Shown here in pieces: positions 1 through 45,428 of a DNA stretch of 45,428 nt; positions within the stretch are counted from its first letter, which is position 1; each line of letters begins with the position of its first letter. The DNA is from Ignavibacteria bacterium. GTDB taxonomy: Bacteria; Bacteroidota; Ignavibacteria; Tepidaquicellales; OLB5. Location of the stretch: assembly GCA_014879675.1 (NCBI GenBank), contig JACSRQ010000096.1:1-45428 (forward strand), given 5' to 3'. The translations under genes were made by a program, and so were the position numbers. Under the pieces are notes generated by a model. That model did no database searches and was not told the DNA's origin. It saw only the letters and a program-made list of their open reading frames with translations.

Positions 1-90
1 AGACGATGCAGCTAAGGAGACGATGCAGCTAAGGAGACGATGCAGCTAAGGAGACGATGCAGCTAAGGAGACGATGCACCGCATCGTCTC
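1..90. repeat. 17-bp tandem repeat running into a palindrome
   Basis: Four perfect tandem copies of AGACGATGCAGCTAAGG (1-68) run into GAGACGATGC-ACC-GCATCGTCTC (68-90), a palindrome that recurs through the window. The repeat starts at base 1, so the array may extend upstream. A shorter version (one unit plus palindrome) is at 303-341. The unit shares its first ten bases with the palindrome arm, so it probably arose by slippage of that arm. Confidence 0.85.
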
Positions 91-505
91 TATAGATCAA
101 ATCACAATCTACCTGAGTCCCAAGCTCCTGCTTGGGACTCCACTTTCCACACGAAACTCTGTTTCGTTATGTTGTTTTTGTAGCCGTCAGGCTTGCCTGA
201 CGGTATTATGCGGCAGGCAAGCCTTGCCGCCTACAGATAAACAATTTACATTTCCTAGCCGGAGCTTGGGAACGAGAAAATCAATGCGCCATTCAGGTTA
301 AAAGACGATGCAGCTAAGGAGACGATGCACCGCATCGTCTCTACAGATCAAATCACAATCTACCTGAGTCCCAAGCTCCGGCTTGAGACTCCACTTTCAC
401 ACGAAACTCTGTTTCGTTATGTTTGATTTATCCTTGTCGCCCTGAGCGAAGTCGAAGGGCAGGTGTGTCTGTTTTCCGGACTTCGACTCTGCTCAGTCCG
501 ACAAT
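69..505. repeat. Mosaic of palindromic repeats with a 104-bp direct duplication
   Basis: No convincing gene lies in 1-602. Bases 69-172 are repeated almost exactly at 320-423. Each copy holds the GAGACGATGC palindrome, an AT-rich linker, a GTCCCAAGCTCC/TTGGGAC hairpin and a CGAAAC-TCT-GTTTCG hairpin. Between the copies lie CCGTCAGG-CTTG-CCTGACGG (about 186-204) and a GCGGCAGG/TTGCCGC palindrome (about 210-230). After the second copy are hairpins built on CCCTGAGCGAAGTCGAAGGG and on a TCGGACT-type inverted repeat. The same modules recur in reverse order near 19673-19792 and 21386-21535. Confidence 0.8.
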
Positions 506-546
506 TCATTAATTAAATGCCTGACTCATTGCATCATAAATAAAAA

Positions 547-569
547 GGGTCCTCCGATTTGGAAGACCC
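547..569 (-). terminator. Rho-independent terminator of the beta-propeller gene
   Basis: GGGTCCTCC and GGAAGACCC are separated by five bases. Read on the minus strand the stem is complete with one G-U pair and is followed by TTTTTATTT, just past the stop of the minus-strand gene ending at 603. A near-identical hairpin follows the next minus-strand gene. Confidence 0.85.
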
Positions 570-602
570 CTGGTTTAAAATATCCCTGAAACTTTTGATA
601 CT

Positions 603-2003
603 TTATTTTATCAACACCATCTTTTTAGTAGCTGTAAAATCAGCGGTAATTAGTTTATAGAAATATACACCATTTGTAAGGTTAACCGCATCAAATGAAG
701 CCTCATAAGTCCCTGCACCGAGATACTCCTTTACTATTTCGGCAACCTCTTGACCCATAGTGTTATATATTACCAGCCTTACACTCTGCCCCACAGGTAC
801 TGCAAACCTTATTTTTGTCTGCGGGTTAAAAGGGTTTGGATAATTTTGATACAGTAAAAAGCTTACCGGGATCAGCGGATTAACAACTGCCAGTCCATCA
901 GCCATATTTCCTGTAGGGTTCCGTTTATAATACACATTATCACCATCCCTTTTGTCATCCCATATCATATGAAGCGTTTTACCCGATACTGCAAAAGCGG
1001 GAAATTCACACCAGTAATGGCTGTAAGTCAATCGCACGTCTTGGGACCAGCTATTGCCATAATCTGATGAACGTTTATAAAATATTTCCAAATTACCTGT
1101 TCTGTCGTCGCTCCATCCGACATGTAAAATGGATTTGTATACTGTCAAAGTTGGAAAAGAAGAATTGCTGTACTTATTGCTTAATCTTACATCTGCGCCC
1201 CATGTAATTCCGTTATCTGTTGATCTTTTGAAATATATCTCAGGCTGGCTATCTCTATTGTCAGACCAGACAACATATACTTCTGACCCGCTTCCGGAAA
1301 CCGATGGCCACTGGGAATAGCTTGCTCCATCACTCAGTCTGCGTGTTTCATCCCAGTTCATGCCCTTATCGGTCGATCTTTTGTAGAAAATTTCTTCATT
1401 GTTATCAATTTCATCAGACCAGGTTAAGTGTACATACGAGTCCCTGGAATAAATTGAGGGCGCGTATGAAAACCCAGGGTGATTGGTAAAACGAACTTGG
1501 CTATTCCATGTTGCTCCATTATCAGAGGAACGTATATAGTAAACCTCATTGCTTTGGTTCCACACAATATTTACAACCTGGCCACTTGCTGAAATTGCAG
1601 GAAGATATGCAGCACCGGTATTATTAATTAACCGCACCGTTTCACCCCAAGTTATTCCAAAATCTGTGGACCTTTTGTAAAAGACCTTTCCGTTATCGCT
1701 TTGCCATATAACATGTACATATCCGCCGCTTACTGAAACTGACGGATTGTATAAAGAATTATCTTCTGCCAGAAGCTGTGGCTCGTTTTGCCAAGTTTTG
1801 CCTCCGTCAGTTGAGCGGGTATAATATATCTTACCGTCAACGAAATACCCCTGACTATATACTACATGGACTAAGCTCACCGATACTGAAATTGATCTGG
1901 AGTTTGGGGCCGTGCTTGCTGAACCGTTGCTCAGCTTAACTTCTTCCTGCCACTGAGCATGGGAAACCGCTGCAATTAAGATAAATAAAATCAGCTTTTT
2001 CAT
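603..2003 (-). CDS. Secreted BNR/sialidase-type beta-propeller protein with T9SS sorting domain
   Basis: Predicted secreted 466-residue protein. MKKLILFILIAAVSHAQ is a signal peptide. Residues about 20-370 contain some seven repeats of ~50 residues with the pattern YYxRSxDxGxTW, the Asp-box of BNR/sialidase propellers, each followed by an SVSG-x-VHVVW strand. The last ~85 residues start at LYQNYPNPFNPQTKIRF and end in KKMVLIK, a T9SS type A sorting domain, so the protein should cross the outer membrane and be released or anchored. Asp-boxes are structural; catalytic sialidase residues were not identified, so no enzyme activity is claimed. It is a single gene with its own terminator. Confidence 0.9.
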   Translation of the reverse strand: MKKLILFILIAAVSHAQWQEEVKLSNGSASTAPNSRSISVSVSLVHVVYSQGYFVDGKIYYTRSTDGGKTWQNEPQLLAEDNSLYNPSVSVSGGYVHVIWQSDNGKVFYKRSTDFGITWGETVRLINNTGAAYLPAISASGQVVNIVWNQSNEVYYIRSSDNGATWNSQVRFTNHPGFSYAPSIYSRDSYVHLTWSDEIDNNEEIFYKRSTDKGMNWDETRRLSDGASYSQWPSVSGSGSEVYVVWSDNRDSQPEIYFKRSTDNGITWGADVRLSNKYSNSSFPTLTVYKSILHVGWSDDRTGNLEIFYKRSSDYGNSWSQDVRLTYSHYWCEFPAFAVSGKTLHMIWDDKRDGDNVYYKRNPTGNMADGLAVVNPLIPVSFLLYQNYPNPFNPQTKIRFAVPVGQSVRLVIYNTMGQEVAEIVKEYLGAGTYEASFDAVNLTNGVYFYKLITADFTATKKMVLIK

Positions 2004-2096
2004 TAAGGTTAAATTATTTTTTGTATCTTAATTATTGCAATTTGGTTATAAATATTGAATAGAAAAATGTTGAAATAGGGTGTGGCCATTTATCAT

Positions 2097-2190
2097 GCGG
2101 CAGGCAAGCCATGCCGCCTACGGGTAAACCATTTACGTTCCCAAGCCGGAGCTTGGGAACGAGAAAATTAATGCGCCGCATCGTCTCTAC
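2097..2190. repeat. Three palindromic repeat modules between T9SS genes
   Basis: The gap 2004-2285 holds a GCGGCAGGCAAGCC-type palindrome, the GTTCCCAAGCCGGAGCTTGGGAAC hairpin variant and half of the GCATCGTCTC palindrome, in the same order as at 210-275. No coding potential is seen. Confidence 0.75.
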
Positions 2191-2229
2191 AGAAAATACA
2201 TTACTGACTCATAACATCTTAAATAAAAA

Positions 2230-2252
2230 GGGCCTTCCGATTCGGAAGACCC
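2230..2252 (-). terminator. Rho-independent terminator of the metalloprotease gene
   Basis: GGGCCTTCC / GGAAGACCC with loop GATTC. On the minus strand it is followed by TTTTTATTT, about 35 bases past the stop at 2286. It differs from the 547-569 terminator at only a few positions. Confidence 0.85.
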
Positions 2253-2285
2253 TTTTAAAATACTTCTGATACTGTGAATGCTGCT

Positions 2286-3992
2286 TTATTTTATCAGCAC
2301 CATTTTTTTGGTTTGAACGAATCCATCTGACTCAAGCTTATACAAATACACACCGCTTGAAAGCTGCGCTGCGTCAAAATCCGCATTGTAAGAGCCGGCG
2401 GTAAGCGATTCATTAACCAGCACCGCAACTTCCCTGCCTGATACATCAAATATAGTCAGCTTAACGGCTCCCGTTTTAGGGATGCTGAACTTAATGTTGG
2501 TTACCGGGTTGAATGGATTGGGATAGTTCTGCTGAAGCACATACTGCGCCGGAACTTCGCTGCCGATTGGCGATATACCTATTGTCAAACAGTTCGCCCT
2601 TCTTACATTCGCGCGGATAGTATCACCCGGGAATGGCCCGAAGCCAAGAGCAAGGTTAACTGAAGAGTTAAGATGGCAGTAACTCATTATAGTACCAACC
2701 CTGGGGATCTGCGGCCCGGCATAACATCCGCCTTCGATCGTAAAGCATGAATCGATGGGACCGCCCGGCCATGAACAATTATGAGTATGGTTAGAGCCGA
2801 GGTTATGCCCCATTTCGTGAACCACTACATTAACTGTCCATGAATATGTGGGGAACGGTTGATAGTTATCTTGTATAACGCTAACCGCATAAGGTCCCGA
2901 TGAATCCGGTGCGTTGAACGGGCTGCACAAAACGCCAACCCATGCTATACCGCCTGAAATATCGGCGCGGGTTGAGATATAATGAGCAAGATCTCCGTTA
3001 ACAGAGTTCTGCAGCCTTCCTCCAAGCATTTTCAGAATTCTTTCATTATCGGTAGTTGCTGTGTATGGATCATTTGATGTCCAGATAAAAATTTGCTGAA
3101 TTGATGTATTGATGCTATCCTGCGCATACATTGCGGCGCATGAGTTAAAGAATCCGCTTACATAGTTGTTAACGTTAGCGGTATTGCTGCCGAAATCCTG
3201 ATACATCTTGAAATCGCATTCAAAATATTTCCTTACAAGCTGCGGCGGAACGTTATCGCCGGTGTGTCCGGTGCTGCTCCAATTGCTGCTTCTTTTATCG
3301 AAGAGTCCTGATTCATCATTAACGCTGCAGGTGAAATCCTTACGGTTAATTACGGAAGCATCATTATAGAACACGTAACTATCTGAATACATGCTGTTTG
3401 CTCCTTTAACCGAAGAGAGGTTCCAGTTTCCTTCACCGTTCGATGCAACAGCCATTACAAAATCACTGAACACGCTGAGTGATGCAAACGAACCGTTGTC
3501 ACCTTTAATTATCCCGCGGTAATAAACACCGGGGGTATAATCTGTGTAAGTAACCGTCCCGTTTCCGCTGAGCGAACCTGATTTAAAATCATCGGTCAGA
3601 ACATTTACGCGTGTAAGCTCAAGCTCCATAAAACCGGAACCGTTTGGTATCCTGAAAACGATGTTTTCAGGCCTGCGGCTGAGAAGCAGTTCTTTCGCTG
3701 CTGCATCAAGCTTAAGCGAAGTAAAATTGCTAAGGTAGCCTGAAAGAAATGACGAAGTTTCCCTTGAGGCGTTAACATTAAAAAGCTCCGAAGGTTTAAA
3801 CAATTTTCCCGAGCTTTTGATGGAATTGATCATCGAGGCAAGAGGTTTGATTTTAGCGTTTACCGGGTTTTTTTCAGAAGCTTGAACTGAGTATCCGCTT
3901 CCTGCGGTGAATCCGAAAACAAACAACATCAAACATACAGTTGATGTAATAACATGTAGCTTAGAATACAAGCTGTATTTTTTGGTTTCCAA
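2286..3992 (-). CDS. Secreted reprolysin-like (metzincin) zinc metalloprotease with T9SS sorting domain
   Basis: Predicted extracellular zinc protease. A TTG at 3992, ten bases after AAGGAG (4003-4008), is preferred; an upstream TTG at 4031 would add 13 residues (numbering below uses the longer form). A signal peptide is followed by a propeptide-like region to about residue 260. The catalytic domain contains HEMGHNLGSNH at 405-415, the full HExxHxxGxxH zinc motif, and a downstream IMSYCH (about 448-453) as the Met-turn. Cysteine spacing around the site fits M12B/reprolysin-like enzymes. The C-terminal ~85 residues from QQNYPNPFNP to KKMVLIK are a T9SS type A domain. It probably digests extracellular protein; substrate unknown. 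Single gene with its own terminator. Confidence 0.92.
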   Translation of the reverse strand: METKKYSLYSKLHVITSTVCLMLFVFGFTAGSGYSVQASEKNPVNAKIKPLASMINSIKSSGKLFKPSELFNVNASRETSSFLSGYLSNFTSLKLDAAAKELLLSRRPENIVFRIPNGSGFMELELTRVNVLTDDFKSGSLSGNGTVTYTDYTPGVYYRGIIKGDNGSFASLSVFSDFVMAVASNGEGNWNLSSVKGANSMYSDSYVFYNDASVINRKDFTCSVNDESGLFDKRSSNWSSTGHTGDNVPPQLVRKYFECDFKMYQDFGSNTANVNNYVSGFFNSCAAMYAQDSINTSIQQIFIWTSNDPYTATTDNERILKMLGGRLQNSVNGDLAHYISTRADISGGIAWVGVLCSPFNAPDSSGPYAVSVIQDNYQPFPTYSWTVNVVVHEMGHNLGSNHTHNCSWPGGPIDSCFTIEGGCYAGPQIPRVGTIMSYCHLNSSVNLALGFGPFPGDTIRANVRRANCLTIGISPIGSEVPAQYVLQQNYPNPFNPVTNIKFSIPKTGAVKLTIFDVSGREVAVLVNESLTAGSYNADFDAAQLSSGVYLYKLESDGFVQTKKMVLIK

Positions 3993-4181
3993 TGCTGCTC
4001 TTCTCCTTATTAGATTATTGGAATTACGCAATTTAATAAAAAGTTGTTGTAAAACAAAACATTACTGGTTAAGAATTCGCAATATTGATTACTCTATGGT
4101 TAAGTATTTCAGGTTTTTAATAATAATGTTTACGCGATATTTGCATTATGACATACAGCGTATTATAATAAAGCACAATTC

Positions 4182-4913
4182 ATGGAAGGCGAGATAAATT
4201 TAACGGGGTGGGATTTTTCCGCGCTTACAAGCACAGGCAGGATGAAAGAAACTCCACTGCCATGGGATTATGCGGCAATTATAAAACAGCACATGCCCAG
4301 AGTTAAGCGGATGCTGGATATGGGAACCGGCGGCGGAGAATTCCTTAAAACACTTGCCCCGCTGCCTGCGGAAACCTATGCCACCGAAGGTTACTCGCCG
4401 AATGTTGAAATTGCCGAAACCAACCTAACATCCCTTGGTGTAAAAGTTGTTAGCGGGTACAAGGATGACAAGCTGCCGTTTGATAGCGCGTACTTTGATC
4501 TTGTTATTAACAGGCATGAGTATTACGATCCGCTGGAAGTGCACCGAATTCTGAAACCCGGCGGTCACTTTATCACGCAGCAGGTGGCCGGTAATTGTGA
4601 TGAATCGCTGCTTGCAGCTTTGAGCAAATCTGTTCCCGAAGAAACTAAGAGCTGGTGTATGCGCTCCGCAGCAAAAGAAATTGAAGCAGCGGGATTTGAA
4701 ATTCTTCAGCAAACCGAAGCGCCGGGCTATACTATATTTACCGATACAGGCGCGGTGATATCATACCTTAAGATAATAAACTGGCTGATTGATGATTTCA
4801 CAGTTGAGAAATATGCGCAGGAATTGAAACAGATAGAAGAAGAAATCGACACTTCCGGCTCGTTTTCAAGCACTTTGGATAGATTCCTTATAGCTTGCAA
4901 GAAACTAACATAA
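4182..4913 (+). CDS. Class I SAM-dependent methyltransferase
   Basis: Cytoplasmic 243-residue methyltransferase of unknown substrate. LDMGTGGGEFL (about 45-55) is motif I for S-adenosylmethionine binding; ATEGYSPN supplies the acidic residue of motif II; FDLVINRHEYYDPLEVHRILKPGGHF covers motifs IV and V/VI with the usual RxLKPGG turn. NRHEYY replaces the catalytic signatures of known N- or C-methyltransferases, so the acceptor cannot be guessed. It is divergent from the metalloprotease gene and followed by an exported unknown after 135 bases. Confidence 0.88.
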   Translation: MEGEINLTGWDFSALTSTGRMKETPLPWDYAAIIKQHMPRVKRMLDMGTGGGEFLKTLAPLPAETYATEGYSPNVEIAETNLTSLGVKVVSGYKDDKLPFDSAYFDLVINRHEYYDPLEVHRILKPGGHFITQQVAGNCDESLLAALSKSVPEETKSWCMRSAAKEIEAAGFEILQQTEAPGYTIFTDTGAVISYLKIINWLIDDFTVEKYAQELKQIEEEIDTSGSFSSTLDRFLIACKKLT

Positions 4914-5048
4914 CTCCATAAAAATTAATAGTATCCTCTGAAATATCACGAAATACGTTAGCTCAAAGCTCTATATTATATACTATCTTTGGCGTAATAA
5001 TTCGAGGTATTCATCTATTCATTAATATAAGATAGGGGGGCTACTATC

Positions 5049-5678
5049 ATGCAGCATATTAAAAAAATTCTCGCCGCCGGGATATTCCTGGTATCCCTTT
5101 TCACAATAAGTTTTGTTTTGCAGAGTTCGCTTAAGGCGGATAATTTTTCCAACAAGCCCGCTTATGTACAAAGCGGCATTATGCTTAAAGTAATATGGCG
5201 TGAGGATGTTTACGATCCCTCGTTAAAAGGAACCGTAAATGTCATCAAGCTTGACGAGTCATACTTCTCGGGCATAACCGAACCGGAAAGAGCGGTACTT
5301 GGCTATCTTGCATCGACAATCGGCAATGAGTGTTACGCAGAGACGGGCAAGCAGAACGTGAAGTGTAAAATTCTCACTGCGCTTAATATGGGTTACCAGT
5401 GCAGCGAAGAGAACAAGACATTCCTGAAGAACTGGTTCCGCGATGATGCATCAATCGTTAGCCAGATTGAGAACTGTAAGCCAACGCTGCCATCAACAGT
5501 TGAAAAGACTTTTGACGAAGTAAAAATTTCGACTGCCGATAATACAATTAAGGTTGAGCTTAAAGGATTGAAGCTGAACATAAAAGAGAACAGCGCAAGC
5601 AAGTGGAGCGAATCAATGAGCTTCAAAGTAGATGGTGATAAGCTGACACTGCTTGAAAGAACGAAGAAGCAGAAATAA
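5049..5678 (+). CDS. Exported hypothetical protein
   Basis: Not recognised. 209 residues. An N-terminal hydrophobic segment (about 7-27, ending SLKA) is a signal peptide or membrane anchor. The rest is soluble, with three cysteines around residues 98-124 and another near 143 that could form disulfides. The start is supported by a G-rich Shine-Dalgarno-like run (5034-5040). TATCTTTG at 4984-4991 matches the -7 element, with only a weak -33 (TTAG) upstream. A strong terminator follows, so it is monocistronic. Confidence 0.75.
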   Translation: MQHIKKILAAGIFLVSLFTISFVLQSSLKADNFSNKPAYVQSGIMLKVIWREDVYDPSLKGTVNVIKLDESYFSGITEPERAVLGYLASTIGNECYAETGKQNVKCKILTALNMGYQCSEENKTFLKNWFRDDASIVSQIENCKPTLPSTVEKTFDEVKISTADNTIKVELKGLKLNIKENSASKWSESMSFKVDGDKLTLLERTKKQK

Positions 5679-5707
5679 TTTTGTTTGAATTATACTTTTT
5701 TTCCAAT

Positions 5708-5733
5708 GCCCCTGAGATTCAGGGGCTTTTTTT
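5708..5733 (+). terminator. Rho-independent terminator
   Basis: Perfect eight-pair stem GCCCCTGA / TCAGGGGC with a three-base loop followed by seven T, thirty bases after the stop at 5678. Confidence 0.95.
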
Positions 5734-5754
5734 GTGTGAAAAAATTAAGCCGGG

Positions 5755-6243
5755 CGTTAAACCGTTGAAACGGTTTTGGGCTCCCGGGTGAAATCTAATC
5801 CCACGGATGAATCCGTGGGCTGAAACAAATTGTAAATCCGGTCGCCTGACCGGATTGCAGCGCGCGTGAATTGCATGCTCTTGGTTTTCACCTTATGAAA
5901 GTTCGCGCATGCACTCGAATCAGGCGATTCGAGTTACAGGTTTTAGCCCCGAAGGGGCGGAATATTTTAGCGATGGGCGCAGCCCATCGTGAAAGGAACG
6001 CGATTTGATAAGCCGCGAAGCGGTGCGATACTCTTATTGCAAATCAGAAGCATCCTCTCGCAAAGGCGCCAAGACGCAAAGTAATATTATTGCATTCCCA
6101 AACTGGAGTTTGGGAATGAGAAAAAAGAAACGCAGAGTCCTCCTTCGGAAAGACTCTGCTGAAACGAACCAAATTATCCATACCCCTGCCCTATGATTCA
6201 ATTAAAAAATTCGCCATATTCGGCTTCAACTCATGGAATTTGC
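5755..6243. repeat. Composite palindromic repeat block, copy 1
   Basis: A non-coding mosaic filling the gap before paralogue A. In order: a GTTGAAACGGTTTT hairpin; TCCCACGGATGAATCCGTGGG; CCGGTCGCCTGACCGG; CTCGAATCAGGCGATTCGAG; AGCCCCGAAGGGGCGG with GATGGGCGCAGCCCATC (5945-5990); ATTCCCAAACTGGAGTTTGG (6094-6117); and a CGCAGAGTCC/GACTCTGC hairpin. It ends in a shared linker containing CCCCTGCCCTATGATTCAAT. A second copy in the same order is at 7785-8526, on the other side of paralogue A. Confidence 0.85.
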
Positions 6244-6310
6244 GGGATTTATTCCCCCCGAATTTCCATGAAAAACCGCCATATGTAATCTAAATTCTCA
6301 AATTTCGTAT

Positions 6311-7750
6311 ATGGAAAAAAGCACACTTATCGAAATACTCAGGACGTTTTCAACCGCCGAGCTCGCCTCATTTGGTGACTTCGCAGCGTCGCCCTACTTC
6401 AATAAAAAATCAAATGTCTTGAAGCTGTATGAATGCCTCAAAACATTTTCGCCGGAGTATCCCGCTGAAAAAATAGCGAAGGAAGAGATATGGAAAAAGA
6501 TCTTCCCGGGAAAAAAATACAATTACGGCATAATGAAAAACCTGATACATGATCTCAACAAGCTTACTGTAAAATTCATTGAGCATGAAGCATATTCACA
6601 AAAGCCGGTTGAAAACGATCTGAACCTGCTGGATGGCTACAAGCTTAGGAATCTGAAATCACAGTTCATTAAAAAAGCAGCCGATATGCGGAAAAAACTC
6701 AAAACCCGGCCGCTGGATCACCTCACACATTATTACAGCTACATGATCTACCTCTCCGAAATGAACTATCTAGATTATACACTGCTTTTTGATTCAAAAG
6801 AAAAAGACTATCACTCGGAGGTTAACAGATCATTGTTTCTGTTTTACTGTTCTAATCAGCTTTACCTTAATGTCAATAATCTACAGTATGTAAATAACAG
6901 CTCTGCCCTGCTGGATAAGGAAACCCATTCAAAAACGCTGAAATTTTATGAAGACTCTCCATTCAAAGATCCTTTTGCGGATATCACGTACCAGTCATAC
7001 TTCGCAATGTCAAATGTGGGGGATAGAGCAGCATATGAGAAACTGAAAGCAGTTTTTTTTGAAAATTATTTTAAATGCTCAAAAACTATTCAATACGACC
7101 TTGCGGTAACCATGCTGAACTTCTGCACCATCTGCGTTAAAATAGGAATTAAAGCGTTTGTTGAAGATGAATTTCTTTATATAAAACTCTTAATAGAGGA
7201 CGGTCTGTACAAAGCCTCAACTGTGGGATGGATGGACCAGTACCTGTTCATGCAGTCGGTAATGTCAGCATGCAGAGCAGGCAGGTTTGACTGGGCGGAA
7301 AAATTTATTAAAGAGCATAACCATGAGCTTATAGAAGACTTGAGAGAGCAGTACACAAATTATGCCTATATAACGCTAAACCTTAGGCGGGGCAGGTTTA
7401 AGGATGCGCTTCATTACATATCAAAATGCAGAAATATTTATGAAGGCGATAAACTGAATATAAAAGTATTTGAGTTCAACGCGTATTACGAGCTGGGATA
7501 TTATGATGAGCTGAAGGCATTGGCAGATAGCGCTAATCATATGCTTAGGAATGATAAGTTCTTTTCTAAAGAAAACAAGGCAAACTACAAACTATATGTA
7601 ACGGCCATTTCAAAGCTTATGGATTACAAATGTAAAGTTGGCAGCCGGTACAAAGATCCCGATTTTCTGCCTAACTTGGTTGAGTTTATAAACGGGAACC
7701 AAATGCTCAATAAGCAATGGCTGCTGCAAAAGGCTGAAGAATTGAAATAA
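6311..7750 (+). CDS. Unrecognised ~480-residue paralogue family, member A
   Basis: Function unknown; one of six homologues in the window. No signal peptide or membrane segment, so probably cytoplasmic. The N-terminal module (1 to ~105) carries the family signature: LIEILRTFSTAEL, SPYFNKKSNVLKLY, and FPGKKYNYGIMKNL. The middle is all-helical; about 330-420 (WAEKFIKEH, GRFKDALHYISKC, YYELGYYDELKALAD) resembles TPR-like helical pairs. The last residues NKQWLLQKAEELK match the family C-terminal motif WLLxKxxEL. It is closest to member B (more than half identical by eye) and is flanked on both sides by copies of the same repeat block. Confidence 0.85.
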   Translation: MEKSTLIEILRTFSTAELASFGDFAASPYFNKKSNVLKLYECLKTFSPEYPAEKIAKEEIWKKIFPGKKYNYGIMKNLIHDLNKLTVKFIEHEAYSQKPVENDLNLLDGYKLRNLKSQFIKKAADMRKKLKTRPLDHLTHYYSYMIYLSEMNYLDYTLLFDSKEKDYHSEVNRSLFLFYCSNQLYLNVNNLQYVNNSSALLDKETHSKTLKFYEDSPFKDPFADITYQSYFAMSNVGDRAAYEKLKAVFFENYFKCSKTIQYDLAVTMLNFCTICVKIGIKAFVEDEFLYIKLLIEDGLYKASTVGWMDQYLFMQSVMSACRAGRFDWAEKFIKEHNHELIEDLREQYTNYAYITLNLRRGRFKDALHYISKCRNIYEGDKLNIKVFEFNAYYELGYYDELKALADSANHMLRNDKFFSKENKANYKLYVTAISKLMDYKCKVGSRYKDPDFLPNLVEFINGNQMLNKQWLLQKAEELK

Positions 7751-7784
7751 ATATGATGATCCATACCCTCAGCATGAATATTAT

Positions 7785-8526
7785 GAAACCGTTGAAACGG
7801 TTTTCGGCTCCCTGTGAGAGATCTAATCCCACGGATAAATCCGTGGGCTGAAACAAATTGTAAATCCGGTCGCCTGACCGGATTGCAGAGCGCGCTGCTT
7901 GCCCTGACTTTCGCTTTGTGAAAGTTCACGCTAACAACAATCCTGTCATGCTGAACTCGGTTCAGCATCTTCCTTTATACTCTTTAATATACGGTTAAGC
8001 AAGCAGACCCTGAAAACTAAAGTCAGGCAAGTTCAGAGTGACAAACAAAATGCAGTAATCTAAGTATATTCACGCATGCACTCGAATCAGGCGATTCGAG
8101 TTACAGGTTTCAGCCCAGACGAGGCGGGATATGATAGCGTTGGCCGAAGGCGATTGCAAACAAAAAGCAGAAGCAATTCACACGCTAAGGCGCCAAGACG
8201 CAAAGCGATTTTCAGTGGCACATACATTTAAAAGTGCACTACGTGACCTGTATGTGTTAATCTATAACCGAGATAGGCGCAGTCAATCATGGTATTGATA
8301 GCCCACGACTTCAGTCGTGGGGATTATGAAGCACAAAAGATCACTAACCATTTTAACGGTTTGAAACCGCTGAAGCGGTTGCTGCATTCCCAAACTGGAG
8401 TTTGGGAATGAGGAGGCAGAAACGCAGAGTCCGCCTGCCGAAGAGACTCCGCTAAAACAGAACATCCATACCCCTGCCCTATGATTCAATAAAAAAATTC
8501 ACCATATTCGGTTTCCGGTTTTGGCT
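7785..8526. repeat. Composite palindromic repeat block, copy 2
   Basis: Same module order as 5755-6243 (ACGGATAAATCCGTGGG, CCGGTCGCCTGACCGG, CTCGAATCAGGCGATTCGAG, a degenerate GCCCAGACGAGGCGGG unit, ATTCCCAAACTGGAGTTTGG at 8386-8409, CGCAGAGTCC hairpin, CCCCTGCCCTATGATTCAAT). It is longer because of the insertion at 7932-8068 and an extra segment about 8200-8380 containing a CCCACGACTTCAGTCGTGGG palindrome and CCGCTGAAGCGG. Confidence 0.85.
7932..8068. mobile_element. MITE-like insertion with 7-bp target duplication
   Basis: Relative to copy 1 of the block, 137 bases are inserted here and flanked by TTCACGC on both sides (7925-7931 and 8069-8075). Near its ends lie the imperfect inverted repeats GTCATGCTGAACTCG (7945-) and the complement of GTCACTCTGAACTTG (ending 8041). 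It encodes no protein. The pattern fits a non-autonomous miniature transposon; its autonomous partner is not in the window. Confidence 0.6.
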
Positions 8527-8576
8527 CAACAAATGACCAATTAATAAAAACTAAAAACAAATTAAGAAAATACAAA

Positions 8577-8834
8577 ATGGAACAGCATATTAAAAAAATA
8601 ATTTTCGGCATCGTAGCGGTTATAACGCTGATCGTGTTCATGTTTTACTTTGTGGCATGCGGCAATGATATAACCTCAAACTTCGGGAATGTCCGAACGA
8701 AAAGCATCGAGCTTACAGATGAAGATGGTGAAACGATAGCCAGAGTAAAAGCCGTTAAAGATGCTTCCGGCAGAAGTGTGGTCAGCATTGTTGATAAAGA
8801 CGGAAGTGTGTTAGGGGTATTCCAGGCTAAATAG
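8577..8834 (+). CDS. Small putative lipoprotein
   Basis: 85 residues, not recognised. Residues 8-27 are strongly hydrophobic and end in YFVACGN, a possible though non-canonical lipobox with Cys28. If it is not processed there, the same segment would be a membrane anchor. The mature part contains two short beta-rich stretches (ELTDEDGETIARVKAV and GRSVVSIVDKDGSVLGVF) that look like a duplicated hairpin with D-E/K-D-G turns. The gene stands alone between repeat block copy 2 and a convergent gene. Confidence 0.65.
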   Translation: MEQHIKKIIFGIVAVITLIVFMFYFVACGNDITSNFGNVRTKSIELTDEDGETIARVKAVKDASGRSVVSIVDKDGSVLGVFQAK

Positions 8835-8945
8835 ACTCGATTGTATCTGGGTACCTGGGATTAACCATGTACCGGCAGGCAATTAAGTGAGAGAGGAATC
8901 TATCATCTGTAAATTTGCCCGCCGCGGTTACATGGATGAAGAAAA

Positions 8946-9335
8946 TTATTTCCCTGCCTGTTTCATCTGAATATTTTGCAAACCTGTAAGCTTACCATCT
9001 GCCGAGTATGTTTCGAGTATGCAGGTATAGTCAGTTTCATTGCTTCCTGCGCTTCCATCTACGGGAGCACTTTTGAAAATTACACCTTTTTCGCCTGAAG
9101 ACATATCTCCTTCAACAAGCATGGTAATGCTGCCTGTATGAGCTTCCTTTACATACAGCTTTACGAAACAATCCTCTTTAAGCTGGAATTTTATGGTTGT
9201 TGTTTCTTCAAAAGGATTTGGAGTGTTTTGTATTAAAACGGGTTCCGGACCCTGTGAGTTAACCTGCGCGTATGAAAATCCCTGCGAGCAGACGGCAACC
9301 AGGCAAAGTAACGTTAAAATTAGTATTTTGTTCAT
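8946..9335 (-). CDS. Small secreted protein consisting mainly of a T9SS-sorting-domain-like fold
   Basis: 129 residues. Residues 1-23 are a signal peptide (ending FSYAQ). From about 33, PVLIQNTPNPFEETTTIKF parallels the QNYPNPFNPxTxIxF opening of type A sorting domains, followed by strand-rich sequence with FVKLYV and an SSGEKGVIF stretch. It lacks the terminal KKMVLxK signature, so it may not be a functional secretion signal. Tandem cargo is absent: it is almost only this domain. A Shine-Dalgarno-like AAAGGAAAC precedes the ATG. Confidence 0.75.
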   Translation of the reverse strand: MNKILILTLLCLVAVCSQGFSYAQVNSQGPEPVLIQNTPNPFEETTTIKFQLKEDCFVKLYVKEAHTGSITMLVEGDMSSGEKGVIFKSAPVDGSAGSNETDYTCILETYSADGKLTGLQNIQMKQAGK

Positions 9336-9629
9336 TTTTTTGTTTCCTTTTTGATTTATGAATTCGTTTCACCTTTTTCCGGAAGGCTTGCCGAGAAATT
9401 CAGCCAATAACCCGCATACCGGTGATGCTTTGAGGAAAAACATGTGCACATATTTTTCCGGGTTATTGCCCTGAATTAATCCACTTTCAAAGATACATCC
9501 TTGCCTGCCTGTATTACAAAGAAAATTTTCACCATATTTCATATTCAGTAAATCATATTTTGGCATGATATTTATCGTTTTTATCGCATAACAAGCATTT
9601 TTACTTAACTAACTTTCACATTCTGGGAA
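9336..9629. other. Divergent intergenic region without recognised gene
   Basis: Separates the minus-strand small secreted gene from paralogue B. The palindromic repeats that fill most other gaps are absent. TAACTTTC at 9610-9617 is one base from the -7 consensus with a T-rich tract about 25 bases upstream, a weak candidate promoter for paralogue B. A 65-codon minus frame here has no supporting features. Confidence 0.4.
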
Positions 9630-11102
9630 ATGGAAAAAAGCACACTCATAGAAATACTCAGAACTTTTTCAAAGGAAGAATTGGCTAATTTTAGTGATTT
9701 TGTTACTTCACCATACCATAACAAAAAATCAAATGTAACCAAGCTCTATAAGGCATTAAGAAAGCAGGCTCCTGATTTTACACCCGCAAAGATAACCAAA
9801 GAGGAAATGTGGAAGCATATTTTCCCGGGGAAAAAATACAATTACGGAATAATGAAGAACCTTATATATGACCTGAACAAGCTTGCTGTAAAATTCCTTG
9901 AGCTTGAGATGTACTCACAAAAACAATTTGATAATGACCTTAACCAGCTTGATGCCTTTAAGCTGAAAAACCTCAGACCGCAATTCATTAAAAAATCAGC
10001 GGAGTCAAGAAAGAACCTTGAGGCACAGCCGCTGGATAACCAGACATATTACCGGCGCTACATGCTTAATTGCTCTGAGATGAGTTTATTTGACTACAAC
10101 TCCCGGAGGTTTCGCTATCATTTCGATGAGATAAACGAATCGTTAGCGTTATTTTATTATACAAACCAACTGTATCATAATACAAATAGTGTTGGAATTT
10201 CATTTTTTGTCTCATTGCCAATTGACAAGGAAGCGCATACCAGTATTATAGAAAGGTATGAAAATTGTGCATATAAAGATCCTTACGCGGATGTTTTAAA
10301 ATTTTCTTACCTGGCTCAATCGGGGGAAGGCAGCAAAGAAGATTATGAAAAGCTTAAAAAAGTTTTCTTTGAAAATTATAAAAAATGTGCCAAGACTGTA
10401 CAGCATGATCTTGCAACATTGATGGTAAATTTCTGCATGAATAACGCACGAAGAGGCAATTCTCAGTTCGCTGAAGAAGGATCTATTTATATAAAGCTTA
10501 TTATGGAAGATGAGCTTTATAAAGCCGGTACGTTTGTGAGGATAGACCAGTACCAGTTCGTGAGATATGTAGTATCAGAATGCAGTGAGGGCAGGTTTGA
10601 CCGGGCTGAAAAGTTCATTAAAGAGCATAGCCATGAGCTTCCTGAAGACATGAGAGAACAGTTTACAAATTATAGCTATATCTCGCTGTACCAGGGGAGG
10701 GGCAGGTTTAAAGAAGCGCTTCATTATATCTCAAAGTGCAGGAAAGCTGATGACGTTGACAGGCTGAATCTAAAAATGTTTGAGTTTATCTCGTATTATG
10801 AGCTTGGTTATTATGATGAGCTTAAGGCGCTTGCGGACAGCACCAATCACATGCTCAGGACCGATAAATTATTTTCCACAAAGGAAAAGACTTACAATAA
10901 GAACTACATAAAGGTTATTTCATGGCTTATGGATTATAAATATAAGGTGGGCAGCAGATACAAAGACCCGGATTTTTTGCCTAACATAATCAACTTTGTA
11001 AATAAAAACGAGATGCGCTATAAATTATGGCTGCTGCGGAAAATTGATGAGCTTAAAAATAATGAGTCAAAGATAACTGAATCAAAAGCTGCGCAAAGTT
11101 AA
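9630..11102 (+). CDS. Unrecognised ~490-residue paralogue family, member B
   Basis: Function unknown, soluble, no signal peptide. Starts like member A (MEKSTLIEILRTFSKEELANF) and keeps SPYHNKKSNVTKLY and FPGKKYNYGIMKNLIYDLNK. The central helical region has the same TPR-like pairs (RAEKFIKEHSHELPEDM, GRFKEALHYISKCRK, YYELGYYDELKALADS). The family WLLRKIDELK motif sits ~13 residues before the end, the tail being an extra lysine/serine-rich stretch. Identity with A is spread evenly from end to end, so the pair looks like a fairly recent whole-gene duplication. The gene converges with the hydrolase, whose stop is 8 bases away. Confidence 0.85.
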   Translation: MEKSTLIEILRTFSKEELANFSDFVTSPYHNKKSNVTKLYKALRKQAPDFTPAKITKEEMWKHIFPGKKYNYGIMKNLIYDLNKLAVKFLELEMYSQKQFDNDLNQLDAFKLKNLRPQFIKKSAESRKNLEAQPLDNQTYYRRYMLNCSEMSLFDYNSRRFRYHFDEINESLALFYYTNQLYHNTNSVGISFFVSLPIDKEAHTSIIERYENCAYKDPYADVLKFSYLAQSGEGSKEDYEKLKKVFFENYKKCAKTVQHDLATLMVNFCMNNARRGNSQFAEEGSIYIKLIMEDELYKAGTFVRIDQYQFVRYVVSECSEGRFDRAEKFIKEHSHELPEDMREQFTNYSYISLYQGRGRFKEALHYISKCRKADDVDRLNLKMFEFISYYELGYYDELKALADSTNHMLRTDKLFSTKEKTYNKNYIKVISWLMDYKYKVGSRYKDPDFLPNIINFVNKNEMRYKLWLLRKIDELKNNESKITESKAAQS

Positions 11103-11109
11103 GATGATA

Positions 11110-12093
11110 CTAGTCCTTCAAAAAATCCACAACAGCTTTTTGGAAATCAGGCAATGCCTGCACGTGAGGAATGTGCCCTACGTTATCAAGCTCTACAAGC
11201 TTTGAGTTATTTATAAATCCGGCGGCTGATTTACCAAGTGTGGTGTACTGTCCGTACACCTGCTTCGCTTCTTCATTGAGCTGATCTTTGCCCACAATGG
11301 TCCTGTCATACTGCCCTATAACAAGCAGTGTTGGCACGGTGATATTTCTCAGCTCGTAAACTACGGGCTGTTCGTATATCATCTGGTATGTAAGCGCGTT
11401 TGCCCATGCGATATCTTTGAAATCAGCGCGGTTCAGATCCATAGCCTGCGCCTCGACATACTGCTCGTATTCCGGTTTCCACTCGGGATAGTATGTGGTT
11501 TGATATTTTTTATAGCTCTCGTAATTTGCGGCAAGCTCTTTTATAAAGAGAGCTTCGGTGGTTTGATAGGGAATAAATGTGCGGTAGTCTTCGAGTCCAA
11601 CCGGATTTTCAAGCACAAGCTTTTCGACACGGTCAAGATACATTAAAGCGAAACGGGCTGCAAGCATACCGCCTGTTGAGTGTCCGATAATACTGACCTT
11701 TTCAATTCCTAAAGTATCTAAAAGCCTGCGGTTATTCAGTGCGAGCAGGTGGAAGCTGTAGTGAATATTCGCGCGCGAAGATTTTCCCCATCCGATCTGG
11801 TCGGGAACTATGACACGGTATCCGCCCGCTTTAAGGAATTCGATCACATCCTTCCAATAATACCCGTTGAAATTTTTCCCGTGAAATAGGATTACGGTTT
11901 TGCCGTTGGGGGAATCCGGCTTGATATCCATGTAACTCATGGTAAGCGGCTGTGACTCTATCTCGATTGAAATCGAATCAGATGGATACGGATATGTAAC
12001 ATCCTGTGCCTCAGAATTGGTGGTATTGAGCAGAAAAATTGCAATTAAAGTAAGGATTATCGCTGAGAATCGGCTTTTTGCGGCTGGTTTCAT
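11110..12093 (-). CDS. Exported alpha/beta hydrolase
   Basis: 327-residue serine hydrolase of the alpha/beta fold. Residues 1-30 form a signal peptide ending SEAQ, so it acts in the periplasm or outside. The LFHGKNFNGYYW loop (70-80) carries the HG oxyanion motif. GHSTGG (137-142) is the nucleophile elbow with Ser139. Asp263 in GQYDRTIVG and His307 in DNVGHIPH complete the catalytic triad at the expected spacings. Such proteins hydrolyse esters or small substrates; nothing shows which. No T9SS domain is present, unlike most exported proteins nearby. Confidence 0.9.
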   Translation of the reverse strand: MKPAAKSRFSAIILTLIAIFLLNTTNSEAQDVTYPYPSDSISIEIESQPLTMSYMDIKPDSPNGKTVILFHGKNFNGYYWKDVIEFLKAGGYRVIVPDQIGWGKSSRANIHYSFHLLALNNRRLLDTLGIEKVSIIGHSTGGMLAARFALMYLDRVEKLVLENPVGLEDYRTFIPYQTTEALFIKELAANYESYKKYQTTYYPEWKPEYEQYVEAQAMDLNRADFKDIAWANALTYQMIYEQPVVYELRNITVPTLLVIGQYDRTIVGKDQLNEEAKQVYGQYTTLGKSAAGFINNSKLVELDNVGHIPHVQALPDFQKAVVDFLKD

Positions 12094-12750
12094 ATAGAAT
12101 TTCTGAAGTTAGTTATATATAAAAACCTGCGGCGTTACAGATATGTTTCAAACGTGAAACGGCAAAACTTTCAGGAAGCGAAAGTCAGGCGTGAAAGCTT
12201 TTAGCCCCGAAGGGGCGGGATATGTCAGCGATGGGCGCAGCCCATCGTGTGCAGAAGCAATTATGATAAGCCACGAAGTGGCGAAATACAATTCATGTTC
12301 GGTCAGAGATAACCCTTTGGCAATCTCCTAAACATACTCATTGATGCTATGTGTGACCGCACGCGGTCATGTATCTCCTTAGTTTCCCGTACTTTCCAGA
12401 GTCTCTGCGCCAGCAGGACTATGGAAAATGTGATAACCTACACGCAGAGTCCTCCTGCGGAGAGACTCTGCTATTACGATTGTTTTTAATCCGTCCCGAA
12501 ATCATAGAGCTCTCAGCCCCGAAGGGGCGGGATATGTCAGCGATGGGCGCAGCCCATCTGCAGAAGACACAACAAATACAATGCCCTGAAAGGGCGGGAT
12601 ATATTATTATTGCATTCCCAAACTGGAGTTTGGGAATGAGGAGGAATACACGCAGAGTCCTCCTGCGGAGAGACTCTGCTGAAACATTAATCAGCCCCGA
12701 AGGGACGGGATATATTAGCGATGGGCGCAGCACATCTTGTGCAGAAGCTA
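12094..12750. repeat. Cluster of palindromic repeats (three copies of the AGCCCCGAAGGGGC module)
   Basis: Non-coding. Holds AGCCCCGAAGGGGCGGGATA with the GATGGGCGCAGCCCATC half at 12203-12247, 12515-12558 and 12693-12737 (last copy mutated), ATTCCCAAACTGGAGTTTGG at 12614-12637, and two CGCAGAGTCCTCCTGCGG / GACTCTGC hairpins at 12443-12472 and 12651-12681. GTGACCGCACGCGGTCA near 12352 is a further palindrome. Reading frames across this stretch arise from the repeats and are not counted as genes. Confidence 0.8.
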
Positions 12751-13635
12751 TTATTTCATTTCCTCATCACCTGGTCCCAGCGGTTCAACAACTCTGGAAT
12801 TTTTGGTTACGGTGCATTTAAAGCCTTCTTCAACTTTCAGCGGCTGCATCAGCTCATTTATCTTCTGGGTATAGTTCTGGAACTCTGTCATTTTAGCCTG
12901 TATCTCTTCGGCAGATAAATTTCCTGACTGCATTTCCTCACCAAGATTCTCCATCTTTTTTGTCATGTTCGCATCATCAGTATCGATACTCACCAATGTT
13001 ACTTCAACAGCGCCTTCGTAAACCCTGATTATATCGGTACTATCGCCTGTTTCAACGCTGTACACTGTGCCTTTTGGCTTAATTATGGACCTGTATGTTT
13101 CTATAACTTTCTTTTTAATACTTTCCGAAGATTCCTTAATCTTTAACTTACCCTTTTTAAGGAGAACCGCACTATTGGATAAACACTTAGGAGGATACAA
13201 AACGGAACCCGGACCAATTACAAAATGCTCAGAATCTATGATCTCAGTTCCGAGTGGATATTTATAATTACCTCCAATTAATAGATCAACATAACCTGTA
13301 GGTCCTGTTACAATAGAATCGTTTTCACAAAGAAGATCCGCCGGTTTCAGTTGTTTCCACTCACATTTTCTGACATTTCCCATTGTAATGCAATCAAGTA
13401 ATTCAATGGTATCGCGAAGTACCATTCCTTCTGCCTTTCCGCGAACACCCCGTAAGTTAACAAGAATCATACATGTATCAATAAATTGTGGTTTTACATT
13501 CTGAATGCTTTCGCCGTCAAACAGAAGTGAATCGTGCGGATCGATGCCGTACTCCGCCGGACTGAAGGCGGTAACTGAAGTTGTTACAGCCATCAGCAGT
13601 AAAAGCGGGAATAGAAATTTGATTTTTTTTATCAT
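12751..13635 (-). CDS. Exported FecR-domain protein
   Basis: 294 residues with an N-terminal signal peptide (to about TSVTAFS). Residues ~65-215 follow the FecR order: GxVRGKAEG, the xLKPADLLCENDSIVTGPTGYVDLLIG block, an IGPGS turn, and IKPKGTVYSVETGDSTDIIRVYEGAVEV near the end. FecR domains occur in anti-sigma regulators and in stand-alone surface or periplasmic proteins; with no sigma factor beside it, the latter is more likely. After the domain is a ~50-residue helical, probably coiled-coil insertion (KKMENLGEEMQSGNLSAEEI and following). It is the last gene of the S74 operon, 67 bases after the second S74 gene. Confidence 0.75.
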   Translation of the reverse strand: MIKKIKFLFPLLLLMAVTTSVTAFSPAEYGIDPHDSLLFDGESIQNVKPQFIDTCMILVNLRGVRGKAEGMVLRDTIELLDCITMGNVRKCEWKQLKPADLLCENDSIVTGPTGYVDLLIGGNYKYPLGTEIIDSEHFVIGPGSVLYPPKCLSNSAVLLKKGKLKIKESSESIKKKVIETYRSIIKPKGTVYSVETGDSTDIIRVYEGAVEVTLVSIDTDDANMTKKMENLGEEMQSGNLSAEEIQAKMTEFQNYTQKINELMQPLKVEEGFKCTVTKNSRVVEPLGPGDEEMK

Positions 13636-13702
13636 GATGTTTTCGTTTTATTCATCTTTTTTAAAAACAGATGTTTTTTATTCAGGCAATATTTCCAACT
13701 GT

Positions 13703-14938
13703 TTACTTTTCGCTCATTTTAATTTCTTTTATACTACTATTGCCGTACTTCATTTTTGATATTTCGCCTGCCAGCATGATTTGCATTTCTTCAAACTTTG
13801 CAAGTTTATCTTTTAGCTTATCATTTTCTGCTTTCAATTCCTGGATAGCTTTAACCATCACGGGAAGCAAATTACCATAGGTAGCTTCCCATTTTTCGGG
13901 ATTATCCTTCAGTACAAGATTAAGCCAGTCTGCACCAGCCGTTTGCTGAACTTCGTCAAGCTCCTGCGCTATAAATCCGGCTGTCGGCGCTTCGGTCATT
14001 TTGCTGCCATCGGAAACATTATCATCATACCATTCGCGTTTATCCCAATTGAACTGGCGGGGGTGAAGTTTTGTGATGAAGTCTAAGCCAAGGGAAAGCT
14101 CGGTTATATTTTTCTTATCACGCTCATCCGATAGTGAGGTAATTGTCTGTACATTACATCGTAGTGATGTAACAAAAGTATTCCCAAGTGTAACCTGATT
14201 TAAGGCAGTAGGTGTAGTTGGGGCGGCATCTATACCGAGGCAGGTTAAGTTTGCGCCGGTGGTGATTGTAGAGCCTGAATTATAGCCCAATGCAGTATTG
14301 TAATTTCCTGTATTCATTTCCAGTGAACTGTGTCCCACGGCAGTATTTTGAAATCCGGTTTGATTTCCATAAAGAGCATTCGTTCCAAAGCCTGAGTTCA
14401 GATTACCGGTAGTGTTTGCGTACATGGAGTGATTTCCGAACGCGCTATTTTGCAATCCGGTAGAATTAACGAACATCGAAAAGCTTCCAAAAGAAGAATT
14501 TCCGGAACCGGTTGTAGTGGAAACCATTGAGCTTTGTCCCAATGCTGAGTTTTCATAACCGGTAGTTAACTGCGATAGTGTATTTGCTCCAATACCCGTA
14601 TTGTAACTTGACTGGCTTCCAACGCCATTCATTGTAAAGTTTCCGGAGTTGAGTCCAAGGAAAGTATTGGAAGAAACGGTAGGCGAAAAGTTATGCAGAA
14701 ACCTAACCGTCCCCTTAAATATTGAACCCACCTGTGAATTCTGTGTTGTAACCGGTAGCAGAAGGCTTCGGCTAAGCGAAAGTTCTCCCGTTGACTGATT
14801 TAGTGTAAGGAATGTATTATTTGTATCCCTTATAATAAATTGTCCGCCTGTTCCAAGCTTGCCGTTAATGCTTTGACCAAATAACAAATTACAGATCAAC
14901 AAATTAAAAATTGCGAAGATTATTATTTTTGTTTTCAT
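13703..14938 (-). CDS. S74-type fibre protein (second copy in the operon)
   Basis: Exported 411-residue fibre-like protein. Signal peptide ends at LLFGQ, then NGKLGTGGQFIIRDTNNTF, a head shared by all three S74 proteins here. About seven 17-residue repeats of the form NSAFGxxSMxxNTTGxx follow (roughly 110-230), comparable to YadA-type head repeats. The C-terminal intramolecular-chaperone domain (peptidase S74) begins at LSDERDKKNI, with Ser and Lys five residues apart as in the self-cleaving dyad, and contains GFIAQELDEVQ. A coiled coil (ELKAENDKLKDKLAKFEEM) closes it. There is no T9SS sorting domain. It lies 12 bases after the small T9SS partner gene. Confidence 0.88.
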   Translation of the reverse strand: MKTKIIIFAIFNLLICNLLFGQSINGKLGTGGQFIIRDTNNTFLTLNQSTGELSLSRSLLLPVTTQNSQVGSIFKGTVRFLHNFSPTVSSNTFLGLNSGNFTMNGVGSQSSYNTGIGANTLSQLTTGYENSALGQSSMVSTTTGSGNSSFGSFSMFVNSTGLQNSAFGNHSMYANTTGNLNSGFGTNALYGNQTGFQNTAVGHSSLEMNTGNYNTALGYNSGSTITTGANLTCLGIDAAPTTPTALNQVTLGNTFVTSLRCNVQTITSLSDERDKKNITELSLGLDFITKLHPRQFNWDKREWYDDNVSDGSKMTEAPTAGFIAQELDEVQQTAGADWLNLVLKDNPEKWEATYGNLLPVMVKAIQELKAENDKLKDKLAKFEEMQIMLAGEISKMKYGNSSIKEIKMSEK

Positions 14939-14950
14939 GTTTGTAATAAT

Positions 14951-15427
14951 TTATTTTATTAAACTCATCTTAATTATTTTAGAAAAGCCTTGTGATATTA
15001 ACCTGCAGAAGTATATCCCTGAGGCCAGATTTGTTCCGTCAACAGTAAGTTCGTAATATCCAGCCTGACGGTCACCCGCGAATAGTGTAAGGATTTCTCT
15101 GCCAAGCTGGTCATACAGTTTAACAGTTAGATAAGTTGCCTGCGGTATCTGATATTTTATGACAGTAACCGGGTTAAACGGGTTTGGGTAGTTTTGCTGC
15201 ATATCAAAACTTGCGGGAATTTCATTTGAAGTAACCGGCTCTATAGCAACTAAGCCGCCGCAAATAGTACCACCCCCGTACAGCATACCCGAACCGTTGA
15301 TCACATTAACGCAGAGGTTTGCCCCGGTTGTTACACCCATGGATGTACCCGGCTGAAGAGTTAACACGCTTTGCGCGCCTGTAGAAAACGAAATGCAGAA
15401 AATTGTTATTAAAATTATTACTTTCAT
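14951..15427 (-). CDS. Small T9SS-sorted partner protein of the S74 fibre
   Basis: About 158 residues from the preferred ATG at 15427, which gives a clean signal peptide (MKVIILITIFCISFSTGAQ) aligning with its homologue at 41982; a start at 15469 would add 14 lysine-rich residues. The mature N-domain is only ~55 residues: SVLTLQPGTSMGVTTGANLC, then GMLYGGGTICGGLVAIEP, with two cysteines. A complete T9SS type A domain (QQNYPNPFNPVTVIKY to IIKMSLIK) follows. The N-domain is strongly conserved in the second copy, and in both places the gene directly follows an S74 fibre gene, which itself has no sorting signal. A role as its surface anchor or export adapter is inferred. Confidence 0.85.
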   Translation of the reverse strand: MKVIILITIFCISFSTGAQSVLTLQPGTSMGVTTGANLCVNVINGSGMLYGGGTICGGLVAIEPVTSNEIPASFDMQQNYPNPFNPVTVIKYQIPQATYLTVKLYDQLGREILTLFAGDRQAGYYELTVDGTNLASGIYFCRLISQGFSKIIKMSLIK

Positions 15428-15547
15428 TTTTTTCTTATGTTTATATTTTTTTATTTTCTTTGTGAACATTTTATAGCAATCTTTACCTTTACGATATCGT
15501 TAACTTATCCGGTTAAGGCTGCTTCGATCCCCAGTCATAAACAGCTC

Positions 15548-16885
15548 TTATTTTTCACCAAACTTTACTTCTTTTAAGTCTTTATTTTTTGATTCCAGCT
15601 CTTCCATTTTTTTCACGAGTGTGTTCTGCATTTGTTCATACTTCGCTAAACGTTCTTCAAGACTTACGTTCTTGTTCTTAAGCTCATCATTTTCAGCTTT
15701 TAATTCCTGTATCGATTTCACCATTGGCGCAAGCAAGTCGTTATAACGTAGTTCATACATACCCTCATCGCTTATTATCAGCATTCCGCTGTTTTCAACT
15801 CCTGATCCTTTTAAAACATCTTCAACCTCCTGAGCAATAAAGCCATATTCTGTTTTTTGTTTGTCATCGTTATTGCGGAAATAAGAAACAGGCCTGAGCT
15901 TGCTGATGAAATTTAAACCCAGATTTGAACTTTGAATATCAGATTTCCATCTCCTGTCGCTTGTGATAGTCCATGCTACCTGTATGCCTGCATATGTAAC
16001 GGATGTATTGCCAACTCGCACCTGGTCGCTTGATGATGCCGACGGGACCTGTGCATTATATCCGATTGTTGTATTATTGCTGCCTGTTGTTATACCGCTG
16101 CCTGAGAAATATCCAAAAGCAGAGTTCTGGATACCCGTGGTGCTGTTATCGAGCGATCGCACACCGAACGCAGAATTATAGTTTCCTGTGCTGTTGAGGG
16201 CGAGCGATAAATGCCCGAATGCTGAATTCTGGAAACCTGTGGTATTGGCATTAAGAGAAAAATTACCGAAAGCCGAATTATAGTTGCCATCAGTGTTATA
16301 CTGAAGTGATTGATTTCCGAATGCTGAGTTGTATGTGCCAATGATATTGGCGTTAAGCGATAAATGTCCGAATGCTGAGTTATTTGAACCGGTGGTGTTG
16401 TTCTGGAGCGAAGTATTCCCGAACGCTGAATTCCGGTAGCCGATTGTGTTGTTAAAAAGTGAACTCACTCCAAAAGCAGAATTTTGATAACCTATTGTCA
16501 GTCCGGCAAGGCTGTTCTCTCCTACTCCGGTATTATTACTTGATTGACTGCCTGTACCGTTCATTGTAAAATTTCCCGAGTTGATACCAAGGAAAGTATT
16601 TCCGAATGAAGTTGCAGGACTGTAATTATGGATGAACCTTGCTGTGCCTTTGAATATAGACCCCAGCTGTGAGCCGGGTGTTGAAACAAGCAGTGCAAGA
16701 TTGCGGTTAAGCGATAGATCGCCTGTTGATTGATTAAGTGTAAGGAATGTATTGGCTGTATCCCTGATTATAAACTGACCGCTTGTGCCAAGCTTGCCGT
16801 TTATGCTTTGTGAGATCAACTGTTCGCTTGGTGCAAAACAGATCATCAAATTGAAGATCATAATGAAGATAATTTTTGTTTTCAT
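15548..16885 (-). CDS. S74-type fibre protein (first copy in the operon)
   Basis: Exported 445-residue protein, signal peptide to about LISQS. Same head as the other S74 proteins (NGKLGTSGQFIIRDTANTF). It has the longest repeat array of the three, about nine 17-residue units (NSAFGNTSLQNNTTGSN and variants). The S74 chaperone domain starts at TSDRRWKSDI with the Ser-x4-Lys dyad, continues LGLNFISKLRPVSYF and YGFIAQEVEDVL, and ends in a long charged coiled coil (LKAENDELKNKNVSLEERLA). In S74 proteins this domain trimerises the fibre and then cuts itself off. It follows the RHH gene by 30 bases and precedes the small T9SS partner by 120 bases. Confidence 0.88.
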   Translation of the reverse strand: MKTKIIFIMIFNLMICFAPSEQLISQSINGKLGTSGQFIIRDTANTFLTLNQSTGDLSLNRNLALLVSTPGSQLGSIFKGTARFIHNYSPATSFGNTFLGINSGNFTMNGTGSQSSNNTGVGENSLAGLTIGYQNSAFGVSSLFNNTIGYRNSAFGNTSLQNNTTGSNNSAFGHLSLNANIIGTYNSAFGNQSLQYNTDGNYNSAFGNFSLNANTTGFQNSAFGHLSLALNSTGNYNSAFGVRSLDNSTTGIQNSAFGYFSGSGITTGSNNTTIGYNAQVPSASSSDQVRVGNTSVTYAGIQVAWTITSDRRWKSDIQSSNLGLNFISKLRPVSYFRNNDDKQKTEYGFIAQEVEDVLKGSGVENSGMLIISDEGMYELRYNDLLAPMVKSIQELKAENDELKNKNVSLEERLAKYEQMQNTLVKKMEELESKNKDLKEVKFGEK

Positions 16886-16915
16886 TTTTTTATTTTTTAT
16901 TTTAATAAACTTCTT

Positions 16916-17122
16916 TTATTCTTTAGAAGAACCGTTCTTTTGCAGCTCGTTAAATAACATCGTACATGCTGCAGCTATAACTTCATCCTGGTCGGAGCCG
17001 AGCAGATTTTGAATTTTGACTATCATCATGTGCGTCGATGGCTTCAATCTGTATCCCCTTGTATTTTTCCCTGATCTTTTGCTGACCGGTTTTGATTCTG
17101 CTGCTTCTATCCGCTTTTTCAT
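16916..17122 (-). CDS. Small ribbon-helix-helix-like putative regulator
   Basis: 68 residues. After a basic N-terminus (KKRIEAAESKPVSKRSGKN), RGYRLKPST could be the DNA-contacting beta strand, MMIVKIQNLLG the first helix and QDEVIAAACTMLFNELQ the second, the layout of ribbon-helix-helix repressors. The family was not recognised by name. It is the first gene of the S74 operon. Its promoter (17168-17199) is overlapped by an inverted repeat, as expected for autoregulation, so control of the operon is inferred. Confidence 0.65.
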   Translation of the reverse strand: MKKRIEAAESKPVSKRSGKNTRGYRLKPSTHMMIVKIQNLLGSDQDEVIAAACTMLFNELQKNGSSKE

Positions 17123-17156
17123 TTTTTACACTTATTTCAGCAATGGTTCGTTACCT

Positions 17157-17187
17157 GTGCACGGATACAAACATACCCCGTGTGCAC
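17157..17187. promoter_or_regulatory. Inverted repeat (candidate operator) around the -7 element
   Basis: GTGCACGG (17157-17164) and CCGTGTGCAC (17178-17187) face each other, and the minus-strand -7 element (17168-17175) lies exactly between them. The GTGCAC core is itself a palindrome. A protein bound here would block the RHH/S74 promoter. Confidence 0.55.
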
Positions 17188-17199
17188 GCCCCGAACAAA
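17168..17199 (-). promoter_or_regulatory. Bacteroidota-type promoter of the RHH/S74 operon
   Basis: On the minus strand TTTG (17196-17199), 20 bases, then TATGTTTG (17168-17175), an exact match to TTTG-N20-TAnnTTTG. Transcription would start near 17160, about 40 bases before the RHH start codon. Confidence 0.75.
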
Positions 17200-17305
17200 G
17201 ATATTTTTGGAAAAAACTAACCTGTTTTAAGCAAATCTGTTTAATAATATTGTTGATTTTGGTGTAAATTCTGCTGAAATTGCGGTAAAGTTACTAACCT
17301 GCAAA

Positions 17306-18769
17306 ATGAAGACCTCTAAACTGATAAATATTTTGAAGACTTTTTCTACAGAGGAAGTAAAGCTCTTTGATAAATTCCTGGCTTCGCCGTTTCATAACAG
17401 CGGCAAAAACTGCAAGCCCTTGTTCAGAGTGATGAAGAAGTACTACCCGGATTTTAAGACTGATATGATCAGCTATGAAAATTTACACAAGAAACTGTAC
17501 CCGGGAAGTAAGTTCAACAAACAGGTGATGTGGAACCTCTCCTCTGCACTGGAAAAGATGGCAAAAGAATTTCTTGAACAAATTGCGCTGAGGAATGATA
17601 AATTCACCCGGATGGAACTTGCTATTTCGGAATTCAGCACAAGAAAACTGGCGTACAATTATTCACAAGCTTTGGGTGAGATGGAAAAAGCAATCGAAAA
17701 GACCGGTTTAGATTACGATCACTTTGATAAAAGATTACATATGGAGATATATAAACAGGATTATTATTTTTTAACTGATAAGATCCAGTTCAAGGGAGAT
17801 TCAACACTGAAATCTGCAGAATACCAGCTAATTCTGTTCTTAAAAATGAACGTTACTGCTTTACGGGACCTGAGAATACTGGAAGAGTATCATAATTATA
17901 AAATTGATACCAATCTTCCTCTCGAAATTGCAGGTAACGTAAATTATGATGCCATTATTGAATACGCGAAAAGGAAAAATTATGAGTATACTTACCTGAT
18001 CGAGCTCTATTATCATTCACTAATGATGCTGCTAAAGCCAAGCAATACAAGGCATGTTGCTAAATTCCGCGAGTTATACCAGGCGAGTTATAAAAAACTA
18101 ACCGATAACGAGCAAAGCACAATGATGCATTGGCTTATCAATTATTGTTTATATAACCTTGATCTAAGCAAAGATGAAAATAACAGGATGGTTTTTGAGC
18201 TTAACGATTTCAGATTGAAAGAGGGTCTGGCCTTTTACCCTGATGACCAGTTATCAAAAACAATTTATCTTCAGATCTTTAATTCGGCACTACGCGCAAA
18301 TGAAATTGAATGGGCTTTAGAATTCATCAATAAATATACCGTAAAACTACTTCCTGAATTCCGTGAAACTATGAAATGCCAAGCTTATGCGTTTTTATAC
18401 TTTCATACTAAAGAATACAGCAAAGCGCTTAATTACCTGTACAAAGTTGAGTTTATTGAGATCATGGATAAGCTCCAGACAAGGATACTTACAGCAAAAA
18501 CACATTACGAGTTAAACGATATGGAAACTTTGCTTAATTATATTGACTCAACAAAACATTTCCTCAACTGTAATCCTTCAATCTCTGAGGTAATCAGGAT
18601 ACAAATTCACACCTTCATAAAATATGTTCATAAGATCGTATTTCTCCGTGAGAGTAAGGACCTTGCCGAAATAAATTCTATTAAAAAAGAAATTACGTCT
18701 ATTGAGGAAATTGCCAGCAAAAGATGGCTGCTGGAAAAACTGGCCGAACTTGCAGACACGGTAAAATAG
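17306..18769 (+). CDS. Unrecognised ~490-residue paralogue family, member C
   Basis: Function unknown; soluble, all-helical. N-terminal module: LINILKTFSTEEVKLFDKFL, SPFHNSGKN, and YPGSKFNKQVMWNLSSALEKM, in which the NYGIMKNL of A, B, E and F is changed. Central helices IEWALEFINKYTVKL and YSKALNYLYKVEF match the TPR-like region of the other members. The C-terminus SKRWLLEKLAELADTVK has the family motif. More distant from A/B than they are from each other. It is divergent from the RHH/S74 operon; TATTTTTG at 17202-17209 is a possible -7 element without a clear -33. Confidence 0.85.
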   Translation: MKTSKLINILKTFSTEEVKLFDKFLASPFHNSGKNCKPLFRVMKKYYPDFKTDMISYENLHKKLYPGSKFNKQVMWNLSSALEKMAKEFLEQIALRNDKFTRMELAISEFSTRKLAYNYSQALGEMEKAIEKTGLDYDHFDKRLHMEIYKQDYYFLTDKIQFKGDSTLKSAEYQLILFLKMNVTALRDLRILEEYHNYKIDTNLPLEIAGNVNYDAIIEYAKRKNYEYTYLIELYYHSLMMLLKPSNTRHVAKFRELYQASYKKLTDNEQSTMMHWLINYCLYNLDLSKDENNRMVFELNDFRLKEGLAFYPDDQLSKTIYLQIFNSALRANEIEWALEFINKYTVKLLPEFRETMKCQAYAFLYFHTKEYSKALNYLYKVEFIEIMDKLQTRILTAKTHYELNDMETLLNYIDSTKHFLNCNPSISEVIRIQIHTFIKYVHKIVFLRESKDLAEINSIKKEITSIEEIASKRWLLEKLAELADTVK

Positions 18770-18933
18770 CCGGGAAACAGGAACATATTTCCTATAAAAT
18801 AGTTAAATTTGAGCAATAGAAATTGCAGAACAGATATATTTGGGTAAGTTTATTCACAAATAACATATAATAAATTAACATATAATGGTCAGCCGAAGGA
18901 GCGAGATCCTTCGCTGCGCTCAGGATTAAAGAA

Positions 18934-19509
18934 ATGGATATAGCAATAGGAATATGTTTGGGGCTGGGACTCGCAGCAAGCTGCGGCTTCCGCGTATTTG
19001 TTCCGCTATTGATAAGCAATATTGCCTCAATGACGGGCATTGTGAATATTGGCGGCGGATTCGAATGGATGGGCTCATGGCCGGCATTCGCAATTTTTCT
19101 AACCGCAACAATTGCGGAAATAGGCGCGTATTACATTCCCGTTTTAGATAATGCGCTTGATACAATTTCTATTCCGCTGGCAACAATAGCCGGCACGCTG
19201 CTCTCGGTAACATTCATAACCGATGTGCCGCCAATGGTGCAGTGGACGCTTGGTATTATAGTGGGCGGCGGCTCTGCCGCGGTGATAAAAAGCGGAGCAA
19301 GCATGGCAAGATTGAAATCAACCGCCTTCACTGCCGGTTGGGCTAACTGGCTCATAGCAACATTTGAGCATGTTACTTCGTTTGTGATGAGTATTCTGAC
19401 GGTATTGCTGCCGATCATAATGGGTGTAATTGCACTATGTATTCTCGGATTCTTTGGCTGGAGATTAGCGGTGAGGCGACCTCATCCAAACCATATCCGA
19501 AAGGGGTAA
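18934..19509 (+). CDS. DUF4126 family membrane protein
   Basis: 191-residue integral inner-membrane protein of unknown function. It opens MDIAIGICLGLGLAASCGFR and has FVPLLISNIASMTG, then segments at about 45-65, 75-100, 105-125 and 150-175, rich in glycine and small residues. The order and the ASCGFR/GS...F pattern match my memory of DUF4126 proteins. The C-terminus is a short basic cytoplasmic tail. The start overlaps no neighbour, and a 160-base gap separates it from paralogue C. Confidence 0.8.
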   Translation: MDIAIGICLGLGLAASCGFRVFVPLLISNIASMTGIVNIGGGFEWMGSWPAFAIFLTATIAEIGAYYIPVLDNALDTISIPLATIAGTLLSVTFITDVPPMVQWTLGIIVGGGSAAVIKSGASMARLKSTAFTAGWANWLIATFEHVTSFVMSILTVLLPIIMGVIALCILGFFGWRLAVRRPHPNHIRKG

Positions 19510-19947
19510 AACAACCCCGCCCCAACCCTCACTGCGGGCAGTCCTTCAGCCCGAGGGGGAGGGAGTTGAGACTCGTGCTCTTTTTTACATATGAAAACTC
19601 ATCCGGTAAGACCGGCTTCTGTAGAGACGATGCGGTGCATCGTCTCATAAATTGCTCCGAATAAATACAACCTGTAGGCGGCATGGCTCGCCTGCCGCAT
19701 GATACCGTCAGGCAAGCCTGACGGCTACATAAACAAAATAATGAAACGGGATTTCGTGTACAAGTGGAGTCCCCGGCAGGAGCTTGTCCGAAGGACTCTT
19801 TTGGAGGAACTCAGAAAATTGTGACCAATAGAGACGATGCTGCCTGACTACCCTGTGCAGTTGCATCGTCTCATAAATTACAAAGTACTTTAGCTTTGAG
19901 ACGACCCGCCGGGTCGTCTCTACAAAAAAACTTTTCTACCATACTAC
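19510..19947. repeat. Palindromic repeat mosaic, partly an inverted copy of 112-235
   Basis: Non-coding. Contains GAGACGATGC-GGT-GCATCGTCTC (19624-19646), a variant with an internal insertion (about 19832-19873) and GAGACGACCCGCCGGGTCGT (19897-). Between them, 19673-19792 reads on the minus strand as the same series found at 112-235: GTCC..AAGCTCC hairpin, CACGAAA..GTTTC hairpin, GTAGCCGTCAGGCTTGCC, GCGGCAGG..TGCCGCCTAC. Confidence 0.8.
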
Positions 19948-21264
19948 ATGAGAAAATTTGTATTTCTGCTTCTTCTTATTCCACTCTTCATTAACTGCTC
20001 GAAGTTAAGCGAGCTTACTTCGCGTGATTCAAAAAAGGAGAAAACGGCTTCGATTGAAAGTACATCGGATATCAAGCCCGGCGAGAATACCTATGGTGTC
20101 GTTGCCGGCGCGCTGGAGTGGAAAGATCCCGGATTTTCGCCCTTCAGCAACCGCAACAGGAAAGATAAGGAGCTTCACTCGCTGCTGAAGTCGCAGGGCG
20201 TTAAGCCGAATAATGTTTCCATGCTGATCGATAACGAAGCAACAGTGGATGCGATGAAGTCAGCCGTGCTTGATGCCCTTGAAAAAGCGCCGGCGGGTTC
20301 AACGTTTCTATTTTACTATGCCGGCCACGGCGTAAAGGATGACGATAGCAGAATCTATTTCGCCAGCTATGATATCACCTCCGGCAATTACAAAAAAACG
20401 GGATTTGATGTAAGCTGGCTGGGAGATGCCATTCGTGATAAGTTCAAAGGCAAGCTGGTATGGCTGCTGGCGGATTGCTGTTACTCCGGTGCGCTGCTGG
20501 ATGAGGCGGAGAAGATCAGTTCCGCAGGAAAAAATGTAATTGTATTGACGTCGGCGGCATCATGCAATATATCAACCGGAAACTGGACCTTCACTCAATC
20601 AATTATTGATTGCCTCTCGGGTTTGCCCCTGGCTGATAGAAACAACGATGGTGTAATTTCAATTAATGAGACCGGCACAGAGCTTGGCGACGCGATGAAA
20701 TTCCGTGAAAGGCAGATGTGCGGGTTTAAGCTCTTTGGTATCGATGAAACGGCGCCGCTTGCAAAAACAAACGGCAGCAAAACAAGTTCAGCGGGAGACT
20801 TCTTTCCGGGGGCGTATTACATGGCTCCCAAAGGCGGCGATATGGCGGCGGTTAGGATTCTAAGCGCTGATAAAAATTCCGTGGAGTGTGAGTTTTATGA
20901 TTACAGTGATAAGTCAACGGCAAGCTTCGGCAAAAATGAGCTGCAGCCGATATACTTTGTAAATTATAAGGTTGGCGATAAGATAAAAGTCTCGTGGGAA
21001 GGGAAATGGTATGATGCCGAAGTAAAAAAGACGCTGAATGATTTTTATTATATCAAATATGCGGGCTACGAAGATTACTGGAATGAATGGGTAGCATATG
21101 ACCGCATAAAAACGGGTAAGGAACGCTCCGCACAGGTTGAACAGAAAGGCGTTTGGTATCCCGCAGAAGTGCTTGAGGAAAAAGACAGCAGGTATTTTAT
21201 CCGCTATACAAATTACAGTTATGTTTGGGATGAATGGGTAGGGAAAGAGAGGATCAAATTCTGA
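19948..21264 (+). CDS. Caspase-family (C14) lipoprotein with EF-hand loop and C-terminal Tudor-knot-like repeats
   Basis: 438 residues. Signal sequence MRKFVFLLLLIPLFINCSKL gives a likely lipoprotein with Cys17. Caspase-fold domain ~48-265: catalytic His127 in FYYAGHG and Cys178 in LLADCCYSG, the HG / DxCxSG pair of C14 peptidases. DRNNDGVISINE (230-241) is a complete EF-hand calcium loop, fitting calcium-dependent metacaspases. From ~297 are three related small beta modules; the last two (340-388 and 397-437) share GxWYxAEVxxxxxxxYxIRYxxYxxxWDEWVxxxRIK, as in Tudor-knot/chromo-barrel domains. A caspase presented outside the cytoplasm with such modules is unusual. TAGCTTTG (19891-19898) upstream is a possible -7 element. 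Confidence 0.88.
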   Translation: MRKFVFLLLLIPLFINCSKLSELTSRDSKKEKTASIESTSDIKPGENTYGVVAGALEWKDPGFSPFSNRNRKDKELHSLLKSQGVKPNNVSMLIDNEATVDAMKSAVLDALEKAPAGSTFLFYYAGHGVKDDDSRIYFASYDITSGNYKKTGFDVSWLGDAIRDKFKGKLVWLLADCCYSGALLDEAEKISSAGKNVIVLTSAASCNISTGNWTFTQSIIDCLSGLPLADRNNDGVISINETGTELGDAMKFRERQMCGFKLFGIDETAPLAKTNGSKTSSAGDFFPGAYYMAPKGGDMAAVRILSADKNSVECEFYDYSDKSTASFGKNELQPIYFVNYKVGDKIKVSWEGKWYDAEVKKTLNDFYYIKYAGYEDYWNEWVAYDRIKTGKERSAQVEQKGVWYPAEVLEEKDSRYFIRYTNYSYVWDEWVGKERIKF

Positions 21265-21827
21265 GCGAAGCGAAGAATCTATACATGGATCCTTTCTCTC
21301 GTTCCCAAGCTCCTGCTTGGGAACGCAGATGAGTTCGAAGCTCTGCTTCAGGAAACGGCGAGCACTGTCAGGCTTCAATAATTATCATTACGAAACAGAG
21401 TTTCGTGTGCAAGTGGAGTCCCAAGCTGGAGCTTGGGACTCAGAAAAAGTCCTGGCATAATATGTTTGTCGGACTGAGCGGAGTCGAAGTCCGAACAAAT
21501 AAGGCAAACCCGCCCTTCGACTTCGCTCAGGGACACAAAGTAAATTTTAAATGTCACCGGTAGAGACGATGCGGCGCATCGTCCCAAAACTTTAGGAGTC
21601 TGAAATATCCAAGCATACCATTTAGATTCATTGAATAAAATCCCCATCGGAAATTCACTCCAAGCGAAAAAATCGAATAAAGTACAATATAGAAAACCTG
21701 CAGTTATGCTCCCCCTTTTCAAGGGGGATTTTTAGTTAAGACATTCATTTCAACGGTATCTTTTAACATGAAACCAAACAGCCCTAATGGTAGTTAAAGA
21801 AGAAAATTACAGACCATTAGATAAAAT
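21265..21827. repeat. Palindromic repeat mosaic with terminator-like hairpin
   Basis: No gene seen. Holds GTTCCCAAGCTCCTGCTTGG (21301-), the CGAAACAGAGTTTCG and GTCCCAAGCTGGAGCTTGGG hairpins (21390-21440, inverted relative to 112-170), TCGGACTGAGCGGAGTCGAA and CCCTTCGACTTCGCTCAGGG hairpins (about 21468-21535), and a GACGATGCGGCGCATCGTC unit (21566-). CCCCCTT / AAGGGGG with a three-base loop followed by ATTTTTAG (21711-21733) could end transcription. Confidence 0.75.
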
Positions 21828-22550
21828 ATGAGCTCACTGATCAGCCGTTTGCGGGATAACAATCGTTTAAGTATCACCATAATTCTAGCCCTTTCCTGCC
21901 TTCTAAGCGTTTCTCTGCAGTTTTTCCGGATGTATTATTCCGGATTTTATACTTACCTGTTCCTCAACTGGAATCTCTTCCTTGCAATACTGCCGTATGT
22001 GATCTCGACTTTATTCCTGCTATACTACCGGAAGATAAACTCACTTTTCTTCACTGCCATAATACTAATGGCGTGGCTGCTGATATTCCCAAATGCGCCA
22101 TATATTGTTACCGATTTCTTTCATCTTGAGCCGCGGGCAAATGTACCGTACTGGTTCGATCTCGGGCTGATATTTTCATTCGCGTGGAACGGTCTGATTT
22201 TAGGATTCATTTCGCTGTATGATATCCAGACTGCGCTAACGCGGCGCTTCAGCGCCGTTAAGGGCTGGGCATTCGCGATATTTTCGCTCGTGCTTGGCAG
22301 CTTCGGGATATATCTAGGCAGGTTCGAGAGGTTTAACAGTTGGGATGTACTGACAAATCCGGTGGCTCTGTTTGTGGATATCGCGAATCGTTTTATTCAC
22401 CCAATGCAGCACCCGCGCACAATGCTTATGACAATGTTGTTTTCCGCAGTGCTTATATTAGGTTATGTAACATTGGTTGTGATGTTCAAGCCGGGCAGGG
22501 TGGATAGTAAGGGAAATTTAGAAACCCATTTATTTAAAAAAGAGAACTGA
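21828..22550 (+). CDS. DUF1361 family membrane protein
   Basis: 240-residue integral membrane protein, function unknown. About six hydrophobic segments. The signature LLIFPNAPYIVTDFFHLEPR (83-102) followed by PYWFDLGLIFSFAWNGLILG and LGRFERFNSWDVLTNP is characteristic of DUF1361. It is flanked by a repeat mosaic upstream and converges with the YCF48-like gene only 12 bases downstream, so no operon partner is suggested. Confidence 0.85.
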   Translation: MSSLISRLRDNNRLSITIILALSCLLSVSLQFFRMYYSGFYTYLFLNWNLFLAILPYVISTLFLLYYRKINSLFFTAIILMAWLLIFPNAPYIVTDFFHLEPRANVPYWFDLGLIFSFAWNGLILGFISLYDIQTALTRRFSAVKGWAFAIFSLVLGSFGIYLGRFERFNSWDVLTNPVALFVDIANRFIHPMQHPRTMLMTMLFSAVLILGYVTLVVMFKPGRVDSKGNLETHLFKKEN

Positions 22551-22562
22551 TTATTATAAAGA

Positions 22563-23834
22563 TTATTTTATTAATGCCATTTTCATGGTTTTCGTAAACC
22601 TCCCCTTAGAGTTAAATGAAGTAAACATATAAAAATATACTCCACTTGAAAGTTTTGTTCCGTCAAAATCAATTTCAAAACTACCCGGAGTAAGTTTTTC
22701 GTTAACCAGAGTTGCAATTTTATTACCAAGAATATCAAATATCGAAATATTTGTTTGTGATTCAGATGTACCTGCTATATCAAACCTTATTTTCGTAACC
22801 GGATTAAACGGATTGGGATAATTTTGAGACACAGAAAAATGCAACGGTATTTCTGATGAAGTATTATTTACGGAAACTACCCCACCTCCATTTGTTGTTT
22901 TTAGAATATTCCCGTTATACCCGACAGCCCAGCCAGTATTAGCATTGATAAAACTCATTGAATACAGATCAAACCCTCCGCTATATTGCGGATACCAATT
23001 AAAACCCCCGTCAAACGTTCTAAAAATTACACCCGAGCTGTTCTGTCCCGAAATCCAACCGTTATTTGAATCTGAAAAGTATACTGATTTAAGTCGATAA
23101 TCTCCTAGAGATTGAATACTCCAGTTCTGTCCGGCATTAGTTGTCTTTATAACATTTCCTCCATATCCAACACACCAACCGGTAGTATGATTAATAAAAC
23201 AAACAGAGTATAGTTCTTTTGATATTACGTTAGGTTTTGCTAACCAGTTTAAACCACCATTTGATGTAGTTAAAATAGTATCACGGAAATTTTCATCGCC
23301 GCCAACGCACCATCCCGAATTTTTGTCAATAAAAAAAATTGAATTTAGCGAACACGAGTAATTTGAATTTCCGTGTTGTATTATCCAGTTTGTTCCACCG
23401 TTCGTAGTCTTGATAATTTCTTGTTGAGAACCAACAACCCACCCGGTATCTTTATTCAAAAAATATATTGAAAATAAAAAGCCGGTAAAGTTTGAAATAT
23501 TGATATTCAGCCAAGAAATGCCACCATTGGTCGTCTTTATTGCGCGTGGACCATTAAAGCCCACAACCCAACCCGTATTATAATCAATAAAAAAAATAGA
23601 ATAAGGATATTGAATTGCAATTGAAGTAGTTATCCAGTTCAAACCACCGTTTGTTGTGGAGACGACTTTCCCGAATGATTGTTGATACCATCCTGTTGCC
23701 CATCCAGTATTTTGATCCTTAAAACATACAGAATATAAAGTTACGTTTGCACCACTATTAAATAAAGTCCATTGAGAAAATGATTTTTGCGTGATACTTA
23801 ATATTACAAAAAAGAGTATTAATTTTATTTTCAT
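22563..23834 (-). CDS. Secreted YCF48-type beta-propeller protein with T9SS sorting domain
   Basis: 423 residues from ATG at 23834 (MKIKLILFFVILSITQKSFS signal peptide). A longer frame from a TTG at 23858 is rejected because that codon lies in the promoter element. Seven repeats of about 45 residues, with the pattern VFFxDxNTGWxVGxxGxIxKTTNGGxNW, are the YCF48/BNR type seen in photosystem II assembly factor HCF136 and in many secreted Bacteroidota propellers. The C-terminus, from SQNYPNPFNPVTKIRF to KTMKMALIK, is a T9SS type A domain with a slightly longer final hairpin (TSFNSKGRFTKTM). Extracellular role unknown. Confidence 0.9.
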   Translation of the reverse strand: MKIKLILFFVILSITQKSFSQWTLFNSGANVTLYSVCFKDQNTGWATGWYQQSFGKVVSTTNGGLNWITTSIAIQYPYSIFFIDYNTGWVVGFNGPRAIKTTNGGISWLNINISNFTGFLFSIYFLNKDTGWVVGSQQEIIKTTNGGTNWIIQHGNSNYSCSLNSIFFIDKNSGWCVGGDENFRDTILTTSNGGLNWLAKPNVISKELYSVCFINHTTGWCVGYGGNVIKTTNAGQNWSIQSLGDYRLKSVYFSDSNNGWISGQNSSGVIFRTFDGGFNWYPQYSGGFDLYSMSFINANTGWAVGYNGNILKTTNGGGVVSVNNTSSEIPLHFSVSQNYPNPFNPVTKIRFDIAGTSESQTNISIFDILGNKIATLVNEKLTPGSFEIDFDGTKLSSGVYFYMFTSFNSKGRFTKTMKMALIK

Positions 23835-23855
23835 TAACCTATCAGCATATTTATA

Positions 23856-23863
23856 CAAATATA
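23856..23863 (-). promoter_or_regulatory. -7 element of the YCF48-like gene
   Basis: Minus-strand TATATTTG, an exact TAnnTTTG, about 20 bases before the chosen ATG. No clear TTTG was found at -33. Confidence 0.5.
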
Positions 23864-23952
23864 AGGTTTATTAGATGTTAATTCTTGTCCTAAAAGTGCT
23901 CAATAAATTTATTGTACATAATAGATTTTTAATTTATGGCTTAACTTTTGGG

Positions 23953-23983
23953 TTTAAAGCATTAATTCTTTAGGGTATCTTTG
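23953..23983 (+). promoter_or_regulatory. Promoter of ettA
   Basis: TTTA (23953-23956), 19 bases, TATCTTTG (23976-23983). An exact TTTG also lies at 23947-23950 but with a longer 25-base spacer. The 5' leader would be about 50 bases. Confidence 0.65.
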
Positions 23984-24037
23984 CCCCTTACCAACAAATC
24001 ATATACATAGATAAATTAACAGGAAAAAAACAGAATA

Positions 24038-25711
24038 ATGGCAGATAATAAAATTATATTTTCAATGGTGGGGGTTAGCAAAACTTTCCCGCCGCAGAAA
24101 CAGGTATTAAAGAACATTTACCTTTCGTTCTTTTACGGGGCTAAGATCGGCATTATCGGTCTGAACGGCTCGGGTAAATCAACCCTGCTGAAAATTATCG
24201 CCGGCGTTGAAGATAACTTTAATGGCGAAGTTCATTTCACGAAGGAGTATTCCATAGGTCTGCTGGAGCAGGAGCCGCATATTGATGAAACCAAGACCGT
24301 GAAAGAAATTATCCAGGAAGGCGCGCAGGAAGTTGTTGATATACTGAAAGAGTATGAAGAAGTGAACAACAAGTTTTCAGAGCCGATGGATGATGATGAA
24401 ATGACGAAGCTTATCGAAAGACAGGGCGAGCTTACCGAGCTGATAGATCACCACAACGGCTGGGAGCTTGACGCAAAACTTGAGCGCGCAATGGATGCCC
24501 TGCGCACACCGGATGGCGATGCGTTAATTAAAAATTTAAGCGGCGGTGAAAAACGCCGTGTTGCACTTTGCAGGCTGTTATTAAAAGAGCCTGATATTCT
24601 ATTACTTGATGAGCCGACCAACCATCTTGATGCTGAATCAATTGACTGGCTGGAACAGCACTTGAAGCAGTACAAAGGAACGGTTATTGCAATTACACAT
24701 GACAGGTATTTCCTTGATAATGTTGCAGGCTGGATACTTGAGCTTGATCGCGGCGAGGGAATTCCATGGGAAGGAAATTACTCAAGCTGGCTAGAACAAA
24801 AAACCACGAGATTAGAGCAGGAAGAGAAGCAGGAATCAAAACGCCGCAAAACCCTGGAGCGGGAGCTTGAATGGGTGAGAATGTCACCGCGCGCAAGGCA
24901 TGCAAAATCAAAGGCAAGGCTGCAGAATTATGATACGATGATGAATGAGGATACCAAGCAGAAGGAAGAGAAGCTTGAGATATTCATTCCGAACGGTCCT
25001 CGTTTAGGCAACAAAGTAATTGATGCTGTGAAGATCAAAAAAGCCTTCGGCGATAAGTTATTGTTTGATAACCTGAACTTTCAGCTTCCTCCTGCGGGAA
25101 TTGTTGGTATTATCGGGCCAAACGGCGCGGGTAAAACAACGCTGTTCCGGATGATACTGGGCACAGAAAAACCCGATGGCGGCGATTTTGAGATCGGTGA
25201 AACCGTGCAGGTGGGTTATGTTGACCAGGCTCATGCTGAAATAGATCCCGAAAAAACAGTTTGGGAAGCTATTTCCGAAGGCGCGGAGTTTATTGAGCTT
25301 GGCGGCAAGCAATTCAACAGCCGCGCGTATGTATCGCGCTTCAACTTCAGTGGTACGGATCAGAGCAAAAAAGTCGGCGTACTTTCGGGCGGTGAGCGTA
25401 ACAGGCTGCATTTAGCGTTGACGCTTAAATCACAGGCTAATGTTTTGCTGCTTGATGAACCAACGAATGATATCGACGTAAATACGCTCCGTGCACTGGA
25501 AGAAGCGCTGGAAGATTTCGCAGGATGTGCGGTGATAATATCACATGACCGCTGGTTTCTTGATAGGGTTGCAACTCATATATTGGCGTTTGAAGGTGAT
25601 TCAGAAGTCTATTATTTCGAAGGCGGCTACACGGATTATGAAGAGGCGAAGAAAAAACGTTTAGGCGATATTGAACCCAAGAGGGTGAGATATAAGAAGC
25701 TGGTAGAGTAG
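24038..25711 (+). CDS. ettA: Energy-dependent translational throttle protein EttA (ABC-F ATPase)
   Basis: 557 residues, close to the 555 of E. coli EttA. Cytoplasmic ribosome-associated ATPase that binds the E site and gates entry to the elongation cycle according to ATP/ADP. Two ABC domains in one chain: Walker A GLNGSGKST (~42-50) and GPNGAGKTT (~361-369); signature LSGGEKRR and LSGGERNR; Walker B LLLLDEPTNHLD and VLLLDEPTNDID. Between the first Walker A and signature lies the EttA-type arm insertion (DDDEMTKLIERQGELTELID), and the charged linker LEQEEKQESKRRKTLERELE joins the domains. No membrane segment. It has its own promoter; no operon partner. Confidence 0.96.
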   Translation: MADNKIIFSMVGVSKTFPPQKQVLKNIYLSFFYGAKIGIIGLNGSGKSTLLKIIAGVEDNFNGEVHFTKEYSIGLLEQEPHIDETKTVKEIIQEGAQEVVDILKEYEEVNNKFSEPMDDDEMTKLIERQGELTELIDHHNGWELDAKLERAMDALRTPDGDALIKNLSGGEKRRVALCRLLLKEPDILLLDEPTNHLDAESIDWLEQHLKQYKGTVIAITHDRYFLDNVAGWILELDRGEGIPWEGNYSSWLEQKTTRLEQEEKQESKRRKTLERELEWVRMSPRARHAKSKARLQNYDTMMNEDTKQKEEKLEIFIPNGPRLGNKVIDAVKIKKAFGDKLLFDNLNFQLPPAGIVGIIGPNGAGKTTLFRMILGTEKPDGGDFEIGETVQVGYVDQAHAEIDPEKTVWEAISEGAEFIELGGKQFNSRAYVSRFNFSGTDQSKKVGVLSGGERNRLHLALTLKSQANVLLLDEPTNDIDVNTLRALEEALEDFAGCAVIISHDRWFLDRVATHILAFEGDSEVYYFEGGYTDYEEAKKKRLGDIEPKRVRYKKLVE

Positions 25712-25785
25712 TTGAGTGGTGAGATAGTGAACTGGTGAAATAGTGAGATTGTGAAATAGTGATCTGGTGAAATTGTAGGTGAGAT
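25712..25785. repeat. Degenerate ~9-10 bp tandem repeat after ettA
   Basis: GTGAGATAGTGAACTGGTGA and related units (GTGAAATA, GTGAGATT, GTGATCTG, GTGAAATT) repeat directly after the ettA stop codon. Similar low-complexity tracts follow other genes here (43887-43960). Confidence 0.65.
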
Positions 25786-26103
25786 TTTTTAACATGCCGC
25801 TCCTACGGAGCTCTAAAAAATTAATCACCAAAACTACAAACATATCGCTCCTACGGAGCAATCTAAAATTCCCAAACTGGAGTTTGGGAATGAGGGCTCC
25901 CTGTGAGACGATGCGCCGCATCGTCTCACAGCCTGCAAAGTTTATTAATTTTGAGACGACTCACCCATGCCTTCGGCTTGGCAGGCGAGTCGTCTCTACA
26001 GTATCCCTTAAAAGAAAATAAATAAGATTCTCACATTACAAAACTGGGGTTTGGGAATGAGGGAAAAGAAATTATAGTTTACTTTCTCCGCGGGTTAGGG
26101 ACA
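25786..26103. repeat. Palindromic repeats downstream of ettA
   Basis: Contains two CTCCTACGGAGC palindromes (about 25801 and 25850), ATTCCCAAACTGGAGTTTGG (25868-25891), GAGACGATGCGCCGCATCGT (about 25905-25927), then a TAATTTTG (25946-25953) running into GAGACGACTC...GAGTCGTCTC with a long loop, and half of the CCCAAACTGG module (26040-26060). No gene. Confidence 0.75.
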
Positions 26104-27552
26104 CTAATTTTTCATTAATTGTTCAGTTTTTTCGAGCAGCCACTGTCTTTCGTTTATATTATATGTAGTAGAAATTTCAGATCTCACCTTACTTATCATT
26201 TCCGGATTACCGTTATACTTCAGCAGGTTGTTATAATATTTCAGGAAATTGGCGTTTCTATCTCTTTGCGCCTTAGGCAGAATGTTATCCCTGGAGAGGA
26301 ATTTCCTGTAAGTATCGGCCACATCCAAAGCCTCAACTGTGCGCCCCATTTCGAAATAGATCATGAGAGTCAGATTCTTAACGCTTGTTTTATATGATGC
26401 CTTATCAAGAGATGTGATTTTACTCAGGTACATCAATGCTTCATCAAAATTTCCTTTGGCAAGGCTTAACCTTGAGCGTGAAAGGAAACCGGGGTTTGTT
26501 CTATACTCCGGGTTCAGAAGCGGTTCATACCTCTTTATGAAACTTTCGCACCACTCGATCTCTTTCAGCTGCAGCCCCACAACCACCATATTGATAAAAA
26601 GCTGTTCATTAAAGCTGCCGCCTTTTTCGGAAGTACCGTACAGTTTATTTGCAAGAATGATCTTATGCAGTTCAAACCTTTCTTTCATATATTCCTGGCT
26701 GCCTTTATAATACTGTTCAATAGCAAATGCTGAAAGCGAACTCATGGCATTAAAACGGTCTATCCAAACAAGCCGGTCCATTTCCGCAACAAGGACCTCT
26801 TTTGTTTTAAGGTAATATTCCGCTTTACCTTCTTTCAGCATAAGAGTTTCATTTAGAACAAGCCCGAGAAGCGGTGAGTTGTATTTTTGATAATTTTCCT
26901 TCAGGTATTCAAGAAGTATATCAATAAACTCAAATTGGTAATCAAAATTTACAATTCTCTTTTGGCTGTAAACAAGGCTGTACTCCTTTAAAATTTTTAT
27001 AAAAAAGAACGCCAAAATTGATTTTGCCTTTGCGAAAGCCTCCTTTTCGGGCAGGTCTTTGTAATTAAGAAATCGCTGGTTGCTTAACCAATGAGCTTCC
27101 CTGAAGGACTGCATATTATATTTGCTCAGAAAAAAGTTCTCGTTCTTAAATTTCACCCGTTCAAGATTTCCTTCTGCGACCTTCAATTTCCTTAAAAAAG
27201 GTCCTTCAATGTTTCTTTCCTCAAGCTCCCTAAGTATCCTGGTTTCCTCTCCCAGGGGTTCTTTGCGGTATTGGATGTAACCCAAATAATCTTCGGCAAG
27301 ATGTGACAGGTTAAATATTAAAGTTTTAACGAAGCTTTCATTATATTTCGCACCCGGAAAAAGCTTTTTAAACAATACCTCTTTATTCAGCATTTCGTCT
27401 TCAAATTCAGGGTATTTCAATGCTAAATAATCATACAGCCGTGAAACAGATTCGTTCTTGTTGAAAAACGGTGAACGAACATAGTCGCCAAATTCTCTGA
27501 ACTCCTGTGAAGATAAACTGCTCACAATTTGTAATAAGCTGCTCTTTAACAT
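26104..27552 (-). CDS. Unrecognised ~490-residue paralogue family, member D
   Basis: Function unknown. The ATG at 27552 (MLKSSLLQIVSSLSSQEF) aligns with the starts of the other five members; the frame runs 25 codons further upstream but that part has no counterpart. N-module: SPFFNKNESVSRLYDYL and FPGAKYNESFVKTLIFNL. Helical centre with TPR-like IEWCESFIKRYEPLLN and GNFDEALMYLSKI, then an IYFEMGRTVEALDVADTYRK pair. C-terminal ERQWLLEKTEQLMKN holds the family motif. No signal peptide. 302 bases separate it from the divergent FN3 gene. Confidence 0.85.
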   Translation of the reverse strand: MLKSSLLQIVSSLSSQEFREFGDYVRSPFFNKNESVSRLYDYLALKYPEFEDEMLNKEVLFKKLFPGAKYNESFVKTLIFNLSHLAEDYLGYIQYRKEPLGEETRILRELEERNIEGPFLRKLKVAEGNLERVKFKNENFFLSKYNMQSFREAHWLSNQRFLNYKDLPEKEAFAKAKSILAFFFIKILKEYSLVYSQKRIVNFDYQFEFIDILLEYLKENYQKYNSPLLGLVLNETLMLKEGKAEYYLKTKEVLVAEMDRLVWIDRFNAMSSLSAFAIEQYYKGSQEYMKERFELHKIILANKLYGTSEKGGSFNEQLFINMVVVGLQLKEIEWCESFIKRYEPLLNPEYRTNPGFLSRSRLSLAKGNFDEALMYLSKITSLDKASYKTSVKNLTLMIYFEMGRTVEALDVADTYRKFLSRDNILPKAQRDRNANFLKYYNNLLKYNGNPEMISKVRSEISTTYNINERQWLLEKTEQLMKN

Positions 27553-27795
27553 TCCTTTTTTTCTATTCTTTAGAAGATAAATTAATGTTTTTTTCAGACA
27601 TTCAAAAGAAATGAATTTTTCCTGCAATCAAAAATGTAAAACTTCGTCCGGAAAGTTTCCAATGAGGATGTGTTTTAAACCGGCCGCATCTTTGTTTCCG
27701 AACATTTTTATTGATTTCTGCGTCATTTGAGCATAAACAGATATTGAGCTGCATTTTTCCGGATTTAGCCTGTTCATATTCATTCAATTTGTTTC

Positions 27796-27827
27796 TTTGC
27801 CGGGGCGGGTATTTGATTCTATTTTTG
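27796..27827 (+). promoter_or_regulatory. Promoter of the FN3/SBBP gene pair
   Basis: TTTG (27796-27799), 20 bases, TATTTTTG (27820-27827): exact match to both elements. Transcription would start about 20 bases before the TTG start codon at 27854. The rest of 27553-27853 shows no other feature. Confidence 0.75.
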
Positions 27828-27853
27828 TAAGAAAGTAATCAAAGAGGTGCAGG

Positions 27854-28123
27854 TTGAAAATTGAAAAATTCTACGCAACGCATGGGGATTCTGAAGGAGA
27901 TATCGACCTTCAGTGGGAGCCTTCAAAGGATTCCAAATATTATGTCCTTGAAATGTGTTTGAAAAAAAACGGAACTGCCGGGTGGAAAACAATAGACATG
28001 GTTTCAAGATCAAGCTATAAAGTTACCGGCTTGAAGAAGAATGTAATTTATAGATTCCGGGTCGCAGGCGTTACTTCAAAAGGTCAGGGCCAGTGGAGTT
28101 GTGAAATTTCTAAAAAAATTTAA
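27854..28123 (+). CDS. Solo fibronectin type III domain protein (TTG start)
   Basis: 89 residues that are a single FN3-like domain: GDIDLQWEPSKDSKYYVLEM for strands A-C, SRSSYKVTGLKKNVIYRFRV with the tyrosine-corner LKxxxxYxFRV pattern, and AGVTSKGQGQWS. It starts at TTG, six bases after AAAGAGG (27842-27847). No signal peptide is visible, odd for an FN3 protein beside secreted genes. It is 36 bases upstream of an SBBP-propeller T9SS gene and probably co-transcribed with it. Confidence 0.75.
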   Translation: MKIEKFYATHGDSEGDIDLQWEPSKDSKYYVLEMCLKKNGTAGWKTIDMVSRSSYKVTGLKKNVIYRFRVAGVTSKGQGQWSCEISKKI

Positions 28124-28159
28124 ATTATATAAACCAAACTAACAATCAAACAAAATAAA

Positions 28160-29806
28160 ATGAAAACAAAATTAATTATTTTCGCTTTCTTCGCGGCAGC
28201 AACAATGATGCTGAGTGTTCAAACATCACGCTCGCAGGTTACACAGGTGTGGGAGCAAAGATATAACGGGACAGCGGACAGCACAGACATTCCCAAAAAT
28301 GTAGTTGTGGATGCAGCAGGAAATGTATATGTAACAGGCAGCACCAGAAGCAGTAGCGGCGCACATCTGGATATTGTTACTATTAAGTACAATTCCGAAG
28401 GCAGTGTTCAGTGGCTGCAGAAATATAACGGTCCGGCTGATAGTTCAGATTATCCGGAATCAATAGTTGTTGATGCATCGGGTAATGTATATGTTACCGG
28501 CAGTAGTTTTGTGATCGGATCAAAATATGATATTATAACAATAAAATATAACTCTCAAGGCGTTCAGCAATGGCTCCAAACGTATAACGGAACAGCGGGC
28601 GATCTGGATTTTTCATACGATCTTTCGGTTGACCCTTCGGGAAATGTATTCATTGCCGGTTCAAGCATAGGAAACGGAACAAGCTATGACTATGTATTGA
28701 TAAAGTATACTTCTGCCGGCGTGCAGCAATGGGTGCAGCGCTACAATGGAACAGGAAATTCGTTTGACTCGCCATTCCAATTGGAAATTGATAACACTGG
28801 AAATATATTCTTATCTGGTTATAGTACGGGCATTGGAACAGGCTATGACTATCTTACAATAAAGTATAACTCTTCGGGGGTGCTGCAGTGGGAACAAAGA
28901 TATAATGGCATTGGGAATTCTACTGACGTGATAAAAACAATGGCTGTTGACGGCGCGGGTAATGTTTATATTTCAGGATTCAGTGATGGAGGCAGTTCAG
29001 GCAGCGACTGGGCAACCATAAAATATAATTCAGCAGGCGTGCAGCAGTGGATTCAAAGATATAACGGGGCAGGAAATGGACAGGATGCTGCGAGCAGTTT
29101 AGCTGTTGATGATTCCGGAAATGTTTATATATCCGGTTACACCTCAGGAAGCACATCAAGTGATGATTATTTGACAATCAAATATAATTCAACGGGTGTG
29201 CAGCAGTGGCAACAAACTTACAACGGGCCGGGAAATGCAGGAGATGATGTATACTCGTTGACTATTGATGGTACAGGAAACATTTATGTTACAGGCTACA
29301 GCTTTGGGTCCGGAACATACAATGATTACGCAACTGTAAAATATAACTCCGCGGGCACACAGCAATGGATACAGAGATTTAACGGAACAGCCGGCAACTC
29401 TGATGAAGCATATTCCGTAACTGTTGATGGTTCGGGTAACGTATATGTAACAGGCAGCAGCCGCAGCTCTACCGGCTTTGATATCGCGACAATAAAATAT
29501 TCACAGACTGTTGGTATCCAGAATATAGGCAATGAAATACCTGAAGGATTTTCGCTTTCACAGAATTATCCGAACCCGTTCAATCCAAAAACAAATATCG
29601 GATTGCGGATTGCCGGTTTCGGATTTGTGTCGCTTAAAGTATTTGACATAACTGGAAAAGAAGTGTCCGTTTTGGTAAACGAAGAATTGAGTGCGGGAGT
29701 GTACAATGTAGATTTTGAGGCGTCGAATCTTTCGAGCGGCACTTATTTCTACAGCATGGAAACAGCGGGATTCAGAGACGTTAAAAAAATGGTAATCGTT
29801 AAGTAA
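28160..29806 (+). CDS. Secreted SBBP-repeat beta-propeller protein with T9SS sorting domain (1)
   Basis: 548 residues. Signal peptide MKTKLIIFAFFAAATMMLS to about SRSQ. Roughly eight 50-residue repeats with VDxSGNVYVTGSS, DYxTIKYNSxGVQQWxQxYNG, the SBBP (PF06739-like) beta-propeller pattern. C-terminal T9SS type A domain from SQNYPNPFNPKTNIGLRI to KKMVIVK. Role unknown; such proteins are surface or released. It follows the FN3 gene and ends before a bidirectional-looking hairpin. The sorting domain is of the same near-identical type as five others in the plus-strand cluster. Confidence 0.9.
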   Translation: MKTKLIIFAFFAAATMMLSVQTSRSQVTQVWEQRYNGTADSTDIPKNVVVDAAGNVYVTGSTRSSSGAHLDIVTIKYNSEGSVQWLQKYNGPADSSDYPESIVVDASGNVYVTGSSFVIGSKYDIITIKYNSQGVQQWLQTYNGTAGDLDFSYDLSVDPSGNVFIAGSSIGNGTSYDYVLIKYTSAGVQQWVQRYNGTGNSFDSPFQLEIDNTGNIFLSGYSTGIGTGYDYLTIKYNSSGVLQWEQRYNGIGNSTDVIKTMAVDGAGNVYISGFSDGGSSGSDWATIKYNSAGVQQWIQRYNGAGNGQDAASSLAVDDSGNVYISGYTSGSTSSDDYLTIKYNSTGVQQWQQTYNGPGNAGDDVYSLTIDGTGNIYVTGYSFGSGTYNDYATVKYNSAGTQQWIQRFNGTAGNSDEAYSVTVDGSGNVYVTGSSRSSTGFDIATIKYSQTVGIQNIGNEIPEGFSLSQNYPNPFNPKTNIGLRIAGFGFVSLKVFDITGKEVSVLVNEELSAGVYNVDFEASNLSSGTYFYSMETAGFRDVKKMVIVK

Positions 29807-29837
29807 ATACAAAACCTGCATCACCCGGAGTTATTAA

Positions 29838-29868
29838 TCCCTCCTTCGTAACCGAAGGGGGGATTTTT
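29838..29868 (+). terminator. Rho-independent terminator of the FN3/SBBP unit
   Basis: TCCCTCCTTCG / CGAAGGGGGGA with a four-base loop, 11 pairs including one T-G, followed by TTTTT. It touches the stop codon of the convergent paralogue E gene. Confidence 0.88.
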
Positions 29869-31351
29869 ATTTTACCAGTTCTTTAAGCTCTTCAGTTTTA
29901 GCCATAAACCATTTTTTGCGGGCCGATAGATACATGATCGCGGATTTCTCAAGTTCGGTAATATCGCTAAGCGTATACTTTTCCGGATTAGCCCTGATCT
30001 TAAACAGCTTTTCCAGCGCCATAACACGTGATGTTAAGTGCACTTTTACCCTATCGGTAAACTCATCGGTATCTTTCATAAAGTGCTTCATCGAGTCAAT
30101 TGCAGAAAGCCCCTCTTCTATATACCCCAGGTTATAAAAAGCGACCAATGCTACCATCTTAACCGAATATTTTGCCTGGTAATCCGAAAATTCTACGTCA
30201 CGTACATACTCAAGCACCTTTTCGTTATTTCCCTGGGCTTCTTCTATAAGCGCCATGGAGTATGCATAAGATGTTTTTCTTTTGCTTTCTTCGATATCCG
30301 GCAGGTGTTTATCAATTATCTCGCCTGCTAATTTCAGATCTCCCATGATAACAAAGATCTCAATTATATTCCTGAAAACACCTGCCTGGAGCGGAGCAAG
30401 CCCCTCTGTATTGAATTTCACATTGGCAAGCTGAGTTTTCCTGATATGGGCCAGTTCGTTTAAATTTTCCTCGGTGCTGGAACCAACATAATTATTCAGT
30501 ATAAAATCGAACAGGGCCGAGGTAAGAAACCATTTTTCGGAATTGGAATATTTATCGATCCTGCCGAAAATAAACTCCTTCAGCTCCCTGTAATTATCGT
30601 AATTGCCGGGTTCTTTATAAAGCTTCATCAGCCTTATCTGCAGGCTTATGTAATTGTAATGTTCAGCCTCAAGCCCTTTAATATCCTTCAGAAAACTCTC
30701 AAAATCAAAGTTCCTGTAAAAAGCCTCAGTTACATTCACTTCTGGTATATGGTTAAGCTGGCTTTGCAGATACTCCATACCAGCAATATCTTTTTTGATC
30801 GTCGCGATAATATCGCATGCGCTGAAAATACTCATCGGGTAAAGTGTAACCGAAGCGCCTGTGTATTTACTTTTAATTGTATAGTGTTTGTGCAGTGTTT
30901 CCAGGAGCCTGTTCCTGTTCCTGTAATACTCTGTGCTTAAGACCGAGTATTCCATTTTGTCTTCAAGTTTTTTGTATTCTGAAAGAAAAAGTTTTTCCAG
31001 CGAGTGCCTGTTATAGTTCTGGAGCCGTCTTATTGATTCTTCAAACTCTATGGCAGTATCGCCTTCGATGGGGTGTACGGCAAGGAATTTTTCGCACAAG
31101 CCGAAAAGTTCGCTCAGAAGGTTCTTCATAATGCCGTAATTATACTTTTTCCCGGGGTATATCCGTGTAAAAAGCATATCTTCCAGAAGCGGTTTTGCCG
31201 GATCTTTTTGTATGTGCTTTCTGATAAGCTGAAAAAGCGTAATAACCGCTTTATTGGTGTTATAATAAGGTGATTCAATAAACAACTCGAGTGATTTTAA
31301 CTCTGCGGTGGTTAAGGTCTTAATTACATCAAAAGATTTATTTTTTAACAT
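29867..31351 (-). CDS. Unrecognised ~490-residue paralogue family, member E
   Basis: Function unknown. N-module: FDVIKTLTTAELKSLELFIE, SPYYNTNKAVITLFQLI, YPGKKYNYGIMKNLLSEL. Cytoplasmic, helical; DLKLAGEIIDKHLPDIEESK and NNEKVLEYVRDVEF are TPR-like. C-terminus RKKWFMAKTEELKELVK has the family motif with Phe in place of Leu. Closest to F, which lies 69 bases upstream on the same strand, so F and E are probably one transcript and a tandem duplicate pair. A Shine-Dalgarno-like AGGAAG lies about ten bases before the ATG. Confidence 0.85.
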   Translation of the reverse strand: MLKNKSFDVIKTLTTAELKSLELFIESPYYNTNKAVITLFQLIRKHIQKDPAKPLLEDMLFTRIYPGKKYNYGIMKNLLSELFGLCEKFLAVHPIEGDTAIEFEESIRRLQNYNRHSLEKLFLSEYKKLEDKMEYSVLSTEYYRNRNRLLETLHKHYTIKSKYTGASVTLYPMSIFSACDIIATIKKDIAGMEYLQSQLNHIPEVNVTEAFYRNFDFESFLKDIKGLEAEHYNYISLQIRLMKLYKEPGNYDNYRELKEFIFGRIDKYSNSEKWFLTSALFDFILNNYVGSSTEENLNELAHIRKTQLANVKFNTEGLAPLQAGVFRNIIEIFVIMGDLKLAGEIIDKHLPDIEESKRKTSYAYSMALIEEAQGNNEKVLEYVRDVEFSDYQAKYSVKMVALVAFYNLGYIEEGLSAIDSMKHFMKDTDEFTDRVKVHLTSRVMALEKLFKIRANPEKYTLSDITELEKSAIMYLSARKKWFMAKTEELKELVK

Positions 31352-31420
31352 GCCGTATCTTCCTGTGTCAGGTATTGATTATACTCATATCCTGGTTCTT
31401 CTATATATATTTCCATCTCT

Positions 31421-32896
31421 TTAATATTTTTTTCTAAGTTCTTCAAGCTTGCCCAGGTACCACCCCTTATTGTTAATACCCGAGGCCTTCACAAAATCGA
31501 TCTGTTTATCGAGTTTTTCAATGTCATATTTTTCGGGGGAGGATGATATTTTGAAAAGCTCTAAATATGTTTTGCAGCTATCGTTAAGTTTTTTTCTGAA
31601 ATCCGGGTGCAGCTCTTTTGTATCGGCGAGGAATTTTTTGAATGAATCGATCATAGAAAAGCCCTGTTCAAACAAACTTAGCTCGTAGCAGCATCTTAAG
31701 TAGAGGAATTTAGTGCGAAGCTTGATATGAAAATCTGCCTGGTCTGTACGGGCAAGCTCTTTGAGGCTTGCCTCGTAATTTTTTTCCGCAGCAAAAATAT
31801 ACGCGCGTGCCAGCCTGTAAGCAACATCTCTTACAGATGGATCAACATCTTTCCTGTACTCTTCGGCGAAGCGGGATACATAATCTGTTTCACCAAGCTT
31901 GATACCCGAGAGCACAGTATCAAGATACGATGAGAGAAAGATACAGCCAACGCCATCCCTGTTCATTTTTACCACGTCGAACATTTTCTTCAGCAAATGG
32001 AATTTTTCAGCAAAAAATTCGCCGCTGCCTTCAGATGCGCGTTTTTCGGCATACAGAAGAAGGTAATTATTTATAATTGTGTAAAGCATCTGGTTTGAAT
32101 ATAATTCCGTATTCATAAAAACAACATCGCGAAGTTTATAATAAACTTCATCGTTGCTGCCGGTAACCATTACAATGAAATGCAGCCTGATCAAAATATC
32201 TTCTTTGTTCTCTATTGATGAATTTTCTACGACCCTTGTAAAAGCTTCAATATTTATGTTTGTAAAAAATTCCTTAAGCAGGTCTGTTTCGGGTTTATGA
32301 TTTGTAGAGTGCTCTGCGGTGTACTGCAGCGCGTATTCATCTGCCAGCATCGAAATTATCTGCGGAAAGGTGTGTTCAACTACGTTGAGTACGTTCAGGG
32401 AATATTCATTTACATTACTCCTGTTCCTGTGATAATCTTTTGCGGTTTCGTAAAGCCTGCCGAGGTTTTGATAATAACTGCTGTTGATCTTTCCGGCTTT
32501 TATCCGGTCCCTGGTTTTGGTAAATACCTGATTGAAATTATCATCCAGTCCCCTTCGCTCAAGCTCTTCAAGCAGTAATATCTGCTGTTCGGTTTCTTTT
32601 ATTGTGTTATTGTTAAGATTTATGATAAGAAACTTTTCAGCCTGTTTAAAAAGTTCGCTCATCAGGTTTTTCATTATGCCGTAATTATACTCTTTCCCTT
32701 TGAAAATTTTCCCGTAGAGGAATTCTTCCGTCAGTTTTTCGGACTTATTTGCCAATAAAGCCTTTTTGATCTCGCCAAACAACTTGACCACTGATTTATT
32801 CGTATTATAGTATGGTGAAAGTAGATATAACTCAAAATCCTTTACTTCGCCGGGATTAAACGTTGTAAGCACCTGAAACGCCTTATTTTTTATCAT
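31421..32896 (-). CDS. Unrecognised ~490-residue paralogue family, member F
   Basis: Function unknown. N-module: FQVLTTFNPGEVKDFELYLL, SPYYNTNKSVVKLFGEIKK, FKGKEYNYGIMKNLMSEL (Lys replaces the usual Pro of FPGKKYNYG). Helical throughout; C-terminus NKGWYLGKLEELRKKY keeps the motif with Tyr. First gene of the F-E pair. Minus-strand TAATTTTG at 32930-32937 is an exact -7 element about 35 bases before the ATG, without an evident -33. Confidence 0.85.
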   Translation of the reverse strand: MIKNKAFQVLTTFNPGEVKDFELYLLSPYYNTNKSVVKLFGEIKKALLANKSEKLTEEFLYGKIFKGKEYNYGIMKNLMSELFKQAEKFLIINLNNNTIKETEQQILLLEELERRGLDDNFNQVFTKTRDRIKAGKINSSYYQNLGRLYETAKDYHRNRSNVNEYSLNVLNVVEHTFPQIISMLADEYALQYTAEHSTNHKPETDLLKEFFTNINIEAFTRVVENSSIENKEDILIRLHFIVMVTGSNDEVYYKLRDVVFMNTELYSNQMLYTIINNYLLLYAEKRASEGSGEFFAEKFHLLKKMFDVVKMNRDGVGCIFLSSYLDTVLSGIKLGETDYVSRFAEEYRKDVDPSVRDVAYRLARAYIFAAEKNYEASLKELARTDQADFHIKLRTKFLYLRCCYELSLFEQGFSMIDSFKKFLADTKELHPDFRKKLNDSCKTYLELFKISSSPEKYDIEKLDKQIDFVKASGINNKGWYLGKLEELRKKY

Positions 32897-33003
32897 AAAT
32901 TTTTATGAAAATTATCGTTTCAAAATACGCAAAATTATAACAAAAATCACGTTTCTTATGGATTTGCCATTACAAAATTCTATGAAAAACTGCTTAAAGA
33001 TTC

Positions 33004-33036
33004 TTTGAAACGGGGTACCCTAAAAGACTAACTTTG
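33004..33036 (+). promoter_or_regulatory. Bacteroidota-type promoter of a putative RNA
   Basis: TTTG (33004-33007), 21 bases, TAACTTTG (33029-33036): exact consensus. It is 225 bases upstream of the SBBP protein start, with a structured stretch in between. Confidence 0.75.
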
Positions 33037-33040
33037 TATC

Positions 33041-33201
33041 AATAGAAATTCCGGTGGGGGCCATGTTCGATCCGAACAGAATTTTAAGTACGAAGCGCGA
33101 TACAAAGAGTATATAAGGCTGCACAATACAGGAGGAACTCTCCAAATCCCACCGGAGATAGCTGTACAAAGACCCGCTGCCGCTTGCGGATTGCGGGTCT
33201 T
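33041..33201 (+). ncRNA. Candidate structured RNA (small RNA or long leader)
   Basis: After the promoter comes a closing stem CCGGTGGG (33051-33058) / CCCACCGG (33148-33155), inside which are TGTTCG-ATC-CGAACA (33064-33078) and GGAG-GAACT-CTCC (33131-33143). A hairpin AGACCCGC / GCGGGTCT (33170-33177, 33193-33200) with inner CCGC-TT-GCGG ends it, though no T-run follows directly. In addition CTTTGTATC (33032-33040, in the promoter) is the exact complement of GATACAAAG (33099-33107). No known RNA family was recognised. It could be a separate RNA of about 160 bases or the 5' leader of the SBBP gene. Confidence 0.45.
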
Positions 33202-33261
33202 AACAGCGAATAACAGGAAAAGTTTTTTAACATAAATATTTTATAGGTGGGAGCCAAAAAA

Positions 33262-34869
33262 ATGAAAACAGCAGTAATAATTCTATTTCTAACGTGTGTT
33301 ACGGGTTTAAGCTTTTCGCAGGTATCCGAAGAGTGGGCTAAACGTTACAGCTCTCCCGGCGCGGTAAATGATTATGTACATGCTATTACTTATGATACAG
33401 CCGGGAATGTTTACGTAACAGGTTCTGTAAACAATGATTACATGATCATTAAATATTCGCCTGCCGGTGATACCGTTTGGAAAAAAACGTATAACGGTCC
33501 CGCAAATGATAACGATACGCCGAACTCAATTTTCGTTGATGCAGCGGGCAATGTTTACGTAACCGGCGCAAGCTACGGCAACAGTTCCGAAAACGACTTC
33601 GCTACCATCAAATATGATGCAAACGGTACACAGCTTTGGGTACAGCGGTATAACGGAACTAATAACGATAACGACGCGGCTATCAGCGTCCTGGTCGATG
33701 CTTCAGGGAATGTATATGCAGGCGGCTGGTCATCAGGTTCAAACGGATCGATCGATTTTGTAATATTGAAATATTCAGCCGCAGGACTTCAGTTATGGTC
33801 AAGAGTTTATAACGGGCCGGATAGCGGCAATGACTTCATGAGCGCAATGGTAATGGATGCTTCGGGTAACATTTACGCTACGGGCATTAGCCGCGGCGCA
33901 GTGAATGATGATTACGCTACCGTGAAATATTCTCCCGCGGGTACATTGCTGTGGTCCGCAAGATACACCGGAAGCGGCGCGGATGAGCCTGCCGGGATTA
34001 CCGTTGACCAGCAGGGAAGCGTGATAGTAACGGGCTATGCAACAACTGCGGCAACGGGCAAGGATTACACTACAGTAAAATATAATAATGCCGGCATACA
34101 GCAATGGATCAAAAAGTATAACCGCACCGGCACTACAAATGACGAAGCGGTCGGCGTTGTGTGTGATATTAGCGGCAATATTTATGTAACCGGATTCTGC
34201 ACGGGTACAAATACCGCTTCTACTGATTATGTAACTGTGAAGTATAATTCCAACGGCGACCAGCAGTGGACAAAAGTTTTCAACAGCGGGCTTGTTGGGG
34301 TTGACGATAAAGCGTCTTCAATTGATATCGATATGGCAGGCAATGTGTATGTAACGGGCTCAACCATAAGCAGCGGCAGCGATGCGGATTTCGGCACGGT
34401 AAAGTATTCGCCTTCGGGTGACGTGCTATGGTCAATTTTATATGAGAGCAGTCTCTCGGGAAGCGATAATGCAGTAATGATAAAAGCTGATAAGAATGGG
34501 AATGTGTATGTAACAGGTACATCAACCGGGTTCTCGGGTATAGACTTCTTAACTGTAAAGTACTCGCAGCCAATTGGTATAACCACGGTTACGACAGAAG
34601 TACCTGAAAAGTTTTCGCTTGGGCAGAATTACCCGAACCCGTTCAACCCAATGACGAATATCGGATTGCGGATTGCCGATTTCGGATTTGTGTCACTTAA
34701 AGTATATGATATAACCGGAAAAGTAGTTGCTGTGCTGGTGAATGAGGAATTAAATGCGGGAGTGTATAATGTGGATTTTGATGCTTCCAATCTTTCGAGT
34801 GGCACATATTTTTACAGGATGGAGACAGCGGGATTTGTTGATGTGAAGAAGATGGTAGTGGTGAAATAG
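33262..34869 (+). CDS. Secreted SBBP-repeat beta-propeller protein with T9SS sorting domain (2)
   Basis: 535 residues from ATG at 33262 (MKTAVIILFLTCVTGLSFSQ signal peptide), after AGGTGGGAG; a GTG five codons upstream is less likely. SBBP repeats of ~50 residues (VDAAGNVYVTGASYGNSSEN, DFATIKYDANGTQLWVQRYNG and variants) fill 25-445. The T9SS type A domain starts GQNYPNPFNPMTNIGLRIAD and ends KKMVVVK; its DNA is nearly identical to that of the LamG, SBBP-3 and SBBP-4 genes although the propellers differ. First protein gene of a plus-strand run of T9SS cargo. Confidence 0.9.
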   Translation: MKTAVIILFLTCVTGLSFSQVSEEWAKRYSSPGAVNDYVHAITYDTAGNVYVTGSVNNDYMIIKYSPAGDTVWKKTYNGPANDNDTPNSIFVDAAGNVYVTGASYGNSSENDFATIKYDANGTQLWVQRYNGTNNDNDAAISVLVDASGNVYAGGWSSGSNGSIDFVILKYSAAGLQLWSRVYNGPDSGNDFMSAMVMDASGNIYATGISRGAVNDDYATVKYSPAGTLLWSARYTGSGADEPAGITVDQQGSVIVTGYATTAATGKDYTTVKYNNAGIQQWIKKYNRTGTTNDEAVGVVCDISGNIYVTGFCTGTNTASTDYVTVKYNSNGDQQWTKVFNSGLVGVDDKASSIDIDMAGNVYVTGSTISSGSDADFGTVKYSPSGDVLWSILYESSLSGSDNAVMIKADKNGNVYVTGTSTGFSGIDFLTVKYSQPIGITTVTTEVPEKFSLGQNYPNPFNPMTNIGLRIADFGFVSLKVYDITGKVVAVLVNEELNAGVYNVDFDASNLSSGTYFYRMETAGFVDVKKMVVVK

Positions 34870-34882
34870 AATGCCTTTGTAG

Positions 34883-34930
34883 GCGGCAGTCAAGACTGCC
34901 GCAAAATATAAAGGCGGGCAAGCCCGCCTT
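34883..34930. repeat. Two adjacent perfect hairpins
   Basis: GCGGCAGTC-AA-GACTGCCGC (34883-34902) and AAGGCGGGC-AA-GCCCGCCTT (34911-34930). They lie directly after the SBBP-2 stop and may terminate or stabilise the transcript; the second is followed by CTAC, not by a T-run. Confidence 0.7.
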
Positions 34931-34983
34931 CTACAACTCACAATTATAGATAAGAAATTTTAATTATAAAGGAGAAACATAAA

Positions 34984-37110
34984 ATGTTAAACAAAAAAAT
35001 TACAACTTTGATCTTCGGGATGTTGTTTATAGCAGGATCGCTTCAGGCGCAGATGTTCTGGAACCAGGCCGCGAGGTTTGACGGCACAAGCTACATCGCC
35101 TGCCCCAACTCGCTTGCAATGAACATAGTTGGCAGTGTAACAATGGAGGCATGGGTTTATCCCACAACAAGCACGGGTGTGCGCTACATTATCTTCAAAG
35201 GCAATGCAGGGCAGGGTTACTACCTGCGTATTAATTCAAACGGTACACTTACAATGGGAACCAACGGGCTGAACCGCGTAACCAGCGCAAGCACCGTGCC
35301 CGCGGGAAAGTGGACACATGTTGCCGCTTCATACAATGTAACAAACGATGCCTTCAGGATCTATATTAACAGCGTGCCCGAAGGCAGCTCGCTCTTCAAT
35401 AACCCGCCGGTTTCAAACACAGATTCGCTTTTCATCGGGAAATTCGGAGCGAACACATTTACCGGGCTGATTGATGAAGTGCGTATATGGACTAAAGAAG
35501 TCCCGCAAACCGATATCCGTAAGAATATGCGTACATCACTTGCATTAGCAAGCGGCAAATATACCTCGCTGTTGTTTTCGCTGCCTTTTCAGCGTGTGAA
35601 TAACGCCGGTACTAATTTTTCAATACAGGAATTATCATTCAACCCGGTTGGAACTACACCCACATATAACCGCGGCGTTACGGCTGCAAATTTTGCCAAT
35701 GCTCCTTCAGACTATCTATACAGCAACGATGCGCTGGAGTTTGACGGCGACTATGATTCATACGCAGCCATACCTTCCAACGGGCTAAACAACCTGAACG
35801 GGGCAATGACCCTTGAAGCATGGATAAATGTAGATGGAGCTTCAGCTGTAACCCAATACATATTTCACAAGTATATCGGCGGGCTGGGCTACAGAATGCT
35901 TGTTACAAACAGCATGAAGCTGGGAGTGCTGATAAACGGTTCCTCGTATGAAAGCTCTCAAACTTTGTTCACTTCAAGGTGGTATCACGTTGCATGGGTG
36001 ATCTCAGCCTCCGGGGCAACTTCACTTTATATTAACGGTGTGCTTGATTCATACATTGCGGCAACCGGTTTCCCAACGGCACACAATGATTCACTATATA
36101 TCGGGCGCGGATTCAAAGGCTATATTGATGAAGTACGCATGTTTAAATACGAACGCACAGCTGATGATATCAAAAAATTCATCGATATGCCGATGGAACA
36201 ATCAAACATGCCTGCCGGCGAAAGCTTCGTATTTAATCTTGACGGTACCGCATGGGCTAACGGCGGCATCCAGTTCTTTTACCTGAGGGGCAACGCTGGA
36301 TTTACAGCGCCGGCCGCTTTACAAAGAACCACATCGCCGCTTGTAAGAGCAGAAGGATACAGCTTCCAGGAAGGATTCTACAAAGTACGACATTACCGCA
36401 GGATCCCGGAAGGCAATTCAACAGGCGACATGCTTGATGACTCAATCTTTATTCCCGATAATGTTACTATAAACGATATCAATGTTCATCTCGCGTTAAA
36501 TCACGGGAATATCCCCGAGCTTGAGATAAAGATAGTTTCCCCTTCGGGAACTGAGTTTCTTTTAATGAACAACATCGGGCTGCTTGGTACTTCTACAAAC
36601 GTGGCAACGATATTTGATGACCAGGCCGATAGCACTCTTGCCGATGATAAGTTCATACACATTTCACCGCGCATCAAACCGCAGTCTAGTATTAATTTTG
36701 TCTTCCAGGGGCAAAACGCGGCGGGTGTATGGAAGCTGAAGATCAGGGATATGGCAGGCGTGAGCGGAGGTTCGCTTTCATCATGGGGCATACAGATCAA
36801 TAATTCGCCCGTAATTGGAATTCAGAACATTTCAGGCGAAGTGCCGGAGAAGTTTTCGCTTGGGCAGAATTATCCGAACCCGTTTAATCCAATGACGAAT
36901 ATCGGATTGCGGATTGCCGATTTCGGATTTGTATCATTGAAAGTTTTTGATATCACGGGCAAGGAAGTCGCAGTGCTTGTAAATGAAGAGCTCAATGCGG
37001 GAGTGTATAATGTAGATTTTGATGCGTCGCATCTTTCGAGCGGTACATACTTTTACAGAATGGAAACTGCCGGATTTAGTGATGTAAAAAAGATGATTGT
37101 AATAAAGTAA
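34984..37110 (+). CDS. Secreted LamG / P-domain protein with T9SS sorting domain
   Basis: 708 residues. Signal peptide to ~22 (GSLQAQ). Two LamG/concanavalin-like domains: ~28-185 (ARFDGTSYIACP, MEAWVYPTTS, FTGLIDEVRIWTKE) and ~248-395 (LEFDGDYDSYAAIP, LEAWINVDG, KGYIDEVRMFKYER). A linker follows, then a proprotein-convertase P-like domain at ~485-610 (DNVTINDINVHLALNHGN, LEIKIVSPSGTEF, GVWKLKIRDMAG, WGIQIN). Last ~90 residues are a T9SS type A domain ending KKMIVIK. LamG and P domains bind ligands or pack against proteases, but no protease domain is present. AGGAG about ten bases before the ATG. 114 bases after SBBP-2. Confidence 0.92.
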   Translation: MLNKKITTLIFGMLFIAGSLQAQMFWNQAARFDGTSYIACPNSLAMNIVGSVTMEAWVYPTTSTGVRYIIFKGNAGQGYYLRINSNGTLTMGTNGLNRVTSASTVPAGKWTHVAASYNVTNDAFRIYINSVPEGSSLFNNPPVSNTDSLFIGKFGANTFTGLIDEVRIWTKEVPQTDIRKNMRTSLALASGKYTSLLFSLPFQRVNNAGTNFSIQELSFNPVGTTPTYNRGVTAANFANAPSDYLYSNDALEFDGDYDSYAAIPSNGLNNLNGAMTLEAWINVDGASAVTQYIFHKYIGGLGYRMLVTNSMKLGVLINGSSYESSQTLFTSRWYHVAWVISASGATSLYINGVLDSYIAATGFPTAHNDSLYIGRGFKGYIDEVRMFKYERTADDIKKFIDMPMEQSNMPAGESFVFNLDGTAWANGGIQFFYLRGNAGFTAPAALQRTTSPLVRAEGYSFQEGFYKVRHYRRIPEGNSTGDMLDDSIFIPDNVTINDINVHLALNHGNIPELEIKIVSPSGTEFLLMNNIGLLGTSTNVATIFDDQADSTLADDKFIHISPRIKPQSSINFVFQGQNAAGVWKLKIRDMAGVSGGSLSSWGIQINNSPVIGIQNISGEVPEKFSLGQNYPNPFNPMTNIGLRIADFGFVSLKVFDITGKEVAVLVNEELNAGVYNVDFDASHLSSGTYFYRMETAGFSDVKKMIVIK

Positions 37111-37265
37111 TGTCAAACATGAAAACTTTCAAAAAGCGAACTGCCTGTGGCAGTCAAGAGGTCAGGCGTGAGACGTGAAATGCAGAATACTTCTCGTTCC
37201 CAAGCTCCAGCTTGGGAATGGGAAAGCAGTGGGATAGGAATTACAACCAGGCAGAGTGAACAACA
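37111..37265. repeat. Post-gene repeat tract
   Basis: GAAAACTTTCAAAAAGCGAA followed by AGTCAAGAGGTCAGGCGTGA resembles 12160-12200 and 38970-39020; then TCGTTCCCAAGCTCCAGCTT (hairpin, about 37192-37217). No gene. Confidence 0.6.
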
Positions 37266-37276
37266 AGGTAATTAAG

Positions 37277-37305
37277 TTAACATTATAGCCACATCCTGTT
37301 ATAAT
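37277..37305 (+). promoter_or_regulatory. Promoter of SBBP-3 (duplicated leader)
   Basis: TTAACA (37277-37282), 17 bases, TATAAT (37300-37305), a classical sigma-70-like arrangement. The leader that follows (TAATGGAATGGCAAGAAGGA) is repeated almost exactly at 39086-39110 before SBBP-4. Confidence 0.6.
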
Positions 37306-37329
37306 GGAATGGCAAGAAGGAGCAGCGAA

Positions 37330-38961
37330 ATGAAAACAATATTTATACTAACCACACTGATAGTAATTACATCTGTCAACATCTACTCACAGGTAAGCGA
37401 AGAGTGGGTAAAAAGATATACCAGCTCAGGCGATCAGGATGACAGGGGAAGTGATGTGGTAACTGATGCTGCGGGAAATGTGTATGTTACGGGCACCGTG
37501 CGCGGCCTGTTCGGGGATGCCAACTTCTACACCATAAAATACGATGCGGCCGGAACTGTTTTATGGGCCAAAAGCTATGATGGCGGCGCTTTGGAAGACG
37601 ATAATGCAAAAGCTGTTGTGGTTGACGGCTCAGGGAATGTATATGTAACCGGAAGTTCACGCCTCACCGATTCCACGGCTTTAACTTTTGCAACAATAAA
37701 ATACAATTCAGCCGGCACGCAGCAATGGGTTAGATATACAAACCAGGGCAATGATTCGCCGATGGATCTGAAAGTTGATGCCGCAGGAAATATTTATGTT
37801 ACCGGATACCTGTTGTTTCATCCTTATGGCAGGGTAGTAACTGTAAAATATAATTCAGCCGGCACGCAGCAGTGGCTGGCAAACTATAATCCGATAGTCA
37901 ATAGCTTTTACGGCGGTTACTTCCTGGAAGTCGATGTAGCAGGTAACGTTTATATCGGCGGTCACCAGGGCGCAATTGATAACGGCACAATACATTTGCT
38001 AAAATATAACTCTTCGGGCACTTTTCAGTGGGTAAGAACATACGCTTCAGGCGGAACGATCGGTATGGGTGATATGGTAAACGATATGGCTATTGACGCA
38101 TCCGGAAATATATATTTAGCCGGCCAGGTAAAAGGAATGTCGGGCAGTACAGGTCCGGATATGGTTACCCTGAAGTATAACTCCGCCGGCACATTACAAT
38201 GGGCACAAAAATTCAACGGCACCGCAAACGGCAGCGATATCGGGAGATGTCTTGTGGTAGATGCTTCGGGGAATGTATATACCGGAGGCTCTGCAACACC
38301 CACGGGCGGAAATCTCGATATCGGCCTGGTGAAATATAATTCCGCTGGCACACAGCAATGGGTAAAATATTACAACGGCCCGGGAAATTCGAGTGACGCG
38401 GCAACCGATGTTATACTTGATGCCGCAGGAAATGTTTTCCTAACCGGCAATTGGGTGGGACTCGGCACCGGGAATAACTATTTCACAATGAGGTTTAATC
38501 CTGCCGGCACACAGGTTTGGTCACAATCCTACCTCGGCCCGGGCAATACACATGATTACTCGTACGCAATTGCCCTTGGCAATAACGGGGCGGTGTATAT
38601 TACCGGCATGAGCGAAGGCAGCGGTTCGGGTTATGACTACGCAACCGTAAAATACGGGCAAACAGTTGGGGTGGTAAATATCGGTTCGGAAATTCCGTCT
38701 GAGTTTTCGCTGGGGCAGAATTATCCGAACCCGTTTAATCCAATGACGAATATCGGATTGCGGATTGCTGATTTCGGATTTGTGTCATTGAAAATATATG
38801 ACGCCGCAGGAAAAGAAGTCGCTGTGTTGGTGAATCAGGAGTTGAATGCAGGCATCTATAATGTAGATTTTGATGCGTCCAATCTAAGCAGCGGTACATA
38901 CTTTTACAGAATGGAAACTGCGGAATTTAGTGATGTGAAAAAGATGATAGTGGTAAAATAA
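37330..38961 (+). CDS. Secreted SBBP-repeat beta-propeller protein with T9SS sorting domain (3)
   Basis: 543 residues from ATG at 37330, seven bases after AAGGAG (37317-37322). The in-frame ATG at 37309 is rejected since the Shine-Dalgarno sequence lies inside it and the promoter would leave almost no leader. Signal peptide to about NIYSQ. Nine or so SBBP repeats (VDGSGNVYVTGSS, TIKYNSAGTQQWVxYxNG). T9SS type A domain GQNYPNPFNPMTNIGLRIAD to KKMIVVK. It shares its promoter and leader with the next gene, so the two look like a tandem duplication that has diverged in the repeats. Confidence 0.9.
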   Translation: MKTIFILTTLIVITSVNIYSQVSEEWVKRYTSSGDQDDRGSDVVTDAAGNVYVTGTVRGLFGDANFYTIKYDAAGTVLWAKSYDGGALEDDNAKAVVVDGSGNVYVTGSSRLTDSTALTFATIKYNSAGTQQWVRYTNQGNDSPMDLKVDAAGNIYVTGYLLFHPYGRVVTVKYNSAGTQQWLANYNPIVNSFYGGYFLEVDVAGNVYIGGHQGAIDNGTIHLLKYNSSGTFQWVRTYASGGTIGMGDMVNDMAIDASGNIYLAGQVKGMSGSTGPDMVTLKYNSAGTLQWAQKFNGTANGSDIGRCLVVDASGNVYTGGSATPTGGNLDIGLVKYNSAGTQQWVKYYNGPGNSSDAATDVILDAAGNVFLTGNWVGLGTGNNYFTMRFNPAGTQVWSQSYLGPGNTHDYSYAIALGNNGAVYITGMSEGSGSGYDYATVKYGQTVGVVNIGSEIPSEFSLGQNYPNPFNPMTNIGLRIADFGFVSLKIYDAAGKEVAVLVNQELNAGIYNVDFDASNLSSGTYFYRMETAEFSDVKKMIVVK

Positions 38962-39061
38962 TATCCAACGTGAAATGTCAAAACTTTCAAAAAGCGAAAG
39001 TCAGGCGTGAAATGTGATAATTGAAACAAAATCAGTTTTTGGTAAACATTTAAGAAATGAA

Positions 39062-39091
39062 CTAACATTATAGCCACATCCTGTTTATAAT
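39062..39091 (+). promoter_or_regulatory. Promoter of SBBP-4 (duplicated leader)
   Basis: CTAACA (39062-39067), 18 bases, TATAAT (39086-39091). ACATTATAGCCACATCCTGT is shared with the SBBP-3 promoter, with one extra T before TATAAT. Confidence 0.55.
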
Positions 39092-39116
39092 GGAATGGCA
39101 AGAAGGAGCAGCAAAA

Positions 39117-40751
39117 ATGAAAACAATAATTATGCTTTGCATACTGCTTGTAGCAGCAGTTAATATAAATTCACAGGTAAGCCAGGAGTGGGAGCAAAGA
39201 TATAATGGGTCGGGAAATGGTGTTGATGTGGCAAATTCTATGGCTGTTGATGCATCAGGGAATGTGTATGTAACGGGTTACAGCACAGGAAGCGGAACAA
39301 GTAAAGACTATGTAACGATAAAATACAACTCTACAGGTGTGCAGCAATGGGTTCGAATTTATAACGGACCTGTCAATGGTGCCGACGAAGCACACTCAAT
39401 AGCTGTTGATGCCAATGGCAACGTGTATGTTGCCGGCTATAGTCTGGGAAACGGTACAGGTGTTGATTATTTAACTATAAAATATAATTCTACAGGTGTA
39501 CCGCTATGGGTACAAAGATATGGCGGACCGGGCAATGTTCCTGACGAAGCATATTCAATAGCTGTTGACGCTTTGAGCAATGTGTATGTAACGGGTTACA
39601 GCACGGGTAACGGAACGGGAGACTATGTAACTATAAAATACAATTCATCAGGCACGCAGCAATGGGCACAAAGATATGACGGAACGGGAAATAATATCGA
39701 CCTGGCAAAGTCGATAGCTGTTGATGCCGCAGGAAATGTGTATGTTACAGGTCACAGCATGGGAAGCGGAACAGATGAAGACTACGCGACTATTAAATAC
39801 AATTCTGCGGGCAACATCCAGTGGATTCAAAGATATAACGGACCGGGAAACAATCTTGACAGGGCACATACAATAGCTGTTGACGCCGCTGGGAATGTGT
39901 ACGTTAATGGTTACAGTACGGGCAACGGAACAAGTTTAGACTATGCGACAATAAAATACAATTCAACCGGTGTGCAGCAATGGATACAAAGATACAACGG
40001 GCCGCTGGGTAATGGCAGCGATGTTGCGTATGCAATGGCTATTGACGTCGCAGGAAATGTGTATGTCACGGGTTACAGCCAGGAAAGCGGAAATCTTAAT
40101 GATCTTGATTATTCGACTATAAAATACAGTTCTGCAGGCGTGCAGCAGTGGGTCCAAAGATATCACGCGCTCTCAACGGGTTCAAGTATAGCAAGCTCAA
40201 TAGCTGTTGATATATCGGGGAACGTGTATATAACGGGGGAAAGCGAGGGATTAATAACTGGTCGAGATTATGCGACAATAAAATACAATTCAACCGGTGT
40301 GCAGCAATGGATAAAAAGATATAACGGACCCAGCAATGGCATTGATGGAGCAAATTCGTTGGCTATAGATGCTTCGGGGAATGTTTATGTTACAGGGGTT
40401 AGTGCAGGACTAGGGACAAACAATGACTATTTAACAATAAAATATTCACAGCCGGTCGGCATTACCCCAATCACCACAGAAATACCGGAAAGGTTTTCGC
40501 TTGGGCAGAATTACCCGAACCCGTTTAACCCAATTACGAATATCGGATTGCGGGTTGCTGATTTCGGATTTGTGTCTTTGAAAGTATTTGACATAACAGG
40601 AAAAGAAGTCGCTGTACTGGTGAATGAAGTGCTGAATGCGGGAGTATATAATGTAGATTTCGATGCATCCAATCTTTCGAGTGGCACATATTTTTACAGA
40701 ATGGAAACAGCGGGATTCAGTGATGTGAAGAAGATGGTAGTGGTTAAATAG
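39117..40751 (+). CDS. Secreted SBBP-repeat beta-propeller protein with T9SS sorting domain (4)
   Basis: 544 residues from ATG at 39117, eight bases after AAGGAG (39103-39108); an upstream ATG at 39090 overlaps the promoter. Signal peptide to about NINSQ. Eight very regular repeats of ~52 residues (AVDASGNVYVTGYSTGSGT, DYVTIKYNSTGVQQWVQRYN), more alike at the DNA level than in the other SBBP proteins, suggesting recent repeat expansion. T9SS type A domain GQNYPNPFNPITNIGLRVAD to KKMVVVK. Probably a surface or released propeller; ligand unknown. Confidence 0.9.
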   Translation: MKTIIMLCILLVAAVNINSQVSQEWEQRYNGSGNGVDVANSMAVDASGNVYVTGYSTGSGTSKDYVTIKYNSTGVQQWVRIYNGPVNGADEAHSIAVDANGNVYVAGYSLGNGTGVDYLTIKYNSTGVPLWVQRYGGPGNVPDEAYSIAVDALSNVYVTGYSTGNGTGDYVTIKYNSSGTQQWAQRYDGTGNNIDLAKSIAVDAAGNVYVTGHSMGSGTDEDYATIKYNSAGNIQWIQRYNGPGNNLDRAHTIAVDAAGNVYVNGYSTGNGTSLDYATIKYNSTGVQQWIQRYNGPLGNGSDVAYAMAIDVAGNVYVTGYSQESGNLNDLDYSTIKYSSAGVQQWVQRYHALSTGSSIASSIAVDISGNVYITGESEGLITGRDYATIKYNSTGVQQWIKRYNGPSNGIDGANSLAIDASGNVYVTGVSAGLGTNNDYLTIKYSQPVGITPITTEIPERFSLGQNYPNPFNPITNIGLRVADFGFVSLKVFDITGKEVAVLVNEVLNAGVYNVDFDASNLSSGTYFYRMETAGFSDVKKMVVVK

Positions 40752-40848
40752 ACCCATCCCTATTCCGCCTGACTGCTTTTGCGGTTCCCCGAAGGATATA
40801 GGAATAAATATCTATAAAGAAAAGCGTATAGGAAAGAGTAAACATAAA

Positions 40849-41949
40849 ATGAAAACAATAATAGTATTAATAACATTAGTTATCCTCTCAACGGGAATAT
40901 TGGGCCAGAATATCAACGGTAAACTTGGCACGGGCGGCCAGTTCATACTAAGAGATACAAACAATACTTTCCTTACGCTGCCGCAATCAACCGGTTACCT
41001 GAACCTGAACCGCAGTTTGGTGCTGCCAAACACTACGGGCTCAACAATTGGTGTAATATACAAAGGTGCCGAGAGGCTGCTTCATGATTACGGGACTAAC
41101 AATCTATTCCTGGGAATTAATGCCGGTAATTTTACCATGACGGGCCTGGGGAATCTGGTGATCGGTAATAATGCGCTTGATAACAACACTACCGGAATAT
41201 ACAATACCTCTTTGGGAGTGCAAAGCCTCACAGATAATACCACAGGAGATAACAATACAGCGCTTGGTTACCAAACTTTAGCCGGAAATATTTCAGGTGA
41301 TAACAATACAGCAGGCGGCCACCTCTCTCTTTCCTCCAACACTTCCGGAGTTGGGAACACAGCTTTTGGATTCCGCAGTTTATTAGGAAATACAACAGGT
41401 ACAAATAACATAGCTATTGGAATTAATGCCGGCAGCACAATTACAACGGGCTCAAACAACATAGCCATAGGCAACGGTACAAATGTGCCGACGGGTACAT
41501 CAAGCAATCAGGTGAGAATAGGAAATACATCTATTACATATGCAGGCATTCAGGTTGCGTGGACTATCACCAGCGATATGAGGCTGAAACAAAACATAAA
41601 AAATTCAGATCTTGGGCTCGGTTTCATCTGTAAGCTCAGGCCTGTATCATACATCCGCCTGAATGATGAATCACAAAGCACTGAATATGGTTTTATCTCA
41701 CAGGAAGTAGATGATCTATTGAAGGAAGTTTCCCCGGAAAAAACAGGGATGATCTCGGTTGATAACGAGAATACATACAGTCTGCGGTATAACGATCTGA
41801 TCGCTCCGATGGTAAAAGCTATTCAGGAACTGAAGGCGGAAAACGATAAATTAAAGAACGAACACGAAGATCTTGAGTTGCGTTTAAAGAAGCTGGAAGA
41901 AAAGTTGAATGTTTACTCGGCTCAACATGAAAACTCAACTGAGAAATAA
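40849..41949 (+). CDS. S74-type fibre protein (third copy)
   Basis: 366 residues. Signal peptide to about TGILGQ, then NGKLGTGGQFILRDTNNTF, as in the two operon copies. The shortest repeat array of the three: about six 17-residue units (NTALGYQTLAGNISGDN and variants). S74 domain begins TSDMRLKQNI with the Ser-x4-Lys dyad, followed by LGLGFICKLRPVSYI, YGFISQEVDDLL and LRYNDLIAPMVKAIQELKAE, then a coiled-coil end. No sorting domain. It is followed after 32 bases by the second small T9SS partner gene, repeating the order seen in the 16885-14951 operon. Confidence 0.88.
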   Translation: MKTIIVLITLVILSTGILGQNINGKLGTGGQFILRDTNNTFLTLPQSTGYLNLNRSLVLPNTTGSTIGVIYKGAERLLHDYGTNNLFLGINAGNFTMTGLGNLVIGNNALDNNTTGIYNTSLGVQSLTDNTTGDNNTALGYQTLAGNISGDNNTAGGHLSLSSNTSGVGNTAFGFRSLLGNTTGTNNIAIGINAGSTITTGSNNIAIGNGTNVPTGTSSNQVRIGNTSITYAGIQVAWTITSDMRLKQNIKNSDLGLGFICKLRPVSYIRLNDESQSTEYGFISQEVDDLLKEVSPEKTGMISVDNENTYSLRYNDLIAPMVKAIQELKAENDKLKNEHEDLELRLKKLEEKLNVYSAQHENSTEK

Positions 41950-41981
41950 TTTATTTAACGCTCAGAAAAATAAACTACAAA

Positions 41982-42458
41982 ATGAAAACTAAATTCTTCT
42001 TATTGTTCATCCTGTTCGGCAGCACAGTTTATTCTCAAAGTGTACTAACGCTTGACGCGGGAACATCGATGGGTGTATTAAATGGAACTGATCTTTGTGC
42101 AAACATTATTAACCCTACGGGGTTGTTGTATGGCGGCGGTACTATTTGCGGGAATTTGGTTTCGGTTGAACCTGTTGCCAGCAATGAAATACCGCGGGAG
42201 GTTGCTTTAACGCAGAATTACCCAAACCCGTTTAATCCAATGACGAACATCGGATTGCGGATTGCCGGTTTCGGATTTGTGTCGCTTAAAGTATTTGATT
42301 TAACAGGAAAAGAAGTGGCAGTGCTGGTGAATGAAGAATTGAATGCCGGAGTTTATAATGTTGATTTCGATGCGTCGAATCTTTCGAGCGGTACATATTT
42401 TTACAAAATGGAAACAGCGGGATTTAGCGAAGTGAAGAAGATGGTAGTGGTTAAATAG
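41982..42458 (+). CDS. Small T9SS-sorted partner protein of the S74 fibre (second copy)
   Basis: 158 residues. Signal peptide MKTKFFLLFILFGSTVYSQ. The N-domain SVLTLDAGTSMGVLNGTDLC and GLLYGGGTICGNLVSVEP is clearly homologous to the protein at 14951-15427, including both cysteines. Its sorting domain (TQNYPNPFNPMTNIGLRIAG to KKMVVVK) however is of the local plus-strand type, nearly identical in DNA to the SBBP and LamG genes, whereas the other copy has a different one. The sorting domain has therefore been exchanged while the N-domain was kept. Inferred surface anchor or adapter for the fibre upstream. Confidence 0.87.
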   Translation: MKTKFFLLFILFGSTVYSQSVLTLDAGTSMGVLNGTDLCANIINPTGLLYGGGTICGNLVSVEPVASNEIPREVALTQNYPNPFNPMTNIGLRIAGFGFVSLKVFDLTGKEVAVLVNEELNAGVYNVDFDASNLSSGTYFYKMETAGFSEVKKMVVVK

Positions 42459-42471
42459 ACCCCTCCCCCGT

Positions 42472-42535
42472 CCCCTCCCCGAAGGGGAGGGGGTTACATT
42501 AATTCTTCTCGTTCCCAAGCTCCGGCTTGGGAAAG
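42472..42535. repeat. GC-rich hairpin and palindromic repeat
   Basis: CCCCTCCCC-GAA-GGGGAGGGG (42472-42492), a perfect nine-pair stem just after the stop codon that could end transcription, followed by GTTCCCAAGCTCCGGCTTGG (from 42511). Confidence 0.75.
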
Positions 42536-42627
42536 GAAAACGATAAAGTGAGAAGGAATTAAGGAAGAATAAAAGTTTATAATATCTCAAATATATATAC
42601 CCGCTTATGCGGGAATGGGGTGGAAAA

Positions 42628-43188
42628 ATGAACACACAGAAATATGAGGATGCGATTGATAAAACCTTCAACACGGTTAACACTGTTTATAGTGCAGGCA
42701 GAAGAATTGGTTATGTTATGATGGGGCTCTTCTTTATGCTCATCAGCGTAATTTTGTTCGGTTGGGGAATTTACAGCTATATGGAAAAATCCGCAAATTT
42801 TGTAAATTACAAGAAAAGCGAAGGAACTGTCATCCGGATGCGCGAAGTGCCGCCAACTGATAACTCGGGGGAAACATACGCGCCTGTAATTAAATATAAA
42901 GATGCATCGGGAAAAGAATACACGTATGAATCAAAGCACTCCAGCGATCCGCCTGATTATAAAGTAGGCGAAAAAGTTCAGTTGATATACGATCCCGCCG
43001 ACCCGGGGGAAGTGTATGTTGATTCATTCCGCGAAAAATGGGTACTAACAATAGTGCTGTTCATTTGCGGTATAGTTGTCTTCCCGATAAGTATTTGGAT
43101 GATATACACAGGCTTCAGAAGGAACAAACCATCTGCGAGCAGCAACGTGAGTACCAATGGCTCAACATCGTATGTGAGTATGGGGTGA
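42628..43188 (+). CDS. DUF3592-type membrane protein
   Basis: 186 residues from ATG at 42628, placed behind GGGGTGG; the ATG at 42607 contains that ribosome-binding site in its own reading frame. Two membrane segments (about 31-53 and 142-164) flank a ~85-residue extracytoplasmic beta domain with SEGTVIRMREV, YAPVIKYKDASGKEYTYESK and VGEKVQLIYDPADPGEVYVD, the DUF3592 pattern. Function unknown. The C-tail is a serine/asparagine-rich stretch. A hypothetical gene follows after 125 bases. Confidence 0.82.
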   Translation: MNTQKYEDAIDKTFNTVNTVYSAGRRIGYVMMGLFFMLISVILFGWGIYSYMEKSANFVNYKKSEGTVIRMREVPPTDNSGETYAPVIKYKDASGKEYTYESKHSSDPPDYKVGEKVQLIYDPADPGEVYVDSFREKWVLTIVLFICGIVVFPISIWMIYTGFRRNKPSASSNVSTNGSTSYVSMG

Positions 43189-43194
43189 GTGAAG

Positions 43195-43250
43195 ATAATG
43201 TCAAAATCAAAATGACAAATGTCAAAATTGAAATGACAAACATGGCAAGT
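43195..43250. repeat. Degenerate GTCAAA/TGACAAA tract
   Basis: Repeats of the type AATGTCAAAATCAAAATGAC with a spacing of ten to twelve bases directly after the DUF3592 stop. Similar to the tracts at 43887 and 38962. Confidence 0.55.
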
Positions 43251-43313
43251 GGTAAACACACAAATTCTAAAAATAAAAACAGATACCCGCCTGTGCGGGC
43301 ATAATTAAACGAT

Positions 43314-43886
43314 ATGGGAATACTAAACAGCATATTCAAAGGATTTCACCAGGTGATAAACGGCGGCAAGGATGTACTTGCGCCGGTTGAAGGAATATCA
43401 TTCGATGACTGGGCGAAGGCAAACGCGCAGCTTGCCTCCGGCAAAACGGTGGAAGAGATCATAAAATCTTTGGGCGTTGACCGTCCACGGTGGGATAGAG
43501 CGAACGAAGAGTGGCTCGCGCGGCTGAAGAATGATAAAACATTCACACTTTCAATGAAATATGCATCCATCTTCAATGGCACTGCTGCGGGGAATCTGCC
43601 GCCGAAAAAAGAGTTCACCGAAAGCACTTACCCGATTGAAAAATACGCAGAGGTAACGGTGGCTATGGAATTCCTCGGTAAACAGGGCAGGGATGCGCAG
43701 GATGTGCTGAAGGATTTTGGATTAACGGTAGCGGATTACTCGAACTTAGGAAGTTATTATACAAAGAAGATATTTATGAGTCCGATGGGATTGGGAATGA
43801 AATTCCAGAACAGTATTATGGAGTACCGCGCGAAGTACGAGAAGATTATCCAGAATGACGGCACGCATGATGACCTGCAGTATTAG
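43314..43886 (+). CDS. Hypothetical cytoplasmic protein, DUF6620-like
   Basis: 190 residues. No signal peptide. PVEGISFDDWAKANAQLASG, VEEIIKSLGVDRPRWDRANE and EWLARLKNDKTFTLSMKYASIF match my memory of proteins named DUF6620; this is not certain. The second half (FTESTYPIEKYAEVTVAMEF, GKQGRDAQDVLKDFGLTVAD) looks like a repeat of the same helical hairpin (IEKY-E..A - LGx-xxD-x-VLKxxGL), so the protein may be two copies of one module. Follows DUF3592 on the same strand. Confidence 0.65.
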   Translation: MGILNSIFKGFHQVINGGKDVLAPVEGISFDDWAKANAQLASGKTVEEIIKSLGVDRPRWDRANEEWLARLKNDKTFTLSMKYASIFNGTAAGNLPPKKEFTESTYPIEKYAEVTVAMEFLGKQGRDAQDVLKDFGLTVADYSNLGSYYTKKIFMSPMGLGMKFQNSIMEYRAKYEKIIQNDGTHDDLQY

Positions 43887-44100
43887 ATACGTGAAACGTC
43901 AAACGTGAAAGGTCAAACGTGAAATGTCAAACGTCAAAGGTGAAAACTTCCATAAAGCAGAAGTCAGGCGTGGAACGTGAAAGTTTCAGCCCCAACGGGG
44001 CGTAATACGTTAGCGACGGACGCAGCCCATCAGGAGGATCATTTCCCCCTATCAGGGGGAACACAAGGGGTTAATTTCATTCACATTCACAGCCCCGAAG
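43887..44100. repeat. Degenerate tandem tract and palindromic repeats before the IS element
   Basis: GTGAAACGTCAAACGTGAAA and variants repeat with ~10-base spacing (43890-43960). Then a degenerate AGCCCC-AAC-GGGGC module with GACGGACGCAGCCCATC (43988-44031), a CCCCCTATCAGGGGG hairpin (44045-44059), and AGCCCCGAAG (44091-44100), the left half of a repeat cut by the IS110 element. Confidence 0.75.
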
Positions 44101-44140
44101 GTACTGTGTTAAAAAGCAACTGTAAAACACATCGTATGTT

Positions 44141-45148
44141 TTAAATTGTTTTGTAATTAGGTATGTATTCTGCATCATGCTTCCATAAAGTATAGATCAA
44201 TAATAGAAGTTTTCTCATGATCGCTATTACTGCTATTTTTTTAATGTTCTTTCTTATTACAAGTCTAATGTAAATTTCTTTTAGCTTTTCATTGTGCTTA
44301 GCTGCAGATAGTGCTGGCATGTACAGAGCTTTCCTTAAAAAGTTATTGCCTTTTTTAGATATTCGTGTTTTACCTGTTTTGTAACCTGATTGATTGTGAA
44401 CAATATCTATACCGGCGTAACTTGTAAGCTGTTTACCGCTTTCAATGAGCTCAAAGCCATTGGTTTCGGCAAGTATTGTTACAATTGTCATTAAGCCAAC
44501 ACCTTCAATCTTTTGTATATTATTTATTTTAGTATATAGATCAGCATCCTGTTTTATAAGCTCTTTAATTTGATTTTGTATCTCTTTGAGCTGCTTATTA
44601 TATAATTTAATCTGTTCCTTAATACGCTTTAGTGTTTCCGGAGCAGGTTTGTACGAATGTTCCTTAGCATGCACCCTGTTTTTGGCCTGGGCCGCTTGTG
44701 ATTTGATATTAGTATACTCCCTGGTTAGTTCTTTTAGTTTTTTGAATAAATTGTCTGGTTTTCGCCACTTTCTGAGGGTCTTTTCAAGTCCGAATAATGT
44801 AATTGCATAAGCATCAAGGTTATCAGTTTTTGATTTGTTATCAAGTGTTCTCATATAGCTTTTGATCTTATTAGGAAGCAACACAGTAAGATCAAAATCT
44901 TTGTCTGCCAGAAAATGAGCTAGGTTTTCATAATAAACACCGGTAGCTTCCATGACGAACCAAACCGATAGATTACTATCTGCATGTTTGTTGACCCAGG
45001 TTAACAGAGCTTTAAAACCTGCCGGATTATTTTTAAAGCTTGCAGCAGAAGAAATGTTGTGTCTAAGTTCAGTATTAAGGCTGCCAAAACATGCGACAAG
45101 TTCATCTTTTGAAACATCAATGCCAACGGCTTGTTTTAGTGTTTGCAT
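44141..45148 (-). CDS. IS110-family DEDD transposase/recombinase
   Basis: 335 residues, full length for the family. N-terminal RuvC-like domain: D11 in AVGIDVSKDE, E67 in VMEATGVYYENL, D109 and D112 in KTDNLDAYAI form the DEDD site. A long coiled coil (~125-205) follows. The C-terminal Transposase_20-type domain has IEGVGLMTIVTILAE, LTSYAGIDIV, then QSG with S254 as the likely nucleophile, and ISKKGNNFLRKALYMPAL. Such recombinases use a bridge RNA to pair donor and target. The frame is intact, so the element may be active. Confidence 0.95.
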   Translation of the reverse strand: MQTLKQAVGIDVSKDELVACFGSLNTELRHNISSAASFKNNPAGFKALLTWVNKHADSNLSVWFVMEATGVYYENLAHFLADKDFDLTVLLPNKIKSYMRTLDNKSKTDNLDAYAITLFGLEKTLRKWRKPDNLFKKLKELTREYTNIKSQAAQAKNRVHAKEHSYKPAPETLKRIKEQIKLYNKQLKEIQNQIKELIKQDADLYTKINNIQKIEGVGLMTIVTILAETNGFELIESGKQLTSYAGIDIVHNQSGYKTGKTRISKKGNNFLRKALYMPALSAAKHNEKLKEIYIRLVIRKNIKKIAVIAIMRKLLLLIYTLWKHDAEYIPNYKTI

Positions 45149-45184
45149 AATAATAATTAATCAGATATTTTTAAATGACAGCTT

Positions 45185-45390
45185 AAAAAGATGGCAATGC
45201 TTCCAGTGCAACTTAACTCGTAACGTTATCCAGGATTGCCTAAAACGCATCCTTAAGTACTGTACAGTTTCTAAGAAGCAGAAAGTAATGGGGAGTGTAA
45301 CCTTCGGAACGGTATCGCATTCGCATACCAAGGGGCGAATCGCTCTCCCATTACTTTTGCCATACTAACTAAACTTACTCATTTAAACTT
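45185..45390 (-). ncRNA. Putative IS110 bridge RNA
   Basis: Read on the minus strand. Target loop: outer stem AAAGTAATGGG/CCCATTACTTT (45347-45357, 45282-45292), inner stem GGTAT/ATACC (45325-45329, 45311-45315). Its 5' side has CGCCCCTT (45330-45337) and its 3' side CCGAAGG (45301-45307), matching opposite strands of the repeat target CGCCC-CT-TCGG. Donor loop: outer stem TGCTTC/GAAGCA (45275-45280, 45198-45203), inner stem AGGATGC/GCAATCCT (45247-45253, 45232-45239). Its 5' side has ACAGTACTT (45255-45263) like the right end ACAGTAC-CT, and its 3' side TACGAG (45217-45222), complementary to the left end CT-CGTA. GGCAAT/ATTGCC then TTTTT may end it. Exact ends are estimates. Confidence 0.75.
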
Positions 45391-45391
45391 C

Positions 45392-45423
45392 AGATTACAA
45401 ACATACGAGATTACAAACATACG
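45392..45423. repeat. Duplicated 16-bp left terminus of the IS110 element
   Basis: Two perfect tandem copies of AGATTACAAACATACG. On the minus strand each contains TATGTTTG (45414-45421 and 45398-45405), an exact -7 promoter element, so the pair probably drives the bridge RNA and transposase. Confidence 0.85.
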
Positions 45424-45428
45424 AGGGG

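Follow-up and report, generated by a model that had tools for sequence, protein, structure and literature searches.

The bridge-RNA mechanism of IS110-group insertion sequences is already known, having been discovered recently. IS621 in E. coli is described in the available text of PMC11208160 as inserted in a REP-like repeat and as having a promoter across its joined ends, and the same text remarks on diverse structures in other IS110s. A junction promoter is also described for ISEc21 in the available text of PMC11187229. The structures of IS621 suggest, in the accessible part of PMC11208158, that the target loop and the donor loop belong to two separate RNA molecules. What appears to be new in the clade described here is a helix that closes the RNA around both loops, together with the lack of a consistent 5' stem-loop.

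The window is the whole stretch of DNA that was analysed, 45,428 nucleotides from an Ignavibacteria bacterium. Judged by its ends, its protein and its non-coding sequence, 44099-45425 of the minus strand corresponds to an IS110-group insertion sequence, and an RNA with two guide loops lies in its left end. The best explanation of the whole, to which we give a probability of about 0.93, is that this left end encodes a bridge RNA that would guide insertion of the element.

The element and its transposase

44099-45425, minus strand: whole IS110-group element, both CT cores included (ends placed from sequence; left junction with two flanks, in contigs C31 and C30)
44141-45148, minus strand: transposase/recombinase of 335 amino acids (Pfam and PDB matches and residue alignment)
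44099-44107, minus strand: left donor and core ACAGTAC-CT, at the right end (identical or with 1-2-base variants in relatives)
45416-45425, minus strand: core and right donor CT-CGTATGTT (includes the -10 box TATGTT, 45416-45421)
45392-45423, minus strand: exact left-end tandem duplication of 16 bp (at both left junctions, C31 and C30)
44114-44119, minus strand: -35 box TTGCTT (at a spacing of 17 bases from TATGTT in the circular form with joined ends only)
44090-44098, minus strand: right flank TCGGGGCTG, right half of a split REP-like repeat (likeness to other copies stops about here)

These outer coordinates had been proposed in a first-pass annotation of the same DNA and are right, with CT cores at both ends (45425-45424 on the left, 44100-44099 on the right) and the transposase between them. 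The protein has the RuvC-like DEDD domain and the Transposase_20 domain with a catalytic serine that mark the IS110 group of the IS621 type (Pfam DEDD_Tnp_IS110, 4.7e-28; Transposase_20, 4.3e-22). It matches the recombinases of ISCro4 (6.3e-31) and IS621 (3.8e-27) in the PDB, and its aligned catalytic residues are D11, E67, D109, D112 and S264, the roles of these positions being those given in the accessible part of PMC11208158. Also as in the IS110 group, a structured RNA lies in a long left end and the right end is short (277 and 42 non-coding bases, cores counted in both), and the CT core is common to target and donor at both ends.

A promoter is predicted across the joined ends, another feature of the IS110 group: TTGACT, TTGCTT or similar is followed after 17 bases by TATGTT or a variant. 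A TTG box at the right spacing was found by script in 11 of 13 elements; in L049 the script anchored on the wrong TAT and TTGGAT fits by eye, and L081, a broken copy, has no junction-promoter fit.

Insertion site

The window ends three bases beyond the element (CCC, 45426-45428). The source genome, when searched, yielded two further contigs, C31 and C30, that share their terminal 69 bases with this end of the window, the flank CCC included. The left junction reads TATCTCGCCC-CT-CGTATG in C31 (flank CTCGCCC-CT) and ATATCACCC-CT-CGTATG in C30 (flank ATCACCC-CT), while the right junction, in the window, reads ACAGTAC-CT-TCGGGGCTG, with TCGG at 44098-44095. The source genome has one assembled copy of the transposase gene and its search found no second right end, so C30 could be a second copy, strain variation or an assembly fault.

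The C31 left flank joined to the window's right flank gives a repeat with matches at 39 places in the genome, its own halves accounting for two of them; the joined flanks rebuild this REP-like palindromic repeat, and the element thus lies inside it. In 31 repeat copies from 20 fetched places, compared without allowing for gaps, each of the 15 positions of CGCCC-CT-TCGGGGCT agrees in 24 to 31 copies, and A at target position 4, as in C30, is found in five of these copies. Only one place in the genome, in C190, retains the 12-mer TCGCCCCTTCGG unchanged. Copies of the REP-like repeat also occur elsewhere in the window (5947-5959, 12205-12217, 12517-12529 and 12695-12707; three exact and one with a mismatch), with dozens genome-wide. 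An empty site corresponding to C30 was not found in the genus, where matches stop at base 573 (in one genome 668) of 732. Matches to the C31 flank in other genus genomes stop at base 521 of 708, except for 40 bases in G005 that match the repeat itself.

The element could be dead and its bridge RNA a fossil, which is unlikely but deserves some weight; this is compatible with the best explanation, as the element would once have worked in that way. The 16-bp duplication in the left end, the single gene copy and the lack of any match to the transposase at E<=1e-40 in the 12 remaining genomes examined in this genus are all in keeping with an element that no longer moves. However, the open reading frame and the aligned catalytic residues are intact, and the doubled left end is seen with two different flanks, which suggests that the element has been mobile with the duplication in place. 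As both known left junctions carry the duplication, the outer CT of the doubled end is apparently the one in use; no matching left donor or left target stands beside the inner CT.

Guides in the two loops

45179-45376, minus strand: bridge RNA body with closing helix (fold and covariance match at 45190-45365, the window being a training sequence; ends predicted)
45282-45358, minus strand: target-binding module, comprising the outer helix, internal loop 1 and the hairpin 45311-45329 (helices 1 and 2 covary in eight sequences)
45331-45339, minus strand: left target guide UUCGCCCCU, positions 1-9, on the 5' side of loop 1
45302-45307, minus strand: right target guide CCGAAG, reverse complement of CT-TCGG (a U45308.G wobble extends the pairing)
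45300-45301, minus strand: handshake guide GU, which complements C and A at donor positions 7 and 6
45199-45279, minus strand: donor-binding module (helices 3-5)
45255-45263, minus strand: left donor guide ACAGUACUU, equal to the right end ACAGTAC, the core C read as U (U.G wobble)
45217-45222, minus strand: right donor guide UACGAG, reverse complement of the left end CT-CGTA

The minus strand of the left end folds with two internal loops, as the first-pass annotation had described, and minimum free energy (MFE) z-scores are -3.89 for 45149-45400 and -2.54 for 45182-45365. The sides of loop 1 form a short 4-bp pairing in the MFE structure and are open in the centroid. The guides of loop 1 correspond to opposite strands of the target and those of loop 2 to the element's own ends, again as in the IS110 group.

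Some details of the earlier reading of these guides need adjustment. The 5' side of loop 1 had been equated with a target CGCCC-CT-T; the match exists by way of C31, but that flank is absent from the window, which stops after CCC. UUCGCCCCU agrees with CTCGCCC-CT of C31 in eight of its nine bases, position 1 being a U.G wobble, and with ATCACCC-CT of C30 in seven of nine, with a G.T wobble at position 4. For the 3' side, given as CCGAAGG, CCGAAG does complement CT-TCGG, but the last G is a handshake position. The left donor guide matches ACAGTAC-CT as stated, except that the reported mismatch is a U.G wobble, and the reading of UACGAG on the 3' side of loop 2 as the reverse complement of CT-CGTA needs no change.

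Under the handshake rule, as set out in the accessible text of PMC11208158, the GU beside the right target guide fits the donor; the bases UU at the handshake positions of the donor loop show no pairing with the target CC. Both handshake positions fit in seven of 14 elements (the window, L045, L046, L054, L058 and, doubtfully, L052 and L081), and as the other seven misfit, no claim is made for the rule as a general feature.

In 5000 dinucleotide shuffles of the window RNA, the exact guide string occurred anywhere in 11 for the left target 8-mer, 234 for the right target 6-mer, 37 for the left donor 7-mer and 221 for the right donor 6-mer, while at least two of the four strings occurred together in nine. 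The right target and right donor 6-mers taken alone are weak; the evidential weight lies with permutation tests across the family.

Related elements and co-variation

Related elements were found by transposase search in the class and the phylum at 35-59% identity. Eight left ends, the window among them, were aligned with MAFFT (alignment A1) and used to train covariance model R1. In A1 the two-loop fold has 91.7% of cells paired, compared with 78.1% in shuffles and 42-48% when slid, and both sides have changed in 20 of 38 helix pairs. R1 was run on 13 distinct held-out elements, identical copies being counted once. It matches 11 of them at E<1e-9, though L051 in the donor half only; L060 is matched partially at 1.9e-4 and L059 not at all. 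Covariance folding of related left ends, which had been suggested as a check, thus indicates that the helices covary.

Genome matches to R1 number 21 of 391 in the class and 14 of 395 in the phylum, the source and training genomes included. The model also matches three Hymenobacter plasmid elements; it has no match to two IS621-type elements or to one Deinococcus element. Rfam gave no family at gathering score for 43900-45428, and a scan of viral contigs found none encoding a relative. A search of genome contigs gave three loci, one being the same element as L047. L040, a relative from the same class in an Ignavibacteriales metagenome assembly, is the same contig stretch as L047.

Some matches to the RNA lack a recognizable transposase nearby. 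Six of 33 rows (L074, L075, L078, L080, L082 and L093) have an RNA match and no transposase match by tblastn (E<=1e-3, about 1.5 kb downstream), four more rows being too short to judge; these six may be solo or truncated left ends. L055 has a tandem duplication in its left end (2625-2838, a 107-bp unit with the whole target loop, 95% identical).

If the loops are guides, each element's loops should follow its own flanks and ends. The 5' side of loop 1, scored by its best match to the seven bases left of the core, matches the element's own left flank at a mean of 5.79 of 7 and the flanks of other elements at 3.76 (n=28; 0 of 100,000 permutations). The 3' side matches the element's own right flank, core included, at 6.36 compared with 4.12 (n=14, the rows in which a right-end motif was found; 0 of 100,000). 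For the donor guides, the left scores 6.92 against its own end and 6.10 against others (n=13; 13 of 100,000) and the right 5.35 and 4.80 (n=26; 0 of 100,000), the gaps being small because donors are mostly alike. None of these permutations is corrected for relatedness of the elements. Where donors do vary, the guides vary with them: elements with ACAGTAT, GCAGTAC or ACAGAAT have own guides matching at six or seven of seven bases, and those with CTCCTA or CTCATA at five or six of six. The comparison of loop 1 with flanks at other insertion sites, also suggested in the first-pass annotation, therefore favours its reading; loops of relatives that ignore their flanks and termini, which it had named as contrary evidence, are the opposite of what is seen, as left and right target guides and left and right donor guides all follow.

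The fit is poor for the left target in L057 (3/7) and in L075, L077 and L041 (4/7), and for the right target in L081 (4/7) and L094 (5/7). Left ends were placed by donor motif and not by guide fit, while the end motifs were written after the sequences and some guide fits were known, and were widened to TATATT and TATCTT. The left-flank test omits five of 33 rows: L039, L058 and L086, with no left-end motif in reach, L082, at a contig edge, and L051, without a target loop. The outermost left end was used for L055 and the window; the window's left flank was set by hand as that of C31, and the C30 flank would score 5/7. L044, L046 and L084 have odd core readings (apparent one-base differences in loop length) and were scored uncorrected.

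Extra left-end bases in L047, L043 and L083 were considered and rejected, as the flanks are, by eye, 8-bp tandem repeats of the CTTTGTGC type; the second CT in these elements is therefore read as part of the target. Two elements in one genome, L041 and L042, share their donor guides and differ in target guide (GCGCGU in one, GCCCGU in the other) and in left flank (fit 4/7 and 5/7), which looks like natural retargeting. Of the five copies in genome G392 (L052 and L061-L064), three are flanked on the left by GGGCTGT and two by AGGCTGT, and all share the right flank CT-AAAAAGG; these flanks are close to the loop 1 spelling. In L052 and L062 the likeness extends further out into the flanks, which may belong to another repeat or IS.

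The RNA lies directly upstream of the transposase gene and could be taken for an ordinary structured leader or attenuator of its mRNA, the guide matches being coincidental or left-over repeat sequence, and the shuffle counts for the two 6-mers show how readily short matches arise. This is very improbable, since the guides track each element's own flanks and ends, and chance matches would not change with the insertion site.

The closing helix

45356-45376, minus strand: 5' strand of closing helix P1 (best core GUAUGGCA, 45358-45365; duplex of -16.2 kcal/mol with its own 3' strand)
45179-45198, minus strand: 3' strand of closing helix P1 (same duplex, and the permutation test)

P1 joins the segment immediately preceding loop 1 to the one immediately following loop 2. 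Two strands from the same element have a mean of -11.1 kcal/mol, compared with -5.7 for swapped pairs (n=27; 0 of 20,000 permutations, uncorrected for relatedness of elements), while controls shifted by 30 bases are null (16,527 and 7,631 of 20,000). At least five P1 pairs lie within the predicted fold in 25 of the 27 elements, the exceptions being L052 and L082. These tests omit six of 33 rows that are truncated or misaligned (L051, L080, L081, L083, L084 and L086). A P1-type duplex sought in two IS621-type elements against the start of the coding region gave -4.5 and -9.3 kcal/mol; the latter is within the P1 range, and the same bases form the 5' hairpin of that element at -13.9. One energy value is therefore not decisive, and the swap test is.

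A separate 5' stem-loop belongs to the IS621 architecture and does not define the family. No consistent hairpin was found upstream of loop 1 in the clade, though single rows such as L052 fold one. The IS621-type bispecific layout claimed for the window thus holds for the two loops and their order, target first and donor second, but the RNA is not arranged exactly as in IS621: the comparisons support a clade RNA in which a closing helix around both loops replaces the 5' stem-loop and which differs in this from IS621. Among the matches listed by a text search, no paper that mentions IS110 or bridge RNA contains terms for a closing helix, and the titles and abstract openings found by other searches describe none. 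Given this scope, and the remark on diverse structures in PMC11208160, the claim is limited to a difference from IS621 and is not one of first description.

Donor guides lack CT in the core register in 27 of 31 read (L052 corrected by eye), mostly having UU with a wobble. A tentative extension, which we consider somewhat less likely to be right than wrong, is that such "closed" bridge RNAs are Bacteroidota-wide, with both modules carried on one end-to-end helix in one molecule and with a donor guide that avoids CT. If true, the avoidance would prevent confusion of the bridge-RNA gene with a donor end. L082 (1482-1726), which has a left-end tandem duplication, may be a case of such confusion, with the register shifted by one base: its second left end adjoins, at ACAGTA-CT, the donor-guide sequence of the preceding copy.

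Proposed mechanism

In the element circle, the joined ends would form a promoter (TTGCTT, 17 bases, TATGTT) from which the left-end RNA is transcribed, and by analogy with IS621 the RNA would be bound by the DEDD/serine recombinase. Loop 1 would pair with both strands of the target CGCCC-CT-TCGG, within the REP-like repeat, and loop 2 with both strands of the joined ends of the element, ACAGTAC-CT-CGTA. The recombinase would then exchange strands at the common CT core, a step modelled on IS621, and insert the circle without target duplication. Transcription and complex formation are, like strand exchange, proposed from the likeness to IS621; the guides, the ends, the target site, their co-variation across the family and the RNA helices are read directly from the DNA, and the bridge-RNA reading is supported by them.

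An IS1111-group element is the least probable reading and can be set aside: an inverted copy of the left-end tip does stand directly behind the transposase stop (44126-44142; 9/10 bases, p=0.003) and another in L045 (p=0.002), but elements of that group carry long subterminal inverted repeats and have their guide RNA downstream of the gene, within a long right end, whereas here the RNA lies upstream, within the long left end, the right end is just 42 bases, and the inverted copy is unsupported in the other 11 of 13 elements tested. Significant in two of 13, long subterminal inverted repeats were rejected as a feature of the clade. With the ends joined, the inverted copy in the window would fold into a hairpin that spans the junction (computed as RNA, -14.6 kcal/mol).

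With the bridge-RNA reading, targeting in Ignavibacteria-like and other Bacteroidota elements appears to obey the rules of E. coli IS621, as far as DNA alone can tell, and the elements supply a set of natural pairs of guide and target. The closing helix poses the question of whether the target and donor loops are provided by two RNA molecules or by one closed RNA, and a compact closed RNA may matter for the engineering of bridge recombinases.

Comparison with known systems

The window element resembles IS621, in the available text of PMC11208160 and PMC11208158, in having a left-end RNA upstream of a DEDD/Tnp recombinase, a target loop followed by a donor loop, left and right target guides and left and right donor guides (LTG, RTG, LDG and RDG), a CT core, a junction promoter and a REP-like target. 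The donor end is ACAGTAT-CT in IS621 copy L134 and ACAGTAC-CT in the window element. The window clade differs in lacking a consistent 5' stem-loop and in having a closing helix round both loops, for which IS621 has no non-coding room, as its donor stem ends 0 bases before the ATG in both copies. The window RDG is a contiguous 6-mer, while split pairing is described for IS621 in the same text, and the core position of the window LDG is U (wobble). ISCro4 (PDB 9t56), compared by protein alone, is the closest solved recombinase by sequence (6.3e-31). The ISEc21 seekRNA has, in the available text of PMC11187229, a different target and a 74-nt seekRNA as its abundant RNA form; like the window RNA, it comes from an upstream non-coding region, has a junction promoter and has its bottom-strand match 5' of its top-strand match.
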